In this document: piece by piece, positions 1-64,000 of the stretch
Layout: every line of letters starts with the position of its first letter
Position numbering within the stretch: position 1 is the stretch's first letter
Assembly: GCA_016933965.1 (NCBI GenBank)
Contig: JAFGTS010000040.1
Coordinates: 1 to 64,000 of the forward strand
Direction: 5' to 3'
DNA length: 64,000 nt
Source: Deltaproteobacteria bacterium
GTDB taxonomy: Bacteria > Desulfobacterota > Syntrophia > Syntrophales > UBA2210
Notes under the pieces: generated by a model
What the model was told of the DNA's origin: nothing
Database searches by the model: none
Seen by the model: the letters and a program-made list of their open reading frames with translations, nothing else
Made by a program: the position numbers and the translations under genes

Positions 1-199
1 CTACGCCGGCATCCTCAAGATCAGCGTCTGGAGCTTCACCATCGTCATCGCCTCCTTCCTCTTCCTGCTGGCCGGCTGCTGGGTGGACACGAAGCTGGGT
101 ACGCAGCCCATGTTCACCTTCGGGCTCTTCATGCTGGGCACCATGCTCTCCATCGGCCGCCTCTACTGGGACGCCTGGACTGAAATGAAAAAACAGTGA
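1..199 (+). CDS. AtpZ/AtpI-like small membrane protein, 3' part only
   Basis: Open frame from base 2 to the TGA at 197-199, giving the last 65 residues of a gene that begins before the window. It holds two hydrophobic segments joined by a short polar turn (CWVDTKLGTQP) and ends in a basic tail (TEMKKQ). Two helices around a G/C-x-W-x-D-x-K-x-G-T-x-P turn is the pattern of AtpZ/AtpI-type proteins associated with F1Fo ATP synthase, so that family is the best guess. In many deltaproteobacteria atpZ-atpI lead into atpB-atpE. Here a terminator follows directly, so no Fo genes are downstream. Third positions are strongly C-rich compared with later genes. Family assignment is moderate because the N-terminus is missing. 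Confidence 0.5.
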   Translation, partial: YAGILKISVWSFTIVIASFLFLLAGCWVDTKLGTQPMFTFGLFMLGTMLSIGRLYWDAWTEMKKQ

Positions 200-231
200 C
201 CACCGATACCACCAATCCATAACCATCACCC

Positions 232-266
232 ATCCCCCCTCTTGCCGGAGAGGGGGGATTTTTTTA
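232..266 (+). terminator. Rho-independent terminator after the AtpZ-like gene
   Basis: A run of C's and TCT (about 233-242) pairs with AGA and a run of G's (about 250-257), giving a GC-rich stem of 9 or more base pairs around a short loop. Seven T's follow (259-265). It begins about 35 bases after the TGA at 197-199. Confidence 0.85.
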
Positions 267-445
267 ATACGTTTACAAGTCGTATTTTTATGTTACAATA
301 ACACGAACCGTTTCCATGGTGGTACCGGGTTCGCGGAATCGATGCCCGTCCACGGATTGAGTGATAGTATGTCGTGCCGGCAATGACAGGGGAAATACGG
401 CGGTTCACGGAGAACTCAGCAATATTCGCATGAGATGAATGCTCA

Positions 446-697
446 ATGGTAAAGAAACCTGACCTTGAATATCCCTGCAGATGGCGATATACCATCGTGG
501 GTTCGGACCGCGAAGGAATGGAACGGGCCGTCGCCTGCATCATATCCGGAAAACCCCATATCCTGACCCTGTCAAGAAAGAGCGAAAAAGGAACATACTG
601 TTCTCTGCGTCTTGAAACGACCGTCGACAGTGAAGCTCATCGTCTGAAGATTTATGAGGCGCTGCGTGATCACCCGCTGGTGCGTGTCGTCCTTTAA
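446..697 (+). CDS. DUF493 (YbeD-like) family protein
   Basis: 83-residue protein. The pattern YPCRWRYTIVG near the N-terminus, a central helix (REGMERAVACII), then KPHILTLSRKSEKGTYCSL and a C-terminal ALRDHPLVRVVL match the compact alpha-beta fold of the DUF493/YbeD family, whose usual length is about 85-95 residues. The family is a ferredoxin-like, ACT-resembling domain of unknown biochemical role. The ATG at 446 gives the full domain, although no strong Shine-Dalgarno is visible. The gene stands alone: a terminator lies about 180 bases upstream and the GGDEF gene starts 124 bases downstream on the same strand. Family call is good; function unknown. Confidence 0.75.
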   Translation: MVKKPDLEYPCRWRYTIVGSDREGMERAVACIISGKPHILTLSRKSEKGTYCSLRLETTVDSEAHRLKIYEALRDHPLVRVVL

Positions 698-733
698 ATA
701 TCAGTGGCGTGTCATATTTAATCGGGTAGGTGT

Positions 734-742
734 TGTTATACT
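734..742 (+). promoter_or_regulatory. Possible extended -10 promoter for the GGDEF gene
   Basis: TATACT at 737-742 preceded by TG-N (734-736) is an extended -10 element. No good -35 lies 17 bases upstream. It would start transcription near 749, about 70 bases before the GTG at 821. Confidence 0.3.
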
Positions 743-820
743 GATACTCTAAGGAATTGAACAAGAGGCGCGAATGCGTTCCCACCGGAGCTGCGATTGC
801 TTTGCAGGAGTTTCTTGACC

Positions 821-1861
821 GTGGAAAAACCTGGTGATCACAGAAACATTCCCTTCACCGACGAAACCCCGGAAACGTACATGCCCCGCATGCAGTTCTT
901 CATACGCCTGCTGATGGGGCTATTGGCAGGAATCTACTACTACTTCATCCCGATCCCACCCCTGATACTTTCTGTCGGGCAGATCCTGTTCATTGTCGCC
1001 GGTTACTATATTTTCCATTTATTCTGGTGGTGGCATTACCGTCACCGCGGTGTTGGAAAATTTATGATCAGCCTGGGTTCATGTGTGGACCTCGCAGGAG
1101 CGGTCCTTGCGTTCACGCTGGACCCCTTCATCATGCCGCCCATGGCATTGATGATCGTTGTCGCCGTACTGGGGAACGGGATCCAGCACGGTCTCACCAT
1201 ATTCGTGCAATCCATGCTGGGAGGGCTGGTCTTTGGAGGGGGTGCCTGCGTCATCCGCCTGTATGTTCTGCCGCACTGGCCGTCCTACGAGACACATTTT
1301 TACCTTCTGCTCATAGTCGTGAGCATCTTTTATTCCTATATGCTGGTGCGAAGAATTGAATCCATGAAGCAGCAGGCCGTCGAGATCAGCGAGATAGATG
1401 GACTGACGGGGCTTCTGAATCGGCGGGCCTTCGTCAAGGCAGCGGAATATCTGCTGTACCTGCATGAACGGACGAACATCTCTCTGGTTTTCGTGTTTGC
1501 CGATCTCGATCACTTCAAGGCGGTCAATGACGAATGGGGTCATACCATGGGAGACCAGGTTCTCCGGCGATTTTCGGATCTCGTTCGATCACGGTTGCGC
1601 AAGACCGATATCACGGCTCGATACGGCGGTGATGAGTTCGTTTTCATCATGACGAATACCACTGTTCAAAGTGCCGAGTGCGTGACCGCCCAGCTCCGTA
1701 ATGAATTCACGAAATGGGCTCGGAACAGGGGCCTGCGGGTCGGGGTCAGTTTCGGGCTTGGCCCGGTTCCTGAGGGGAAAATTGAGCTTGATGAAATGTT
1801 ACGCCGTGTTGATTCAGCCCTTTATGAGGAGAAAAAAAGACAGAACAGCGTCGGGACATAA
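821..1861 (+). CDS. Membrane-bound diguanylate cyclase (GGDEF)
   Basis: 346 residues if started at the GTG at 821, which lies 10 bases after AGGAG (806-810). A TTG at 797 would add eight residues without a ribosome site. About six hydrophobic segments fill the N-terminal half and resemble a MASE-type sensory membrane module. A cytoplasmic GGDEF domain follows, opening with the typical DGLTGLLNRRAF. The active-site loop is YGGDEFVF, with GGDEF starting at residue 269. RKTD lies exactly five residues upstream, so the RxxD product-inhibition site is also intact. The enzyme should join two GTP into c-di-GMP and be feedback-inhibited. The signal sensed is unknown. A nucleotidyl cyclase/HD-GYP protein follows on the same strand with its own promoter, and a PilZ protein lies 5 kb on. 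Confidence 0.9.
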   Translation: MEKPGDHRNIPFTDETPETYMPRMQFFIRLLMGLLAGIYYYFIPIPPLILSVGQILFIVAGYYIFHLFWWWHYRHRGVGKFMISLGSCVDLAGAVLAFTLDPFIMPPMALMIVVAVLGNGIQHGLTIFVQSMLGGLVFGGGACVIRLYVLPHWPSYETHFYLLLIVVSIFYSYMLVRRIESMKQQAVEISEIDGLTGLLNRRAFVKAAEYLLYLHERTNISLVFVFADLDHFKAVNDEWGHTMGDQVLRRFSDLVRSRLRKTDITARYGGDEFVFIMTNTTVQSAECVTAQLRNEFTKWARNRGLRVGVSFGLGPVPEGKIELDEMLRRVDSALYEEKKRQNSVGT

Positions 1862-1978
1862 TCGTCGCTTTCTTTTCAGCGGGAACAGAAGAAAAACAAT
1901 AGTGGGCGGATGTCGTTTTCCCTGTTCGATCTTTTACGAGCCTTCTCAATAAGATGTGAATTTAATGAGGATAAGTGC

Positions 1979-2006
1979 TTGACAAGAGTCTGGATTCTGC
2001 TAGACT
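1979..2006 (+). promoter_or_regulatory. Sigma-70-type promoter upstream of the cyclase/HD-GYP gene
   Basis: TTGACA (1979-1984), a 16-base spacer and TAGACT (2001-2006). The predicted start of transcription is about 65 bases before the ATG at 2079, consistent with transcription independent of the GGDEF gene. Confidence 0.65.
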
Positions 2007-2078
2007 TCTCGAAGTCTTGTGTCGGAACAGCCAATACACATGCATTTTTAAGCGACGTTCGGCTTCAGGTGGGGGGGC

Positions 2079-4061
2079 ATGGAAAGGCTTAAAAATTATG
2101 TAGTGCTGCATTTTGAACAGTTTTTTGTTCTTATTGCACTTATCAGTATCGTCTATATTAATTATTTTATTCCCTACAAACTTGCTTTTTTGAGTTTTTA
2201 CTTCCTTCCCGTCCTTATCGCCGGTTATTATCTTGATCATCGCCGCGCCATTTTAGGGGCCTTCCTGTGCATAGTCATGGCTGCCTTTTATGCCTATGTC
2301 GAACCGGAGTCCTTCATCATGAGTTCCGAGCCCTTTGACATCGGCCTCTATATTTTTATCTGGGGGGCCTTTCTGATTCTTACGGGTGCCCTGATTGGGG
2401 TTCTGCAGCAGAAATTGAAGCAGGAAATCTATCAGCGCATAATGCTGAAGGATGAACTGAGTGAAAGCCGGGAAACCCTGACCAACGTGACCCGGGAATT
2501 GATAGAACAAAGCGAACGCCTTGAAGAAGAGGTTGAAAAACGAACAGAGCACCTGCAGAAGGCAAAGATCGCCATCGAGGATCACAAGGAAAAGGTCGAA
2601 GAAGCCCTGTATTCCACCATGGACCCCACGGTGGCAAAGTTGATCATTGAAAAACGGTTGAGAACGGAAAAAAGAAATCTCAGCATCATGTTTGCCGATC
2701 TCCGGTCCTTCACGGAGTATTCCGAAGAGAAGGCGGCGGGGCTCGTTGTTACGGAACTGAATCGCTATTTCGGTATCATGGAACGGGTCCTGTTGAGTTA
2801 CCGGGCCCACATAGACAAGTACATGGGAGACGGGATTATGGCGGAGTTCGGTGCTCCCATGGATTATGACCGGCACCCCATCCTGGCGGTCATGGCTGGA
2901 CTGAAGATGCAGGAAGCTCATCGACAGCATGGATTTCCCTGGGAGATGCGTATCGGTATCGCGACGGGCGAGGCGATAATCGGCCTGATCGGTCAGAATC
3001 GTCAAGCCTATACAGCCCTGGGCGATGTTGTGAACATGGCGAACCGGATAGAAGAGGTCTGTCGTCCCGGTGTCGTTACGATTGATGAGTCAACCTACGG
3101 CCATGTGCGCCGCTTTTTCAATACGGAGATCAGAACCGTCCAGAGTATATCACGCATCAGCGATCCCCAGTTGGCCAGGGAAATCGAGGAATGCCTGTCC
3201 GTCCTGGAACAGGAGCCTAATAATGTAATGGTATTGAAAGAGGCGGGATTTCTTCTGATGAGCGTCGATGACCCCGTGCAGGCCAGGCACTACCTGAAGA
3301 GCGCCCTTGAACTGGATCCGTCGGATGATGCGCTGAAAGTTTCCTTTGCCGAATGCTCTCTCAAGATAGAAGAATTGCAATCGGTGACGCTCAGGGGGAA
3401 ACGGCGGCGGCTGCACCTTTATGAAGTGAGCGGCATCAAGGACCCGCTTTTGGACAGGAACAAGATTCCCCAGGGGATCTGGGACGCCTATATTGATAAA
3501 TTCAATCGCCTGGGTAACTTTCCCGAAGACATCATCCTGCCCGTCGAGGCCCTTGACGGTACGATAGGCCACTCCCGGGTCGTCGGATTTCTTTCCTACG
3601 CCATAGCGGATAGCATGAACCTACCTGACAAGGACAAGGTGGATATCGCCCTCGGCGGGTATCTCTGTGATATCGGAAAGACCATCGTTCCTCACCACAT
3701 ACTGAATCGAACGGGTTCGCTGAGCCGCGAGGAATTCGAGGAGGTCAAGAAACACTGCCGTGAAGGTGTTCGCGTTCTCAAGACCATGGGATTTGAGAAC
3801 GAGACGACCTTTCAATCCATTCTCTATCACCACGAGTGCTATGACGGTTCGGGATATACGGAAGGAATGGCGGGTGAGGATATCCCCATCGGGGCCCGAA
3901 TAGTATGTGTCGCCGATTCATATGACGCCCTGACATCATGGCGCCCCTACCGGAATGCCTGGGATTACACGTTCGCCCTGTCGCTGCTTGGAAAAGAATC
4001 CGGTAAAAAGAAATACGATCCCCAGGTCATGGAATCACTGGAAAAATTACTGACCGTGTGA
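2079..4061 (+). CDS. Class III nucleotidyl cyclase fused to a degenerate HD-GYP domain
   Basis: 660 residues. Four hydrophobic segments (about 10-115) are followed by a coiled coil (about 115-180). The class III cyclase domain (about 195-345) has both metal aspartates, D207 in FADLRSFT and D251 in YMGDGIM. It also has LGDVVNMANRIE with the expected Asn/Arg, so it looks active and most likely makes cAMP. A TPR-like stretch (about 365-430) leads to an HD-GYP-type domain (about 485-655). There the usual HD pair reads C530-D531 (YLCDIGK) and GYP reads GYT (593-594), while YHHE and the ARIVCVADSYDAL helix remain. Phosphodiesterase activity against c-di-GMP is therefore doubtful and it may bind or regulate instead. 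Own promoter at 1979-2006; ends just before convergent iorB. Confidence 0.88.
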   Translation: MERLKNYVVLHFEQFFVLIALISIVYINYFIPYKLAFLSFYFLPVLIAGYYLDHRRAILGAFLCIVMAAFYAYVEPESFIMSSEPFDIGLYIFIWGAFLILTGALIGVLQQKLKQEIYQRIMLKDELSESRETLTNVTRELIEQSERLEEEVEKRTEHLQKAKIAIEDHKEKVEEALYSTMDPTVAKLIIEKRLRTEKRNLSIMFADLRSFTEYSEEKAAGLVVTELNRYFGIMERVLLSYRAHIDKYMGDGIMAEFGAPMDYDRHPILAVMAGLKMQEAHRQHGFPWEMRIGIATGEAIIGLIGQNRQAYTALGDVVNMANRIEEVCRPGVVTIDESTYGHVRRFFNTEIRTVQSISRISDPQLAREIEECLSVLEQEPNNVMVLKEAGFLLMSVDDPVQARHYLKSALELDPSDDALKVSFAECSLKIEELQSVTLRGKRRRLHLYEVSGIKDPLLDRNKIPQGIWDAYIDKFNRLGNFPEDIILPVEALDGTIGHSRVVGFLSYAIADSMNLPDKDKVDIALGGYLCDIGKTIVPHHILNRTGSLSREEFEEVKKHCREGVRVLKTMGFENETTFQSILYHHECYDGSGYTEGMAGEDIPIGARIVCVADSYDALTSWRPYRNAWDYTFALSLLGKESGKKKYDPQVMESLEKLLTV

Positions 4062-4066
4062 TCGGT

Positions 4067-4100
4067 CTTCTGCCCGGGTGACGGCACGGTCACCGGGAAG
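4067..4100. terminator. Hairpin between convergent cyclase and iorB genes
   Basis: CCCGGGTGAC (4073-4082) pairs with GGTCACCGGG (4088-4097) with one bulge, flanked by CTTC/GAAG that can extend the stem. The iorB stop lies inside it. There is no long T-run on either side, so termination is uncertain. Confidence 0.35.
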
Positions 4101-4716
4101 AAAGTTCGGTGCCGAGGTCGAAGGCCCTCACATTGACGGCGATCTGTTCCTCCTTGACGCGCTCCGAAATCGCCCTTCGAAAGCCTTCCCGGTCGATGGG
4201 AAGGACCCCCTTTCCACAAATCGCCCCGAGTATGATGATGTTGGCAAGTATCGAGTTGCCCAGTTTCTGTGCCTCATCGGTGGCATCAATGAACGTTGTG
4301 TCGGCGGCAAGGGTGCTCAGTGATTTCTGTATATCGTCCACCGAGGGATAGGACGCCTCCCCCCTGATGACCGTCACCGGGTATATGGGCCGGGTATTGC
4401 AGATCACGATGACATCGGGGTTGCCGTATTGCGCGAAGACCCGCGTCGCTTCGGCGGGCTCAAGCGAGGCGATCAGGTGGGCACCGTATTCCGGTATCTG
4501 AGGGCTCCAGCTTGATGTTCGTGATATCCTCAGGTGGCTCATGACGGAACCGCCTCGCTGGGATGGACCGAAGGTTTCCCCGATGGTGACATGGTATCCT
4601 TTGGTGACGAGCATCGTGCCCAGCACACGGGATGCCATGACGTTTCCCTGTCCGCCGACACCGGTGATGATGATATTATAGGGATCATGTGATAAGGACC
4701 TGTCCGACACGGTCAT
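4090..4716 (-). CDS. iorB: Indolepyruvate ferredoxin oxidoreductase, beta subunit
   Basis: 208 residues from the ATG at 4716, which overlaps the iorA stop as ATGA and has GGGGAGG just upstream, so the two are translationally coupled. A longer frame back to 4773 would run inside iorA and is not needed. Family signs are the N-terminal NIIITGVGGQGNVMASRVLG loop and FGPSQRGGSVMSHLRI, typical of the gamma-type domain of 2-oxoacid:ferredoxin oxidoreductases. With IorA it decarboxylates aryl pyruvates (indolepyruvate, phenylpyruvate) to aryl-acetyl-CoA and reduces ferredoxin, or runs in reverse, in the cytoplasm of anaerobes. Length fits the family (about 190-210). Confidence 0.9.
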   Translation of the reverse strand: MTVSDRSLSHDPYNIIITGVGGQGNVMASRVLGTMLVTKGYHVTIGETFGPSQRGGSVMSHLRISRTSSWSPQIPEYGAHLIASLEPAEATRVFAQYGNPDVIVICNTRPIYPVTVIRGEASYPSVDDIQKSLSTLAADTTFIDATDEAQKLGNSILANIIILGAICGKGVLPIDREGFRRAISERVKEEQIAVNVRAFDLGTELSSR

Positions 4717-6659
4717 GAGACCTCCCCTTTCCGTATGGCGCCGGCCGGGCATATATCGGCGCAGACACCGCACCCGACGCAGATCAGTTCATCTATCCTG
4801 CTGACACCCTTTTTGTCGTCCCAGATGATACCCGGGCATCCGAAGATCCGCGTACAGAGACGGTTGCAGCCGCAATTCTCACCGAGGCAGACTTCTTCGT
4901 CGATGCTCATTTCGAAGCCTTTTGTGTACCTTCTTTCGGGACTGAGCGCGCAGGGTTGTTTCAGGATGAGGACCTTCGCACCTTCTTCGAGTTCGATCAG
5001 GCGGTGGAAAGCCGCACGAGTCGCTTCGAGATCGAAGGGGTCCTCGATTTCAACGCGGGCCCCCATGGCCCTGCAGATGGCCTCTATGTCGAGGGCCGGG
5101 GCATCCTCACCGAGAACGTTCTCCGATGATCCGGGATGGGGCTGAAATCCCGTCATGGCCGTACCGCTGTTGTCGAGGATGACCATCGTGAGCGGGGATC
5201 TCTGGTGGACGGCGTTTGCCAGTGCCGGCATGGCAGCGTGAAAGAATGTCGAGTCACCGCAAACGGAGATAACAGGCTGGTCCATTCCGAACTGTTTCAG
5301 TTTTCCGAAACCACTCGCGATGCCGGTTCCCGATCCCATGGAGTGGAGCGTCTTGACGGTGCTGAAGCCGCTGGGCAGTGTTCCCATGACATAGCAACCG
5401 ATGTCTCCGCAGACGAAGCCGTTTCTTCCATCAAGTTCGAGGGCGTTATGGATCGTCCAGAAAGACGCCCGGTGCGGACAGCCGGGGCAGAAGGTCAGAC
5501 CGCGATTCGCAGCCGAAATTGATGCCAGTTCACGGGCTTGTCCGGCGAAGGATTGCGACACCGGCGAATAGGAAATGTCAAGGATCGAGGAGATTGCGGT
5601 GATCACGAAATCAGGGTTCAATTCCCCCGTCGATGGAAGGTGGCCGGAATTCTTGCCGAAGAAGGTTTTCGCTCCAAGCTCTGATACCATTTCCGCATAG
5701 AGGATCTTGATCTGTTCCTCAAGGACCGGCAGGACCTCCTCGACGATAAGAATCCTGTCCGCAGTGGAGAGATATTTTTGCATGAGTTTCGGCGGCAATG
5801 GCCAGGTGGTGGCCAGCTTCAATATCCCCACCCGCTCGCCGGCTTGAAGAATGTTTATAGCTTCCCTGCTGTACAGGTTGCAGGCGCTGCTGGTTATGAC
5901 AAGGAGCTCCGGTTTCTCCGGTCCCGTGTAGGTGTTGAAAGGACAGTCCTCGAAGATCAGGGCAGCCTTTCTGATCTTTTCCTGCTGAGGTTCGTGCTGG
6001 AGCTTGGAGGCACCCACGATCATGCTGATGACCGGTCCACATTCGGGGTCGAAGAGGGGGCCGTCATACCTGAATCGGGCTTGTGTCGTCGCCCGGACAA
6101 GCGGGCCATAGGTCACATTGCCGCTGGCATGGGACATGCGGGTCACGCTCCGGAGGAGGACCACGTTACCCAGTTCCTCGGAGAGCTCAAAGGCCCACCG
6201 GGTGAGGTCTTTCGCCTCCTGGAAATCACCCGGCTCCAGAAGTGGTATTTCCACGAGCCGCGCGAAAATACGCGATTCTCCTTCATTTACGCTCGAAAGG
6301 GCCCCCGGGTCATCGCAGGCGACAAGCACCATCCCTCCCCGGGTCCCCGAGCTCGCCAGATGAAGGAGAAAATCAGAGGCCACATTGACCCCGTTCTGCT
6401 TCATGACGCACATTGTTCGCAGCCCGGCGAAAGAAGCGGCCGCTGAAACCTCGAGCGCCACCTTTTCGTTCGTCGACCATTCGGCATAGAGGTCCTGCTG
6501 CTCCGCCACTTTCGAGAAAGATTCTATGATTTCAGACGACGGTGTTCCCGGGTACCCGGCGGCAACCCGTATACCCGCCTCCAGGGCGCCTCGAACGATC
6601 GCCTCGTTACCCATGAGGAGATGAACAGCGCCTTCCCGCGTATCTGTCAGGTATGACAT
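4713..6659 (-). CDS. iorA: Indolepyruvate ferredoxin oxidoreductase, alpha subunit
   Basis: 648 residues from the ATG at 6659, preceded by AAAGGGAG at a good distance; an upstream in-frame ATG (6680) has no ribosome site. In order: an N-terminal pyrimidine-binding domain (LLMGNEAIVRGALEAGIRV, AGYPGTPSSEI), a transketolase-C-like middle part, a thiamine pyrophosphate domain (CPGCPHR; GDIGCYVMG; GDSTFFHA... DNSGTAMTGFQPHPG) and a C-terminal ferredoxin-like region. The last [4Fe-4S] motif is CVGCGVCADICP; the one before it (NCGCNRLC...GCP) is looser. Oxidises aryl-pyruvates with CoA and ferredoxin. First gene of the iorAB operon, divergent from the small gene at 6888. Usual family length is about 600-650. 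Confidence 0.93.
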   Translation of the reverse strand: MSYLTDTREGAVHLLMGNEAIVRGALEAGIRVAAGYPGTPSSEIIESFSKVAEQQDLYAEWSTNEKVALEVSAAASFAGLRTMCVMKQNGVNVASDFLLHLASSGTRGGMVLVACDDPGALSSVNEGESRIFARLVEIPLLEPGDFQEAKDLTRWAFELSEELGNVVLLRSVTRMSHASGNVTYGPLVRATTQARFRYDGPLFDPECGPVISMIVGASKLQHEPQQEKIRKAALIFEDCPFNTYTGPEKPELLVITSSACNLYSREAINILQAGERVGILKLATTWPLPPKLMQKYLSTADRILIVEEVLPVLEEQIKILYAEMVSELGAKTFFGKNSGHLPSTGELNPDFVITAISSILDISYSPVSQSFAGQARELASISAANRGLTFCPGCPHRASFWTIHNALELDGRNGFVCGDIGCYVMGTLPSGFSTVKTLHSMGSGTGIASGFGKLKQFGMDQPVISVCGDSTFFHAAMPALANAVHQRSPLTMVILDNSGTAMTGFQPHPGSSENVLGEDAPALDIEAICRAMGARVEIEDPFDLEATRAAFHRLIELEEGAKVLILKQPCALSPERRYTKGFEMSIDEEVCLGENCGCNRLCTRIFGCPGIIWDDKKGVSRIDELICVGCGVCADICPAGAIRKGEVS

Positions 6660-6829
6660 GGAAAGCTCCCTTTCCCGCACTGTTGATGCGATTCCGTTTC
6701 AAACCCCTGCGGAACCGGTTTTTAAATATCAAAAATGGCGGGGAAGCGAAACAGATATTTCCGTAAAACGTTTCAAGAGCCACTCAAGAAAGAAATATGC
6801 CCTCCGGGGGCAGGCCGTCAAGTTTTTGC

Positions 6830-6858
6830 TTGACCAATATCAGCGCCTTCTCTACTAT
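6830..6858 (+). promoter_or_regulatory. Near-consensus sigma-70 promoter for the gene at 6888
   Basis: TTGACC (6830-6835), a 17-base spacer and TACTAT (6853-6858). Transcription would start near 6865, about 23 bases before the ATG at 6888. Confidence 0.7.
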
Positions 6859-6887
6859 CACTTAACTACGTATGTGTGGATGGTGTC

Positions 6888-7196
6888 ATGAAGATCAAGG
6901 TTGAAAAGGAAAAGATCGTTAATGCTGTTCGAAAGCTGGAGGCGATCGAACTGGTTCTGGAAAACGAACGGGATGCCAAGGAGGCCATTGAACTCATTCT
7001 TCAGCAGCCTCAATTTCTTGGGGAAGGCGCTGTGAAGATGAAAGATGTGAAAGTGACCGCCATCCAGGAATACAGCGATTCCGCCGTCGCCTATAAATTG
7101 ATGTTCCTGCTTGAGTTTGTCTTTGAAGATACCGTACCGCTCGCCGAACAGGTCGCGTTGATCAAACGCTTTCAGGACTTCTTCGGAAAATCATAG
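6888..7196 (+). CDS. Hypothetical protein, about 102 residues
   Basis: Not recognised. The ATG at 6888 gives a 102-residue soluble acidic/basic protein: a lysine-rich start (KIKVEKEKIVNAVRK), an amphipathic helix (LEAIELVLENERDAKEAIELIL), a beta-rich middle (VKMKDVKVTAIQEYSDSAVAYKLMFLLEFVF) and a C-terminal helix (LAEQVALIKRFQDFFGKS). An ATG at 6876 would add four residues. It has its own near-consensus promoter, and its codon use looks like that of its neighbours, so it is probably real. Its last 25 bases overlap the 3' end of the convergent PilZ gene, so the two transcripts would be complementary there. Function unknown. Confidence 0.6.
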   Translation: MKIKVEKEKIVNAVRKLEAIELVLENERDAKEAIELILQQPQFLGEGAVKMKDVKVTAIQEYSDSAVAYKLMFLLEFVFEDTVPLAEQVALIKRFQDFFGKS

Positions 7197-7930
7197 ACAG
7201 TGGCCTTCCATCCGGGAGAGAAAAGATCCCGCTTGTGCCGTCCCGCATGTGGATCGCCGTTTGCCTTGGCGGCACAGGCGATCTCCGGGACTTCCTGAAG
7301 AAAGGTAAGGGCCAGGTGCGTGGGTCCTCGAGCGCCTTTTGTATGCCATATCCGCATGACGCGGGCTTCCCGCTGAATCCGAAGAGCATTGATCTCAAGA
7401 GTGAGAAAAAGCGTATCACCGGTGTGTATGAGCCCGGCTTCCCGGCTCTTCCCGACGATATGCGTTCCTTCCATCGAAATATCGACGATGTCCCAGGATG
7501 CACCGCCGAGGAGGATCCGTAAACCTGCCGGTGACACTGTTCGCTTGTGGGCCCGCAGATCATGCTCAAAAATTCCCGATATTTTTCGGGCAACGATGGC
7601 GGGAAACCCCCTGCCGACCGTTTCGTATCCCTCACGGACTTCGAGTATCTCCGCATTAAAGCCGTAACGCCTGCATTCGTGCTGTTGTGTTACATAAGTG
7701 ACAAGGATCACCGTGCCGATATGCCGTTCATCAAAGGGAGGGAATGTTTGAACCAGGACGATGGTATCTCCGCAGATTTCTCTGATGAATGAATTGCGTA
7801 TCGATCTTCCCTCGACCATGATATCGACGGCCAGGTCGACGATCGCGGGCATTGATTCGTTCCGGTCCATCACGACCCTCTCTTCGGTATGTGGTCCTTC
7901 CCGGTGTGTCATGAGCTCCTCTTTATCCAT
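7172..7930 (-). CDS. PilZ-domain protein (c-di-GMP receptor, YcgR-like)
   Basis: About 250 residues. An N-terminal domain (IVDLAVDIMVEGRSIRNSFIREI, then VTYVTQQHECRRYGFNAEIL) resembles the flagellar-brake PilZN module. The C-terminal PilZ domain has RAHKR (the RxxxR c-di-GMP motif) about 25 residues before DISMEG (the DxSxxG motif), so ligand binding should be intact. It would respond to c-di-GMP made by enzymes such as the GGDEF protein at 821-1861; the partner or output (motility or exopolysaccharide) is not evident here. Start is uncertain: ATG 7930 has GGGAG upstream at long spacing, ATG 7912 has GAGGAG very close, and a GTG at 7984 has none. Convergent with the gene at 6888. Confidence 0.78.
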   Translation of the reverse strand: MDKEELMTHREGPHTEERVVMDRNESMPAIVDLAVDIMVEGRSIRNSFIREICGDTIVLVQTFPPFDERHIGTVILVTYVTQQHECRRYGFNAEILEVREGYETVGRGFPAIVARKISGIFEHDLRAHKRTVSPAGLRILLGGASWDIVDISMEGTHIVGKSREAGLIHTGDTLFLTLEINALRIQREARVMRIWHTKGARGPTHLALTFLQEVPEIACAAKANGDPHAGRHKRDLFSPGWKATVYDFPKKS

Positions 7931-8118
7931 GCGCGATATCAGCTCCCGGCGAAATATCCACGATTCCCGTATACCCTGTTTCACCAGACATGCGCAATGA
8001 GAGTGGTCACCTGCAGCGGGTGAAATATATCACAGATGAAAAACGGTGAATCCTTGTCATCTGTTTACAAAGCCCGGTCCCTGTGTTATTTTCCGCAAAA
8101 AGCCAAGGAGGGGGCGGT

Positions 8119-9147
8119 ATGAACGATATCGGATTCCACAAGGAAACAACCCGTGGTACCTATCTCGATCCGTTCAATGGGTTTCAGAGCAAGGAATCAT
8201 CCTTTGAGATCCGCCGGGATGACACGACCGGTGTCACCTGTCGGATCCTTCCCTTTCGTTTTTCGATAGCGGAAAAACCCGATCTGAATGCGTATATTGA
8301 AAAATCGCCGGATTCGATATGTCCCTTCTGCACCGCTCTGTTCGACCAGATGACCCCCCGGTTCACACCCGATGTTCACCGGGAAGGTAAATTCAAGCGT
8401 GGTAGCGCGGTGCTGTTTCCAAACGCCTTTCCCTACGACGGCAACAATGCCGTGGCGATCTTTTCACATGAACACTTTCTCGGCCTTGATGTGCTTCGCC
8501 CCGAGGTCATGGAGGACGGCTTTCTGGTGTGCCGCGATTATTTTGAGAGAATGAGCGTCCTCGACAGCAGCCTGCGATTCTGTTCCATCAACTGGAACTA
8601 CATGCCGCCGGCGGGAGGAGGTTTGATACATCCTCATCTTCAAACCATCGTGAGCGGGAGACCGACCCGGTTCATGGAACGCCTGCTTCGAAAGGGGAGT
8701 GAGCACCGTCGACGAACGGGCCGAAACCTGTGGGACGACCTGGTCTCCTATGAAAGGAAAGAGAACGAACGATTCATAGCAGAGCGGGACAATGTCGTCT
8801 GGCTGGCCACTTTTGCGCCCAAGGGCATGGCCGGGGAGGTTTCATTCATTTTCAACGGGAAGATATCACTGTTCGACCTTCATGAAACGGATTGGACCGC
8901 ATTTACCGGGGGGCTCTTCACGATTTTCCGCTACTTTCAGGAGAACAACTTTATCAGTTTCAACATGGCCATCTTCGCCACTCTGACGGAGACGGACGAT
9001 TTCCGGGTCCAGGGAAAGATACTTCCCCGCTTTCTGCTTCCCCCCCTGGGAACAAGCGATCTCAATTACTTTGAAAAGCTGCATGACGAGATTATCTGCC
9101 CCACGATCCCGGAGGCTCTCTGCGAGGAACTGCGGAAGCTGTTCTGA
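8119..9147 (+). CDS. GalT-like / HIT-superfamily nucleotidyltransferase
   Basis: 342 residues from the ATG at 8119, preceded by AAGGAGGG (8104-8111) at normal spacing. CPFC near residue 63 looks like the zinc pair of galactose-1-phosphate uridylyltransferases. HPHLQ near residue 172, after GGGLI, corresponds to the HxHxQ nucleophile motif of that family. Overall identity to classical GalT looks low, and the end of the protein (about 260-340) is divergent. It probably transfers a nucleotidyl group between a sugar phosphate and a nucleotide (ADP-glucose or UDP-hexose type), but the substrate cannot be read from sequence. There are no sugar genes nearby. A weak promoter-like TTTACA/TTATTT pair lies at 8064-8091. 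Confidence 0.7.
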   Translation: MNDIGFHKETTRGTYLDPFNGFQSKESSFEIRRDDTTGVTCRILPFRFSIAEKPDLNAYIEKSPDSICPFCTALFDQMTPRFTPDVHREGKFKRGSAVLFPNAFPYDGNNAVAIFSHEHFLGLDVLRPEVMEDGFLVCRDYFERMSVLDSSLRFCSINWNYMPPAGGGLIHPHLQTIVSGRPTRFMERLLRKGSEHRRRTGRNLWDDLVSYERKENERFIAERDNVVWLATFAPKGMAGEVSFIFNGKISLFDLHETDWTAFTGGLFTIFRYFQENNFISFNMAIFATLTETDDFRVQGKILPRFLLPPLGTSDLNYFEKLHDEIICPTIPEALCEELRKLF

Positions 9148-9164
9148 AGACCGCCGCGGGTCTG

Positions 9165-10766
9165 TCAGAGTTCTTCGGTATTCTTGACGATCTTTATCAA
9201 TCCGTCATCGATCATGGTTTGCCGTGTTGCGTCAAGCCATGATTTGAAATAATGCTCTTCCTTCAGCTTTCGTATGTAGCGGGCAAGCAAGGCCTTTTTG
9301 TTGTTCCAATCCTGATCGTCGAGTTTCCCCGCTTCCTTGAGCTTCACGATGATGCAGTCTTCACCGACGAAGTAGGGCATGTCCGGATAGGGGTTTCCTT
9401 CCCTGAGTTCATAGAGCGCCTGCCCCAGGTCGGGTGAGTACCCGATGCCGGGTATCTCCGGATTCGGTATGAAAAAGCCCGTTTCCGAGAGCGTGAGATG
9501 CTCTTTGCGGGCGAGATCGGCGAGATCGGCACCCTCCCTCAGGTCTTCAAGGAGGGCTTCCCCTTTTTTCATGCAGAGATTTCTGGATTCTTCCGCAGTG
9601 TACTGTTCCGTGATGTCTTTCCTGGCATCAGCAAAATCCGGAATGTATGACGGGCGAACTTGCTCGACGTAGAAAAGGTAGCGTGCTTTCTCATCGGAGA
9701 CGACGGGAAGAAGGTCGCCTTCAGCGGAGGTGAACACGTATTCCGAGAGATCCCGGAGCGCGGCCAGTTCCTCGGGAAAATCCGCGGCGCTCGACACGGG
9801 GATTTCATGAACGTTCCATTTGTGCTCCGCTGCGTAGACCTGAAAATTTTCTTCCTGATATATGATATCGTGAGCCTGTTTTGCTTCATCATAGGCCCGG
9901 TCAAGTCCCTTCATCTGCTTCAGGGTCTCCTTGATATCACCCGTTACTTCTTCGAGAGGGGTCACCACGCCGGCATCATTGGTGAACTGATCCTGATGAA
10001 AGGAATAATAGTCTGCGATCTCCGAGTCCGGTATCTCCACCGTGCGGGCGTAATCATCACCTCTGAACGCAACATATTTCAGAAATATCGTCTCGGGGAC
10101 CCGGAAATCTTCCGCATGAGCATCAAAGTACTCTTTGAGCCTGTCTTCGGAGCGATCAAGGGTGGTGAGAAATTCACTCGCCGGGATGGAGAGGAACTCC
10201 ACGTTTATCTGTTCATTCTGGATCGTGTATATGTCGAAGATCTCCTGTTCGGAAACCTTCACAGATTCCTTTATGAGGCGCTCGAGCTTATTTGTCGTGA
10301 GCATGCGTTTTTGAATGGACTCGAACTCCTCCGGTGTCAAACGCTGATATCTCAGCCGCCGTTCATAGAGCTCCTTGTCGAAGACACCGTTCCTCTGGAA
10401 AACCGGATAGGAATATATGGATTCTCTCAGCTCTGCGTCGCTTACTTCGAGGTTCAGAAGATCGGCCTGGGAGAGAATGATGATCTGGTCGATCAGGTTA
10501 TCCAGCGCACGCTGCTTGAGATTCAGGGACCTGAGGACATCATCGGTCAGGTCGGCGCCATATTGCTCATAATAATAGTCAAGCAGGTTCTGATATTCTT
10601 TCTGATATTCAGCATAGGTGATTCGGTTGTTGTCGATAACGGCTACGGTTTCCGCCTGCTGCCTTCCCCGCATTGAACCGAAATAGAAGATGAAGACGAT
10701 TATGATGATACCGAGGATGACCTTCATGAGCCAGTTCTTGGCATGTTTTCTCATTAAACTGAGCAT
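9165..10766 (-). CDS. SurA/PpiD-type periplasmic chaperone lacking the parvulin domain
   Basis: 533 residues. A basic N-terminus (LSLMRKHAKNWLMK) leads into one membrane helix (VILGIIIIVFIFYFG), so the rest should lie in the periplasm. A SurA_N-type helical domain (about 40-190) follows, with the typical ITYAEYQKEYQNLLDYY and VFDKELYERRLRYQRLTPEEFE. In PpiD a parvulin prolyl isomerase domain normally follows the YYxxHQDQF element. Here that point (about residue 265) goes almost directly to VTGDIKETLKQMKG, so the catalytic domain seems missing, and the protein is shorter than the usual 600-650. The C-terminal half keeps PpiD-like segments (FVGEDCIIVKLKEAG). Probably a membrane-anchored folding chaperone without isomerase activity. 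Divergent from mreB. Confidence 0.78.
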   Translation of the reverse strand: MLSLMRKHAKNWLMKVILGIIIIVFIFYFGSMRGRQQAETVAVIDNNRITYAEYQKEYQNLLDYYYEQYGADLTDDVLRSLNLKQRALDNLIDQIIILSQADLLNLEVSDAELRESIYSYPVFQRNGVFDKELYERRLRYQRLTPEEFESIQKRMLTTNKLERLIKESVKVSEQEIFDIYTIQNEQINVEFLSIPASEFLTTLDRSEDRLKEYFDAHAEDFRVPETIFLKYVAFRGDDYARTVEIPDSEIADYYSFHQDQFTNDAGVVTPLEEVTGDIKETLKQMKGLDRAYDEAKQAHDIIYQEENFQVYAAEHKWNVHEIPVSSAADFPEELAALRDLSEYVFTSAEGDLLPVVSDEKARYLFYVEQVRPSYIPDFADARKDITEQYTAEESRNLCMKKGEALLEDLREGADLADLARKEHLTLSETGFFIPNPEIPGIGYSPDLGQALYELREGNPYPDMPYFVGEDCIIVKLKEAGKLDDQDWNNKKALLARYIRKLKEEHYFKSWLDATRQTMIDDGLIKIVKNTEEL

Positions 10767-10853
10767 GGATGACCTCTACTCCTCAACTCATTTGTGGTGC
10801 CTTGTGGGCGGTATAAGTAGTATATGAGAAGACAAAATGCAACAGTTTTTTAA

Positions 10854-11956
<1,103 letters not shown>

Positions 11957-12168
11957 TATGGTGCCGTTCCACGGGTGATGGCTCTTTCGCCGGCGAAGTG
12001 TCACGTATTTTCGAGGAATTATCACCAGCATTTCTTCATTGTCGTGTCCTCATTGACGGGGCGCGTTGTCACGCACTTCCCACACTGCTGCACGAAATGA
12101 CAAGGGTGCCGCCTCCTTCTCCGATCATGTCCCGGTGAGGAGGGACGGGCCGGTTTTCGGGAACGCCT

Positions 12169-12990
12169 ATGAAATCTCCCAGACGATTCAAGTTGATCCT
12201 GACGGCAATTGCCTTTTTGATGATCGCCCTCTATGTGTTTTCCATCGGCACCGGTCCCGACAGAGAACCCGGCCCGTGCAAGAAGGCGGTCCTGGAAGCG
12301 GTCGCGCCACTGGAGGGAGCCATCAACGGTGTCTTTGACACTGTCATAAAAGCCTGGCGACGATACGTATTCCTGGTGGGTCTAGAAGAGGAGAACCGGC
12401 GGCTGCGGGGGCAGGTTTCCAGCCTTTCACGCGAATTGAACGACTATCGCGAGATGGGGTTCGAGTGTCTCCGATTGCGAAGCATTCTCGATTTGAAACG
12501 GAACTTTTCCACCTCGACGGTTGTCGCCCGTGTCGTGGGTGAGGTCCGCCCCTCGGTCTTTAAGATCGTTCTCATAGACAAGGGGGCCGCAGACGGTATA
12601 GGAGCGGGAGATCCCGTTATCGCCGTCGAGGGGGTCGTCGGCCGTGTGATCGAATCATCCTGGAATGTGTCGAAGGTCCTTCTTCTTATCGATTACAACT
12701 CCAACATAGACGCGCTTATACAGAGGAACAGGGTTCAGGGGATCGTTCAGGGATTAGGTCAGTTCGGGTGTAACCTGAAGTATGTGCAGCGTTCGGAGGA
12801 TGTCTTTGAAGGTGACGCCGTCGTCACGTCCGGGCTGGCGGGTGTGTTCCCGAAGGGACTTTATATCGGTTCCGTTACGATCGTGGAGAAGGAGGAAGCG
12901 GGACTGTTCCAGAAAATCCGCGTCACACCGGCGATCGATGTGTCGCGCCTTGAAGAAGTGCTTGTTATTACGGGGGGCGAGAAAAGGTGA
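12169..12990 (+). CDS. mreC: Rod shape-determining protein MreC
   Basis: 273 residues. A single N-terminal membrane helix (LILTAIAFLMIALYVFSIG), a coiled coil (about 78-105, EEENRRLRGQVSSLSREL), then the periplasmic beta-barrel domain. That domain shows VVGRVIESSWNVSKVLLLIDYNSNIDAL, the family's signature stretch, and a C-terminal VTSGLAGVFPKGLYIGSV. MreC links MreB to PBP2 and RodA in the elongasome. The stop overlaps the mreD GTG as GTGA, so translation is coupled. The start codon has a GGGAA element at good spacing. Length matches the family (about 270-300). Confidence 0.94.
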   Translation: MKSPRRFKLILTAIAFLMIALYVFSIGTGPDREPGPCKKAVLEAVAPLEGAINGVFDTVIKAWRRYVFLVGLEEENRRLRGQVSSLSRELNDYREMGFECLRLRSILDLKRNFSTSTVVARVVGEVRPSVFKIVLIDKGAADGIGAGDPVIAVEGVVGRVIESSWNVSKVLLLIDYNSNIDALIQRNRVQGIVQGLGQFGCNLKYVQRSEDVFEGDAVVTSGLAGVFPKGLYIGSVTIVEKEEAGLFQKIRVTPAIDVSRLEEVLVITGGEKR

Positions 12991-13499
12991 GATTTTACCT
13001 GCTGGTGCCGCTTTTTTCCCTGCTCCTGGTCGCCGTGCAGACGGCAGTTCTCAATATCTTCTCCTTTGATCTGTTCGCCGTTGAGATATCACTGATTGTC
13101 GTGATATACGCCGGGTTCCGCCTGGAACCCTTCAGGGGTGCCTTCGTCATGATCGTCCTCGGTTGCGCCATGGACGGTATCGCGGGTGTCATGCCCGGTC
13201 TCTATGTCCTTATTTACATGGCCGTGTTTCTGATGACGAAGCTTATTTCCGAGGCGGTCTATTCCGAAGGACCTCTTTTTGTGATAGGGTATTGCATCCT
13301 GTGCGGACTTTTTGAAGGTGCCGCCGTCATTCTCATGTATGATCTTTTTTTCGGGATCAATGTGGCGGGGGAGGCGATTCGCATTTATCTTCCGCAATCA
13401 CTGATGATGGGCTTCATTGCTCCCGTCATCTTCTTCCTGCTTGACCGTTTCAAGGATGTATTAAGTGGCCCGGAAACGCAAAAATTTAACGGACTATGA
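12987..13499 (+). CDS. mreD: Rod shape-determining protein MreD
   Basis: 170 residues starting at a GTG that overlaps the mreC stop by four bases. It is almost entirely hydrophobic with about five membrane segments (LLVPLFSLLLVAVQTAVLNIF, VVIYAGFRLEPFRGAFVMIVLG and others). The GAFVMIVLGCAMDGIAGVMPGLY stretch fits MreD's conserved G-x-x-x-G loops. It assists MreC and PBP2/RodA in side-wall peptidoglycan synthesis. Its 3' end overlaps mrdA by 35 bases. Sequence conservation in MreD is low, so the call rests on size, topology and position. Confidence 0.9.
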   Translation: MRFYLLVPLFSLLLVAVQTAVLNIFSFDLFAVEISLIVVIYAGFRLEPFRGAFVMIVLGCAMDGIAGVMPGLYVLIYMAVFLMTKLISEAVYSEGPLFVIGYCILCGLFEGAAVILMYDLFFGINVAGEAIRIYLPQSLMMGFIAPVIFFLLDRFKDVLSGPETQKFNGL

Positions 13500-15363
13500 C
13501 CAGGCGAGATATCGCTCGAGGTTTACCATCGTCGTTTCGCTGATCTCCTGTGCCGTCTGCGTCATCATGATAAAACTCTGGTATCTCCAGATCGTCAAGG
13601 GCGACGAACTGCGCCGGCGTTCGGAAAACAACCGCATCAGGGTCCAGGAAGTAAAACCGCTGCGTGGGTTGATTACCGACAGAGCGGGACGGATCCTTGT
13701 TGACAATCAGCCTTCTTTTGATGTCTCAATTATCCCGGAAGATGCGAAGGACATGACGGTCATAGCAGCCAAGCTGGATTCGCTCTTTGAAGAGCGGCAG
13801 ATGGAACAGTGCAGGGATGTGGTGTTCGCGCCGGGCAGAAAGCCCTTCGTTCCCGTCAAGATAGACCGGCATATAGAGCGTGAAAAGCTGGCGGTCATTG
13901 AAACAAATGCTATTGACCTCCCCGGGGTGGTGGTCGATGTCATTCCCGTGAGAAAATACAATTATGACGAAATGCTGGCCCACGTCCTCGGCTATGTGGG
14001 GGAGATCAGCACCGGTGAGTTGAAGGAGAATAATTACAGCGGATACAAGCCCGATGATATCGTGGGAAAGGAAGGCATAGAAAAAACACTGGACCGGTAT
14101 CTGAAGGGATACAGCGGGGGAGAACAGATAGAGGTCAATGTGGCGGGTCGAAAACTTCGTGTTCTCGGCAGGGTGGACCCCGTACCGGGGCATAACATCC
14201 AATTGACCATTGATGCGGCGCTTCAGAAAATATGCTGGAACGCATTTGAGGAACCCGCGGGAGCGGCGATCGTCATGGACCCTCGCGACGGATCGATCCT
14301 TGCCATGATGAGCAAACCTTCATTCGACCCCGCACAGTTCAATCGCGGTATTACCGAGGAAAACTGGCGGCAGCTCCTGGAGGACCCCTTGTCACCATTG
14401 CAGAACCGGGCCATATCAGGGCAGTATCCACCGGGTTCGACCTACAAAGTGATCGTTGCCGCCGCGGCCCTGGAAGAACGATTACTATCGGCCGAAAAGC
14501 AGGTTTACTGTTCCGGAAGTTTTACGCTCGGTGACAGGACCTACCGGTGCTGGAAAAAGGAAGGCCATGGACAGGTTGATCTGGAACGGGCCATCATAGA
14601 ATCCTGTGACGTTTACTTTTATACTATCGGTGCTTCCATCGGTGTCGACACGCTTGCCGAGTACGCGGGAAAATTCGGCTTGGGACGGAAGACCGGCATT
14701 TGCCTCCCCGCTGAACGCGAAGGGTTGATCCCCACGAAACAGTGGAAAGTGCAGAAAATGAAAGAACCCTGGCAGAAGGGTGAGACCATTTCGGTTTCCA
14801 TCGGCCAGGGTTTTGTCCTGGTGACGCCGCTGCAGCTTATAAACGCCTACTGCGCCGTAGCCAACGGTGGAACGCTGTTCAAGCCGAGGTTGGTAAACAG
14901 GATTGAGACGGTTACCGGGGAGGTGATCAGCGAATATCCGCCGGAGGCGGTGTCAAAGCTTCCTGCCGATGGCAGGACCCTGCGATTTCTGAAGGATGCC
15001 CTCTGGGGAGTGGTGAATGATGACCGGGGAACGGGGAGGGCCCTTCGACGGGATGAGCGGGACGTCTGCGGAAAAACGGGGACAGCACAGGTGATCGGCA
15101 TGCCGGAGGATGAAGAGGACCTTCGGGAGGAATCGGTTCCTTACAACCAGCGTGATCACGCCCTTTTCGTCTGTTTTGCGCCACGCCAGGACCCTGAGGT
15201 GGCTGTCCTGGTGATCGTGGAACACGGAGGCCACGGTGGGGCCGTGGCTGCTCCCGTTGCCCGTAAGATCATCGACGGCTACTTTGCTCTTAAAAAGATG
15301 CGGAGCGACAAAGGCGTGGGGCAACAGGGAGGTGAAGAGGCCGGCAAAAGGTTGGAATTGTGA
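13465..15363 (+). CDS. mrdA: Penicillin-binding protein 2 (peptidoglycan transpeptidase)
   Basis: 632 residues from the GTG at 13465 within the end of mreD. In order: a cytoplasmic basic tail, one membrane helix (about 20-42), a PBP dimerisation domain (about 60-230, with RGLITDRAGRILVDNQPSFDV) and the transpeptidase domain. Catalytic motifs are STYK with S325 as the acyl-enzyme serine, SCD (the SxN position, near residue 381) and KTGT (537-540). SxD instead of SxN is usual for PBP2. It crosslinks side-wall peptidoglycan together with RodA. A run of imperfect GGATTAC heptamers begins 10 bases after the stop and separates it from rodA. Confidence 0.95.
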   Translation: MARKRKNLTDYDQARYRSRFTIVVSLISCAVCVIMIKLWYLQIVKGDELRRRSENNRIRVQEVKPLRGLITDRAGRILVDNQPSFDVSIIPEDAKDMTVIAAKLDSLFEERQMEQCRDVVFAPGRKPFVPVKIDRHIEREKLAVIETNAIDLPGVVVDVIPVRKYNYDEMLAHVLGYVGEISTGELKENNYSGYKPDDIVGKEGIEKTLDRYLKGYSGGEQIEVNVAGRKLRVLGRVDPVPGHNIQLTIDAALQKICWNAFEEPAGAAIVMDPRDGSILAMMSKPSFDPAQFNRGITEENWRQLLEDPLSPLQNRAISGQYPPGSTYKVIVAAAALEERLLSAEKQVYCSGSFTLGDRTYRCWKKEGHGQVDLERAIIESCDVYFYTIGASIGVDTLAEYAGKFGLGRKTGICLPAEREGLIPTKQWKVQKMKEPWQKGETISVSIGQGFVLVTPLQLINAYCAVANGGTLFKPRLVNRIETVTGEVISEYPPEAVSKLPADGRTLRFLKDALWGVVNDDRGTGRALRRDERDVCGKTGTAQVIGMPEDEEDLREESVPYNQRDHALFVCFAPRQDPEVAVLVIVEHGGHGGAVAAPVARKIIDGYFALKKMRSDKGVGQQGGEEAGKRLEL

Positions 15364-15370
15364 GAGGAGT

Positions 15371-15552
15371 ATGGGATTACGGATTACGGATTATGGATTA
15401 CGGATTATGGATTACGGATTATGGATTACGGATTACGGATTATGGATTATGGATTACGGATTATAGGATTATAGGATTAGGTTTATGAATGGTAAACAAA
15501 CGGTAACACACCATATAACCGTCGGGCATTGTGCCCCTTTGCCCCTTGTTTT
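15371..15552 (+). repeat. Composite tandem-repeat element in the mrdA-rodA gap (short copy)
   Basis: Fifteen imperfect units of GGATTA(C/T): twelve heptamers at 15374-15457, two octamers (GGATTATA) to 15473, and GGATTAG to 15480. Next comes a 25-base block (15479-15503) containing GTTTATGAATGGTAAACAAA. Then CCATATA (15511-15517), and finally three 8-base units (15529-15552: TTGTGCCC, CTTTGCCC, CTTGTTTT) that abut the rodA ATG. The 25-base block is found again, identical and inverted, at 30800-30824, with the same order of flanking parts between lexA and dinB. No Shine-Dalgarno precedes rodA. It is not a CRISPR: units are too short and there are no spacers. Confidence 0.85.
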
Positions 15553-16656
15553 ATGAAAATAGATCGTCGCCTTTTTATAAATTTTGATTGGATCCTCCTG
15601 GTGCTGGTGCTCTCAATCGCCGCGACGGGATTGATGAACCTTTACAGTGCCGGTGCCGGTCTGGCGTCGGCGAAGCCGCTGTACATGAAACAGACGTATT
15701 GGCTCATGATCGGACTGGGTCTGATGATCATCGCTTTCAGCATTGATTATCATTATGTGCTCCACTATGCCTATCTGCTCTATGGGCTGAGTGTCGTTCT
15801 GCTGATGCTCGTTTTCTTTTATGGTCACATTACCCACGGGTCGCAACGCTGGCTGGTCCTGCTGGGATTTTCATTTCAACCTTCGGAGCTGGTGAAGCTC
15901 ACCATGATCATAGCGCTGGCCAGGTTTTACACGGATCGGCAGATCGATGAGGGTTATCCCCTGCGAAACTTCCTGATCCTTTCAGCCATCCTTGTCATTC
16001 CCTTTATCATGATCGTGAAACAGCCGGATCTGGGCACATCGCTTTTTCTGGTGCTGCTCTTTCTCTCGATCGTGCTGTTCATGGGGATCAGCAAACGGGT
16101 GCTGGTCTTTTTTTCCTCGGCCGGTCTGGTACTCGCCCCGCTCTGCTGGTTTTTCCTGAAAGATTATCAGCGCGACCGGATACTGAGTTTTCTGAATCCG
16201 GAACGGGACCCACTGGGATCGGGATATCATATTATCCAGTCGATCATCGCTGTCGGGTCGGGTGGTATCCTGGGAAAGGGCTTTCTCAAGGGTACCCAGA
16301 GCCGGCTCCGCTTTCTGCCCGAACAACAGACAGACTTTGTCTTTTCCGTTTTTGCCGAAGAATGGGGCTTTGCAGGGGTCATCCTCCTCATGGTATTATT
16401 CATGGCACTCATGCTGTGGGGTATCAGGATCGGCAGGAACTCAAAGGACCTGCCGGGAGCCCTGATCGCGTACGGGGTGACGGTGTTCATATTCTGGGGT
16501 TTCTTTATCAATATCGGCATGGTGGTCGGGATATTGCCTGTCGTGGGCATTCCGCTCCCTTTTCTGAGTTATGGCGGGTCTTCGCTGATAGTTCTCATGA
16601 TCGGGATCGGATTGTTGATGAACGTCAGTATGCGGCGGTTCATGCTTCAGCCGTGA
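15553..16656 (+). CDS. rodA: Peptidoglycan glycosyltransferase RodA
   Basis: 367 residues from the ATG at 15553 (MKIDRRLFINFDWILLVLVL, the usual RodA-like start). An in-frame TTG at 15529 would translate the repeat and is unlikely. About ten membrane helices of the SEDS family are present. Signature loops are HGSQRWLVLLGFSFQPSELVK in the middle, then KQPDLGTSLF and PFLSYGGSS near the C-terminus. It polymerises lipid II into glycan strands and partners PBP2. There is no ribosome-binding site upstream, because the composite repeat occupies that position; translation efficiency may therefore be unusual. Last core gene of the elongasome operon. Confidence 0.95.
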   Translation: MKIDRRLFINFDWILLVLVLSIAATGLMNLYSAGAGLASAKPLYMKQTYWLMIGLGLMIIAFSIDYHYVLHYAYLLYGLSVVLLMLVFFYGHITHGSQRWLVLLGFSFQPSELVKLTMIIALARFYTDRQIDEGYPLRNFLILSAILVIPFIMIVKQPDLGTSLFLVLLFLSIVLFMGISKRVLVFFSSAGLVLAPLCWFFLKDYQRDRILSFLNPERDPLGSGYHIIQSIIAVGSGGILGKGFLKGTQSRLRFLPEQQTDFVFSVFAEEWGFAGVILLMVLFMALMLWGIRIGRNSKDLPGALIAYGVTVFIFWGFFINIGMVVGILPVVGIPLPFLSYGGSSLIVLMIGIGLLMNVSMRRFMLQP

Positions 16657-16705
16657 TGCGGACAAGGGTGTTCATGTAAGCAAAGAGTGGTCATAAGGAG
16701 AGAAC

Positions 16706-17071
16706 GTGTTCGTGAAGAAAAAGGACGAGGAAGTGAAGGCATTTCTTGGGGCGGGCGCCGAATTCAGCGGCAAACTGGTATTGAGCGGTTCCGTGAGAAT
16801 AGACGGTAATTTCGTCGGTGAAATATCGGGACAGGGTACCCTGATCGTCGGCGAGAAAGCCCGTGTCGAGGCGGATATCACGGTGGATTCGCTTTTCGTT
16901 TTCGGGGAGGTCCGGGGAACCATCGAAACGGCAAAGAAGCTGGAGATCAATTCGTCGGGCAGGCTTTTTGGAAAAGTATCGACGGTGTTGCTGGTCATTG
17001 AGGAAGGCGCTATCTTTGAGGGTGAATGCGCCATGCCCCGGGGGAATAACGGTGGTCAGAAAGGAGAATGA
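16706..17071 (+). CDS. Bactofilin (polymer-forming cytoskeletal protein)
   Basis: 121 residues from the GTG at 16706, preceded by AAGGAG. The whole protein is a right-handed beta-helix pattern: GAEFSGKLVLSGSVRIDGNFVGEISGQGTLIVGEKARVEADITVD and further rungs, with short polar tails at both ends, exactly as in bactofilins (DUF583). These assemble into nucleotide-free filaments on the inner membrane and help in cell shape, stalks or localisation of wall enzymes. It sits 50 bases after rodA in the same direction, so it is probably co-expressed with the rod-shape genes. Length is typical (110-160). Confidence 0.9.
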   Translation: MFVKKKDEEVKAFLGAGAEFSGKLVLSGSVRIDGNFVGEISGQGTLIVGEKARVEADITVDSLFVFGEVRGTIETAKKLEINSSGRLFGKVSTVLLVIEEGAIFEGECAMPRGNNGGQKGE

Positions 17072-17220
17072 ATTACCCCTGACGGGGTGTGACGGGAAGT
17101 TTCATGTTTCGTTCAGTTTTTTTCAAAGGTCCACAGGAGCTTACGTTCACAAGACGGCTATTGCTGCAATTTCATTCTCATAATTTCCATATAGATTATG
17201 ACCGTCGGTCAAAAAAATAC

Positions 17221-17250
17221 TTGACAAGAAAGGTCAGGTATGCTTAGTAC
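17221..17250 (+). promoter_or_regulatory. Promoter of the atp operon
   Basis: TTGACA (17221-17226) with an 18-base spacer to TTAGTA (17245-17250). It lies in the 272-base gap between the bactofilin and the first atp gene, about 95 bases before the ATG at 17344. The rest of the gap shows no gene. Confidence 0.55.
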
Positions 17251-17343
17251 TCCCCGGTTTTTTAATCAGTACGAGGCATCAGAATTTTCCGATATTTTAC
17301 TGCGTTCGCAGGTATTGGCATTCAGCGTAAGAGGTGACATGGA

Positions 17344-17769
17344 ATGATAGATCTGAATTACACCCTCTGGATCCAAATGGTCAATTTTCTCGTTCTCATT
17401 TTCATCCTTTACGTTCTTCTCTATAAACCCATCTTGAACATCATCGACAAAAGGGAATCGGTCATTGACGAATCAAAAGAGCGTGTTCGCTCTCTTGAAC
17501 AGGCAGCCGGTGACAAGATGGCGCAGTATGACGAACAGCTTCGGCAGGCGCGGTCGGAGGCTGCGGGTCAGAGAGACGAACTCAAGGAAGAAGGTTCCCA
17601 AACAGCGAAACAGATCATGCAGGCTGCGCGGAACGAGATCGCCGAGACCATTTCGGACCTGAAAGCGAAGATGGAGCGGGAAAGAGAAGAAGCGCGCGCG
17701 ATTTTACGGGAGAAAACGAAGGACATCGCTCTGGAGATTTCCGAAAAGGTACTGGGAAGGGGTGTATAA
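17344..17769 (+). CDS. atpF': ATP synthase Fo subunit b'
   Basis: 141 residues. One N-terminal membrane helix (WIQMVNFLVLIFILYVLLYKPIL) is followed by a long charged coiled coil with Ala/Glu/Lys-rich heptads. KPILNIIDKRES is the usual junction in b-type subunits. With the second b subunit encoded next, it forms the heterodimeric peripheral stalk of F1Fo ATP synthase. The stop overlaps the next start as TAATG. First gene of b'-b-delta-alpha-gamma-beta-epsilon. The a and c subunits are not here and must be encoded elsewhere. Confidence 0.9.
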   Translation: MIDLNYTLWIQMVNFLVLIFILYVLLYKPILNIIDKRESVIDESKERVRSLEQAAGDKMAQYDEQLRQARSEAAGQRDELKEEGSQTAKQIMQAARNEIAETISDLKAKMEREREEARAILREKTKDIALEISEKVLGRGV

Positions 17770-18455
17770 TGAAACGCCTTTGGATTATTGCGTTGATCAT
17801 ATGTGTCGCGCTTTCTTTCTGCGCTTTTGTGACGGTCGCTTCAGCCGCGAGCCACAATACCGAAGCGGCGCAGGTTGCCGGTCAGGACTTGGACGCGCAG
17901 GAAACAGTGATGGAAGCGGAGGATGTGGCGGGGGAGCATGCCGCCGAACATGAAGGTGAACATGGCGGCGGGTACCACAAGGTCATTGATTTCGGGTGGC
18001 GGCTTCTCAGCTTCATCATTCTTGCAGCGATCCTTTACAAGCTTACCGCCAAGGGTATCAAGGGATTTTTTGTCGGCAACAGGGAAGCCGTGGTCGTTTC
18101 GCTGAAAGAGGCCGAGGAGATGAGGGCCGAAGCCGAGAAAAAGCTTCAGGAAGTGAACGAAAAAATAGAAAAGGCTTCCGCCGAAATAGAGAACATCGCG
18201 GCGATGATAAAGGCCCAAGGCGTTTCTGAAAAAGAAAAGATAGTTGAGGATGCGAAAAAGACGGCTGAGAAAATGAAAGAGGACGCAACGACCCGCATCG
18301 ATCAGGAGTTCAAGAAAGCCGTGGCGCAGCTCAGGGTAGAAGCCACAGAGCTTTCCGTTCAGATGGCCGAGGAAATCCTCAAGAAGAACGTGACAAAAGA
18401 AGATCATGACGCAATGGTGAAAGATTTCATAGATAGGATGGTGACTCGAAATTGA
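17769..18455 (+). CDS. atpF: ATP synthase Fo subunit b with extended N-terminus
   Basis: 228 residues, longer than the usual 155-170. It begins with a signal-like hydrophobic segment (WIIALIICVALSFCAFVTVASA), then a His/Glu-rich linker (EHAAEHEGEHGGGYHK, about 55-72). The true membrane helix follows (FGWRLLSFIILAAILYKL), then a coiled coil to the end. An extra N-terminal signal-like region with an acidic linker occurs in some deltaproteobacterial b subunits; it may be cleaved. The protein is the second stalk subunit. It overlaps the atpH start by four bases (TTGA), indicating coupled translation. Confidence 0.9.
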   Translation: MKRLWIIALIICVALSFCAFVTVASAASHNTEAAQVAGQDLDAQETVMEAEDVAGEHAAEHEGEHGGGYHKVIDFGWRLLSFIILAAILYKLTAKGIKGFFVGNREAVVVSLKEAEEMRAEAEKKLQEVNEKIEKASAEIENIAAMIKAQGVSEKEKIVEDAKKTAEKMKEDATTRIDQEFKKAVAQLRVEATELSVQMAEEILKKNVTKEDHDAMVKDFIDRMVTRN

Positions 18456-18997
18456 TTGGGAGCGATATTGCAAACCGGTATGCCAGGGCACTGTTCGAGA
18501 TAGCGCGGGAAGAAGATGCGCTGGAGAAGACCTACAGCGAATTACAACAATTCTCCTCCATTCTTCACGATAATGAGAATCTGAGGGAATTCTTGGCAAA
18601 TCCCATCTTTGACCTGAATGATAAAAAATCCGTTGTCATCGAACTTCTCGAAAAAATGAAAATTTCGCTTATGACGGCGAATTTTCTTAAACTGCTCGTC
18701 GACAAAAGGCGCATTGACACCCTGCCGGAAATAGAGGCCTGCTTCCGGACATACGTGGATGACGTTCTGAACAAGGCGCGTGTGAATGTGTCGACGGCAT
18801 TTCCCCTGACGAATGAGCTGACCGAAAGAATCAAGACACAACTTGAAAAAATGACCGGCAAAACCATAGAGATGGACGTTCATGAAGACACCACGCTCGT
18901 CGGAGGAATTGTCGTCAGAATCGGTGATACGCTCTACGACGGGAGCATCAGGGCACAGTTAAACAGTATCAGGGAACTCATTAGGGAGGAAATATAG
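18452..18997 (+). CDS. atpH: ATP synthase F1 subunit delta
   Basis: 181 residues starting at a TTG at 18452 that overlaps the atpF stop. IANRYARALFEIAREE at the N-terminus and the C-terminal LVGGIVVRIGDTLYDGSIRAQL are the two signatures of delta/OSCP. It joins the top of the F1 head to the b stalk. The next gene starts at the base right after its stop. Confidence 0.94.
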   Translation: MIGSDIANRYARALFEIAREEDALEKTYSELQQFSSILHDNENLREFLANPIFDLNDKKSVVIELLEKMKISLMTANFLKLLVDKRRIDTLPEIEACFRTYVDDVLNKARVNVSTAFPLTNELTERIKTQLEKMTGKTIEMDVHEDTTLVGGIVVRIGDTLYDGSIRAQLNSIRELIREEI

Positions 18998-20512
<1,515 letters not shown>

Positions 20513-20554
20513 CTGATCGGACGGCACGAAAGGGTATAAAGGGAGTGCGTATTA

Positions 20555-21436
20555 ATGGCTGAATCGTTACGAGACCTCAGAAGACAGGTTCAGGCTGTCG
20601 AGAAAACAAAGCAGATAACACGCGCCATGAACATGGTGGCGGCGTCAAAATTGAAATCGGCTCAGCTGAGAATGGAAAATTACCGGCCCTATGCGACGAA
20701 GCTTCTCGAAGTCCTGAACAGCCTGGCGCTCAGGGTCGAATCGGTGGCAAGTCCCCTGCTTGCCGTGCGTGAACCCAAGAAGGTCCGGGTGATTATGATG
20801 ACATCGGATCGCGGGCTCTGCGGCGGTTTCAATACGAACGTCATCAAGGCCGTGGAAGGGTTCATCAAATACCGGTCATCCCAGGGGCAGGAAGTGTCGC
20901 TGGTGACGGTCGGCAGAAAGGGCAGGGATTACTACAGAAAGAAAGCGAACATCGTTGGGCAGTATACCGACGTGCTGGGAAGTTTCAACATGGACATTGC
21001 ACTGACCATCGGCGAAGAGCTTATCGGCTCCTTCGTGTCCGAGGAATATGATGAGCTGTATGTCGCATACAGTGAGTTCAAGAATGTTGCTTCTCAGAAG
21101 CCGGTTATCACCCGGCTGCTTCCCATATCATCGATCGAAGAGAGTGAGGAAGGAGATTCGGAGCGACTGCTGGGATATGTGTACGAGCCCTCCGAGGAGG
21201 AATTGCTGACCCACCTCATTCCCGTGTATGTGAGGGTCCTGATATTCCGGGCCCTGCTGGAAACATCGGCAGGCGAGCACGGGGCGAGAATGGTCGCCAT
21301 GGACAATGCGACCAGTAACTGCAAGGAAATGATTGAAAGTCTGACCCTGCAGATGAACAAGGCGCGGCAGGCCGCTATCACGGCTGAACTGATGGATATC
21401 GTCGGTGGAACGGAGGCTCTGGCTCAGGCGAAGTGA
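20555..21436 (+). CDS. atpG: ATP synthase F1 subunit gamma
   Basis: 293 residues. The N-terminal LRDLRRQVQAVEKTKQITRAMNMVAASKLK and the C-terminal ARMVAMDNATSNCKEMIESLTLQMNKARQAAIT helices form the rotor coiled coil, and SDRGLCGGFNTN is the usual gamma motif. Central rotating shaft of F1. It follows atpA after a 42-base gap with GGGAG at a suitable distance. Confidence 0.97.
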   Translation: MAESLRDLRRQVQAVEKTKQITRAMNMVAASKLKSAQLRMENYRPYATKLLEVLNSLALRVESVASPLLAVREPKKVRVIMMTSDRGLCGGFNTNVIKAVEGFIKYRSSQGQEVSLVTVGRKGRDYYRKKANIVGQYTDVLGSFNMDIALTIGEELIGSFVSEEYDELYVAYSEFKNVASQKPVITRLLPISSIEESEEGDSERLLGYVYEPSEEELLTHLIPVYVRVLIFRALLETSAGEHGARMVAMDNATSNCKEMIESLTLQMNKARQAAITAELMDIVGGTEALAQAK

Positions 21437-21473
21437 TATGGCACCGCAGGATGAGAAAATAATACCGGATTAA

Positions 21474-22901
<1,428 letters not shown>

Positions 22902-22923
22902 TCCGGGAGCGGAGGAGTAACCG

Positions 22924-23331
22924 ATGGCGGATGAGCTGACATTAGAAGTCGTAACCCCGGAACGGCAGGTCTTCAGCGATACCGTTGAGGAAGTGACCAT
23001 ACCGGGATCAGAAGGGGAATTCGGGGTGCTCGTCGGGCACGTCCCCCTTTTGAGCGCCGTTAATTATGGTGAGGTGAATTTTACCAAGGAACATAAGAAG
23101 CATTACTATGCTGTCGGAACCGGCTATGTGGAAGTGACCGATGTGAAGGTGACGCTTCTTGTGGAATCGGCGGATGAAGCCGGTGAGATCAACATAGAGA
23201 AAGCACGGAAAGAAAAGGAAGAAGCCGAGAGCCAGTTGACGAAACTGGGTAAAGATGATCCGCAGTTTGAAAAAACGGTGAATGCCCTGAAGAGAGCTGA
23301 AGTTAAACTGAAAGTGGCCGAAAAAGTGTAA
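22924..23331 (+). CDS. atpC: ATP synthase F1 subunit epsilon
   Basis: 135 residues. An N-terminal beta-sandwich (LTLEVVTPERQVFSDTVEEVTIPGSEGEFGVLVGHVPLLSAV) and a C-terminal two-helix part (EKARKEKEEAESQL, NALKRAEVKLKVAEKV) match the inhibitory epsilon subunit. Last gene of the operon; a strong terminator lies about 80 bases downstream. Confidence 0.96.
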   Translation: MADELTLEVVTPERQVFSDTVEEVTIPGSEGEFGVLVGHVPLLSAVNYGEVNFTKEHKKHYYAVGTGYVEVTDVKVTLLVESADEAGEINIEKARKEKEEAESQLTKLGKDDPQFEKTVNALKRAEVKLKVAEKV

Positions 23332-23412
23332 TTGCCTGAGAAACAAGAACGAGTGACTTACTTCCATTCAGCTCTGGTGTTGTAGAATTTAAGGAATCGG
23401 GATGGAATGTAT

Positions 23413-23452
23413 ACAAGCCAAGGAGGGTGATCTTACTTGGCTTGTTTTTTTT
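23413..23452 (+). terminator. Terminator of the atp operon
   Basis: CAAGCCAAG (23414-23422) pairs perfectly with CTTGGCTTG (23436-23444) and eight T's follow (23445-23452). It separates atpC from the transporter gene at 23480. Confidence 0.93.
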
Positions 23453-23479
23453 GGTTTGTCCGACATGAGGAGTGTACCC

Positions 23480-24976
23480 ATGGGGAACATGAAGAAGGTT
23501 TCAAGTCATATCCTGGCCGGCCTGTCCGCGATGCTGGTTGTTTCTCTCTATACGGCGCACCCGGTGCTGGCAAGCGTCGTGGAGGATGCCTCCTGCCCGA
23601 TTGGGATCGGTATCGGCGCCGTTCTGCCGGTCTGGACGGTTATTCCCTTTGCAGGAATTCTTCTGTCCATAGCGCTCTTCCCGCTTGCTTTCCCTCATTT
23701 CTGGCATAATCATTTCGGCAAAATCTCCGCCTTCTGGGCGCTCCTTTTCGCCGTACCCTTTCTGTACGTCTATCACATGGAGGCACTTCATCAGATATTT
23801 CATATCTATCTGATTGATTACATTCCCTTTATCATTCTGCTCTGGGGCCTGTTCACGATCGCCGGCGGTGTCGTGATCAGCGGGACGCTCAGGGGGACGC
23901 CCGTGCTAAACACCATCATGCTTCTCATCGGAACGGTCCTGGCTTCCTGGGTGGGAACGACGGGAGCGGCCATGGTCATGATACGGCCTGTGCTGCGGGC
24001 AAACAAATACCGGTTGAACAAGGTCCATGTGGTGTGTTTTTTCATTTTTCTCGTTGCCAATATCGGCGGTTCCCTCACACCGCTGGGTGATCCGCCGCTC
24101 TTTCTGGGTTTCCTGCATAACGTTCCCTTCTTCTGGGTGACCACGGGAATCCTGCCTCACATGCTTCTGACGACGGCGATCCTCCTGGCCATGTTCTTCG
24201 TGATCGACACCATCTATTACCGGAAAGAAATGAAGACAGGAAAACTGGCCGTCGCCGATGATGGAGAAAAAGCGCCGGTGCGGGTGCAGGGCATCTATAA
24301 TTTTCTCTTTCTCGGTGGTGTCGTCGGGCTGGTCCTGATGAGCGGATACTGGAAGCCGGGACACGTCATGGTCATGGGCGTTCACATGGAATATCAAAAC
24401 ACGGTCCGTGACGTCGGTATTCTGATCATGGGGGCCCTGTCCCTTTTCGCTACGCCGAGGGAACTCAGGGAAGCCAACGATTTTTCCTGGTTTCCCATCA
24501 TAGAAGTGGCCAAACTGTTCGCCGGCATTTTCATGACGATCATTCCCGCCCTGGCGATACTGAAGGCGGGCAGCCACGGGGCGATGGCGAGCCTGGTCGC
24601 GCTGGTGAAGGAACCCTATCACTACTACTGGGTGACGGGGGCGCTTTCATCGTTCCTGGACAATGCGCCGACCTATCTCACCTTCTTCAATCTCGCGCTG
24701 GGCAAGCTGGGGCTCACGGAACCCTGTGTGCCGGCGGCACTGGCGGCGGGGGCCGAAACGGCAAATCCCCTGTTCATCAGTTATCTGAAAGCAATCTCGG
24801 CAGGGGCCGTCTTCATGGGTGCCAACACATACATCGGGAACGCGCCGAACTTCATGGTGAAATCGATCGCCGAAGAAGCGGGAATCAATATGCCGAGTTT
24901 CTTCGGATACATGTTAAAATACTCCATGCCCATGCTGATCCCGGTTTTCATCATAGTGACCTTCGTGTTTTTCTGA
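23480..24976 (+). CDS. Ion-transporter superfamily Na+/H+ antiporter-like protein
   Basis: 498 residues from the ATG at 23480, preceded by GAGGAG (23467-23472). A signal-like first helix is followed by about eleven membrane segments. ANIGGSLTPLGDPPLFLGFLH and the later GALSSFLDNAPTYLTFFN and GANTYIGNAPNFMVKS are paired discontinuous-helix motifs of the ion-transporter superfamily (CitMHS/NhaD-related, annotated as sodium:proton antiporter in many anaerobes). It probably exchanges Na+ for H+, or takes up a dicarboxylate; the substrate cannot be told from sequence. It lies just after the atp terminator, so it is transcribed separately although close to the energy-coupling genes. An upstream in-frame start (23402) would run through the terminator and is rejected. 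Confidence 0.75.
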   Translation: MGNMKKVSSHILAGLSAMLVVSLYTAHPVLASVVEDASCPIGIGIGAVLPVWTVIPFAGILLSIALFPLAFPHFWHNHFGKISAFWALLFAVPFLYVYHMEALHQIFHIYLIDYIPFIILLWGLFTIAGGVVISGTLRGTPVLNTIMLLIGTVLASWVGTTGAAMVMIRPVLRANKYRLNKVHVVCFFIFLVANIGGSLTPLGDPPLFLGFLHNVPFFWVTTGILPHMLLTTAILLAMFFVIDTIYYRKEMKTGKLAVADDGEKAPVRVQGIYNFLFLGGVVGLVLMSGYWKPGHVMVMGVHMEYQNTVRDVGILIMGALSLFATPRELREANDFSWFPIIEVAKLFAGIFMTIIPALAILKAGSHGAMASLVALVKEPYHYYWVTGALSSFLDNAPTYLTFFNLALGKLGLTEPCVPAALAAGAETANPLFISYLKAISAGAVFMGANTYIGNAPNFMVKSIAEEAGINMPSFFGYMLKYSMPMLIPVFIIVTFVFF

Positions 24977-25020
24977 GATTCGGCGGATCCATGGGTATTT
25001 CAAACAGGGGGTAACGGGAG

Positions 25021-25608
25021 ATGATGAAGACCTATTATGAAGTTGTGGTTGAAGGTTCCTTTGAATGCGTCAAGGGCTTCGTCCTCGGCTATCTTGAGGG
25101 AAGCGAACTCGATGGTGAGGTCATTTTCGGCCGGGAACACCACATAGAAAATGAGGATAAATTCGGCCAGCTCCTGCGTCTTCTTAACGTGCGGGGCCGA
25201 ACGGTCCACTTCATCGTGGGCGCCGGTTTCCACGAACTGCTCAGTCAGGCGCTGGAGCGCCGCAAGGGACATCTCGACATAAACATCGTGTCGGTAAAAG
25301 AAATAAAAACGGCGTATTTTGATTTCAGTTACCGGGCCTATACACGGGAATTAGGGGATAAACTGAAAGAGCTTTTCGGTTCCCTTTCGGATCATTCCAC
25401 GGGGCTGCATCTCGAAGCCGGATACAAGCCGGTGGAGAAGATAAACCCCGAAGGAAAAGGCGTGGAAGCATACGCCCCTCTTCATGAATACGAACTGCGG
25501 GGGAAGGGGAGAATACACGGACCCATCAAGGACGTCATTGATTTTTACGGGAAGGCGGAACACTGCGAGATGGTCGAACTGGGTGACATCAGGCTCGAAT
25601 ACACCTGA
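25021..25608 (+). CDS. Hypothetical protein, about 195 residues
   Basis: Not recognised. Soluble, mixed alpha-beta protein. A beta-rich start (TYYEVVVEGSFECVKGFVLGYLEGSELDGEVIFG) is followed by a middle with VHFIVGAGFHELLSQALERR. A Tyr-rich SYRAYTRELGDKLKELF comes next, and a C-terminal half contains GLHLEAGYKPVEKINPEGKGVEAYAPLHEYELRGKG. GGGGGTAACGGGAG precedes the ATG. It follows the transporter by 44 bases, so it may be in the same transcript, and is convergent with speDE. A small ACACC/GGTGT hairpin spans its stop codon. Codon use resembles neighbours, so it is likely a real gene; no function is proposed. Confidence 0.65.
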   Translation: MMKTYYEVVVEGSFECVKGFVLGYLEGSELDGEVIFGREHHIENEDKFGQLLRLLNVRGRTVHFIVGAGFHELLSQALERRKGHLDINIVSVKEIKTAYFDFSYRAYTRELGDKLKELFGSLSDHSTGLHLEAGYKPVEKINPEGKGVEAYAPLHEYELRGKGRIHGPIKDVIDFYGKAEHCEMVELGDIRLEYT

Positions 25609-25637
25609 TCGGTGTGATCTCCCGTCATTTACGCGGG

Positions 25638-26714
25638 TCACTTCCTGGTCGCGCTCGCGTAGACCCAGGGGGAGCAGTAGGAAGGTATGAAGGTGCTGGA
25701 AAAGGTCACATCCGAGAAATGTTTCGTCAGGATCCGTTCCGAGATTTCCCGTGTCTCATGGTCGTGACCCGAGCAGCATTGCGCAGATAAGGCACCTCCC
25801 TGTTTCAGGGCCTTTGACGTTTTCCCGAAGATCAGATCGAGATACTCTTCACGATCCATGTCGATAAAAGCTTCCGGGTGCATCGTCAGGTCATAAATAA
25901 GGGCATCGTAACGCCGGTCCTGATCAAGGAACCTGAATGCGTCGTCGTAGATAACCTCCGTCCGAGCGTCATCGAAGGCATTACCGCAGACCGCGCTCAA
26001 GTGGGTGCGGCAGGCCGTCACAACTTCTTCATCGATGTCGATCAGGGTCACCCGCGAGGGGTTCAGTTTCAGGACCTCCCGAAGCACCCCGCCGTCGCCG
26101 CCCCCAAGTATCGCGACATGGTCAAGGGACAGGCCCGGTTTCATAAGAGGCCTTACCATGCTTGAATTGTACAGATGGGCATCATGCTCGGCTATCTGGA
26201 GATCGTTGTCGAGAAAAAGCATCCTTCCGAAACTTTCATTTTCTATGATCAATATATCCTGGTACTTCGATTTCTTGCTGAATATCTCCCGTTCAATGTG
26301 GTAGCGGATATCGAAGCCCGCGGACCCGGTATCATCGGTTATCCAGTTGGTGTTGGTCACTTCTATGGGGTTTCCCCGGGATATTTCAGCTGTTCTCGTT
26401 GTTCGCGGGGCAAGGCGCTCCTTGAAGAATTCAAGTATTTTCAGGGAGCATCCTTCATTCCGGGAGCAGGTGAATATGTCGATGGATGCGTGGCGGGCTT
26501 CCGGGTAGGTATGGATAGCCACGTGCGATTCGCTGATGACGGCTATCGATGTGATTCCGATGGGGTCGTAACAGTGACTGTTGATGCTGATGAGGTCGAT
26601 ACCGGACCTGCCGATGCCGTCACGCAGGACCTGTTCGATGGCTTCCCGGTCGTTAATGATGTCCTTGGAGCAATTGAAGAATTCGGCGACGAGCTGTGTA
26701 CCCGTGGGCTTCAT
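25638..26714 (-). CDS. speDE: Fused S-adenosylmethionine decarboxylase / aminopropyltransferase
   Basis: 358 residues, two enzymes in one chain. Residues 1-115 are a prokaryotic AdoMet decarboxylase. SESH at 61-64 followed by IHTYPE is the self-cleavage site; S63 would become the pyruvoyl group. Residues about 125-355 are a spermidine-synthase-type domain with GGGDGGVLREVLK, the decarboxylated-AdoMet site. Together they would make decarboxylated AdoMet and transfer its aminopropyl group to a diamine. The amine site is atypical: the usual YHE reads YNS in HDAHLYNSS, and the D-S/T-S/T-D-P loop reads DLTMHP. The acceptor may therefore not be putrescine. The leader carries stacked hairpins (26730-26790) and a good promoter (26847-26874). 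RBS GGAGG at 26721-26725. Confidence 0.88.
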   Translation of the reverse strand: MKPTGTQLVAEFFNCSKDIINDREAIEQVLRDGIGRSGIDLISINSHCYDPIGITSIAVISESHVAIHTYPEARHASIDIFTCSRNEGCSLKILEFFKERLAPRTTRTAEISRGNPIEVTNTNWITDDTGSAGFDIRYHIEREIFSKKSKYQDILIIENESFGRMLFLDNDLQIAEHDAHLYNSSMVRPLMKPGLSLDHVAILGGGDGGVLREVLKLNPSRVTLIDIDEEVVTACRTHLSAVCGNAFDDARTEVIYDDAFRFLDQDRRYDALIYDLTMHPEAFIDMDREEYLDLIFGKTSKALKQGGALSAQCCSGHDHETREISERILTKHFSDVTFSSTFIPSYCSPWVYASATRK

Positions 26715-26729
26715 GGCGAACCTCCATTA

Positions 26730-26810
26730 TATTATTTTTTGTGTGATACCCAAAAAATAATACCCTGCATGACCGGTGCCGGATCATGCAAGAGCCATCA
26801 CGATGGTGAT
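26730..26810 (-). promoter_or_regulatory. Structured speDE leader (three hairpins)
   Basis: Within the roughly 125-base leader there are three inverted repeats. The first (26797-26810) is ATCAC/GTGAT with a 4-base loop. The second, GC-rich (26766-26790), pairs TGCATGACC with GGTCATGCA apart from one bulge. Third, TATTATTTTTTG (26730-26741) pairs perfectly with CAAAAAATAATA (26751-26762) around a 9-base loop. The last ends five bases from the GGAGG. On the transcript the second stem is followed by a U-run that forms the 5' arm of the third. The layout could act as an attenuator or block translation. Confidence 0.5.
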
Positions 26811-26846
26811 ATCAATGGGCATAACGTTTCACAAACAGGCGCTCCT

Positions 26847-26874
26847 TATATACAAAAGGGGCAGGTCCTGTCAA
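26847..26874 (-). promoter_or_regulatory. Promoter of speDE
   Basis: On the minus strand TTGACA (26874-26869), a 16-base spacer and TATATA (26852-26847). The predicted start near 26840 gives a leader of about 125 bases. Confidence 0.7.
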
Positions 26875-26929
26875 GGAAAATAGACGGAATTGACAAGGGC
26901 TTATTGTTACGGACTTTTCCGACACGGTG

Positions 26930-26956
26930 AAAAATCCGGCAGGGGAACCGGTTTTA
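26930..26956 (-). terminator. Possible terminator after the acyl-CoA synthetase gene
   Basis: AAAATCCGG (26931-26939) pairs with CCGGTTTTA (26948-26956) with one bulge; an A/T flank on each side would give T's on either transcript. Weak stem, about 95 bases past the fadD stop. Confidence 0.35.
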
Positions 26957-27046
26957 TGCAGGCGCGATAAAAATACAGGAGGTTATGGTGCGGTGCATAA
27001 AGTTTGTGTCCGGTCCACCCTGCCGGTTTGCGGGACCTTCCTGTGG

Positions 27047-28864
27047 CTACTCTCCCACGTACATGTCGTCGATGACCGTGGAATATTTCTGGTTGATGAC
27101 ACGCCGCTTTACCTTCAACGTCGGCGTGAGTTCGTCCGTTTCCTGCGACCACTCGCTTTCCAGGAGACTGAATTTTCTGATCTGCTCGACACGGGCGTAG
27201 TTTTTGGTCGTTTCCTTGATCTCTCCTTCGTAGAGCTTTCTTACAGCGTCGTTCTCAATAAGTTCCTTGCGGCTGCCGAAGGAAATGTTCTGTTCCTTCG
27301 CCCAGGCTTCAAGCTCCTCGAAATTCGGAACGACGAGGGCGGAGAGGTATTTCCGGTTGTCGCCGATCACGGCCACCTGTTCGATGAATCGTGACGCCTT
27401 CATATCGTTTTCGAGGTTCTGAGGTGAAATGTTCTTCCCTCCAGAGGTGATGATCAGGTCCTTTATCCGGCCCGTTATTTTCAGGTATCCCTCATCGTCG
27501 AACTCGCCGATGTCTCCGGTCTTGAAGTAACCGTCATCGGTGAAGGCCTCTTTCGTTGCTTCCTCGTTCTTGTAATAGCCCATCATGATCTGGGGACCCT
27601 TGATGAGGATCTCACCGCTTTTTTCGTCGATGCGTTCACTGGTGTCCCTGACGGCGGGCCCGACGGTGCCCGGCTTGATCTTGAAAGGTTTGTTGGCATT
27701 CACCACCGGTGTGGTTTCGGTGAGGCCGAATCCCTCGATGACTTTGATGCCCATGCCGAGAAAGAATTCAGCGTCTGTCACGGCAAGGGGGCCGCCGCCG
27801 GAAAAAGCGAACTCAAGCCTGTCCATTCCAAGAGCGTCCTTCAATTTCGAGAAAATCAGCTTGTCCGCAAGATTGTATTGGAACGCGAAGAGGCCTGTGC
27901 GGGGTTTGTCATTGCATACGTAGGGCAGGTTCTTTTTGGCAAGCCCCATGGCCCAGTTGAACAACGCCTTCTTGACAGGCGGCGCGGTGGAGACCTTGGC
28001 GACGATACCGGCGTGGATTTTCTCGTAGAGCCTCGGCACACTGACAATGCAGGTCGGGTGTACTTCCTGGAAGTTTTCAAGTATCTTCGCGAAGTCCTCG
28101 GCGAAGTACACTTTCTTGCCCGTAAAGAGGGGCAGGTAGTAGCCCACGGTCCTTTCAAACGAATGGGCCAGCGGCAGGAAGGAGAGAAAATTCAGATTCT
28201 CCCTCTGGAACGTGCTCGGGTCCACATCGTAGCACTGGTTGCAGTTCGAGAAGAAGTTGTTATGGGAGAGCATAACCCCTTTGGGCGGGCCGGTGGTTCC
28301 CGAGGTGTAGATGATGGTTGCCAGATCGGCAAGCTTGGTCGCCTTTATCCTGCGATCGAATTCTTCCTTGTCCGAGTATGTGCTTCCCTCTTTCATCGCT
28401 TCGGCCAGGGTAATGACACCCGGGACCGGCGTGTCAAGTTCGTCGAAAGATATGATCTCACCCAGGTTCGGCAGTTTACCCTTCACTTCCAGGATCTTAT
28501 CCATGTGTTCCTTCGTTGCCACAAAACACATCTTTGAATCGGAGTTCTCGATGATGTAACGTGATTCTTCGGCTGAATTGGTCGCGTAGATTGGCACGTT
28601 CACGGCGCCGACGGAAAGGATCGCCAGGTCGGCGATCCACCATTCATATCTGTTGGGAGAAAAGAGAGCGACCTTGTCACCGCTCTTGATACCCTTTGAG
28701 ATGAGGAAATACCCGAGGTTGCGGACCATCTCGTTCATCTTGTTCCATGAGATGTCTTCGTAAACGCCGGCTTTGTTCTTGTAGGCGACAAGAGGGCTGT
28801 TTCCGTATTTCTCCACTCGGTTCTGAAAGACTGCACCCATTGACGTTTCTTCAAACTTGGCCAT
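27047..28864 (-). CDS. Long-chain acyl-CoA synthetase (AMP-forming)
   Basis: 605 residues, FadD15-type. Opens with an ANL fold; IIYTSGTTGPPKGVMLSH (about 180-197) is the AMP/phosphate loop, followed by GFGLTETTPVV and TGDIGEFDDEGYLKITGRIKDLIITSGGKNI. C-terminal LTPTLKVKRR carries the catalytic-lysine region. It activates a long-chain fatty acid with ATP and CoA for beta-oxidation or lipid synthesis. AGGAGGAG lies directly upstream of the ATG. A promoter candidate lies at 29025-29052. Single gene, facing speDE's promoter region. One of three acyl-CoA ligases in the window and the only one of the long-chain class. Confidence 0.92.
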   Translation of the reverse strand: MAKFEETSMGAVFQNRVEKYGNSPLVAYKNKAGVYEDISWNKMNEMVRNLGYFLISKGIKSGDKVALFSPNRYEWWIADLAILSVGAVNVPIYATNSAEESRYIIENSDSKMCFVATKEHMDKILEVKGKLPNLGEIISFDELDTPVPGVITLAEAMKEGSTYSDKEEFDRRIKATKLADLATIIYTSGTTGPPKGVMLSHNNFFSNCNQCYDVDPSTFQRENLNFLSFLPLAHSFERTVGYYLPLFTGKKVYFAEDFAKILENFQEVHPTCIVSVPRLYEKIHAGIVAKVSTAPPVKKALFNWAMGLAKKNLPYVCNDKPRTGLFAFQYNLADKLIFSKLKDALGMDRLEFAFSGGGPLAVTDAEFFLGMGIKVIEGFGLTETTPVVNANKPFKIKPGTVGPAVRDTSERIDEKSGEILIKGPQIMMGYYKNEEATKEAFTDDGYFKTGDIGEFDDEGYLKITGRIKDLIITSGGKNISPQNLENDMKASRFIEQVAVIGDNRKYLSALVVPNFEELEAWAKEQNISFGSRKELIENDAVRKLYEGEIKETTKNYARVEQIRKFSLLESEWSQETDELTPTLKVKRRVINQKYSTVIDDMYVGE

Positions 28865-29271
28865 ATACTCCTCCTTTTCGGAATCTTTATTTCAAATCTT
28901 CCCCACGGGTGATCACAGCGAGAGTCTGCCATGACTCGTGCCGGCCCGGTGAGAGGATAGGTTCAACGGCAAATGGATGTAGAATGTTCGCAAGTAGCCC
29001 GGAAACGCAATAATTATGGTTGGTTCTATAGCACATTCCTGACAAAAATCAAAGCGGTAATCTGTGGAATATAAAGGAACTTTCACCTATGCCGGGTGAC
29101 TCGGCATGGTGGTCAGTGAGTATCGTTACGGTCTTTCTCCTGATGGGATTCGCCGATTCCGACACGAACGGAGAATGTTCATAAAATGAACAGGAGCCGT
29201 CGGTTCACGACTCCCGATACCTTAAGGGAATTGCGATCCTCGCGAACTTGTGAGCTCATGAGATCGGAGCT
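28865..29271. other. Intergenic region between dinB and the acyl-CoA synthetase
   Basis: No gene seen in these 407 bases. They hold the synthetase promoter candidate (29025-29052), an ATGCCG/CGGCAT hairpin at 29089-29107 that has no T-run, and an inverted GTTCAT-AAA-ATGAAC (29177-29191). The last has its half-sites in the opposite order to a LexA box. Confidence 0.5.
29025..29052 (-). promoter_or_regulatory. Promoter candidate for the acyl-CoA synthetase
   Basis: Minus-strand TTGATT (29052-29047), a 16-base spacer and TATAGA (29030-29025). It would give a leader of about 150 bases before the ATG at 28864. Confidence 0.45.
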
Positions 29272-30573
29272 TCACACGTTTACATGAAGTATGGGAAGGC
29301 CGAGGTGTTTTCGTCGCGTTTCCCCCGTGAATCGTGTCTGCTGCCGGACCGTGGGAGCTCCCCGTTTGCCCGTTCCGATCAGTTCCAGCAGATGGGACCC
29401 GCCGAGGTGAAGGGTATGCTTTCCGTACTTTTCCGAAAGGACGTCGGTCGCCGCGTACAGGTTTTCTATCTTCTCGATTCTCAGGGGGCTCTCGAAAAGG
29501 GAATACTGGATATGATTATCTTCTATGAGCTCCAGGAGAACGACGCCAGTCGCCCGGTAGAGACGGTTTCCTCGATAGAGCGTTTCAAAAAGTTCCCGGA
29601 GCAACCGTGAAAGTTCGAGGGGACGGGCCGAGGGACGATTCAGCTTTGCCTCGGCGCAGCTCGTGGAAAAATTGTTTTCCTTCATCACCGCGGCGATCTT
29701 GACCGGCGCCAGGCGGTACCGGCGGGCCTTGATGCAGGCCGACTCAAGGTTTCTCATAAGGTGCGCGAAAAGGTAATCGGCATCTTCCGTCGGCGGCGCG
29801 AAGGTCTTCATCTTGCTGATCGATGCGTAGGAGGTTTTTTCCGCCGCCTCGACGGGATAGACCGGCTCCCCGCGCAGTTCCCGCCATATCTCCCGGGTCG
29901 GCTTGGTGAAACGCCTTCTCATCAGTTCTTCGGGGAGCCTGGCGAAATCGAGGGCTGTTCGAACGCCCAGCTTCCGCAGGTGCTGGGTCGTGGCGTGGCC
30001 GACCCCCCATACGGTGTCCACGGGAACCTTCTCCAGGTATGAAGCGATGCTCCTGCCCGGGATGACCGTGAAACCGTCGGGCTTCCGGTATTTGGAGGCG
30101 ATCTTGGCCAGCACTTTCGTGGTGCTCAGCCCCGCCGTTACACTGATGCCCAGTTCCCGCCGGATTTCATTCTTCACGGCCAGGGCGATACCTTCGTAGG
30201 ATGTGTGAAAGACCCGCCGCAGGCCGGTAATGTCGGCGAAGGCTTCGTCGATGGAGTATTCCTCGACTTGGGGAGTGAACCGGCGGATGATGTTGAACAT
30301 TCCCTTTGAAAAGAGACTGTAGGTTTCGTAATCGGAGGGGAGAATGACCAGTTCAGGGCAGAGTTTTCTGGCCTGGTAGAGGGGAACGCCCCGCTTGACG
30401 CCCCGGTCCTTCGCCACGTAGTTGGCACAGGCCACGATCCCCCGCTCGCCGCCCGTAATGAGCGGTTTCCCCCGCAACTCGGGGTGGATGGCCTCCTCGC
30501 AGGAGGTGAAAAAGGCATCCCCGTCACAGTGAAGAACGGCACGGGGCCAGGAATGAAGACCGAAGATGTTCAT
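29272..30573 (-). CDS. dinB: Y-family translesion DNA polymerase (DinB/UmuC type)
   Basis: 433 residues from the ATG at 30573. Catalytic residues: HCDGDAFFTSCEE (first Asp and steric-gate aromatic) and YSIDEAFADI (Asp-Glu). Then VTAGLSTTKVLAKIASKYRKPDGFTVI, a helix-hairpin-helix (VDTVWGVGHATTQHLRKLGV) and a little-finger domain with an extended C-terminal tail (about 350-433). It copies damaged templates. It lies downstream of lexA in the same direction, so it is probably SOS-controlled from the lexA operator. There is no Shine-Dalgarno; the ATG directly follows a CTTTGCCA octamer array. The frame can extend to 30621 through those repeats, but this is probably not translated. Whether it is Pol IV or UmuC-like is not certain. 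Confidence 0.88.
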   Translation of the reverse strand: MNIFGLHSWPRAVLHCDGDAFFTSCEEAIHPELRGKPLITGGERGIVACANYVAKDRGVKRGVPLYQARKLCPELVILPSDYETYSLFSKGMFNIIRRFTPQVEEYSIDEAFADITGLRRVFHTSYEGIALAVKNEIRRELGISVTAGLSTTKVLAKIASKYRKPDGFTVIPGRSIASYLEKVPVDTVWGVGHATTQHLRKLGVRTALDFARLPEELMRRRFTKPTREIWRELRGEPVYPVEAAEKTSYASISKMKTFAPPTEDADYLFAHLMRNLESACIKARRYRLAPVKIAAVMKENNFSTSCAEAKLNRPSARPLELSRLLRELFETLYRGNRLYRATGVVLLELIEDNHIQYSLFESPLRIEKIENLYAATDVLSEKYGKHTLHLGGSHLLELIGTGKRGAPTVRQQTRFTGETRRKHLGLPILHVNV

Positions 30574-30886
30574 AATAAAAAAGTGGCAAAGCGACAAAGT
30601 GGCAAAGTGGCAAAGGGGCAAAGCGACAAAGGGGCCAAGGGTCCAAGCGAAAACCCGGGAGTGGGCAAGAATTTGAATGTATTCTTATACATCATGTCCA
30701 TTATGCGTGGATAGGAGCACCATAATGTAAAAAATACCCTCGAACCCTTGAACCCTTGAACCCTTGAACCCTTTTCCTTAACTATATGGGAGAAGAACCC
30801 CGTTTGTTTACCATTCATAAACCTGATCCCATAATCCCTAATCCGTAATCCGTAATCCCTAATCCGTAATCCCCTTAATCCATAGC
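30574..30886 (-). repeat. Composite tandem-repeat element in the lexA-dinB gap (long copy)
   Basis: Read on the minus strand from the lexA stop, parts occur in this order. About eight imperfect GGATTAC heptamers come first (30826-30881). Then the 25-base block shared with 15479-15503, containing the reverse of TTTGTTTACCATTCATAAAC (30803-30822), followed by CCATATA (30783-30789). About four GGGTTCAA octamers follow (roughly 30737-30772), then non-repeat sequence, then about seven CTTTGCC(A/C) octamers (roughly 30576-30640) that end at the dinB ATG. The order of parts matches the mrdA-rodA gap, where the GGGTTCAA array is absent. Because octamer number is not a multiple of three, a change in copy number shifts any frame read through it. 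Confidence 0.85.
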
Positions 30887-31471
30887 TTAATACTTCCGTA
30901 TCACCCCGGTGATGACGCCGCCGATCGTGAGCTCCGATTTCGGTTTGATGGGCGGGTAACGGGGGTTCGCCGCCTCGAGGACGACGGTGCCCCGCCGCTT
31001 TCTGAAGTATTTCATCGTCCATTCTCCGTCCACCTCGGCGATGATGACGTCACCGTTTCGCGGTTCCCGGCCCTTTTCCACGATGACGATATCTCCCGGG
31101 CGGATGCCTTCGTCGATCATCGAGTCTCCGGTGACCTTCAGCAGGAACGAGGAATCAGGGCGGGTGATCAGGTAATCGTCGAGGGAGATCGTGTCCCGCA
31201 ATTCCTCCTCGGCGGGTGAGGGAAACCCGGCGGTGACTTCCCCCACCAGAGGGATCGGAAGGGCGCGCTGGGCCGGCCTCAGGAATCCCCGGTTATCCTT
31301 TTCAAGCGTACCGGCGGCGACGAGTTTTCTGACCCAGAAATCGACGACGCTCTTCGAACGTACCCCGAGAAGGCGCATCATTTCGGAATAGGTGGGCATC
31401 CGCCGGTATTCACGAAAGAACCCGGTGATCCGTTTTTCCACGCTTTCCCTGGTTCGTTTTCTTTTTTCCAT
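30887..31471 (-). CDS. lexA: LexA repressor
   Basis: 194 residues from the ATG at 31471. A winged-helix N-domain (about 5-60; MPTYSEMMRLLGVRSKSVVDFWVRKL as the recognition part) is followed by an S24 autoprotease domain. The cleavage site is A81-G82, the catalytic serine S117 (TGDSMIDEG) and the lysine K154 (WTMKYF), so self-cleavage should work. It represses DNA-damage genes until RecA filaments trigger cleavage. A GAAC-N4-GTTC operator lies in its own promoter. A second ATG at 31480 would add three residues; the long frame to 31657 crosses the operator and is rejected. dinB follows after the repeat element; pgpA diverges. Confidence 0.93.
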   Translation of the reverse strand: MEKRKRTRESVEKRITGFFREYRRMPTYSEMMRLLGVRSKSVVDFWVRKLVAAGTLEKDNRGFLRPAQRALPIPLVGEVTAGFPSPAEEELRDTISLDDYLITRPDSSFLLKVTGDSMIDEGIRPGDIVIVEKGREPRNGDVIIAEVDGEWTMKYFRKRRGTVVLEAANPRYPPIKPKSELTIGGVITGVIRKY

Positions 31472-31478
31472 GGATTCC

Positions 31479-31507
31479 ATATAATAGAACAATCGTTCTA
31501 TTGTCAA
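31479..31507 (-). promoter_or_regulatory. lexA promoter with embedded LexA box
   Basis: Minus-strand TTGACA (31507-31502), a 17-base spacer and TTATAT (31484-31479). The spacer is nearly filled by a perfect palindrome at 31483-31502: GAAC (31487-31490), four bases, GTTC (31495-31498), extended by AATA/TATT. Repressor binding would cover both promoter elements. The predicted transcription start (31471-31473) is at the lexA ATG, so the mRNA would have almost no leader. Confidence 0.85.
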
Positions 31508-31736
31508 GCGGTATTTTACGGTGGGAGCCGCCGGGCCGTCTTCATGCCGGGGTTCTGTAAAGTTAATAAATACGGATAGATGCGGCTGATTTGTGCCGGG
31601 AGTGATCCGCCGTTGAAGGGGCTTTACATTACACCGTTCTTGTACTATATAGGGCACAGGTAACGGAACGCAGCGATGTGAAAGGTCCCGGTTTTCACGA
31701 ATGCTGCAGCAACCCGGCTGCCACCGGTTGACAAGA

Positions 31737-32207
31737 ATGGGGCATGGCGTGTTTGAGAAATTCGTGAAAATTGTGGCGGTCGGGTTCGGAAGCGGCCTTT
31801 CCCCCCTAGCGCCGGGTACCGTGGGAACGCTTGTAGGAATCCCTCTGTTCCTGCTCTTTGCGACCTTTTCCCGGCCGCTCTACCTGTTGTCGGTTACAGC
31901 CCTTTTTTTTCTCGCCGTCTTCGTTTCCCAGGAAGCGGAGAAACTGTTCCGGGAACGGGACCCCTCACGGGTTGTCATCGACGAGGTCGTCGGGTTCCTG
32001 GTTACCATGTTTCTCGTCGCGCCCACGACGGCGCACATACTTTTGGGTTTCCTTCTTTTCCGGCTTTTTGATATTACCAAGCCTTTTCCGATCCGTGCCT
32101 GCGAACGGCGACTGCCTGGCGGATACGGTATCGTAGGAGATGACGTTGTCGCCGGTGTATACGCGAACGTTGTGTTACAGCTGATAATTGCCCTGACGGG
32201 CCTGTAG
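31737..32207 (+). CDS. pgpA: Phosphatidylglycerophosphatase A
   Basis: 156 residues from the ATG at 31737 (a GTG at 31749 with GGGG upstream is equally possible; an ATG at 31701 adds an odd tail). Three to four membrane segments. FGSGLSPLAPGTVGTLVGIPL, VIDEVVGFLVTMFL and the C-terminal FDITKPFPIRACERRLPGGYGIVGDDVVAGVYAN are the PgpA signatures, including the acidic active-site residues. It removes the phosphate from phosphatidylglycerol phosphate in membrane lipid synthesis. First gene of a rightward run into cinA-thpR-recA-recX-alaS, divergent from lexA. Confidence 0.92.
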   Translation: MGHGVFEKFVKIVAVGFGSGLSPLAPGTVGTLVGIPLFLLFATFSRPLYLLSVTALFFLAVFVSQEAEKLFRERDPSRVVIDEVVGFLVTMFLVAPTTAHILLGFLLFRLFDITKPFPIRACERRLPGGYGIVGDDVVAGVYANVVLQLIIALTGL

Positions 32208-32216
32208 GAGGAACCG

Positions 32217-33473
32217 GTGAACATTGGTATCATGGCTATCGGTGATGAACTGACGGGCGGGATGACCCAGGATACGAACTCATCCTACCTGGCCCGCGAG
32301 ATCCACGCCGAAGGGTGGCGGATCTCCGGCATCCACATCGTCGGTGATGAAGGGACGGCCATTGCCGCGGCCCTCGCCTATCTCATAAAGATCTCCAACG
32401 CTGTCATCGTTATGGGAGGCCTCGGTCCGACGGCCGATGACATCACCACGGAAGCGATCGCCACCGCCTTCGACCTCGAACTCTATACGGATGAGGCGAT
32501 CCTGCAGCGAATGAAGGAACTTTTCACAGCCGTCGGTCTTCCCTGGTCGGACACGAACGCGAAACAGGCCCGGTTTCCTCAAGGCGCTGATGTCATAAAC
32601 AATCCCGTCGGGACCGCCTGCGGATTTTCACTGCTTCGGGATGGTGTGCCGGTCTTCGTCATTCCCGGCGTCCCCCGCGAAGTGTATCGGATGTTTCCCG
32701 AGGGAGTTCTACCCCGGCTCAGAAAAGCAGCCGGCAGGGACAACGCAGCGCCGCTTCGGAAAACCATCAAGACCTTCGGACTTACCGAGGCTGAAGTGGC
32801 GAAACGGCTCTCGGACCTGCGGGCACCCGCGGGGATGACCGTCGGGTTCTACCCCCGTTTCCCGGAAAACCACATCGTCCTGACCGCGCGGAACGGAGGG
32901 GATGAAGAAGGCCGTGAAAAACTGTCGTCACTGGTCGGATGGATCGAGGAGCGTCTTCATCCGTACGTCTTCGGGTATGATGACGAGACCCTTGAAGGTG
33001 TGGTGTATGCCTTGTTGCGGGAGAAAGGCCTTACCCTTTCCGTGGCGGAATCATGTTCTGGCGGGCTCATTACGGATCACCTGACCGATGTGCCGGGAAG
33101 TTCCAATGTTCTGGAAAGGGGTGTCGTGGTATACAGCAACCGGTCAAAAATGGAACTGCTGGGGGTGCCGGCCGGGGTCATTGAAACCAAAGGGGCGGTC
33201 AGCAGTGAGACGGCCGTGGCCATGGCTGAAGGAATCCGGGCCCTTGCAGGGACCGACATCGGCCTGGCGACGACGGGAATCGCCGGTCCCACAGGAGGGA
33301 CAAAGGAAAAACCCGTGGGGACCGTCTTTATGGCCATTACAGACAGGGACGGTACGGTGTGGCGCGAGTTCCACTTTCGCTGGGACCGCCGGAGAAACAA
33401 GGAAATGACCGCCCACATCGCCCTTGAACTGCTCAGGCGAAGACTGACAGGGGTGGATATCCATGGAAGCTGA
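32217..33473 (+). CDS. cinA: CinA-like protein (MoCF-type domain plus NMN amidase domain)
   Basis: 418 residues from a GTG at 32217 with GGAGGAA upstream. The N-terminal molybdopterin-binding-like domain (about 1-170; IGDELTGGMTQDTNSSYLAREI, GGLGPTADDITTEA) acts in the family as an ADP-ribose pyrophosphatase-type activity. The C-terminal domain (about 255-415; SVAESCSGGLITDHLTDVPGSS, TTGIAGPTGGTKEKPVG) is the nicotinamide mononucleotide deamidase PncC. It recycles NMN, a by-product of NAD-dependent DNA ligase. Location directly before recA is a common arrangement. Overlaps thpR by 11 bases. Confidence 0.93.
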   Translation: MNIGIMAIGDELTGGMTQDTNSSYLAREIHAEGWRISGIHIVGDEGTAIAAALAYLIKISNAVIVMGGLGPTADDITTEAIATAFDLELYTDEAILQRMKELFTAVGLPWSDTNAKQARFPQGADVINNPVGTACGFSLLRDGVPVFVIPGVPREVYRMFPEGVLPRLRKAAGRDNAAPLRKTIKTFGLTEAEVAKRLSDLRAPAGMTVGFYPRFPENHIVLTARNGGDEEGREKLSSLVGWIEERLHPYVFGYDDETLEGVVYALLREKGLTLSVAESCSGGLITDHLTDVPGSSNVLERGVVVYSNRSKMELLGVPAGVIETKGAVSSETAVAMAEGIRALAGTDIGLATTGIAGPTGGTKEKPVGTVFMAITDRDGTVWREFHFRWDRRRNKEMTAHIALELLRRRLTGVDIHGS

Positions 33474-34041
33474 GAAACCGGTCCGTACCTTTCTTGCCAT
33501 TGACCTTCCAGCCGGCGTCAAGGATGATATCGGGTCTGTTCAAAAACGGCTGAAGAACCTCCTGGAAGGTGTCCGCTGGACCCGCCCAGAAGGGATCCAT
33601 CTGACGCTGAAATTCTTCGGTGATATTCGACGTGAGGACCGTGAGGGCATCATCGGTGTCGTCAGGGAGCGGACGGCTGGAGTCGCACCCTTCACGATGA
33701 AACTGGGGCACCTCGGCGCCTTTCCCAGTTTCAAGAGGCCCCGGGTGCTCTGGATAGGTCTGGAAGGGGAGACAGAGCGACTTGCGGCCCTCCAGGGGGA
33801 GATCGAAGAAGGCCTCGAAGCCCTGGGGTTTAAAAAGGAAAACAGGTCATTCCGGCCGCATCTGACGCTGGGCAGGGCCCGGTATTCGAAGGGAACCATC
33901 ATCGGTCTTCGCGAGGCCGTAAAAGATATGAAAATTGAACAGAAGACATTCAGTGCCGGTACATTGACCCTCTTCAGGAGCGACCTGCGTCCTGACGGAG
34001 CGGTCTATACGGTGCTGGCGGAGTTTCCCTTTCCGGGGTGA
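33463..34041 (+). CDS. thpR: RNA 2',3'-cyclic phosphodiesterase (2H family)
   Basis: 192 residues, starting within the end of cinA. The two catalytic HxTx motifs are HLTL near residue 46 (GIHLTLKFFGD) and HLTL near residue 129 (RPHLTLGRAR), both intact. The N-terminal RTFLAIDLPAGVKDDI is typical of the LigT/ThpR family. It hydrolyses 2',3'-cyclic phosphate ends of RNA to 2'-phosphomonoesters. Usual length is 175-195. Placed between cinA and recA as in several deltaproteobacteria; probably co-transcribed. Confidence 0.92.
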   Translation: MEAEKPVRTFLAIDLPAGVKDDIGSVQKRLKNLLEGVRWTRPEGIHLTLKFFGDIRREDREGIIGVVRERTAGVAPFTMKLGHLGAFPSFKRPRVLWIGLEGETERLAALQGEIEEGLEALGFKKENRSFRPHLTLGRARYSKGTIIGLREAVKDMKIEQKTFSAGTLTLFRSDLRPDGAVYTVLAEFPFPG

Positions 34042-34135
34042 GGTCTTGCAATAAAACACATTGCCGGGTTCTGGTCTTTCACCGTTGCTGGAAGACATGG
34101 GCCCCGGCTCACGATATGAAAAGGGGGAGTGAATT

Positions 34136-35158
34136 ATGGCAATGGAAGGCGATAAGGAACGGGCCGTAGAGCTGGCCATATCCCAGATTGAAAAACAGTT
34201 TGGAAAAGGTTCCATCATGCGGCTGGGAGGTGAAGAGGTCATTTCAAACGTTCCGACGATCTCCACGGGGGCGCTCAGTCTTGATATTGCCCTTGGCGTG
34301 GGCGGTGTTCCCCGGGGCCGGGTCATCGAGATCTTCGGACCGGAATCGGGCGGGAAGACGACCCTGGCCTTGCACCTGGTCTCGGAAGCGCAGCGGATGG
34401 GAGGCCTGGCGGCCTTTGTCGACGCGGAGCACGCCCTTGACGTGACGTATGCCCGGCACATAGGGGTGAATACTGACGACCTGCTGATATCCCAGCCCGA
34501 TACGGGGGAGCAGGCCCTGGAGATAGCAGAGGTTCTGGTTCGGAGCGGCGCCCTTGACATCCTCGTCATCGATTCCGTGGCAGCGCTGGTTCCCCGTTCA
34601 GAGCTCGAGGGAGACATGGGTGACGCCCAGATGGGGCTCCAGGCACGGCTTATGTCACAGGCCCTTCGTAAACTGACGGGGAGTATCGGCCGCTCCAAAA
34701 CGACGGTGATCTTTATCAACCAGTTGCGGATGAAGATCGGCGTCTTTTTCGGTAATCCTGAGACGACCACCGGCGGCAACGCCCTGAAATTTTACGCTAC
34801 CATGCGGCTCGATATCAGGAAGACCTCGGCCATCAAACAGGGACAGGACATCATCGGAAACCGCGTCAGGGTGAAGGTGGTGAAGAATAAGGTGGCCCCG
34901 CCTTTCAAGGAGGCCGAATTCGATATCATCTTCGGAGAAGGTATCTCGCGGGAAGGCGACATTCTTGACCTGGCCGTGGATAATGATATTGTGGAAAAGT
35001 CGGGTGCCTGGTATGCCTACGGCGGCGAGCGCATCGGACAGGGCCGGGACAACACGCGGCTCTTTCTGAAGGAACATCCTGAGATGTTCAAGACCATAGA
35101 GACTGAGGTCAGACGGAAATTCAACCTCCTGAAGGAGCGTCCCGAGCAGCAGGAATAA
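34136..35158 (+). CDS. recA: Recombinase RecA
   Basis: 340 residues. [13 protein letters not shown] is the Walker A loop; the DNA-binding loops ([46 protein letters not shown]) are complete. It forms filaments on single-stranded DNA for strand exchange and triggers LexA self-cleavage. AAGGGGGAG precedes the ATG. A 94-base gap after thpR shows no GAAC-N4-GTTC site, so any SOS control would have to come from the lexA/pgpA region or an internal promoter I cannot define. Followed three bases later by recX. Confidence 0.98.
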
Positions 35159-35161
35159 TGG

Positions 35162-35656
35162 ATGGACGAACCGGCATTTGAAAAGGCGAGGGACCGGGCG
35201 GTGCGAATGCTTGCCTACCGGGGTCGGAGCGTCCAGGAGGTATCGTCCCGGCTGGAAAGCGCGGGGTATTCCCGCTCCATGATCAACCGGGTCGTGTCCT
35301 GGCTGACGGAACGGGACTTTCTTAACGATGAGGCTTTTGCCCGTGAGTGGGCGAGAAACTGTGCCGTCAACAAGCTCTGGGGAAACAGAAAGATCACCCT
35401 GGACCTTCGGGAAAAGGGAATCAGCGGCGACGCCATAGAACGTGCCATCGCGGCGGCCCGTGAGGAGATAGAAGAGCACGAAGCACTGGAAATGCTCCTG
35501 AACAAGAAACTGAAGAACAGGACCGGCGGGAAAACAATATCACTGAAGGACAAGGGACGGCTGTATCGCACCCTTGCCGGAAGAGGTTTCCCGCCGCCTT
35601 TGATATATGAAGCATTACGAACGCTCAAGGAGGAATCAATTGATTACGGCGAGTGA
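35162..35656 (+). CDS. recX: Regulatory protein RecX
   Basis: 164 residues. Three-helix repeats of the RecX family are visible: ARDRAVRMLAYRGRSVQEVSSRLESAGYS, INRVVSWLTERDFLNDEAFAREWARN and the C-terminal LYRTLAGRGFPPPLIYEALRTLKEE. RecX caps and inhibits RecA filaments. It starts three bases after the recA stop, so the two are co-transcribed. Its last 17 bases contain the alaS start. Confidence 0.92.
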   Translation: MDEPAFEKARDRAVRMLAYRGRSVQEVSSRLESAGYSRSMINRVVSWLTERDFLNDEAFAREWARNCAVNKLWGNRKITLDLREKGISGDAIERAIAAAREEIEEHEALEMLLNKKLKNRTGGKTISLKDKGRLYRTLAGRGFPPPLIYEALRTLKEESIDYGE

Positions 35657-38282
35657 GATCAGAAAGAAATTTCTCGAATATTTTCGGCAGCAGGGGCACG
35701 CGATTGTGCAGAGTTCGATGCTCGTACCGAAGGAAGACCCGTCGCTGCTCTTTACCAACGCAGGGATGGTCCAGTTCAAGAACGTTTTTCTGGGAATGGA
35801 GGAACGGAATTACACGCGGGCCACGACATCCCAGAAGTGCGTCAGGGCCGGAGGAAAACATAACGACCTGGAAAACGTGGGATTTACCGCCCGGCACCAC
35901 ACCTTTTTCGAGATGCTCGGGAATTTTTCCTTCGGCGATTATTTCAAAGAGGGGGCCATTGAATACGGCTGGGAATTTCTCACGAAAGTGATGGGTATTC
36001 CAGAGGAAAAGCTGCTGGTGACAATCTACCGGGATGACGATGATGCCTTCGAGATCTGGAACAGGAAGATCGGCGTTCCCGCAGAAAAGATATTCCGCCT
36101 GGGCGAAAAGGATAACTTCTGGATGATGGGAGAGACCGGTCCCTGTGGTCCCTGCTCGGAGATCATTTACGATCAGGGCCCCGGTGTCGGCTGCGGGAGG
36201 CCCGAGTGCGACATCACCTGTGACTGCGACCGCCATCTCGAGCTGTGGAACCTCGTCTTCATGCAGTTCGAACGGGATGCCGCGGGAACAATGAACCCTC
36301 TTCCCAAGCAGAACATCGATACGGGCATGGGTCTGGAGCGCCTTGCCGCCGTCATGCAGGGGGTTCAGAGCAACTATGATACGGACCTGTTCTCGGGGAT
36401 CCTGCGGAAGATCGAAGAACTTGCGTCGAAAAAGTACGGCGAGGGTGAAGAGGCAAGCATCTCAATGCGGGTCATCGCCGACCACAGCAGGGCCATTACC
36501 TTTCTTGTGAGCGACGGCATTCTCCCGTCCAACGACGGCAGGGGGTACGTGCTCCGGCGCATCCTGCGGCGTGCCGCACGGCACGGGAAACTGCTCGGCC
36601 TGGACCGGCCTTTTTTGAACGAGATCATACCCGTCATCATCGGTGAAATGAAGGACGCCTACCCGGAGCTTCTCGACAAGGAATCCTATGTGCGAAACGT
36701 TGTGGTCAACGAAGAGCAGCGGTTCATGGCGACCCTTGATGCCGGCCTCAGAATACTGAACGACGAAGTGGAGCGCCTCAGGAGCCGGAGTGAGACGGTC
36801 ATTCCCGGCGGTGTGGTTTTCAAGCTGTACGACACCTATGGGTTTCCAACGGACCTGACGGCCGATGCCGTCCGCAGCCATGAGATGACCGTCGACCTTG
36901 AGGGGTTCGAAAGGGCCATGGAAGCACAGCGTGAAAAGGCCCGGGAATCCTGGAAGGGAAGCGGGGAGGAAGAGATCTCCGACGTGTACCTGAAACTTTC
37001 GAACCGGAAGATATCCACCCGTTTCGTGGGGTACGAGGGGATCATCGAAAGCACTTCCAAAGTGACGGCCATACTGAAGGAAGATGAGCCGGTGGATCAA
37101 CTGGCCGAGGGGGAAAAGGGAGAGATCTTCGTTGAAGAAACCCCCTTCTATGGCGAGGTCGGCGGCCAGGTTGGCGATGTGGGAGTCATCGAGGGTGATG
37201 GAGCGCTCTTTGAAGTCTGGGATACGCAGAAACCACTCGACGATCTGTTCAGCCATATCGGAAAACTCAAAAAGGGAACCATAAAGGTTGGCAACCGGGT
37301 GACCCTGAAGACGGATGAAGCCATCCGGCGTGCAATTGAGGCGAACCACTCGGGGACCCATCTCCTGCAGGCTTCCCTGAAACGGGTCCTCGGTGACCAT
37401 GTGAAACAGTCGGGCTCGCTCGTCAACGCTGAGCGTCTGCGCTTTGACTTCACCCATTTCGCGAAAGTGGAGGATGATGAGCTCGAACGGGTGGAAAACA
37501 TAGCCAACGAATATATCCGTCGGAACTTTTCCGTGGAGACAACGCTGCTTCCCCGTGAAGAGGCCATGAAGACGGGTGCTACCGCCGTTTTCGATGAAAA
37601 ATACGGTGAATCCGTACGGGTGGTGAAAATGGGGGACGTCAGCATGGAGCTCTGCGGCGGGACCCATGTCGGGCGAACCGGTGATGTGGGGTTTCTCAAG
37701 ATCATCAGTGAGTCATCCGTCGCCGCGGGGATCCGGAGGATCGAGGCCGTGACCGGCGGCGAGGCTGTCCGCTATGCCGAGAAGGTCGAAAAAGAACTGA
37801 AAAGAACGGCTTTTATGATCAGGGCGAATCCCCTCGAGCTTTCCGGCCGGATCGAGAAACTGCTCCAGAATCAGAGAGAGATGGAAAAGGAGATGGAATC
37901 TCTCAAAGGGAAGCTTGCGTCACGGGATTCCGCCGACTTGCTTTCACAGGCAAAGGAGGTCGCCGGTGTAAAAATCCTTTCCACCATGGTCGAGGTGCCC
38001 AACGTCAAGGCGTTGCGTGATTTCGGCGACAAGGTACGTGACCGGCTCCGGTCGGGGATCATCCTGCTGGGCGGAAGAGTGGACAATAAGGCGATGCTCC
38101 TGTGCATGGTGACAAAGGACCTGACCGGCCGGTACAACGCGGGAGCCATCGTGAAGGAGATAGCGCCCATCGTGGGCGGTAGTGGCGGCGGGCGTCCCGA
38201 TATGGCCCAGGCGGGCGGGTCAAAGCCCGAGCAACTGCCGGCGGCCCTGGAAAAACTGGAGGCCATCGTGGCGGCGGGATAG
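35640..38282 (+). CDS. alaS: Alanyl-tRNA synthetase
   Basis: 880 residues from a TTG at 35640, with AAGGAGG (35627-35633) six bases upstream; this yields the normal start (ITASEIRKKFLEYFRQQGH). An ATG at 35607 would add 11 residues and lacks a ribosome site. In order: class II catalytic domain (about 1-245; FTNAGMVQFKNVFLG, GAIEYGWEF, GPCGPCSEI), tRNA recognition, editing domain (about 555-700) with HSGTHLL and CGGTHV zinc/editing motifs, and a C-terminal DHHA1 domain (GGGRPDMAQAGG). It charges tRNA-Ala and clears Ser/Gly errors. The recA-recX-alaS order is conserved in many proteobacteria. Confidence 0.97.
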   Translation: MITASEIRKKFLEYFRQQGHAIVQSSMLVPKEDPSLLFTNAGMVQFKNVFLGMEERNYTRATTSQKCVRAGGKHNDLENVGFTARHHTFFEMLGNFSFGDYFKEGAIEYGWEFLTKVMGIPEEKLLVTIYRDDDDAFEIWNRKIGVPAEKIFRLGEKDNFWMMGETGPCGPCSEIIYDQGPGVGCGRPECDITCDCDRHLELWNLVFMQFERDAAGTMNPLPKQNIDTGMGLERLAAVMQGVQSNYDTDLFSGILRKIEELASKKYGEGEEASISMRVIADHSRAITFLVSDGILPSNDGRGYVLRRILRRAARHGKLLGLDRPFLNEIIPVIIGEMKDAYPELLDKESYVRNVVVNEEQRFMATLDAGLRILNDEVERLRSRSETVIPGGVVFKLYDTYGFPTDLTADAVRSHEMTVDLEGFERAMEAQREKARESWKGSGEEEISDVYLKLSNRKISTRFVGYEGIIESTSKVTAILKEDEPVDQLAEGEKGEIFVEETPFYGEVGGQVGDVGVIEGDGALFEVWDTQKPLDDLFSHIGKLKKGTIKVGNRVTLKTDEAIRRAIEANHSGTHLLQASLKRVLGDHVKQSGSLVNAERLRFDFTHFAKVEDDELERVENIANEYIRRNFSVETTLLPREEAMKTGATAVFDEKYGESVRVVKMGDVSMELCGGTHVGRTGDVGFLKIISESSVAAGIRRIEAVTGGEAVRYAEKVEKELKRTAFMIRANPLELSGRIEKLLQNQREMEKEMESLKGKLASRDSADLLSQAKEVAGVKILSTMVEVPNVKALRDFGDKVRDRLRSGIILLGGRVDNKAMLLCMVTKDLTGRYNAGAIVKEIAPIVGGSGGGRPDMAQAGGSKPEQLPAALEKLEAIVAAG

Positions 38283-38309
38283 ATATGTAAATTTTCTGCA
38301 GCCTGCTGT

Positions 38310-39368
38310 TCACGCCTGCCCGGTACCGATTGTCAGCGCGTACTGAAGGATCACGTATACCAGGTAGATACCCAGGAGCCACGCCCCTTGCCAGCGCTTG
38401 AACCGGCCGTCGCGGTTCATCACGATGAAGAACCGGAAGGAATAGAGGATGATGAGCATGGCCGGGAAGTGAAAGGTGAAGAAATTCGGTGGAACGGCGA
38501 GGGGACGGGTGGCCGCCGCGGCGCCGATGACGAAAAGGCAGTTCAGCACATCGGCCCCGACGATATTGCCCACGGTAATATCAGGATGCCCCTTGCGGAC
38601 GGACGCCACGGCCGTCATCAGTTCCGGCAGTGATGTTCCCAGGGCCACCATGGTCGCTGCAATGACATCGTGGGGAACACCGATCCTGTATGCCAGTTCC
38701 GCAGCACAGGGAACGAGAATACGTGCCCCGGCCACCACAAGGATCAGCCCCGCCGCTATCAATGCCCACGCCCTTCCCAGTGACATGGTTTCCGCCGGGG
38801 GGTCCGCTGTCCTGCGGGTCTTTTCTTCTTCATCCTGCCGGGCCCAGCGGTACGTGGCGAAAAGATACCAGCCGAGCAAAACGAGCAGAAGCATCCCGAC
38901 CCACCGGTTCAGGACCGGTTCTCCCCCCGAAGCGAACCAGGCAAAAAGGGAGAGAACGACCAGCAACGTGGCGGCGCCGACCTGCACAAGACCGGTTCGG
39001 TTCAGGATATAGCGTTTCACGGGTACCGCCGCCAGCAGACAGGTGACGCCGAAGATAAGCCCCGTGTCGGCGATGATCGAGCCGACGCCGTTTCCCAGGG
39101 CCAGGCCGGGGTCTCCGAGCCAGGCGGCCACGACGGAGACAAAGGCCTCCGGTGTCGTCGTTCCAAGGGAAACGATCGTGGCCCCGATGACCACCTGTGA
39201 GAGACCTGTTCGCCGGGCAAGACTCACCACGCCGTCGATCATCCAGTCGGCGCCTTTTGAGAGAAGGACGATGCAGACGATGATGGCGATGACCAGTGCA
39301 AGGGAAGGCAGTCCCGCGACCAGTTCCCGTATCGCTGTATCATTGCCCAGGAGGTTAAGAATATCCAT
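38310..39368 (-). CDS. Calcium/sodium exchanger family protein (YrbG-like)
   Basis: 352 residues with about ten membrane helices arranged as two inverted halves. The alpha-1 repeat reads VVIGATIVSLGTTTPEAFVSVVAAW then GNGVGSIIADTGLIFG. The alpha-2 repeat reads VIAATMVALGTSLPELMTAVASV then GNIVGADVLNCLFVIG. Both carry the ion-binding Glu and Asn/Asp positions of the CaCA superfamily. Likely exchanges Ca2+ or another cation for Na+ or H+ across the inner membrane. A single gene, convergent with alaS with a 27-base gap. Confidence 0.92.
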   Translation of the reverse strand: MDILNLLGNDTAIRELVAGLPSLALVIAIIVCIVLLSKGADWMIDGVVSLARRTGLSQVVIGATIVSLGTTTPEAFVSVVAAWLGDPGLALGNGVGSIIADTGLIFGVTCLLAAVPVKRYILNRTGLVQVGAATLLVVLSLFAWFASGGEPVLNRWVGMLLLVLLGWYLFATYRWARQDEEEKTRRTADPPAETMSLGRAWALIAAGLILVVAGARILVPCAAELAYRIGVPHDVIAATMVALGTSLPELMTAVASVRKGHPDITVGNIVGADVLNCLFVIGAAAATRPLAVPPNFFTFHFPAMLIILYSFRFFIVMNRDGRFKRWQGAWLLGIYLVYVILQYALTIGTGQA

Positions 39369-39410
39369 ATAACAAGAGCCTTCCTTGTTTCAGTACGGAC
39401 CGCCCGAACA

Positions 39411-42179
39411 TTACCGTTTTCCACACAGCGTTCCGATGAAACACCCGCCGCCTCCGCCGGAACCGCTTTCTTTCTTTTCAAAGGTCGCCTCGATGACATG
39501 GTCCGCCGTCACCGATTCGAAGGTATACGTTGAGATGGCACCAGCCGATGTGCCATCGACAAAAACATCGGCGATGGAATACCCTTTTTCCGCTGCTACG
39601 GCAAATGAAAGGGTTCCGCCTTCCGCCACCGTGAGGGTCCCCGAGGGGGTTATAGTGCCGCCTTCACCGGCGGTTGCCGTGATGGAAAATGTGACGACGT
39701 CTGTCTCAAAGAGCGCCTGGATCTCATGGTCTTCCCCGATGTCGGTAAAAGTGTAAGATGAGACCGCGCCCACCGACGCACCATCCACCAGCACATCAGA
39801 CACATGATACCCCTGATCGGGGGAGATGGTAAATGCCTTTTCGCTTTCTGCCGCAACCGGTATCGTACCCGATGGATCGATATTTCCACCTGCTCCCGCC
39901 GAGGCGCGTATCTCGTAAGTTGGCGGCAGATCGGCAAAGGTGGCCTCGATGGTATGATCACGGGTAACATTTGTGAAGGTATATGTGGAAAATGCTCCAA
40001 TACCGGTACCGTCTATGCTGATAGAAGCGATCCAGAAACCATCATCGGGCTTGATCGCAAATGTCTGTCTTGCTCCATGACCGACCACAATTGAGCCTGC
40101 AGGAGAGATAGTTCCCCCCGCACCAGCCGTGGCTGTGATCGTGTGGATCTCCGGAACCCCGTAGATCCTGATCTTCCACGTATCGAATGTTCCTGAATCT
40201 TTTTCAGCCAGGTCTCCCACCGCGAGTGTCCATGTTCCCAGGGCCGATTCCCCGAAATGGCGGACGGTTCCAAAACGCCAGTTGTCGTATTCGTTGCCGC
40301 GACCGTTCCTGTGTTGCAGAGCCAGAATGCTCTGTGTTCCCGAGGGCGCGGTCAGCACTATCGCAAGGTCCCCCCAGTAGGGATGATCCGCGGTAAAAAA
40401 GACATCCACGAACTCAACCGTGATGTCATCGGAGATCGTTATGCTGTCGCTGACCCCCACCGGATCATTGTCAGGGATCGGTATGTGGGGACTCGATGTC
40501 TTTTCGGTCACAACGTCGTCCTCGGCCGGCAACCACGTTTCAGCGGCGGTGACCGCCGCCGTTGCATCGACCCGGCCGAAACCGTATTTATGATTGATGT
40601 GATAACCGGCGCCGTTGGTGGTCCAGTCTATATCCAGGGGATCATTCTTCTCCGCAGTGGTGATAAGGATGTGCTGCACGTCACGCCAGCCCAAAGAGGG
40701 GTTCGCCTGCAGCATAAGGGCGACGATGCCGGAAACAACGGGCGTCGACGCCGATGTGCCCGTGAAGGTGTTTGTATATTTTCCAAGGTATGTTCGAGCC
40801 GTTGTCGTCACATCCGCTGTTTCACTGCTCGACGGGGCGTTTATCAGGATGTTTGAACCTTCCTCAGAGTAATCGGCTTGTTCTCCGTCGCAGGTGGACG
40901 AGGCCACGGCGATGGTGTAACGGGAATTGGTATAGCCGTCATAATTTGAATTATCATATTCGGGCTCACCGTTCCCGTTTCCCCCGGCCCAGACATAAAT
41001 GTTTCCAAGCCCGTTCCTTCCGGTCGTGACGCCTGCCTCCAGAGCATCTTCCGTTGCAGGTGGAAGAATTTTCAAATACGCGCCGCTGTCGGTGGAGCCC
41101 CAACTATTGCTGTATATGTCGATTATATCCGGCTCGAACGTGAGACCCAGGGCCTCATCGGCTTCATCAATGAAACCATAGGCGTTCATAATACGGATTC
41201 CCACAAGACCGGCGGAGGGGGCGGCGCCCACAACACCGATCCCGTTGAATCCGCGGGCGGCGGCGAGACCGGCGCATGATGTTCCATGATTGCTGGCAGT
41301 GGGATCATTGTCAATGTCCACAAAATCCCAGCAGTATTCCTGAAGAACATTGGCCTGAAGATCCTCGTGATGTATCTCAAGGCCGTCGTCCACGACGGCA
41401 ATGACCTCGTTAGTACTGCCCCGGTACACGTCCCAGGTGGTGACGATGTTCACGTCCTCACCCGGCGTGCCACCCTCCTGCCCCGTGTTTTTCAAGTGCC
41501 ACTGATCACCGAAGAGGGTATCGGTCGGAATGGCTTTTTTCTCGAAGTATCGTAAGCAGGCGGGATAGGAATACAGAACATTCTTTTCTTTATAAAGCCG
41601 ATCGGCCGTCTCTATCGAATCGAGAGGGTCGCCGGCATAATAGAGGAACGCCCGGTCGGAGAGGGGAAAGACCTGTACCCGTTCCAGGTCATAGATTTCC
41701 TCAATAGCGGCAATGTCACCCTTCGTCAATGAGTCAGGGTAGCGGACAATGATATTTCCCGTTGGGATCAGCCGGGATGCCGGGCTACGGTCCGTTCCGC
41801 GGTAGAAAACGGGGCTTGCCGCTTCGGCGTTTTCCGTTCGGCGCAGCGTGGCCAGGATGGATGGCAGGTCTTTCCGGTTGACGGGGAAGGGCATCTTCAG
41901 GCGGGTAAAGCGGTCGCCCTCCTCGACAGCAAGGGTATCCACCTGGAGAATTTCCGCGAGGGACGTTTCTTTCAGGTCGAGCCTTTGTCCCGGGCGGGTG
42001 AAAAGGGCGAACTCGTCGAGCGCCATGACGGCCCGTACCGGACGGTCTCCTACATGCCAGACGACGCTTTCTTTCCCGTCGGTCCCCTGGGGGACCTTTT
42101 CAAGCGCCTGCGACGGGCGGGGTCCGGCTGCAAGCAGGAACATGATGGTCAGTATGGTGATGAAGAAACGTATTCTCAT
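39411..42179 (-). CDS. Secreted subtilisin-type protease with P-domain and repeats
   Basis: 922 residues from the ATG at 42179. A signal peptide (IRFFITILTIMFLLAAG...SQA) and a propeptide-like region (to about 200) lead into an S8 catalytic domain. Its triad is visible as AVVDDG (Asp, about 260), NHGTSCAG (His, about 295) and GTSASTP (Ser, about 474). A proprotein-convertase P-domain (about 565-670) follows. Then come three repeats of about 75 residues, each with GxGGxIxPxGxxxVxxG and ending YTFxxVTxDHxIEATF. It ends in a Gly-rich linker and CFIGTLCGKR, resembling a cut-short CFI-box tail. The C-terminal Cys suggests lipid attachment or processing. An extracellular or surface protease. Confidence 0.9.
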   Translation of the reverse strand: MRIRFFITILTIMFLLAAGPRPSQALEKVPQGTDGKESVVWHVGDRPVRAVMALDEFALFTRPGQRLDLKETSLAEILQVDTLAVEEGDRFTRLKMPFPVNRKDLPSILATLRRTENAEAASPVFYRGTDRSPASRLIPTGNIIVRYPDSLTKGDIAAIEEIYDLERVQVFPLSDRAFLYYAGDPLDSIETADRLYKEKNVLYSYPACLRYFEKKAIPTDTLFGDQWHLKNTGQEGGTPGEDVNIVTTWDVYRGSTNEVIAVVDDGLEIHHEDLQANVLQEYCWDFVDIDNDPTASNHGTSCAGLAAARGFNGIGVVGAAPSAGLVGIRIMNAYGFIDEADEALGLTFEPDIIDIYSNSWGSTDSGAYLKILPPATEDALEAGVTTGRNGLGNIYVWAGGNGNGEPEYDNSNYDGYTNSRYTIAVASSTCDGEQADYSEEGSNILINAPSSSETADVTTTARTYLGKYTNTFTGTSASTPVVSGIVALMLQANPSLGWRDVQHILITTAEKNDPLDIDWTTNGAGYHINHKYGFGRVDATAAVTAAETWLPAEDDVVTEKTSSPHIPIPDNDPVGVSDSITISDDITVEFVDVFFTADHPYWGDLAIVLTAPSGTQSILALQHRNGRGNEYDNWRFGTVRHFGESALGTWTLAVGDLAEKDSGTFDTWKIRIYGVPEIHTITATAGAGGTISPAGSIVVGHGARQTFAIKPDDGFWIASISIDGTGIGAFSTYTFTNVTRDHTIEATFADLPPTYEIRASAGAGGNIDPSGTIPVAAESEKAFTISPDQGYHVSDVLVDGASVGAVSSYTFTDIGEDHEIQALFETDVVTFSITATAGEGGTITPSGTLTVAEGGTLSFAVAAEKGYSIADVFVDGTSAGAISTYTFESVTADHVIEATFEKKESGSGGGGGCFIGTLCGKR

Positions 42180-42341
42180 GTCGGAAGGGAACCGTACCAT
42201 TTGGCAAAAATATCCCAAAAGCAGCCTGGATTCAAGGAAGAAGGTCTGTCATTGAAAGTTCCAGCTCCGAGCAATACGTTCCCGTAACGGCGACCAGGTG
42301 CCTCCTTGATCAGCCGGAACATTGAGCCTGAGGATGGAAGT

Positions 42342-42986
42342 TCAATCCTTCAGGTAGATCTCTATCCGCTCTTTGCCTTTTCCGATATTTTTTCGCTTCA
42401 GCTCCAGGGGACCGATCTCACCGGTTTGCCTAATATGCGTGCCGCCACAGGAGACCTTTCCGAAACCGGGTATTTCCCAGAATCGCTGCTCGGTTTTACC
42501 GTCACTGAAGTCACTGGTGATGGGAAGGTCGGCCCCTATGAGTTCGCGGGCCTTTTCCTCAAGAAGAGGGAAGATGCGGGATATGCTTCCCTCCCAGAAA
42601 AAGTCGAGACGGGCCTTGTCCTCGGCGATATGGGCGCCGACCTTTTCAGGGCGGCCGAAACGCTGATAGACAAGTTCCAGGATGATCTCGGCGGCGAAAT
42701 GAAGGCGCATGAGGCGGTACCGGCGGTTCCAGTCCAGTTCGATAAGGACCTTCTCACCGGTCGACAGGTCATGTCCTTCTTCAAGGGTATAAAAAATTTC
42801 CAGATCGTCTTTTTCGGCCTTCAGGACCTTGAACCCCTGGATCGTTCCCCGGTCGGATTCCTGCCCGCCGGCAAAGGCATAGAGGATCGTTCTGTCAAGT
42901 GTGACAATATTTCCGCTGACATCCGTTACGGTGGCGATCAGCTCCGTCAGATAAGGATCCTGCCAGAAGACCTTTTCAGTTGCCAT
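42342..42986 (-). CDS. AlaX-type alanyl-tRNA editing protein
   Basis: 214 residues from the ATG at 42986, with GGAG upstream; the frame to 43061 adds a tail of no family character. It matches the editing half of AlaRS. The N-terminal beta-barrel has TILYAFAGGQESDRGTI (the usual T-x-F-Y-P-x-x-G-G-Q-P-x-D-x-G, here altered). The zinc-site region has H96 and E100 (HFAAE, normally HxxxH) and C180/H184 (CGGTH). It should deacylate Ser- or Gly-tRNA-Ala. The His-to-Glu change may alter metal binding. A full alaS with its own editing domain lies 4 kb away. Confidence 0.82.
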   Translation of the reverse strand: MATEKVFWQDPYLTELIATVTDVSGNIVTLDRTILYAFAGGQESDRGTIQGFKVLKAEKDDLEIFYTLEEGHDLSTGEKVLIELDWNRRYRLMRLHFAAEIILELVYQRFGRPEKVGAHIAEDKARLDFFWEGSISRIFPLLEEKARELIGADLPITSDFSDGKTEQRFWEIPGFGKVSCGGTHIRQTGEIGPLELKRKNIGKGKERIEIYLKD

Positions 42987-43216
42987 AGATACTACTCCAA
43001 CATAAAGCTTTTGAAGCCATCGGCATTCCTTCATACACCCTTTCAGGAAACTTTCAAGCATTTATTTCGTAAAACCGTGCAAACGGTTGGAGTATAAAGA
43101 GAAACAATATAAAAAGACAAAGATGATGATTGTCACAAGTGTTGGTGCCTTCCTTTGTTCGGCACAAAAATGAAGACGCTGATATTGTGACAAGTGACAA
43201 TAAATTGTTTCTGCCT

Positions 43217-43351
43217 TTACGGGATGTCGATGGCGGGTTTCTGCAGCCGCGTGATGTTCGGCCCGTGTTCCTTAATGATATCATTAGGAATATTCAGCGT
43301 TTTTGCCATGTCGAGGTTCAGGCAGAGAGGATTGATCATGCAGAGTACCAT
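43217..43351 (-). CDS. Possible 44-codon small ORF or gene remnant
   Basis: In the 359-base gap between the AlaX gene and the enoyl-CoA hydratase, a minus-strand frame from an ATG at 43351 encodes 44 residues. It begins MVLCMINPLC and ends with RLQKPAIDIP. The same frame stays open without a start for about 19 codons upstream (TKKGRRQL just before). The composition (Asn/Ile/Pro-rich with a helix DMAKTLNIPNDIIKEHG) looks protein-like rather than random. It contains a 14-base palindrome (43273-43286). It could be a small gene or the tail of a decayed one. The rest of the gap shows nothing. Confidence 0.3.
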   Translation of the reverse strand: MVLCMINPLCLNLDMAKTLNIPNDIIKEHGPNITRLQKPAIDIP

Positions 43352-43420
43352 AAGCTGCCTGCGCCCCTTTTTCGTTAATTGTGATGCAGTGGTTTCAGCG
43401 TATGAACGTTAAGGAATCAT

Positions 43421-44266
43421 CTATTTGCCTTTGAATTCCGGTTGTCTCTTTTCGAGAAAGCACATCAGGCCTTCAAAAAAATCCTCAGTTTGGACCAATT
43501 CTACCGCCGCTGCCCTTTCTTCTTTCAGCCCTTCCGGGATGCCCCGGTCCCTGCCTGTGTTGACGCACTTCTTGATCAGGCCCATGCTGTACGTAGCTCC
43601 ACGGGCAAGTTTCTTTGCGTAAGAAAGCGATTCCTTTTCCAGTTCTTCCGCCTCAAAGACCCTGTTCACCAGGCCGAGGGACAGGGCTTCGTCGGCACTT
43701 ATCCTTGAACCTTCCAGCATGAACTCCAAAGCCTTGCTCCTGCCGATGAGACGCGGAAGCCGCTGGGTGCCACCAGCCACGGGCAGTAACCCAAGTCGTA
43801 TCTCAGGTAGTCCGATCGTTCCTGAATTTCTGCCCATGAATCGAAAATCGCAGGACATGGCGAATTCCAGCCCCCCGCCCAGGGCATGGCCGTTAATGGC
43901 CGCTATGGTGGGTTTTCTCATGGTTTCGACCATATTGAACGTTTGATGGACCTCGGCGAATATATCTCCTACCTTGGTCGCGAGACCCTTGATCATCTGT
44001 TTCACCAGTTGTGCCTGGTCCATGGATGCAGCTGCTTCAGGAGGTATGTCGGACGGAATATCGGTCAGGTCGGCCCCCGCTGAGAAAAATTTTTTTATTG
44101 CACTTTTGAACAGCACGCATCGTATGTCCGGTGCATTATCCATCCGGGAGACCAGGTGTTTCAATTCGTCCGTAAAGGAACTGTTCATTGTGTTTGCCGG
44201 CGGCTTGTTGATGGTGACCACACCGACACCCTCTACATTCTGTAATTCGAAAAATTTGTAGTTCAC
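43421..44266 (-). CDS. Enoyl-CoA hydratase/isomerase family protein
   Basis: 281 residues from a GTG at 44266 (GGGAGG five bases upstream); a GTG at 44272 is too close to that site. Crotonase fold: VLFKSAIKKFFSAGADLTDI (oxyanion hole), INGHALGGGLEFAMSCDFRF with the first catalytic Glu, and LPEIRLGLLPVAGGTQRLPRLIG with the second. Both acid-base glutamates are present, so hydration of a 2-enoyl-CoA is likely. A 15-20 residue insertion (IPSDIPPEAAASMDQAQLVKQMIK, about 75-98) replaces the usual short loop. It probably works in beta-oxidation with the ligase/dehydrogenase genes at 45-50 kb, though transcribed oppositely. Confidence 0.9.
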   Translation of the reverse strand: MNYKFFELQNVEGVGVVTINKPPANTMNSSFTDELKHLVSRMDNAPDIRCVLFKSAIKKFFSAGADLTDIPSDIPPEAAASMDQAQLVKQMIKGLATKVGDIFAEVHQTFNMVETMRKPTIAAINGHALGGGLEFAMSCDFRFMGRNSGTIGLPEIRLGLLPVAGGTQRLPRLIGRSKALEFMLEGSRISADEALSLGLVNRVFEAEELEKESLSYAKKLARGATYSMGLIKKCVNTGRDRGIPEGLKEERAAAVELVQTEDFFEGLMCFLEKRQPEFKGK

Positions 44267-44440
44267 AGGCACCTCCCGGTAAAAAAATATTGTGACATGA
44301 TGAACAGGTGACCCTTGCCGTCAATGAGAAGTCATTGATACTATGAACGACAGCAAGCATCCGGGCCGGGGTTTCGTGCTGCAGAAGAGTGGAAGGAAGA
44401 CAACGAAGGAAAATGAAAGGGAAGTGAGCAATAACGACCG

Positions 44441-45145
44441 TTACAATTGTTCCGGTCCGGTGATCGGATCAAAGCCGCACCAGGTGGTGATACGTTCTAT
44501 GGGGTCCCGGGCGCTTTCCAGCCTGTTTGCCGGGAACTTCCAGTCAGGATAGCCGATGGCAATGGACATGACTATCCGTTTGGACTCAGGTATTCCTGCG
44601 TGCTCCCGCAATACGTCGGGGTACATGATCCCCTGATCCTCGATACAGGTGCCGAGACCGTAAGTGAGCGCGACAAGGCAGATGTTCTGGGCAACGGTAC
44701 CGATGTCGAACATGGGACCGCCCTCCGTCAGAACGCGATCCGTCATTATAATGATGGCGGCCGGCGCGTCAAAGTAGCGGAAACCCCGTTCAAGCCAGGC
44801 AGCCCTCTTTTCCATGTCATCTCGGGGAATATCCATGAGCTCGAAAAGCTGCATGCCCAGTTCCACCTGGCGGTCGCGGTACACGCTTTCAAAAGGCCAC
44901 CCCCCGGAGGGATGTTCCAGATGGAGCGGAGCACCGGAATGCAACTTTTCAATGTTGACGTTTTTTACATTTTCAAGTACTTTTCCAGTAATCACGGTAA
45001 ATTCCCAGGGCTGGGTATTCATCGCTGAGGGGGCGCGGACAGCAATCTCGAGGATGTTACTGAGGATTTCCTTCGGAACCGGATCCGGTTTATACTTTCT
45101 TATGCTTTTTCGCATTCGTATGGCTTCAACGATATCCATGCACAT
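44441..45145 (-). CDS. Nitroreductase-family flavoprotein
   Basis: 234 residues. IRMRKSIRKYKPDPVPKEILSNILEIAVRAPSAMNTQPWEFTV is the typical FMN-binding N-terminus. DIGTVAQNICLVALTYGLGTCI and a C-terminal IGYPDW complete the fold. The family reduces nitro groups, quinones or other electrophiles with NAD(P)H; the substrate cannot be told. CAGGAGAAC precedes the first ATG (45145); a second ATG lies at 45139. Divergent from the acyl-CoA ligase at 45378, with a 232-base gap in which I see no clear promoter. Confidence 0.88.
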   Translation of the reverse strand: MCMDIVEAIRMRKSIRKYKPDPVPKEILSNILEIAVRAPSAMNTQPWEFTVITGKVLENVKNVNIEKLHSGAPLHLEHPSGGWPFESVYRDRQVELGMQLFELMDIPRDDMEKRAAWLERGFRYFDAPAAIIIMTDRVLTEGGPMFDIGTVAQNICLVALTYGLGTCIEDQGIMYPDVLREHAGIPESKRIVMSIAIGYPDWKFPANRLESARDPIERITTWCGFDPITGPEQL

Positions 45146-45377
45146 GTTCTCCTGTTGAGTGTTGATTAAATTCGGGGTGAGACGATTTCTTTACCGGGCA
45201 GTATAGTCTTTTCATACATCTCTGTCAATTACATAGGAATATGGTTAATCCGGGGTTGGTCAACAAACACTGCCGGTCACCATACGCTTTACGGGAAGTG
45301 AAATCTGTTCAACGGGGAAGCAAAGAGGATGAAAGCCGGGATATAATGTTCACGATAACACAGAAGGGGGTGTCCTG

Positions 45378-47090
45378 ATGGAAGAAAAAAAGAACTTTAA
45401 GGCATGGCCCAAGGGCAGGCCGAAGTCGCTGCATTATCCCTTGATGCCCGTGTATCAGTTTCTCAATTCCGCCGCCGCGAGATTCCCGGACAGGGTGGCG
45501 ATCAGGTTTGCCGGAATGGAGCTCACCTATCAGGAATTGTTGAACCTGAGTAACAGGTTCTCCCATGCCCTGAAAGCACGGGGCGTCAAGAAGGGTGACC
45601 GGGTCGCCGTTCACCTGCCCAACTGCCCGCAGTTTGCCATCGCTTATTACGGCCTGTTAAAGCTGGGTGCCATATTCGTGCCCTGTTCTCCTTTGATGGT
45701 TGAAAGAGAACTGGAGTATCAGCTCAATGACTCCGGCGCTGAAACGCTTGTCACTCTTGAGCTCCTCTTCGGTGTCGTTGATAAAGTACTGGACAGGACA
45801 AAGGTTAAAAACCTGGTAGTCGCGAGCCTGGCCGATACCTATCCGCCGGTTTCGGCACCGGTCAAGCTTCTTACAAAGGGGCAGATCCCCAAGGGAGAGG
45901 ATTTCCTGACCCTGCTGCAGGAGGGAAGCACCGACCCGATCGATGTGGAGATCGATCCGAAAAAGGATCTGGCCCATCTCGCTTACACCGGCGGGACCAC
46001 GGGGCTTTCCAAGGGGGTCATGATGTCTCATTACAACGTGGTGGTCAATGTCACCCAGGCCAACCACTGGTTTGCCGGCGGCGATATCTCCTATAAGGAC
46101 GGCGTCCTGACGTGGGACAGGACATTAATAGAACAGGAGATGCCCGATAAGGAACAGGCGTTGACCGAGGGCATGACCATGCTTGTCGTGGTTCCCTGGT
46201 TCCATGCAATGGGTACCATCGGGTACCTGAACAACCTGATCTACGGGACCCATACGATGATCGTCTATCCGCGTTTCGATCCCACGGAATATATCAGGGG
46301 CATTGAAAAGTATAAGGCCGAAATGGTAGGGGGTGCGCCTCAGCTGTATATCCCGCTGGTACAGCATCCCGAGTTCAAGAAGATAGATATGTCGGGCATT
46401 AAGCTTGCCGTGTCCGGTGCCGCACCGCTGCCGGTGCCGATCCTGGAGCAGATGCTCGATGCTTTTTCCGGTGTAGTCTGCGAGGCCTATGGGCTTACGG
46501 AGATCACCATGATCTGTATCGGGAACCCCCCGACGAGAGAGGGGCTGAAACCGGGCTCCGTGGGCATACCGATATTCGACACATACATTAATGTTATTGA
46601 CCTGACCACAGGCGAAGTGCTTCCTCCGGGAAAGGAGGGGGAGATCTGCATCAAGGGTCCCCAGTGCATGCTCGGATACTGGCAGAAACTGGAAGAAACG
46701 GCCCAGGTATTGATCGATGGCTGGGTGCACTCCGGTGATATCGGGTACGAGGATGAAGACGGATACTTCTATATCACCGACCGGAAGAAGGACATGATCA
46801 TATACAAGGGATACAATGTCTATCCGCGGGAACTGGAAGAGGTCCTGTTCGAGCATCCCGCGGTGGCGCACTGTGCCGTGGTGGGCAAGAAGGACGAGAA
46901 GGGGGGAGAGGTCCCTGTTGCGTTCATCCAGCGGAAGCCGGACGTTGATGCCGGTACCGATGAGATCATGAAGTTCGTGAACGAGCGGGTTGCCCATTAT
47001 AAGCATGTCCGGGAGGTGCGCTTTGTCGACGAGATCCCTGTGAGCGCGGCGGGAAAGGTCCTGAAGAGGGAGCTTAGAGAACTGCTGTGA
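45378..47090 (+). CDS. AMP-dependent acyl-CoA ligase
   Basis: 570 residues. ANL fold with YTGGTTGLSKGVMMSH (about 202-217) as the phosphate loop, GAPQLYIPL and EAYGLTEITMI in the middle, then HSGDIGYEDEDGYFYITDRKKDMIIYKGYNVYPRELEEVL. The C-terminal AAGKVLKREL holds the catalytic lysine. It activates a carboxylic acid (medium-chain or aromatic type) to its CoA thioester in the cytoplasm. The first of three rightward genes: ligase, acyl-CoA dehydrogenase, ligase. Residues 225-260 carry an insertion (FAGGDISYKDGVLTWDRT) also seen in other anaerobic ligases of this group. Preceded by AAGGGGGTG. Confidence 0.9.
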   Translation: MEEKKNFKAWPKGRPKSLHYPLMPVYQFLNSAAARFPDRVAIRFAGMELTYQELLNLSNRFSHALKARGVKKGDRVAVHLPNCPQFAIAYYGLLKLGAIFVPCSPLMVERELEYQLNDSGAETLVTLELLFGVVDKVLDRTKVKNLVVASLADTYPPVSAPVKLLTKGQIPKGEDFLTLLQEGSTDPIDVEIDPKKDLAHLAYTGGTTGLSKGVMMSHYNVVVNVTQANHWFAGGDISYKDGVLTWDRTLIEQEMPDKEQALTEGMTMLVVVPWFHAMGTIGYLNNLIYGTHTMIVYPRFDPTEYIRGIEKYKAEMVGGAPQLYIPLVQHPEFKKIDMSGIKLAVSGAAPLPVPILEQMLDAFSGVVCEAYGLTEITMICIGNPPTREGLKPGSVGIPIFDTYINVIDLTTGEVLPPGKEGEICIKGPQCMLGYWQKLEETAQVLIDGWVHSGDIGYEDEDGYFYITDRKKDMIIYKGYNVYPRELEEVLFEHPAVAHCAVVGKKDEKGGEVPVAFIQRKPDVDAGTDEIMKFVNERVAHYKHVREVRFVDEIPVSAAGKVLKRELRELL

Positions 47091-47118
47091 CGCAACAGGA
47101 TCGGGGCCCCGGGATCAG

Positions 47119-47142
47119 ACCGGACCCCTGATCAGGTCCGGT
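47119..47142 (+). other. Strong inverted repeat between the ligase and dehydrogenase genes
   Basis: ACCGGACC (47119-47126) pairs perfectly with GGTCCGGT (47135-47142) around an 8-base loop. No T-run follows. It may act as an RNA-stabilising hairpin or a weak pause in the 163-base gap before the dehydrogenase. Confidence 0.45.
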
Positions 47143-47253
47143 ATGACAGGTAACAGGTATGATCGCCGGAGTGGTAATGGACAGTGAACCTCCGCGGCGT
47201 GCGATATGGTGTGCGCTCGAAAGGAACATCCACTTGGAGAGGGAGGGTGCTCG

Positions 47254-48477
47254 ATGGATTTTGACTTCAACAGCGACCAGAACATGTTCAGGGACAGCTT
47301 CAGGAGATTTCTGGATAAGGAGATCGCCCCGATCGTTGATGAGAGAGACAAGAAAGGACCGCTTGCCAGAGAGGAAGCGATAGGGTTCATGAAGAAGTTC
47401 AAAAAGATCGGTGTCGGCTGGGACCCCCAGAGCCTCAAAGGGTTTATGCAGGACTTCATGACGTTCGGGATCCTCACGGAGGAGCTGTCCCGTGTCTGGC
47501 TCAGCCTGGACCTGGTCTATACGATGAATTTCGGTCAGACGCTGCTCCTTCTCGCGCCGGACGCAATGAGAGAAAAACTGATGCCGCAGTGGCGGGAAGG
47601 GGGGCTGATCAGCTGTAACGCCATAACCGAGCCCAACGCGGGTTCAGACCACAGGAGCATGAGGACCACCGCCGTTCTCGACGGGGACAAATATATCATC
47701 AATGGTTCGAAGACCTGGGTGAGCAATGCCCCGATCGCCGATATATGTCTCCTTGTCGCAAAGGACGAAACGGGCAGGGAAAGCGCCTTTCTGATCGATC
47801 GGGAGGAATCTCCCTTTCAGACGAGAGAGCTGCTGAAGCTGGGCCTGCACGCCGGCCCCACGGGGGAGATGTTTTTTGATGAGTGTTGTATCCCCCGGGA
47901 GAACAATGTCATGGAGATGGTCTCCACGGCGTTCTCGAGCGGACGACGTGAAGAGATCATGGAAGAATTTCCGCTGGTGACCGAAATGGGGCTCTGGAAG
48001 CTCTTCAACGTAATGTCCCCCGTCAGTGCCATCTTCTGCTTTTCGCGCTCCTGGATGGCGCTGGCGGCGGTGGGTGTGTGCCGGGCCGCCCTGGAGGCGT
48101 CGATCGCATATGCGAAGGAGCGGGAGCAGTTCGGGAGGCCGATCGGCAAGACCCAGACCATCCAGGGTATGATCTACGAGATGATGGCCCTGACGGAAAC
48201 GTCCCGGCTCCTCTCGTACCGTGCACTGGACCTCACCATGAAGGGGAGCGGGGAGGCCCGGCTCATGTCGTCCCTGGCAAAGGGGTATGCCGCGGAGGCG
48301 GCGGTCAGGGTGGCTTCAAGCGCCATTCAGATCCACGGCGCCATGGGGCTTTCCGTGGACCTGCCGCTGGAACGCTATTTCAGGGATGCCCGGTCGTGGA
48401 CCATTCCCGACGGTACGACGGAGATACAGAAACTGGTCGTGGGGAATGAAGCGCTGGGAATGTCGGCCTATGTCTGA
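47254..48477 (+). CDS. Acyl-CoA dehydrogenase family protein
   Basis: 407 residues from the ATG at 47254 (GGAGGG upstream); an earlier ATG at 47206 adds 16 non-family residues. FAD-binding signatures: CNAITEPNAGSD, KTWVSNAPIADICLLVA, EREQFGRPIGKTQTIQ and QIHGAMGLSVDLPLERYFRDAR. The C-terminal helix normally carrying the catalytic Glu (Y-E-G-T) reads PDGTTEIQ, with Asp at residue 386. A 30-residue insertion (about 225-255, with GRREEIMEEFPLVTEMGLWKLFNV) is not typical of fatty acyl-CoA enzymes. It probably oxidises an unusual acyl-CoA, perhaps cyclic or branched. The flanking ligases suggest they supply its substrate. Confidence 0.9.
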   Translation: MDFDFNSDQNMFRDSFRRFLDKEIAPIVDERDKKGPLAREEAIGFMKKFKKIGVGWDPQSLKGFMQDFMTFGILTEELSRVWLSLDLVYTMNFGQTLLLLAPDAMREKLMPQWREGGLISCNAITEPNAGSDHRSMRTTAVLDGDKYIINGSKTWVSNAPIADICLLVAKDETGRESAFLIDREESPFQTRELLKLGLHAGPTGEMFFDECCIPRENNVMEMVSTAFSSGRREEIMEEFPLVTEMGLWKLFNVMSPVSAIFCFSRSWMALAAVGVCRAALEASIAYAKEREQFGRPIGKTQTIQGMIYEMMALTETSRLLSYRALDLTMKGSGEARLMSSLAKGYAAEAAVRVASSAIQIHGAMGLSVDLPLERYFRDARSWTIPDGTTEIQKLVVGNEALGMSAYV

Positions 48478-48506
48478 CCAGCGATATACGGGGAAGGCTG
48501 AGAATC

Positions 48507-50378
48507 ATGAAAGAAAACCTGTACGCACCTAAACCCTGGTTGAATTTCTATAAGAAACTGGGAATTCCCGAAACCATGGAGCCCTATCCTGAAATACCCC
48601 TTCATCAACTGCTCGACGATACCGCCCGGGAACATCCGGACAGCACTGCCATTATTTACATGGATGGTGAGATCACCTTCGGGCGTCTGAAAAAGGAAAC
48701 GGAGAAACTCGCAGCGGCCCTTGCAGGCCTGGGTGTCAGGAAAGGTGAAACGGTTACCATACTCCTTCCCACATCAGCCCAGTTCGCCATATCCATCTGG
48801 GGCATCAGCAGAACGGGAGCGACACAGCTCTGGGCGAGCACCATGCTCAAGGAAATGGAATTGATCGATCTTCTCAACCAGACGGGCTCTAAAACTATCA
48901 TCACCCTTGATACGAATCTGGATATGATACGTGTGATCAAGGCTCGCACGAACCTGAAACATGTCATCATAACAGCCCTTGATGATTACTCGGCCACAGA
49001 AAGACCGCTGGGTGAGGACATCGAAGGGGTTTTCCGGTTCAGAAAGCTCATAGCCGACCATCCCTCCGTTCCTCCCCGGGTGGATATCGATCCAAAGAAT
49101 GATTGCGCCCTTCTGAGATTCACCGGAGGGGCCACAGGAATTCCCAAGGGTGTCATGTCAAGCCACTTCAATCTGACCGCGAACACCAGGCAGATCCAGG
49201 GAATGCTGCCTATCATCGGGGCGGTGAAAGGGAAGAACCTCGTCACCATCGTTCCCCTGTTGATGTTCCATTTGGGTGGGTTCACCTATATCTACATGAC
49301 GGCGCTCGGCCTTACCCAGATACTGCTGTCCGACAACCGGGATTACGAGAGCATAGTAAATATGATGAATACCTATCGACCGTTCCTGTCCGCCCTCGTT
49401 CCGGCGCAGTGGATGAAGGTTTCCGCGGATAAGCGGCTCACACACACGCCGTTGCTTGGATTATCAGGGGCGGCGCCGCTTCCCTCGGACGTTACCAGGG
49501 AGATCGAAACGGAAAGAGGGGGTGTCGTCACGGACGTGTACGGGCAGTCTGAGGCCAACTGCCTGGTTACGGCAAACCTCTCAATTGCGGCCAAGCTCCT
49601 GCCCGGAGGCGATCGATCGCTCGTGTGGGTCGGTCGAACCATGCCGATGGCCGTAAAAGTGCTGCCCCATCTGATCGACTTCGCGCAATCCCGGCCGGGA
49701 AGGATGATCGTAACGCTCCTGAAGCCGATATTTTTGCCGCTCCTGAAGAGAGGGGTGAAAAAGAAAGCGATGAGCGGGAAAAAGGTTCGCGGCTTCAAGG
49801 AAGGTGTCGGCACCCCCCTCCCGGATACCGATGTGAAGCTCCTGGATGTCACAACTGGAAAGGAAGTTGGAATAGGAGAGCCGGGAGAGCTCTTCTATCG
49901 GGGACCCCAGCTTATGATGGGCTATTTCCCGGAAACTGGCAGCGGCCTTACAGAGGACGGTTATCTGGGAAGCGGCGATGTTGCCATTATGGACGAGGAC
50001 GGATTTTTCCGGATCGTCGACAGAACGAAGGATATGATCAATGTGGGGGGGTTCAAGGTTTACACAGAGGTCCTTGATGAAGCCCTGCGCAGGCATCCTT
50101 CCGTCTTTCTGGCCGGCTGTGTCGGTGTTCCTGACCCGGCGCGGCCGGGAAGTGAAATTGTAAAGGCGTTCATTCAGCTGAAAGAGGGGGAAGTCCCGCG
50201 ACCGGACCTGGAAAAAGAACTGACGGCCCTGGTGGAGAAGTCACTGTCCGCCTACTACAAACCCAAAATATATGTCTTCCTTGATGAGATCCCCCTCTCC
50301 AACGTGGACAAGGTCAACAAGCTCGCTCTCAGGGAGATGACGGGTAACCACGGGGCCGGTCAGATCCCGAAATCCTGA
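48507..50378 (+). CDS. AMP-dependent acyl-CoA ligase (second of the cassette)
   Basis: 623 residues. FTGGATGIPKGVMSSH (about 205-220) is the phosphate loop. The adenylate site is DVYGQSEANCLV, followed by GSGDVAIMDEDGFFRIVDRTKDMINVGGFKVYTEVLDEAL. The C-terminal NVDKVNKLALRE carries the lysine where GK is usual. A 65-residue insertion (about 375-430; PMAVKVLPHLIDFAQSRPGRMIVTLLKPIFLPLLKRG) may contact the membrane. It starts 29 bases after the dehydrogenase stop, so the two are co-transcribed. Substrate unknown; it differs enough from the ligase at 45378 that the two probably act on different acids. Confidence 0.88.
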   Translation: MKENLYAPKPWLNFYKKLGIPETMEPYPEIPLHQLLDDTAREHPDSTAIIYMDGEITFGRLKKETEKLAAALAGLGVRKGETVTILLPTSAQFAISIWGISRTGATQLWASTMLKEMELIDLLNQTGSKTIITLDTNLDMIRVIKARTNLKHVIITALDDYSATERPLGEDIEGVFRFRKLIADHPSVPPRVDIDPKNDCALLRFTGGATGIPKGVMSSHFNLTANTRQIQGMLPIIGAVKGKNLVTIVPLLMFHLGGFTYIYMTALGLTQILLSDNRDYESIVNMMNTYRPFLSALVPAQWMKVSADKRLTHTPLLGLSGAAPLPSDVTREIETERGGVVTDVYGQSEANCLVTANLSIAAKLLPGGDRSLVWVGRTMPMAVKVLPHLIDFAQSRPGRMIVTLLKPIFLPLLKRGVKKKAMSGKKVRGFKEGVGTPLPDTDVKLLDVTTGKEVGIGEPGELFYRGPQLMMGYFPETGSGLTEDGYLGSGDVAIMDEDGFFRIVDRTKDMINVGGFKVYTEVLDEALRRHPSVFLAGCVGVPDPARPGSEIVKAFIQLKEGEVPRPDLEKELTALVEKSLSAYYKPKIYVFLDEIPLSNVDKVNKLALREMTGNHGAGQIPKS

Positions 50379-50468
50379 GTCAGACATGGGATCAGGTCAA
50401 TCTGCATCTTCCTGAAAAATAGATGGCGGTGCATGCCTTCTCTTTCTCTTATTTCCTGTCAAAGGCGA

Positions 50469-51650
50469 TTACTTCACTATTTTTTGTTTATCAAAGTGTC
50501 CTGCGGGAGGCACTGTTCTCTTGTCAGTGGAATAACGTACAGACCCTGTCGGACATACATCTCGACAGGCATAGCAGGAAAAACAATCCGGTATGGTCTT
50601 TTTGTCGTTCTTTAGGATAGCGCTCATAACCGTCGTGGGGCATGCGGCAGCGCACTTTTCACAGGCAATACAGGTTTCATAATTAACGTTTACCCTTACG
50701 CGGCTTATTTTTTCTATAAGCCACCCCACTAACCCGAAGGGACAAAAGATGTGGCACCACGGACGGTAGATAAAAAGAGAAGCAACAAGGAGCGCAACGA
50801 TGAATATACTGCCTGCGAGAACAACGTGTCCTGGGTTGAAGATCTTGAAAGGATCAATTGGTTCTACAATATCGATTCCCCACAAAAAAGCGACAATGGT
50901 AAAGATACCCAGAAATGCGATACGGAGTGTGTTCGTCAGGACAAAGGGCAGCTTTATCTGTTTCCCGAAAACAGCCTTCTTCTTACCGGTCCGATTGATA
51001 TGAAAAATAAGGTCCTGCAGGGTCCCCACCTGACAACCCCAGGCACAGATATACTTGTTTACGAGGAAGACGCATGCCAAAAAAACTGTCAGTGCAATAA
51101 TCCGAGGGGGGAAGATTGCTCCTGTCGAGCCATAGAGATAAATGGCATCCTTGACCGTACCCATCGGACTGGGATCGGAGCCGAGTATAACACCAAAGAT
51201 CAGGATGGCAGTGAACAACATCCACTTCCTGAGTCGCTGGCTAACTTTACGCTTGTTAAAGATCATGTAAACCGTTACCAGAAAAACCGCCCAGAAAAAA
51301 AATTTGACCAGGATCTTGATCCAGTTCTTGGAAGCATGTTCGGAGGCCAATGCCAATTTTTTCAGGACAAGCGCTGAAATCTGGGGAGGGGTACCGTATG
51401 TCTCCAGCGTATTCTCCAGATCGGATTTTGCCTGCAACCCAAAAATTTCCCTGAGGACCTGATTAGACAAATTATTGGTCTGACCGAATTGTGCGACAGT
51501 CATCCCCCTTTCAATAATCAGAGTATCAGGCTTTGGCAACTTTTCAGGTTTGTCACCCCATATCTTGGCAGATATTAATGACAATCCAACCACAGCAATA
51601 ATCAATACAATAAAGAGAGCAACTGTCTTCAAAATTGTTCGGTTGATCAT
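50469..51650 (-). CDS. NapH-like membrane polyferredoxin
   Basis: 393 residues. An N-terminal membrane helix and a periplasmic stretch (about 30-115) precede four to five further helices. CAWGCQ and CHIFCPFG (C-x3-C / C-x3-C-P) mark the NapH/MauN/RdxA membrane family. The C-terminal cytoplasmic part has two [4Fe-4S] motifs, CIACEKCAAACP and CFSCYACRDVCP. It probably passes electrons across or along the inner membrane. The N-terminal extension with a PDTLIIERGMTVAQFG segment resembles a DUF-type domain found in related proteins of anaerobes. Followed upstream by an MscS gene in the same direction; no reductase genes nearby. Confidence 0.85.
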   Translation of the reverse strand: MINRTILKTVALFIVLIIAVVGLSLISAKIWGDKPEKLPKPDTLIIERGMTVAQFGQTNNLSNQVLREIFGLQAKSDLENTLETYGTPPQISALVLKKLALASEHASKNWIKILVKFFFWAVFLVTVYMIFNKRKVSQRLRKWMLFTAILIFGVILGSDPSPMGTVKDAIYLYGSTGAIFPPRIIALTVFLACVFLVNKYICAWGCQVGTLQDLIFHINRTGKKKAVFGKQIKLPFVLTNTLRIAFLGIFTIVAFLWGIDIVEPIDPFKIFNPGHVVLAGSIFIVALLVASLFIYRPWCHIFCPFGLVGWLIEKISRVRVNVNYETCIACEKCAAACPTTVMSAILKNDKKTIPDCFSCYACRDVCPTGSVRYSTDKRTVPPAGHFDKQKIVK

Positions 51651-51715
51651 AAATCTCTCTCACTAATGTTCAAAACCACTTGTAATATGTCTGCAATCTC
51701 TTCCGTTGGAGCGAT

Positions 51716-52780
51716 TTATTCGGTGGGCTTTTGATTTTGATCTGAACTTGATTCACTCTTTCCATCGAGGGCTTTCAGACGTTCCTGGTGCCCCTTAATA
51801 GTTTCCTTAATCCGTATCTTGTCATCTTCAGGCGCCTCCTTTAATGCGGCTTCGAGTTCTTCAATATTTTTAACCAGACTCTTTTTCTCATTTTCGGTTC
51901 TTTCAGCTTGCTCAGCCTTGTCAAACGCGATCTCCTCCGCATTTATACTCCCTTTAGCTGATGTCACGGCAACCGAAACCGGAACGATTTTCTGATCATC
52001 ACCCATCCGTCTTTGGATCATAATAGTTGGCGACATGATTTCGATACCTTGCTCATGCAGCGTATCCAATATTGACTGATAGAGGTTTGAGCGAACCGAT
52101 ATCATTTTTTTAACTTCCGTTAATAAACCAGCTACGCGGTATTCAACTGAATAATTACCAAGATCTAAAATGTGTACAAACGGTTCTTCGAGCCCACTTT
52201 TTTCGGCAGCTTGTATGAGAAGAGATTCGACCAGAGAATGGTGAACATCGTATCCTAAAGACAGAGAAGCCGAGATTATTGTTCCCGAGCTGCGGATTGT
52301 GGTGACCGCATTTTTGATCAGGTAAGTATTGGAAAGCGAAATGAGCTCACGCATTTCGGTTTGAATCTCAGTATCGAACAACCCTCGCTCCGAAACGCGT
52401 CCGAAATGATCGCCTACACGAATAAAATCACCAGTCCGAAACGGTTTTGTTATTCGAAGGACTATACCAGCCATCAGGTTGGATACAATGTTCGTTGACG
52501 AAAACGCAATGACACCTGAAATAAGAATCCCGATCAGTCCTATCAATTGGTTGCGGGAGCTTTCGCTTATCGGTAAAGCAAGAATTATGGTAAGAAGTCC
52601 TCCAAGAGTCAGCCCAAGCAAAATCATATGCCGGGGGAACTTCCGCTCATTGCCGAGATCAGGGTGCTTTCCGATAAGAAACCAATGTCCGGCTCGAAGA
52701 ATTATACATACCCCTATGACCGTTAATAAGGCTGGTAAAAAAGTTATTAACTCATGCACTAAATTCTCTGATTCCAGCAT
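51716..52780 (-). CDS. Small-conductance mechanosensitive channel (MscS family)
   Basis: 354 residues. Three membrane segments (about 10-95) end in the pore helix region (GVIAFSSTNIVSNLMAGIVLRITKPFRTGDFIRVGDHFGRVSERGLF), the MscS core. A beta-domain follows (about 120-260), with a C-terminal coiled coil (about 290-335) rich in Glu/Lys. It releases solutes on hypo-osmotic shock. The first TM pair is shorter than in E. coli MscS, and the C-terminal coiled-coil tail is longer. Downstream (51650) lies the NapH-like gene, 65 bases away. AT-rich upstream region. Confidence 0.88.
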   Translation of the reverse strand: MLESENLVHELITFLPALLTVIGVCIILRAGHWFLIGKHPDLGNERKFPRHMILLGLTLGGLLTIILALPISESSRNQLIGLIGILISGVIAFSSTNIVSNLMAGIVLRITKPFRTGDFIRVGDHFGRVSERGLFDTEIQTEMRELISLSNTYLIKNAVTTIRSSGTIISASLSLGYDVHHSLVESLLIQAAEKSGLEEPFVHILDLGNYSVEYRVAGLLTEVKKMISVRSNLYQSILDTLHEQGIEIMSPTIMIQRRMGDDQKIVPVSVAVTSAKGSINAEEIAFDKAEQAERTENEKKSLVKNIEELEAALKEAPEDDKIRIKETIKGHQERLKALDGKSESSSDQNQKPTE

Positions 52781-53138
52781 TTGGGATACCCGTTATTCCC
52801 CATCGAACACTATAATATATGGTTTCTCTTCAATTACACATAATGCTATTTTATAGGATAAAAAAGAAAGCTATATTTATGACTTAATTCCCCCGTTAAA
52901 TGCTTAAAAAATAAAGTGCCTGTGATGATGTTTGTCAATAATCTTGAATATAAACGTTGATACGTCAGGATGAATCCTGTTGATTCATTGTAAAAAAGGC
53001 TTCCTCCCGGGATCCCGTGTCTTTGTTATTTCAGGTTTACGCATTTTTTTAGACTGCAATTGTCGTAAACATCGGAAGTCAAACGTAACATGCGGTACCA
53101 AACATCTAAGGCATTTAAATAAAGGAAAACTAAGCCCA
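52781..53138. other. AT-rich intergenic region before mscS
   Basis: No gene seen. Markedly AT-rich compared with the flanking genes, with short open frames on the minus strand (to about 60 residues) that look random. TATAGT-like elements on the minus strand near 52807-52815 may serve the mscS gene. Confidence 0.4.
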
Positions 53139-54929
53139 TCATAGAGGTTTCTTTGCCTGCGAAGAGCGGCCCTTTCTCTGGGAGGGAGGAATACCATGGA
53201 ACCCCTCCCAAAGACCCATGAAAAATCGGCCGGCATTTGAACCCAGCGATCGAGAGCGATAACCGCCCTCTTGAACGATGATTGTCGGAAGCCCGAGCGT
53301 TCCGATCAAACGTCCATTTTCATAGAAATCAGTTGTCGAAAGATTCCATGTTCCAGTCGGATCTCCTTTGGCCGTATCAAGACCGAAGGCGACAAGCAGA
53401 AAGGTCGCCCGAAACCGGCTGATTCTGTGAAGCGCCTTTCGCAGGACCCTGGTGTAGGTTGCGGCATCGATCTTCTCAGGGAGAGGGTAATTGATATTAA
53501 AGCCTTCTCCGGAGTCTTCACCGCGCTCATTGCGGAAGCCACTAAAGTAGGGATATGCTGAACGAGGATGACCGTGAATTGAAATCGTCAGGACGTCCTG
53601 CCGCTCATAGAAGATGTCCTGTGTCCCGTTCCCGTGATGGTAATCGATGTCAAGAACGGCGACCTTCCCATACCGGCTGAGGAAATGTGCCGCCACAGCC
53701 GCTGAATTGAAGTAGCAGAAACCGCCGAACGCGTTTCTTTCTGCGTGGTGTCCCGGTGGGCGGACCAGGGCATAGGCAAGGCGGTAGCCATCAAGAATTG
53801 CCTGGGCCACTGTAAGCGCGCAATCAACAGCCCGTTTTGCCGCCAGGTAGGCGTTCCGGTTCAATGGCGTAAAGGTATCAATGCAATAATAGCCCGCCCG
53901 GACGGGCATTTCCCGGGGAGGATGTGCCTTGTTACGGATGGGAAACACATATGGGTAAACGGATATTCCCGGTTGCATCTGCGAACACATTCGCTTGAAA
54001 TATTCCACATAGTGGGTGTTGTGGATCGCCTTGATATTTTTTTCCGGGAAGTGACGAGGTGTCATTCTGTCAAAGAGATCCATTCCTTCGATGCCTTCCA
54101 GTATCCGCTGAATCCGGGCTGGTGCTTCAACATACCCCCGTTCGTGAACGTGGTGGATATCATGCTTGTCGTTCACGACAAGGGCGATCCTCTTTTCCAT
54201 GGAGCGGGTGGTTTGTACGGAGAACGCCGGCCTCGTCACAGTATATCGGGGCGGGCGCAACCGGACGGGATCATCCGTTACTGAGGATTCAACCATTTCA
54301 ATATAGCCCGGTGGGCAGGAGTCTCCATATTTCCTTTTCAGAATAGCCCGGATAACATGGCGCAGTATGTCCCGCGAGAGACTTACATTCCTTCCGAGGG
54401 GGTCGAAAACAAGATAGGGCGGACAGTCATGCTCAGGTTTGAAAGGTGTTTCATAGGCCGTGTTGATAATCGGATATGCTCCGTATTGCTCATAGAACTT
54501 GAGGCGTTTCCGGTTCTGCTTCAATACTTGCTTGTCACGGCACAGATGTTTTTCGTCGGGCAGACATTCAAAAAAGAGTCCCTCGTTGGTCAACTTTGCC
54601 GCCTCTTCCCGCACACGATCATAGAGGGCTCCCCCGACACCGCGACCGGCTCGTTCCGGCTCTATCGAGAGATAATCAAGATAACAGAACCCCAGATCGG
54701 GAGCGTGCTGCATCAGGGCGAAGCCTTTCACATTCCCCTGGGAATCTTCGGCGATGAAGATGATTGAGCGGAAACGATATTTCAGGGGATTTTTTAACTG
54801 GTGCGGGAGGCGCGCGATGTCCTTTTCATCGAGTTCGTTGAACTGATTTCTCAGGATGGCCTGTACCTGCACGATCGCTTCTCGGTCACGGGGAAGCGTG
54901 TCGTCATAAATGCGCCGGATACGAAACAT
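53139..54929 (-). CDS. GNAT acetyltransferase fused to an acetylpolyamine amidohydrolase/HDAC-type deacetylase
   Basis: 596 residues from the ATG at 54929 (GGAGG nine bases upstream). Residues 1-170 are a GNAT fold: YLDYLSIEPERAGRGVGGALYDRVREEA holds the acetyl-CoA R-x-x-G-x-G loop (93-100). A linker (170-245) precedes a complete arginase-fold deacetylase. Its His dyad is H394-H395 (PPGHHAERNAFGG), zinc ligands D429 and H431 (DIDYHHGNG) and D518 (FGLDTAKGDPTG), and the catalytic Tyr Y557 (QEGGY). GYYCIDTFTPLNRNAYLAAKRAVD is the acetylpolyamine-amidohydrolase style. Acetyl-transfer and deacetylation are thus joined. Targets could be acetylated polyamines or protein lysines. Single gene, between mscS and the beta-helix gene. 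Confidence 0.9.
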   Translation of the reverse strand: MFRIRRIYDDTLPRDREAIVQVQAILRNQFNELDEKDIARLPHQLKNPLKYRFRSIIFIAEDSQGNVKGFALMQHAPDLGFCYLDYLSIEPERAGRGVGGALYDRVREEAAKLTNEGLFFECLPDEKHLCRDKQVLKQNRKRLKFYEQYGAYPIINTAYETPFKPEHDCPPYLVFDPLGRNVSLSRDILRHVIRAILKRKYGDSCPPGYIEMVESSVTDDPVRLRPPRYTVTRPAFSVQTTRSMEKRIALVVNDKHDIHHVHERGYVEAPARIQRILEGIEGMDLFDRMTPRHFPEKNIKAIHNTHYVEYFKRMCSQMQPGISVYPYVFPIRNKAHPPREMPVRAGYYCIDTFTPLNRNAYLAAKRAVDCALTVAQAILDGYRLAYALVRPPGHHAERNAFGGFCYFNSAAVAAHFLSRYGKVAVLDIDYHHGNGTQDIFYERQDVLTISIHGHPRSAYPYFSGFRNERGEDSGEGFNINYPLPEKIDAATYTRVLRKALHRISRFRATFLLVAFGLDTAKGDPTGTWNLSTTDFYENGRLIGTLGLPTIIVQEGGYRSRSLGSNAGRFFMGLWEGFHGIPPSQRKGRSSQAKKPL

Positions 54930-55131
54930 AAAGGAATACCTCCAGTGATGAAAGTAAGAATATCATACTGTTGGTCACTGTGGTATCTTTTGTTTAACTT
55001 CCCCAGATACTTCAACCTCATGTTAAATCAGAGGCCTGCAATATTTTGGCAATTCACAACTTCATTTCGATAGGGAATACATCCCTCTCCCCCGGATCAA
55101 GGATCTCAGATGAGAATGGTTCATCCATGTC

Positions 55132-56877
55132 CTATGGAGCGATATAAGACGTCCCATAGTCGTTGTTGAACAGGGTGTTCGGCTGTGCCTCAATATCAAT
55201 GTCGAAATACCATGGCGTCATGTCAGCATAATATTTGTCGAGCGCATTGTTATTGAGCAACAGGTTGTTATGGATGTCATTATTCACGCAATTCAAACCA
55301 ATGTAGAGGCCATGCATGCCATTATTCATGGCGTTGTTGTCCGCTACCACGTTGTTACTGGCGGTTTTGTCGGTAAGCCCAACGTAATCCAGACGGATAC
55401 CTGAATACCCGTTATTATTGGATGTGTTATATGCGATTATATTGGAGCTGCACCAGACACCGATTCCCTCGCCACCATTATTGTTTGTACCGTTGTTGGC
55501 TATTCTTACGTTCTGTGAGTCATTTACATCGATGCCGTCATAGCTGTTCTCCTGCACTGTGTTATAGGTAACGGTACAGCCGTTAGGAGTATCGGATACA
55601 ACAGAGGATACGTAAATTCCGGTGCCATTATTTGTAACCGTGTTACTGTCCGCAAAGCTGTCTGTAAGGTAGTGGAACTTTATCCCCGTGTTCGTACAAT
55701 TCGTTACGGTGTTGTCGGAAATGGTAATACCGTTCGAGGCATAGGTGCCGTTGCTTATGCCGATGTAACAATTTTCAACCGTATTGTTTTCAATAACAAC
55801 GTTGGAACAACCGTCGATGCTGATACCGGTATAATCATTTGCCAGCGTACAGTCCCGGACAGTCCCGTTGCTCAACAGGGTCAATGAGATCCCGCATCCG
55901 TAAGTATCAGCGTTCGACACACTGCAGTTTTTTATCTCAAAATATTTCGAGGTATTTCCAACAGCTATCCCCACCTTGATATATGGCCAGACGCTGGTGT
56001 CACAAGAGGAGGCGTCTATTGTCCATCCCTCTATGATATAGGGGTCGGACTGAGTTCCCGAGCCACTGACCACTCCATTTGCCGCGGTAAATTCATCATT
56101 AGAAGAGATACGGATCGTGCCGCCGGTATAGATTCCTCCCGACGTCACCGTGAGGGTCGTGCTTCCTGATACATCCCCCAGGGTAGCGGTAATTGTTGTC
56201 GTACCTTCGGCAAGTGCGGCAGCATTACCATCGTTCCCATCGATGGTTGCTACCGATGTATTTGACGAACTCCAGGCAACCTCCGCTGATATGTTGTTGG
56301 TTGAACTGTTCGAGTAGGTGCCGATAGCTGTAAATTGCTGGGTGAATCCTACGAAAATGCCCGGATTGGCAGGTGTCACTGCAATGGAAACAAGTGTAAC
56401 GGGAGTGCCGGATTGGATCCCTGTCACTGTAAATGTTCCATCGCTGTTTATCGTAAGTTCATAGGTCCATCCGCTTTTTTCATCGACATATTCCCATGTG
56501 CCTGTAATATCGCCAACAGTACCGCTGTCACGTGTCCATATCATGTCATCGGTATCATCTTCACCGACCCATTCCATCGCTGTAGCACCAATGGATGTGA
56601 CAGTATATTCTTCAACTCCGACCTGTGGACCTTCGTCATCGGCAAAATTGCTTGAAGTGAAATGTATGGTGAGCGTATCTGCGACTAACGCATATGATCC
56701 ACTCGCTGTACAGATCGTTGTATCACCGTTACCGCCATCACCATTACCACCACCACCTTCACTACCACCGCCACCGCCGCCACCGGTGCCGATAATTGTC
56801 AGCAAACCGAGAATCGTGATGCAGACCACAACAAAATAACGAGCCGTGTTAAACATACTTTTTCTCTTTGCCCTCAT
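55132..56877 (-). CDS. Secreted right-handed beta-helix protein with a Big-type domain
   Basis: 581 residues from the ATG at 56877 (GGGGAGG upstream). A signal-like segment (ARYFVVVCITILGLLTIIGT) ends in a Gly-rich stretch (about 30-55). Residues about 56-155 form a beta-rich domain. Residues about 160-245 form an Ig-like Big-type domain (VTLVSIAVTPANPGIFVGFTQQF, SSSNTSVATI, EGTTTITATLG). From about 255 on is a NosD/parallel beta-helix with many Asn-rich rungs (NNTVENCYIG, NTVTNNGTGIYV, NNGGEGIGVWCSSNIIAYNTSNNNG). It probably lies on the cell surface or outside, binding polysaccharide. No lipobox Cys follows the signal. Single gene. Confidence 0.82.
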   Translation of the reverse strand: MRAKRKSMFNTARYFVVVCITILGLLTIIGTGGGGGGGSEGGGGNGDGGNGDTTICTASGSYALVADTLTIHFTSSNFADDEGPQVGVEEYTVTSIGATAMEWVGEDDTDDMIWTRDSGTVGDITGTWEYVDEKSGWTYELTINSDGTFTVTGIQSGTPVTLVSIAVTPANPGIFVGFTQQFTAIGTYSNSSTNNISAEVAWSSSNTSVATIDGNDGNAAALAEGTTTITATLGDVSGSTTLTVTSGGIYTGGTIRISSNDEFTAANGVVSGSGTQSDPYIIEGWTIDASSCDTSVWPYIKVGIAVGNTSKYFEIKNCSVSNADTYGCGISLTLLSNGTVRDCTLANDYTGISIDGCSNVVIENNTVENCYIGISNGTYASNGITISDNTVTNCTNTGIKFHYLTDSFADSNTVTNNGTGIYVSSVVSDTPNGCTVTYNTVQENSYDGIDVNDSQNVRIANNGTNNNGGEGIGVWCSSNIIAYNTSNNNGYSGIRLDYVGLTDKTASNNVVADNNAMNNGMHGLYIGLNCVNNDIHNNLLLNNNALDKYYADMTPWYFDIDIEAQPNTLFNNDYGTSYIAP

Positions 56878-57187
56878 TGCAGCCTCCCCGCTTTCCGCGG
56901 CCGAAACGATTTAACGAGTTTCATGCTCAGGCATGAAGTGATGCTGCAGCGGAATATATGCCTGGGCAATGTGTTTGTCAATGGATATCGCTAAACCTGG
57001 CTCACCGGTCCGGGGTAATGGTCATCACTTCATAAACAAACGTGAAATCCATTACTTATAAGTGTATTTGCTGAAATCTGACATTGTATGTGATGTCGGT
57101 TCGCTCTCTGCGAACGATCCATAGTGCGGAATTTTATAAGGGCATGTTTTATGCATGTTAATAAGGGGAAAGGAGTGACCCCGCAGC
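56878..57187. other. Intergenic region between divergent beta-helix and glcD-like genes
   Basis: No gene seen in these 310 bases. It contains the ribosome sites of both genes: GGGGAGG on the minus strand, and AAAGGAG near 57168 at long spacing to the 57188 ATG. A promoter could not be placed with confidence. Confidence 0.4.
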
Positions 57188-58564
57188 ATGATCGATGGAA
57201 AAATTGCACAAAGGCTTCGTGCTATTGTTGGAGAAGACAACTATCTTGATTCGGTGGAGGATCTTATCAACTACTCCTATGACGCCTCTGTTGATGAGGC
57301 ACTGCCGGAAGCGGTCGTACTTCCAGAAACCACCGAAGAGATAGCGGAAATAATGAAGCTCGCTAACAGTGCCGGAATTCCGGTAACACCAAGGGGAGCG
57401 GGAACGAATTTGAGCGGAGGCACGATCCCTCACAAGGGAGGGATCGTCATCGCCCTGACGAGGATGAAAAAGATCCTCGAGCTGAGCAAAGAAAATCGAT
57501 ACGCCATCGTAGAGGCGGGACTCACAAACCTGGAACTGCAGAACGAGGCACACAAACTGGGCCTTTTTTATCCCCCCGATCCGGCATCATGGGCTGTCAG
57601 CACAATGGGGGGAAACGTGGGAGAAAATGCCGGTGGGCCGCGGGGCGTCAAGTATGGCGTTACACGGGACTGGATCCTGGGCCTCAAGATCGTTCTCGCC
57701 GACGGCAGGATCATAAACACCGGGGGGATCACCGCGAAAAACGTAACGGGGGTGGATATGACCTCTCTCTTCTGCGGTTCTGAGGGTCTTCTCGGAATTG
57801 TGTCGGAGATAACGGTCAAGCTCCTTCCCATCCCTCCGTTCAGACAGAGCATACAGGCATTTTTCCCCCGGATAGACGGGGCCAGCGGAACGGTGACACG
57901 TATCATCGGTTCCGGGATCGTGCCGGTGGCCCTGGAACTTATGGACTCCGTCGTTATAAATATGGTCGAAGATTCAAAGAAGATCGGCCTTCCAAGGAAT
58001 GTCCAAGGCGTCCTCCTTATCATGGTCGATGGTCCCGAATCGGAATGCCGGAGACAAAGTTCCATGATCGAGGAGATCTGTATCGATCAAGGGGCATCCC
58101 ACGTTGATGTGGCAGGGACCGCCGATGAGGAAGAGGCGCTGTGGGTTGCCAGAAGAGCGGCCTTCGGAGTGATGTCGCAGAAGTTGCCGAATTGCATCCT
58201 CGAAGACGTCACGGTGCCTGTCAGCAGATTACCGGAAATGATAAAGGGAATTATAAAGATCGGTGAAACATACGATCTCACAATAGGAGTTCTGGCCCAT
58301 GCAGGGGACGGAAATACCCATCCGATGATAGTGACCGACAAGAGAGATACGGATGAATGGGAACGGGTGGAAAAGGCCGTATCTGATATTTTTCACCTTG
58401 CCGTCGATCTCGGGGGCACCCTCTCGGGAGAGCATGGTATCGGTCTATCGAAAAAACCCTTCATGCATCTGATCTATAATGAACACGAGTTTCAACTTCT
58501 TCGTGAACTGAAACAGATATTGGACCCGAAGGGAATCCTCAATCCCGGCAAGATAACGGATTGA
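57188..58564 (+). CDS. FAD-linked oxidase, GlcD / D-lactate dehydrogenase type
   Basis: 458 residues. The VAO-type FAD domain shows VTPRGAGTNLSGGTIPHKGGIV and YPPDPASWAVSTMGGNVGENAGGPRGVKYG. The C-terminal cap and LAHAGDGNTHPMI, then GTLSGEHGIGLSKKPFM, are the family's substrate/FAD segments. It oxidises a D-2-hydroxy acid such as glycolate or D-lactate. Next gene (58575) encodes its Fe-S partner, a standard GlcD-GlcF pair. In syntrophs and sulfate reducers such pairs also accept electrons from other donors, so the true substrate is open. First gene of the pair; the ATG is preceded by AAAGGAG at long spacing. Confidence 0.9.
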   Translation: MIDGKIAQRLRAIVGEDNYLDSVEDLINYSYDASVDEALPEAVVLPETTEEIAEIMKLANSAGIPVTPRGAGTNLSGGTIPHKGGIVIALTRMKKILELSKENRYAIVEAGLTNLELQNEAHKLGLFYPPDPASWAVSTMGGNVGENAGGPRGVKYGVTRDWILGLKIVLADGRIINTGGITAKNVTGVDMTSLFCGSEGLLGIVSEITVKLLPIPPFRQSIQAFFPRIDGASGTVTRIIGSGIVPVALELMDSVVINMVEDSKKIGLPRNVQGVLLIMVDGPESECRRQSSMIEEICIDQGASHVDVAGTADEEEALWVARRAAFGVMSQKLPNCILEDVTVPVSRLPEMIKGIIKIGETYDLTIGVLAHAGDGNTHPMIVTDKRDTDEWERVEKAVSDIFHLAVDLGGTLSGEHGIGLSKKPFMHLIYNEHEFQLLRELKQILDPKGILNPGKITD

Positions 58565-58574
58565 AATACATCAT

Positions 58575-59954
58575 GTGACAGATGGCAGCAGCCAGGGACG
58601 GACTGAAGACACTTACTGTTTTCAGCCAGACAATGTAACGACAGGACGAGTAATTTTGGACAAGCCAAAACCCCTTCTCAGCGCAGGAACGAAGGAGCAC
58701 GTATATCACTGCGCGAAATGCGGACTCTGTCTTGAGGTGTGTCCGGTGTACAGGGAACTGCTCGTAGAATCGGCAAGTCCCCGCGGGAAGGTCCAGCTGG
58801 CAAAACACATCATAGAGGGAAACCTTGATATCACACGGCACATGAGCGAGATCCTCTTTTCTCAATGTCTTCTGTGCGGATCATGTGTAGCCGCATGTCC
58901 AAGCGGTGTTGATCAGGCGGCCCTTTTCTCCGGTTTGCGCTGGAGGGCAACGGAGCGACACGGCATTCCCCTGGTAAAAAAGTTGTTTTTCTACGTTCTG
59001 GCACACAAATGGATAATGTCATCATCCGCCTGGTTCGGACGGTGGGCCAGAAAAATATTCAGCGGCCTGAAGATCGAAGATCACATTCTGCTGGGGAACC
59101 TTTCCCTGGCCGGTGTACCGCCCTTTAACAAAACCTTTTTCAATGATGAGACACCTGAGGTCGTTTCAGCTTCCGGCGGACGAAAAGGAAGGGTCCTCTA
59201 CTTCCATGGATGTGCCACAAACTATGTTTTTGCCGACATCGGACATTCGGTGGTTTCCGTCCTCAGCCGCATGGGTCTGGACGTTACCGTGCCAAAAGGC
59301 CAGTCCTGTTGCGGCCTCCCTGTTTTTCTTTCCGGGGACAGGAAGACATCTCTCAAATGCATGGAGGAAAATCTCACACTTTTCGCCAGGGATGAATTCG
59401 ATGCGGTTATTGTGGACTGCGCCACCTGCGGTTCGGCCCTGAGAAAAGAATATCCTCACATACTGAGAGAGTTGCGGGACCTTGGCGAGCCCATCGGAGC
59501 GGATATGATCGAGAAGGCGGAGCTCCTTGCCTCAAAAGTTCGAGACGTTTCCGAGTTCGTAGCAGAACATATGCACTGGCTGCCCGAAATGGAGCACAGG
59601 GGCCCGGAGGTCCGCGTCACCTATCACGATCCCTGTCATCTGCTCAAAGGACAGGGTGTCGGCAGTGAACCGCGGAAAATACTCAGGGCGATCCCGGGTA
59701 TCAAGTTTGTGGAAATGAACGAAGCGGGTACCTGCTGCGGAGGCGGCGGTGAGTTCCAGATAGAGCATGGTGAAACATCGGCCTTGATAACGGAGAGAAA
59801 ACTCGGGAACATTTATGATGTACAGGCTGAGGTTGTCGCCACGGGATGCCCCGGGTGCAACATAACGATCGGTGCCCATCTCGACAAAACCAAGGGGATA
59901 CAGGTCATGCATCCCCTGCAGCTTCTGCAAAGGGCTCTTCCTGACAAAAAATAA
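58575..59954 (+). CDS. Fe-S oxidoreductase, GlcF / LutA-like, with two CCG domains
   Basis: 459 residues. Two N-terminal [4Fe-4S] motifs, CAKCGLCLEVCPVYRE (about 50-65) and CLLCGSCVAACPSG (about 97-110). Two CCG domains follow: FHGCATNYVF with GQSCCGLPV (about 215-255), and TYHDPCHLLKG with GTCCGGGGEF (about 350-395). They serve heterodisulfide-reductase-type electron transfer. It pairs with the flavin subunit 10 bases upstream. The start is uncertain: the GTG at 58575 overlaps no ribosome site, and a TTG at about 58656 (before DKPKP) is an alternative. Ends before the convergent usp gene. Confidence 0.88.
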   Translation: MTDGSSQGRTEDTYCFQPDNVTTGRVILDKPKPLLSAGTKEHVYHCAKCGLCLEVCPVYRELLVESASPRGKVQLAKHIIEGNLDITRHMSEILFSQCLLCGSCVAACPSGVDQAALFSGLRWRATERHGIPLVKKLFFYVLAHKWIMSSSAWFGRWARKIFSGLKIEDHILLGNLSLAGVPPFNKTFFNDETPEVVSASGGRKGRVLYFHGCATNYVFADIGHSVVSVLSRMGLDVTVPKGQSCCGLPVFLSGDRKTSLKCMEENLTLFARDEFDAVIVDCATCGSALRKEYPHILRELRDLGEPIGADMIEKAELLASKVRDVSEFVAEHMHWLPEMEHRGPEVRVTYHDPCHLLKGQGVGSEPRKILRAIPGIKFVEMNEAGTCCGGGGEFQIEHGETSALITERKLGNIYDVQAEVVATGCPGCNITIGAHLDKTKGIQVMHPLQLLQRALPDKK

Positions 59955-60027
59955 AACGGCCCCTCGACACAAGTGATGAACGGCAGGTCCTTTTCAGCCG
60001 GATGCAAAGAGGGCCCTGTTGTTTCCA

Positions 60028-60543
60028 TTAAAAATCGGGCAGTGAGGCCTCGGTCTCTTCCTCGGGCAGAGGGACAACGATCACCGGCCTGTGTGACCGG
60101 TGCAGTACTCTCTCCGCGACGCTTCCCAACAGCGTATGACCGATGAACCCTTTTCCGTGGGTCCCCATCACGATCACGTCACAGTCGTATTTTTTCGCCT
60201 TCGACAGGATCTCGTCAACAGGGTATCCTTCCAGCACGTCAATGTTAACATGTTTATTTATTACTTCCGGGTGATCTCTCAACTCTCTGTCGCGGAAGGC
60301 CGCCAGTCTTTTCCTGGTCCGCTCGATCGACTTGGCCAGGATCTTGGCATGATGCTTTTCGTCCTTCTTCACGAGGTAATACTCTACAAAAGCCTCGTGA
60401 GACGGCGGCAGTTTTTCGATAACATGCAGAAGGTATATCTCGGCATCATGATTTTTCGCCAGGTCCACCGCATAGCGGAAGGCATAAGCAGCGTTCTTTG
60501 AAAGGTCTGTTGCATAGAGAATTCTCTTGATTTTAAGGGGCAT
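60028..60543 (-). CDS. Universal stress protein (UspA family)
   Basis: 171 residues. N-terminal KRILYATDLSKNAAYAFRYAVDLAKNH and the C-terminal GTHGKGFIGHTLLGSVAERVLHRSHRPVIVVP. The last carries the G-x2-G-x9-G-S motif, which marks ATP-binding Usp proteins. Probably a stress or energy-state regulator; partner unknown. Its insertion with a helix (EAFVEYYLVKKDEKHHAKILAKSIERTRKRL) is longer than in E. coli UspA. Promoter not evident; convergent with the GlcF-like gene across a 73-base gap with an imperfect GGCCCCTC...GAGGGCC pairing. Confidence 0.92.
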   Translation of the reverse strand: MPLKIKRILYATDLSKNAAYAFRYAVDLAKNHDAEIYLLHVIEKLPPSHEAFVEYYLVKKDEKHHAKILAKSIERTRKRLAAFRDRELRDHPEVINKHVNIDVLEGYPVDEILSKAKKYDCDVIVMGTHGKGFIGHTLLGSVAERVLHRSHRPVIVVPLPEEETEASLPDF

Positions 60544-60629
60544 AAGATTTCTCCTTTCTCTTTCCGTCGAAGGGTAAAACCTGATTACGGGACGTATCGA
60601 TACGAGTACGCATTAAATTTCAATATCAC

Positions 60630-62627
60630 TCAGTTCTCAGGTTTTAAAGCTTTTTGTGCTTCTTCCCTGCTCTCATACATATGGGGTATCAATTTTTTCT
60701 CCGCGAGGGCTTCACCGATCTTCATCCGGGCAAAGGCGCTGGAAGAATAGCGCGTCGTATGAATATACAGATCTTCCACGACCCCCTTTACCATCTCCGA
60801 ATATTCATCTATAAGATCCGGCAGGATATTGAAGTTGTCATAATTGACGATCGTATAAACCTTTTTGCCGACGGGCTCCAGAATTTTTCTTACCATATCA
60901 TTGATCTCTTTGATCTGATCCCTTGATTTCACATGATACCCCTCGAAATTCACGAAGAAAAGGTTTTCATCGGGATAATAGGTCAGGCGCTCATTCAAGG
61001 GTATGCTGAGGAGGTCGTGTTCCAGGCCCATCGGTTGTGGATCGAATATCCGCTCATCCATCGGGCGCGGTTCTTTGATGATCGGTTTAAAGTCCATCAG
61101 CGCCAGTATATCTCTTTCGAGATCGATTCCGGGGGCTATTTCGATAAGCTCAAGCCCCTCTCTTCGTAAGGCGAAGACACATCGTTCGGTCACATACCGC
61201 ACATACTGGTCCCGCTCCGCGCTGTATCTTCCACCAAAGGTCATATGTTCAACCTGGTTCACAAACTTTCTTGTTTTCCCCTCCTGGTCGATACGAAGTT
61301 TCCCATCGCTTACGGACACTTTCAGCCCGCCTGCCGTGAAGGTTCCGACAAAGATACATTTTTTCGCGGCCTGGCTGATGTTGATGAATCCTCCGCATCC
61401 AGCGAGCTTCGGACCAAACTTGCTGACGTTGACATTTCCGTCCTTGTCCGTTTCAGCCATTCCGAGACACGTGATATCCAGACCACCGCCGTCATAGAAA
61501 TCAAACTGATACGGCTGATCGATCAGACAATCGGTGTTGGTTGCCGCACCGAAATTCAATCCTCCGGCAGGCACTCCCCCTATGACCCCAGGTTCGGCGG
61601 TCAACGTAAAGTAACTGATTATTTTTTCTTCATTCGCGATGTTCGCCACGCCCTCCGGCATCCCGATCCCAAGGTTGACAATATCATTCGCCGCCAGCTC
61701 AAAGGCAGCGCGCCTGGCAATGATCTTCCGCGCATCCATTTCCATGGGGGGCATGGATTTCAAGGGGATCTTCGTTTCGCAGCTGAAAGAAGGATTATAC
61801 ACCTCCGCAAAGGTCTGCCAATGGTTCTCGGGGCGCGCGACGACGACACAATCAACAATGATACCGGGTATCTTGACATTTCGCGCGTTCAACGTCCCCT
61901 TTTCAGCAATTCTTTCAACCTGCGCGATTACATACCCGCCCGAATTTCTTGCGGCCATTGCGATCGCAAGGTTTTCGTTTGTGAGCGCTTCTTTTTCCAT
62001 GCTGATATTACCATCGGTGTCCGCCGTCGTTCCCCGGATGATCCCTACGTTTAAGGGAAGAAGTTTATACGAGAGATATTCTTTGCCGTCAAAGACGATG
62101 AGCTCCACCATATCTTCCGTTGTTATCGAATTGATCTTTCCACCGTCATTTCTGGGATCAACAAAGGTCCCCAGGCCGATGGTGGTAATGGTTCGCGGTT
62201 TGTGAGCGGCGATGTCCCTGAACATATGCGAAACCACCCCCTGGGGAAAGTTATAGGCAATGATCTTGTTTTCGATCGCCATTCTGCCCAGCTTCGGCGC
62301 CAACCCCCAATGCCCGCCGACAACCCGCTTCACCAGACCCTCATGGGCAAAATGGTTCAGTCCCCGTTCCTTTCCATCTCCCTGTCCCGCCGCGTACATG
62401 AGCGTGAGGTCTCTGGGGTGCCCCATGCTCAGAAAATATTCTTCAATTGCGACCGCGATCTCCTCGGCAAATCCCGCGCCGACAAAACCGCCCGTGGCTA
62501 CGACGTCTCCTGTCTTTATGAGCTGAACCGCTTCACCCGCCGTCACTACCTTGTTTCGTGCCCGCATGGTACCGATGAGAACAGGATGACCGCTCGCCCT
62601 GCTCGTTAGGCCTTGATTAAGGGTCAT
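60630..62627 (-). CDS. Family I acyl-CoA/acetate CoA-transferase with C-terminal extension
   Basis: 665 residues from the ATG at 62627, six bases after GGAGG. The N-terminal alpha part (about 20-270; GDVVATGGFVGAGFAEEIAVAI, GHWGLAPKLGRMA) and the beta part (about 300-520) form one chain, as in propionate CoA-transferase. TLTAEPGVIGGVPAGG holds the catalytic Glu that forms the CoA thioester. Residues about 525-665 (HVKSRDQIKEINDMVRKILEPVGKKVYTIVNYDNFNILPDLIDEYSEMV) add a domain not found in the usual 520-residue enzyme; it resembles a STAS/SpoIIAA-like fold. It moves CoA between acyl donors and acids. Same direction as the upstream MaoC gene (57-base gap). Confidence 0.9.
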   Translation of the reverse strand: MTLNQGLTSRASGHPVLIGTMRARNKVVTAGEAVQLIKTGDVVATGGFVGAGFAEEIAVAIEEYFLSMGHPRDLTLMYAAGQGDGKERGLNHFAHEGLVKRVVGGHWGLAPKLGRMAIENKIIAYNFPQGVVSHMFRDIAAHKPRTITTIGLGTFVDPRNDGGKINSITTEDMVELIVFDGKEYLSYKLLPLNVGIIRGTTADTDGNISMEKEALTNENLAIAMAARNSGGYVIAQVERIAEKGTLNARNVKIPGIIVDCVVVARPENHWQTFAEVYNPSFSCETKIPLKSMPPMEMDARKIIARRAAFELAANDIVNLGIGMPEGVANIANEEKIISYFTLTAEPGVIGGVPAGGLNFGAATNTDCLIDQPYQFDFYDGGGLDITCLGMAETDKDGNVNVSKFGPKLAGCGGFINISQAAKKCIFVGTFTAGGLKVSVSDGKLRIDQEGKTRKFVNQVEHMTFGGRYSAERDQYVRYVTERCVFALRREGLELIEIAPGIDLERDILALMDFKPIIKEPRPMDERIFDPQPMGLEHDLLSIPLNERLTYYPDENLFFVNFEGYHVKSRDQIKEINDMVRKILEPVGKKVYTIVNYDNFNILPDLIDEYSEMVKGVVEDLYIHTTRYSSSAFARMKIGEALAEKKLIPHMYESREEAQKALKPEN

Positions 62628-62684
62628 GACATACCTCCGTTCAGAACATTTCGTTTCGATCGATAGTCAAAAAACATATCCATA

Positions 62685-63107
62685 TTACTTCAATTTAGGA
62701 GGGCTGACCACAGCCTCCCCTTCAATAACCATAATTCCATCCTGGTTCGTGCAGGTGGTCTTCAGCCGGACCCTGTTTTTTTCGACCATGATCTCCGTAA
62801 CTTCCGCACGTGCAGTAATGGTATCACCAATTCGTACCGGGGCCAGGAACTTGAGGCTCTGGTCCAGGTAGATCGTTCCCGGTCCGGGCAGCTTTGTCCC
62901 GATCACCGCTGAAATAAAACCTGCCGACAGCATGCCGTGTGCAATTCGAGCTTTAAAAAAGGTTCCTTTTGCGTAGTCCTCGTTGATATGTGCAGGGTTG
63001 AAATCTCCACTCACGCCAGCATAAAGGTACACATCCGCCTCGGAAACAGTTTTCGTGAATTCCGCCGAATCTCGCAGCCCAAGTTCTCCAATAGCCATTC
63101 CCTTCAT
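62685..63107 (-). CDS. MaoC-like (R)-specific enoyl-CoA hydratase
   Basis: 140 residues. Hot-dog fold with GVSGDFNPAHINEDYAKGTFFKARIAHGMLSAGFISAVIG, which holds the D-x4-H hydratase pair (Asp in GDFNPAH). GTIYLDQSLKFLAPVRIGDTI is the second half of the family motif. It hydrates 2-enoyl-CoA to the (R)-3-hydroxyacyl-CoA. Lies between a sigma-54 activator gene and the CoA-transferase, all on the minus strand, so the three may form one pathway unit. A GGCGGACTGAGA-type region before the ATG offers only a weak ribosome site. Confidence 0.92.
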   Translation of the reverse strand: MKGMAIGELGLRDSAEFTKTVSEADVYLYAGVSGDFNPAHINEDYAKGTFFKARIAHGMLSAGFISAVIGTKLPGPGTIYLDQSLKFLAPVRIGDTITARAEVTEIMVEKNRVRLKTTCTNQDGIMVIEGEAVVSPPKLK

Positions 63108-63171
63108 TCTCAGTCCGCCTCCGCACGTGGCCGTTGTTTTGGGTGATTATGCAACATTTACTCAAAAACAT

Positions 63172-63186
63172 TCAAGAATTATGCCA
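63172..63186 (-). promoter_or_regulatory. Sigma-54-like promoter upstream of the MaoC gene
   Basis: Minus-strand TGGCAT (63186-63181), five bases, then TTGAA (63175-63171) has the right -24/-12 spacing but a GA where GC is expected. It is about 65 bases before the MaoC ATG and near a sigma-54 activator gene, which makes it plausible only. Confidence 0.3.
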
Positions 63187-63330
63187 ATGTAACCATGGGC
63201 GTAGTGCGGGGCGGGCAGGTTGAACCACATCAATTGTGGACCCACGCGGAAAAGAGCTGGCATTAAGATGAAATGTTATTGCGGACGAATTGACATAAGA
63301 GAGTGTATCAGTACAACTACGGGCGACCGG

Positions 63331-64000
63331 TTACGCCTCAAGATCGGGAGATATGTTATATTTCTTCATTTTCTTATAAAGAAGCGTCCTATGGATGCCG
63401 AGAAGCTCAGCTGCCTTCTTTTTGTTGTTCCCGGAGGTAGTGAGCGCCCTGATGAGGGCCTTCCTTTCGGCTTCTCCCTGAACATCTTTCAGTAACGGCT
63501 GTTTCTTTGTGATCGTCTCCCTTCGTCCCCCCCTCGTGTCACCACCTTTGCGGTACAGGTAAAAGGGCAGGTCGTCTCTCCCGATGACATTGCCATCGAT
63601 TGACGAAAGGGTTCTCTCCAGCACATTTTGAAGCTCCCTGACATTTCCGGGCCAGTCATGATTCACCAGTATCTCCTCAGCCCCGGGATCAAAGGACACT
63701 TCAGTGATTCCCGCCTCCTCGGTGAGCTTATTTATTATATGTCTCGAGATGGGCATAATATCCTCCCTTCTCTCACGCAACGGAGGAATATGGAGTGATA
63801 TGACATTCAGTCTGTAAAAGAGATCCATCCTGAACCTCTTTTCCGGTATCATTTCATGAAGGTCCTGATTTGTGGCAGCGATAAGGCGGAAATCGGATTT
63901 AATGACGGACGTGCCGCCTACCCGGGAAAATTCCTTTTCTTCGAGCACCCGCAGCAGTTTTGGCTGCATTTCAAGCGCCATATCTCCTATCTCATCGAGA
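63331..64000 (-). CDS. Sigma-54-dependent transcriptional activator, C-terminal part
   Basis: The frame is open to the window edge; 222 residues are seen. It begins inside the AAA+ domain with [21 protein letters not shown] (Walker B and following helix), [11 protein letters not shown] and [26 protein letters not shown] (sensor I and the arginine finger). [18 protein letters not shown] is the sensor-II helix. The C-terminal Fis-type helix-turn-helix is [36 protein letters not shown]. The GAFTGA loop and any receiver domain lie beyond the window. It activates RNA polymerase with sigma-54; adjacent MaoC and CoA-transferase genes are likely targets. Confidence 0.95.

Follow-up and report, generated by a model that had tools for sequence, protein, structure and literature searches.

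For decades, heptamer arrays have been recorded in the gaps of bacterial genomes, but no account of their origin has won acceptance. The STRR repeats of Calothrix and other cyanobacteria, reportedly described by Mazel in 1990, are said to be heptanucleotide repeats of several words that are intergenic, tandem and dispersed; the report on Calothrix is among the references of PMC4692102. The repeats analysed here are alike in all of this, but they use different words, occur in another phylum, and have octamers and unique modules attached to them. Heptamer repeats of the types GGGAATC and GGGGA(C/T)T, whose function is unknown, are found in Xanthomonas and Nostoc, and G-rich GGGNATC repeats were reported up to 50 nt upstream of start codons on the non-coding strand (Rehm et al. 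2015, PMC4692102). Direct TAACTGA repeats of the Beggiatoaceae occupy more than 100 sites, mainly just upstream of start codons (MacGregor 2015, PMC4679880).

STRR and GGGNATC-type repeats have units of 6-9 nt, most often 7, arranged head to tail. The arrays in the present genome agree with this, their periods being almost only 7 and 8 nt, and they are likewise dispersed and over-represented in non-coding DNA. G-rich repeats on the non-coding strand are not enriched ahead of starts, and we thus regard the arrays as a variant within the general class and not as the GGGNATC family itself. The safest reading is that they represent the known class of intergenic heptamer repeats in a richer form, with octamers and attached modules, and in a lineage-specific expansion. 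In contrast to the Xanthomonas and Nostoc heptamers (PMC4692102), several families of 7 and 8 nt coexist here and combine within single gaps, the main word has G-runs of only two G, antisense arrays beside starts are depleted instead of enriched, and related genera lack the family. The TAACTGA repeats (PMC4679880) are similar in that one heptamer is present at many, mostly intergenic sites with a patchy distribution over distant phyla, but the heptamers described here are located mainly after stop codons. Among the papers searched, none contains GGATTACGGATTAC, and none that describes octamer repeats in this group came to light.

Two gaps in the window, i.e. the whole stretch of 64,000 nucleotides that was analysed, carry such repeats. 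Their features are listed in Table 1.

Table 1. Coordinates of genes, repeats and modules in and around the two repeat-bearing gaps of the window
Feature	Position	Strand	Remarks
mrdA (penicillin-binding protein 2)	13465..15363	+	NCBIfam TIGR03423
mrdA-rodA gap	15364-15552	+	189 nt
Small ORF, MGLRITDYG...*, 31 codons	15371..15466	+	AGAGGAGT-ATG just past mrdA stop; frame runs through heptamers
GGATTAY heptamer array, mrdA-rodA gap	15374..15478	+	~13 copies; heptamers at 15374-15463
25-base block AGGTTTATGAATGGTAAACAAACGG, copy 1	15479..15503	+	mrdA-rodA gap
Two C-rich octamers TGCCCCTT	15532..15547	+	end 5 nt before rodA ATG (15553)
rodA	15553..16656	+	NCBIfam TIGR02210; start matches relatives
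dinB-like Y-family DNA polymerase (polymerase IV)	29272..30573	-	NCBIfam; start matches relatives
lexA-dinB gap	30574-30886	-	313 nt
CTTTGYCR octamer array, ~7 copies	30580..30639	-	ends 7 nt before dinB ATG (30573)
T-element, ~172-base dispersed unit	30629..30800	-	homologous to gap on contig C44 (L130:1428-1598)
GGGTTCAA octamer array	30737..30773	-	inside T-element
25-base block AGGTTTATGAATGGTAAACAAACGG, copy 2	30800..30824	-	lexA-dinB gap
GGATTAN heptamer array, lexA-dinB gap	30825..30880	-	perfect core 30832-30872; 14 nt past lexA stop
lexA	30887..31657	-	NCBIfam; true start probably further in, ~31480

According to the first-pass annotation, both gaps contain GGATTAC heptamers right after the upstream stop codon, an identical 25-base block, CCATATA, and octamers of the CTTTGCC type that end at the ATG of the next gene. 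The heptamers, whose arrays begin 10-14 nt past the stop (10 nt in the case of mrdA), and the 25-base block, present on opposite strands, are as described, and together they form a single homologous block of 86 columns (local alignment score 124; best of 200 shuffles 26). Within the 25-base block, GTTTATGAATGGTAAAC is an inverted repeat of GTTTA and TAAAC; the 3' part of the mrdA-rodA array decays into GGATTATA units. CCATATA had to be dropped from the list of shared parts. It is the sole piece that aligns beyond the 25-mer, it lies at the 95th percentile of shuffles and is thus a chance match, and its homology was rejected also on the ground that the copy in the dinB gap belongs to the lead-in TTCTTCTCCCATATAGTT of the T-element. 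C-rich octamers do occur near both starts, in different copy numbers (2 before rodA vs. about 7 before dinB), but they end 5-7 nt short of the ATG. The additional GGGTTCAA octamer array that had been noted in the dinB gap was found again. The AGAGGAGT-ATG of the small ORF behind mrdA is possibly a relic of a former rodA start or ribosome site.

The 25-base block had been suggested as a probe for further family members in the genome and in close relatives. Its only two copies in this genome are those in the two gaps; there is none elsewhere in the genome even when 2 mismatches are allowed on a 17-base core, and none in the 394 other genomes of the phylum at up to 3 mismatches. The 25-mer was thus rejected as a family signature. 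An Rfam match indicating a structured RNA was not found within the window. The heptamer and octamer families are dispersed in this genome and nearly absent from its relatives. Triplets of the heptamer gave 155 genome matches (4 for a control with reversed pattern), triplets of the octamer 111 (control: 0) and pairs of GGGTTCAA 16 (control: 0). When 395 genomes of the phylum were searched for exact heptamer triplets, 121 were found in this genome, 10 in the next one and none in nearly all others, and 40 closer relatives had at most 4 each. Octamer triplets were detected in 2 of 41 genomes, this one and one relative, where they occur as the CTTTGCCT variant. The relative G004 has one long CTTTGCCT octamer array at a contig start (C160:50-126), octamers being otherwise absent from the family.

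For the gene context, 0.78 Mb of the 55-contig assembly, in forty stretches no longer than 20 kb that were picked for holding arrays, were combined with the window to approximately 0.85 Mb. Approximate gene calls from a simple codon model yielded 444 gaps with a minimum length of 30 nt. Heptamer arrays in gaps (38) are located between co-directional genes in 23 cases, convergent genes in 8 and divergent genes in 7, and of about 85 arrays all but 4 are clear of called genes. The proposal of a small dispersed repeat family that inserts between co-transcribed genes can therefore be kept as far as dispersal and insertion between adjacent genes are concerned, but not the restriction to co-transcribed genes, since convergent and divergent gaps are used as well. 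At the mrdA|rodA junction, the array is missing in 18 of 18 relatives of the family, in which the genes overlap or are at most about 35 nt apart, as compared to 189 nt here. Most relatives examined have an overlap or about 10 nt between hemD and ahbC, and the few gaps of up to about 150 nt are free of arrays, while the gap of 103 nt in this genome is nearly all repeat-derived. The lpxB|msbA distance ranges from overlap to about 60 nt in relatives with msbA as a neighbour (102 nt here), and lexA and dinB are separated by about 95 nt in two syntenic relatives (313 nt here). As the arrays are missing at these junctions in every comparable relative, they are recent insertions, and where such young inserts lie between the stop and start codons of essential operons, they are natural experiments on junction spacing. 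Upstream of dinB, relatives of another genus (L259, L260, L261) have a palindromic AGAACGATTGTTCT-like site, possibly a LexA box, in the place where the window genome has its repeat composite. The TAG stop codons of hemD (L295 around 3019) and of the gene upstream of a ccsA-like gene (ends L133:1106; region L133:1090-1148) are located inside a GGATTAG word, which means that the array touches or has replaced the gene end.

Within 50 nt after stop codons, heptamers on the sense strand are more frequent than expected (14 vs. 6.5, P=0.0015). On the non-coding strand up to 50 nt upstream of starts, only 1 GGATTAN array was found where 4.9 were expected for at least 3 units, and 1 where 8.6 were expected for at least 2 units. 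These distributions bear on the suggestion that copy number works as a rheostat, the octamers before the ATG and the heptamers jointly setting how the next gene is translated or spaced. The octamers of both window gaps end 5-7 nt before an ATG without Shine-Dalgarno sequence, and a translational role has been proposed for the likewise placed TAACTGA repeats of the Beggiatoaceae (PMC4679880). Moreover, CAGGCACT octamers on the sense strand are enriched up to 50 nt upstream of starts (6 vs. 1.2 expected). CTTTGYCR octamers, however, show no enrichment within 50 nt of start codons on the sense strand (5 cases vs. 3.6 expected), and heptamers cluster at stops. It is correct that both rodA and dinB lack a Shine-Dalgarno sequence, yet an SD-like motif is missing from 42% of the sampled genes, and its frequency is similar in genes with words near the start (5/11) and without them (339/584). 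Arrays also occur in convergent gaps, which have no start codon downstream. Given the arrays in convergent and divergent gaps and the many genes that lack a Shine-Dalgarno sequence, a role in translation is unsupported beyond the octamer position in the two gaps and the minor CAGGCACT family, and the supposed effect of octamer number is decidedly unlikely. Phase variation via a RodA fusion was dismissed, as stop codons separate the array from rodA in two frames, that of the array and that of rodA.

Several gaps share modules in addition to tandem words. The T-element consists of a head with GGGTTCTTCTCCC, the GGGTTCAA octamers, a core of the form CATTATG-GTGCTCCTATCCACG-CATAATG and inverted octamers at the end. 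Over about 172 bases it is homologous to the gap on contig C44 (alignment score 184; best shuffle 24), and a second 25-mer of the dinB gap (30703-30727), detected among 18-mers shared between gaps and common to contig C44, is located within this homology. The head is present in 6 gaps, where it precedes GGGTTCAA-type octamers. Another dispersed sequence, CAAAAACGTTTCAATGGCCGCTTCAAAAGAGATT, is about 31-54 nt long, occurs in 9 gaps (L133:7230-7283, L102:18534 and L101:19084 among them) and is unrelated to the tandem words. Many arrays are adjoined by hairpin units of the type CCTCCCTTT..AAAGGGAGG-GGGAGGGATTT followed by CCCCCTTT..AAAGGGGG (L118:4162-4304, L112:1511, L114 near 9833-9950). In our own reading, the CCTCCCTTT-AAAGGGAGG-GGGAGGGATTT units share the pyrimidine-purine-mirror layout of intrastrand triplex motifs (Holder et al. 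2015, PMC4666352), but they are separate modules beside arrays, and none is found in the two window gaps.

These modules would fit a MITE- or REP-like family of non-autonomous transposable elements, with the 7/8-mer words as terminal inverted repeats. The T-element is a real dispersed unit whose two ends carry octamers in inverted orientation, in outline like terminal inverted repeats, and the CCTCCCTTT...AAAGGGAGG-type hairpin units recur beside arrays. Most arrays, however, lack a common flanking body. The arrays are direct repeats, not palindromic units as in REP/BIME (20-40 bp unit with RAYT transposase). Neither a target-site duplication nor a transposase was established; with the nearest relative at about 70% RodA identity, exact junctions are unreadable. 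This origin appears fairly doubtful to us.

On balance we favour the explanation that both gaps contain lineage-specific intergenic tandem repeats of 7 and 8 nt that are mostly neutral and spread by copying between gaps. The shared modules make the gaps mosaics, and it is from them that we infer copying as the mechanism of spreading. Repeat segments with short unique modules such as the 25-mer and the 172-base T-element would be copied from gap to gap, and copies would settle at stop-to-start junctions, where insertion should harm least. The copy number of an array would then shift by slippage or unequal exchange. At either edge of a gap, words would enter in such a way that their G-rich strand reads inward, which would result in composites of G-words and C-words, and long hairpins could form from some of these. 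The majority of copies are probably near-neutral, with any effect on mRNA structure or translation being a by-product. A transposase, a template RNA or a copying intermediate was not identified for this model.

Two regularities stand out in the arrays: their periods are almost only 7 or 8 nt, and their G-words nearly always point inward whatever the direction of the genes. In the gaps of the sample, period 7 accounts for 28.7 exact runs of at least 3 copies per 100 kb and period 8 for 11.5; all remaining periods up to 24 stay at or below 1.2 per 100 kb of gap. Shuffled gaps contain no exact runs of at least 3 copies, and coding DNA none of period 7 or 8. The word families comprise GGATTAY, CTTTGYCR, GGGTTCAA, CAGGCACT, CGAATCC and CGGGGTA. 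At 80 loci of other phyla that were found via the heptamer, 81 of about 105 arrays had period 7 after masking of the heptamer, with 52 different words; these loci were chosen for a period-7 array, so the figure is a description and not an unbiased survey.

To determine polarity, words were taken in their G-rich orientation, and gaps with at least 2 G-words and at least 2 C-words whose centres are more than 25 nt apart were counted. Of the 58 gaps, 55 have their G-words to the left of their C-words (p=2e-13), the ratios being 18:1 for ++, 13:0 for --, 12:0 for +- and 12:2 for -+ gaps. The orientation of the minor words K and V was assigned after their positions had been seen; without these two words the ratio is 30:0, and with GGATTA and the purine octamer alone it is 21:0. 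A word-free test that relates the GC skew of arrays to their position gave 12:1 gaps in this genome (Spearman -0.39, p=2e-5), and under this test the polarity recurs in loci of other phyla (24:7, p=0.003). A simple difference in GC skew between gap halves is not visible in the bulk composition of co-directional and divergent array gaps; the polarity emerges only when words or arrays are compared. Because it holds in divergent gaps too, it would seem to be a property of the DNA gap and not of one transcript. GGGNATC heptamers were described as lying nearer the 5' neighbouring ORF whatever its orientation (Rehm et al., PMC4692102), and the present data extend this placement, which now covers several words as well as 8-mers and is complemented by C-words on the right-hand side.

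Any mechanism must account for both period and polarity, and simple slippage accounts for neither. It fails on lengths restricted to 7 and 8, on the occurrence of the same word at dozens of unrelated sites, and on the strict polarity. This polarity is also not predicted by the neutral model, and it counts against the explanation of copying between gaps that we favour. Terminal inverted repeats of a MITE- or REP-like family would give rise to polarity, but several unrelated words obey the same one, and the left and right words of a gap are often from different families.

The polarity could also reflect selection for structure. According to this explanation, inward G-words and C-words fold into hairpins (or two-layer G-quadruplexes), which would be selected for keeping mRNA ends stable or for insulating transcription. 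The median folding z-score against shuffles is -2.24 in gaps with both kinds of words (n=38), 0.19 with one kind (n=19) and -0.71 without words (n=60), and the good folding of the first group could thus be a selected structure, against the near-neutrality that we infer. G-words are located after stops on the sense strand, as reported for the GGGAATC repeats in Xanthomonas and Nostoc (PMC4692102). Arrays have at least 4 GG tracts, which, judged from the bases, should be enough only for a two-layer G-quadruplex. Still, the two gaps studied fold ordinarily (z of +1.99 and -1.09), the polarity persists in divergent gaps without read-through (12:2), and pairing alone would permit C-words on the left and G-words on the right equally often. 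The left and right words that would have to pair are often from different families, and under a strict tandem criterion only one within-family inverted pair was found in this genome, strict same-word hairpins thus being rare here. A selected structure is in our opinion rather improbable. A terminator role was ruled out on the ground that arrays occur in divergent gaps too.

Both regularities would follow from templated repeat addition at double-strand breaks. An enzyme with an internal template, analogous to telomerase or reverse transcriptase-like, would add G-rich words of 7 or 8 nt to both 3' ends before joining. If true, this would yield scars with G-words left and C-words right, a fixed word length, one and the same word at unrelated sites that have no flanks in common, and intergenic arrays that are blind to gene orientation. 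A non-exhaustive search for reverse transcriptases in about 30% of the genome yielded ten proteins with a [YF]xDD motif, all of which are other enzymes. As this search, which covered part of the genome, brought no enzyme of the required kind to light, we consider the mechanism highly improbable.

Octamer arrays are also located at contig ends. Contigs C19 (1-95) and C39 (1-45) of this genome (G000) start inside CTTTGCCA octamer arrays. The repeat has thus probably broken the assembly, and longer arrays may exist.

Follow-up and report, generated by a model that had tools for sequence, protein, structure and literature searches.

An acetyltransferase-deacetylase fusion protein that accompanies a KamA/ATP-grasp/GNAT gene set in two bacterial genome samples

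A gene in the window (the whole stretch of 64,000 nucleotides analysed here) raises the question of why an enzyme that adds acetyl groups should be joined in one chain to an enzyme that removes them, and on which substrate the two would act. An earlier note, made from the sequence alone and without mention of the strand, had described complete GNAT and APAH/HDAC-type domains in a single 596-residue chain with no internal stop. Both the open reading frame and the Pfam analysis agree with that description. The frame at 53139-54929, which we place on the minus strand, starts with ATG, encodes 596 amino acids and contains no internal stops. Its features are as follows.

53139-54929, minus strand: complete GNAT-APAH fusion gene, 596 codons and a stop, with 85 full-length homologues
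54939-54943, minus strand: Shine-Dalgarno sequence GGAGG, 9 bases 5′ of the fusion ATG
54402-54929, minus strand: N-terminal GNAT domain, residues 1-176 (Pfam, fold model and invariant residues)
54630-54653, minus strand: acetyl-CoA pyrophosphate loop R93-G100, with an invariant GxG
54195-54401, minus strand: linker, residues 177-245, with helices at 186-204 and 209-215 and then a poorly conserved stretch
53190-54194, minus strand: APAH/HDAC-type Zn amidohydrolase domain, residues 246-580 (Pfam, sequence and fold matches)
53865-53957, minus strand: L2 loop, residues 325-355, matching the polyamine-specificity loop of APAHs
53745-53750, minus strand: catalytic His pair H394/H395, identical in 86/86 sequences
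53637-53645, minus strand: Zn ligands D429 and H431, identical in 86/86
53352-53378, minus strand: Zn ligand D518 and the invariant DPTG (523-526), which stands where polyamine deacetylases have PIS
53259-53261, minus strand: catalytic Tyr Y557 (QEGGY), identical in 86/86

Pfam placed Hist_deacetyl at residues 267-569 (E 6e-75) and both Acetyltransf_7 (E 1.7e-7) and Acetyltransf_1 (E 1.8e-5) at about residues 51-150, all above their gathering scores, while no NCBIfam family matched the whole fusion protein. In a fold model both halves were of high confidence (mean pLDDT 87.6). The nearest PDB folds of the GNAT half (pLDDT 88.9) were GCN5/PCAF at ∼14% identity, and the best solved relatives of the APAH half, by sequence and by fold, were acetylpolyamine amidohydrolases at 36% identity. 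Its fold and its GxG acetyl-CoA loop identify the GNAT half as a GNAT acetyltransferase, and acetyl transfer is its predicted activity.

The database search suggested in the earlier note, for other proteins with both domains, brought the family to 86 full-length members: the additional 85 come from over 15 phyla and align with the query end to end. Active-site residues are kept in 86/86. The three objections raised there, a sequencing error, homologues that are always separate and inactive residues in one domain, do not apply. Full-length fusions (query residues 1 to ∼576, no stops) were present in five order-level relatives, and each of the 80 top-ranking loci kept from a scan of GTDB species genomes holds a full-length fusion, at identities of ∼56-78%. 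The records originate from Thermodesulfobacteriota, Pseudomonadota, Myxococcota, Spirochaetota, Chloroflexota, Bacteroidota, Planctomycetota, Acidobacteriota and others, and include the isolates Prolixibacter denitrificans, Pseudodesulfovibrio pelocollis and Dasania sp. A false joining of two genes by sequencing or assembly, to which we assign a negligible probability, was ruled out by these 85 uninterrupted fusions of the same length in independent assemblies, isolates included.

Alignment of the fusion family showed that H394, H395, D429, H431, D518 and Y557, the residues named in the earlier note, are each identical in all 86 sequences. So are G97 and G99 of the acetyl-CoA loop and Y146, the Tyr of the F-Y-E-x-x-G motif and the usual general acid of GNATs; the invariant positions of the GNAT half are L84, G97, G99, E121, P124, D125, R142, F145, Y146, E147 and G150. 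In the APAH family the L2 loop shapes substrate access (PMC11532494). Its pattern in the fusions, YPYxFPxRN..PP..GYyCxDTFTP, is almost invariant, and R332 within it, equivalent to R95 of PsApaH, is found in 86/86. The partner of R95 in PsApaH, D163, is not retained, its position being the variable N399. The positions of MrApaH Glu106 and Glu117 are non-acidic in the fusions, the latter being an invariant Phe. Since the catalytic residues, the L2 loop and DPTG are invariant or nearly so, the alignment indicates that strong selection acts on both active sites. A PIS motif marks bacterial polyamine deacetylases (PMC11532494). Because PTG replaces it in 86/86 fusions, we file the deacetylase half, by prediction, as APAH-like (the cluster 4 type of classical Zn deacylase) and not as a polyamine deacetylase.

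In a phylogenetic tree the fused APAH domains formed one clade (SH-aLRT 99) on a long stem, separate from the stand-alone APAHs. As judged from this single clade, the family arose by one fusion event and then specialised. Some members are three-domain GNAT-APAH-GNAT proteins of ∼750-817 amino acids (loci L050, L056, L058, L064, L071, L078, L086 and L089), whose C-terminal third domain resembles the stand-alone GNAT of the operon described below.

We clustered the neighbours of the 86 fusions and obtained one recurrent set, consisting of KamA, ATP-grasp 1, ATP-grasp 2, GNAT and the fusion. ATP-grasp ligase genes adjoin the fusion in 42 of the 86 loci, in most of them immediately 5′ of it and in the same orientation; KamA was detected by the fusion in 29 and a stand-alone GNAT in 20. 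Radical-SAM/LAM_C, Dala_Dala_lig_C and GNAT domains were confirmed in the operon proteins. The two ligases, both D-Ala-D-Ala-ligase-like ATP-grasp proteins, belong to two families whose order is fixed. Among the family models, those for the glutamate and arginine versions match the operon KamA less well than that for lysine 2,3-aminomutase, TIGR03820, which it matches at 471-480 bits, below the equivalog cut-off of 525. The Asp that precedes the GGGK loop is kept in 26/26 aligned KamA sequences. Antisense ORFs in G+C-rich loci (neighbour clusters C5 and C7) were judged spurious, and no known riboswitch or structured RNA was detected at gathering scores in nine operon loci and the window. In one locus (L114, G019:C123) ATP-grasp 2 and GNAT share a single 521-aa frame, and one ligase match (G102:C6:336368-337342) lies inside a frame reported open for 24,479 aa, which may reflect masked sequence or a gene of giant size. 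Neither GNAT-HDAC fusions nor KamA/ATP-grasp/GNAT clusters were described in the literature searched, which did not include the most relevant older review. The operon product appears undescribed, and the novelty of the operon is provisional.

The fusion is often encoded apart from this operon. In the genome of the window the complete KamA-ligase-ligase-GNAT set lies on another contig (C32, L094 7891-11725) than the fusion (C40). Among 38 genomes with an unlinked fusion, of which two duplicate relatives that had been counted before, the second ligase was found at E ≤ 1e-58 in 33; the other five, in which it was not clear, are MAGs of unstated completeness. On the tree of the fusions, 18 changes in linkage to the operon are seen. 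In 247 genomes of the phylum the fusion occurs in 26 and the second ligase in 93, and 26/26 fusion genomes, spanning 24 genera, have the ligase (hypergeometric 8e-13). In 198 Bacteroidales genomes the corresponding numbers are 9 and 32, with the ligase in 9/9 fusion genomes (P 3e-8); both P values overstate independence on account of shared ancestry of the genomes. Within both samples, then, the fusion occurs only alongside the pathway. The reverse does not hold: 67 of the 93 ligase genomes in the phylum sample lack the fusion, and in such genomes the operon ends right after GNAT. The dependence is thus one-sided, of the fusion on the pathway, which argues that the fusion modifies a product rather than builds it. 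Operons without the fusion are widespread (L109-L128). Several are followed by genes of 206 aa and 332 aa (L115, L117, L118, L121 and L122, with their start in L119 and L124) that by eye resemble a DUF47/PhoU-like protein and a phosphate transporter of the PiT type.

In the window the fusion stands alone, apart from its gene set and adjoining an MscS gene. Other genes mentioned here, in the window unless a locus is named, are the following.

51716-52780, minus strand: MscS mechanosensitive channel gene, on the strand of the fusion and 358 bp downstream
25638-26714, minus strand: speD-speE fusion of 358 aa, with the Pfam domains AdoMet_dc and Spermine_synth
L002 3387-3971, and also in L015 and L016: UPF0316 gene upstream of the fusion

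With a distance limit of 4 kb, 9 MscS hits were counted around the fusion against 0.42 expected, a ∼20-fold enrichment that was noticed post hoc; the proximity is also seen in other lineages, and the first seven of these genes are all MscS by Pfam. Derivatives of beta-lysine are osmoprotectants (PMC9337991). Together, beta-lysine chemistry and MscS proximity hint at a role in osmoadaptation. Upstream of the fusion in the window, 55132-56877 on the minus strand encodes a protein with Big_2 and NosD/beta-helix repeats that is predicted to lie at the surface, and in close relatives of this genome a UPF0316 (DUF5698/DUF2179) membrane protein gene lies directly 5′ of the fusion.

The genomic context points to a small molecule as the substrate, rather than polyamines or proteins. 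We tentatively favour a bifunctional N-acetyltransferase/deacetylase that controls whether a small amine from the KamA-ATPgrasp1-ATPgrasp2-GNAT pathway is acetylated, a reading that we hold with somewhat less than even confidence. KamA would form beta-lysine, and the two D-Ala-D-Ala-ligase-like enzymes would make amide bonds that incorporate it into a short product resembling a peptide, which the operon GNAT may acetylate. The GNAT half of the fusion would then acetylate a free terminal amine of the product and the APAH half would take this acetyl group off again, so that the cell could turn its product from charged to neutral and back. APAHs cleave groups of the kind that acetyl-beta-lysine carries at its omega-acetamidoalkyl end. 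Streptothricin acetyltransferase acetylates the beta-lysine moiety of streptothricin, and its match to the GNAT half (E 0.006) was treated as a hint. It is possible, though we are less confident of this, that the single chain puts acetyl on and takes it off a beta-lysine-containing peptide or compatible solute of the undescribed KamA/two-ligase/GNAT pathway in tune with the osmotic state. An obligatory protecting-group step is harder to reconcile with the optional presence of the fusion than a role as a switch or in recycling. Weighing against the favoured reading are the five MAGs with a fusion but no clear second ligase, the lack of a known riboswitch at the nine operon loci and the nearest fold being GCN5, which is compatible with a protein substrate as well.

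The strongest rival is sequential protection and deprotection in beta-lysine metabolism, with the two halves serving different steps of one route of synthesis or breakdown. The GNAT half would acetylate the epsilon-amine of beta-lysine, other enzymes would process the product and the APAH half would deacetylate it last. The classical Pseudomonas route passes via N6-acetyl-beta-lysine and 4-acetamidobutyrate. Gene sets resembling it are found on plasmids of Rhizobium and Roseateles (L172 2580-5880 and L173 4131-7967), where separate, overlapping GNAT and APAH genes lie beside an aminotransferase gene; the Roseateles plasmid (L173) also carries genes for a 3-keto-5-aminohexanoate-cleavage-type enzyme and an amino-acid transporter. 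Their gene content suggests that these sets serve the breakdown of an acetylated amino acid, for example beta-lysine. They have the same pairing of activities as the fusion, and their APAH is ∼40% identical to that of the fusion, but the genes are unfused and the GNAT belongs to an unrelated subfamily. Descent of the fusion's GNAT from the rhizobial stand-alone GNAT was not supported by sequence comparison. Moreover, no aminotransferase or cleavage enzyme recurs among the fusion neighbours, and the 67 genomes with the KamA-ligase set alone indicate that the fusion is not obligatory for synthesis. We regard this route as doubtful.

The earlier note had proposed that the protein could set the acetylation level of one substrate pool, such as polyamines or a DNA-binding protein. 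What is borne out is that the protein is a genuine fusion, conserved, in which the site that adds acetyl and the site that removes it are both intact; neither of the two substrates is supported. The recurrent partner of the fusion, beside it or at another place in the genome, is the set of KamA, two ATP-grasp ligases and GNAT. A switch of protein lysine acetylation, with a GCN5-like writer and an HDAC-like eraser whose target might be an enzyme of the pathway or an acyl-CoA synthetase, is improbable. The GCN5/PCAF folds nearest to the GNAT half would suit it, although that match is of ∼14% identity and the PDB contains a disproportionate number of GCN5 structures. Deacetylation of a lysine peptide is also within the reach of a cluster 4 APAH (PMC11532494), but the deacetylases closest to the fusion are APAHs that act on small molecules rather than AcuC. 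A gene three genes away (48507-50378) reads from its translation as acyl-CoA synthetase-like; such genes are not recurrent by the fusion. In Bacillus, AcuA (GNAT) and AcuC (HDAC) likewise pair an acetyltransferase with a classical deacetylase, but they are encoded by separate genes, AcuC belongs to cluster 2c (PMC11532494) and their target is acetyl-CoA synthetase. When likeness to AcuC and adjacency of acuB/acs were tested, the fusion deacetylase was closest to APAH and the neighbours differed. Polyamine acetylation homeostasis is the least likely of the substrate alternatives, and we consider it very improbable despite the APAH match, the retained L2-loop Arg and the speDE fusion, which is present in the window as the earlier note had reported. 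That gene lies ∼26 kb from the GNAT-APAH gene with no operon link, no polyamine gene recurs by the fusion, and PTG invariantly takes the place of PIS. The non-acidic Glu106 and Glu117 positions weigh weakly against polyamines; we dropped them as proof because PsApaH, which lacks both residues, acts on polyamines, so that residue rules for this activity are not strict.

Several known systems resemble parts of this one. The cluster 4 APAHs (PsApaH 9gkz, msAPAH 6phr and MrApaH 3q9b) share the catalytic residues and the L2-loop Arg with the fusion at the domain identity given above; the fusion differs in its attached GNAT, PTG motif, own clade and tie to KamA and ATP-grasp genes. The ablA/ablB route to N-epsilon-acetyl-beta-lysine also combines a KamA-type aminomutase with an acetyltransferase in an osmolyte context, but has neither ATP-grasp ligases nor a deacetylase, and the ablB model matched neither the fusion GNAT nor the operon GNAT. 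The NAGGN osmolyte system, a GNAT-ATP-grasp ligase, makes an acetyl-capped small peptide with an ATP-grasp ligase. In this it is like the operon, but it lacks KamA and a deacetylase, and the operon proteins did not match the NAGGN model.

The fusion offers a way into a widespread gene set, of a lysine 2,3-aminomutase, two amino-acid ligases and a GNAT, whose product is apparently undescribed, and its strict dependence on that set predicts the class of its substrate. If the favoured reading is true, a single enzyme would unite two opposing activities on a small molecule, acetyl transfer and deacetylation, a combination that is rare.
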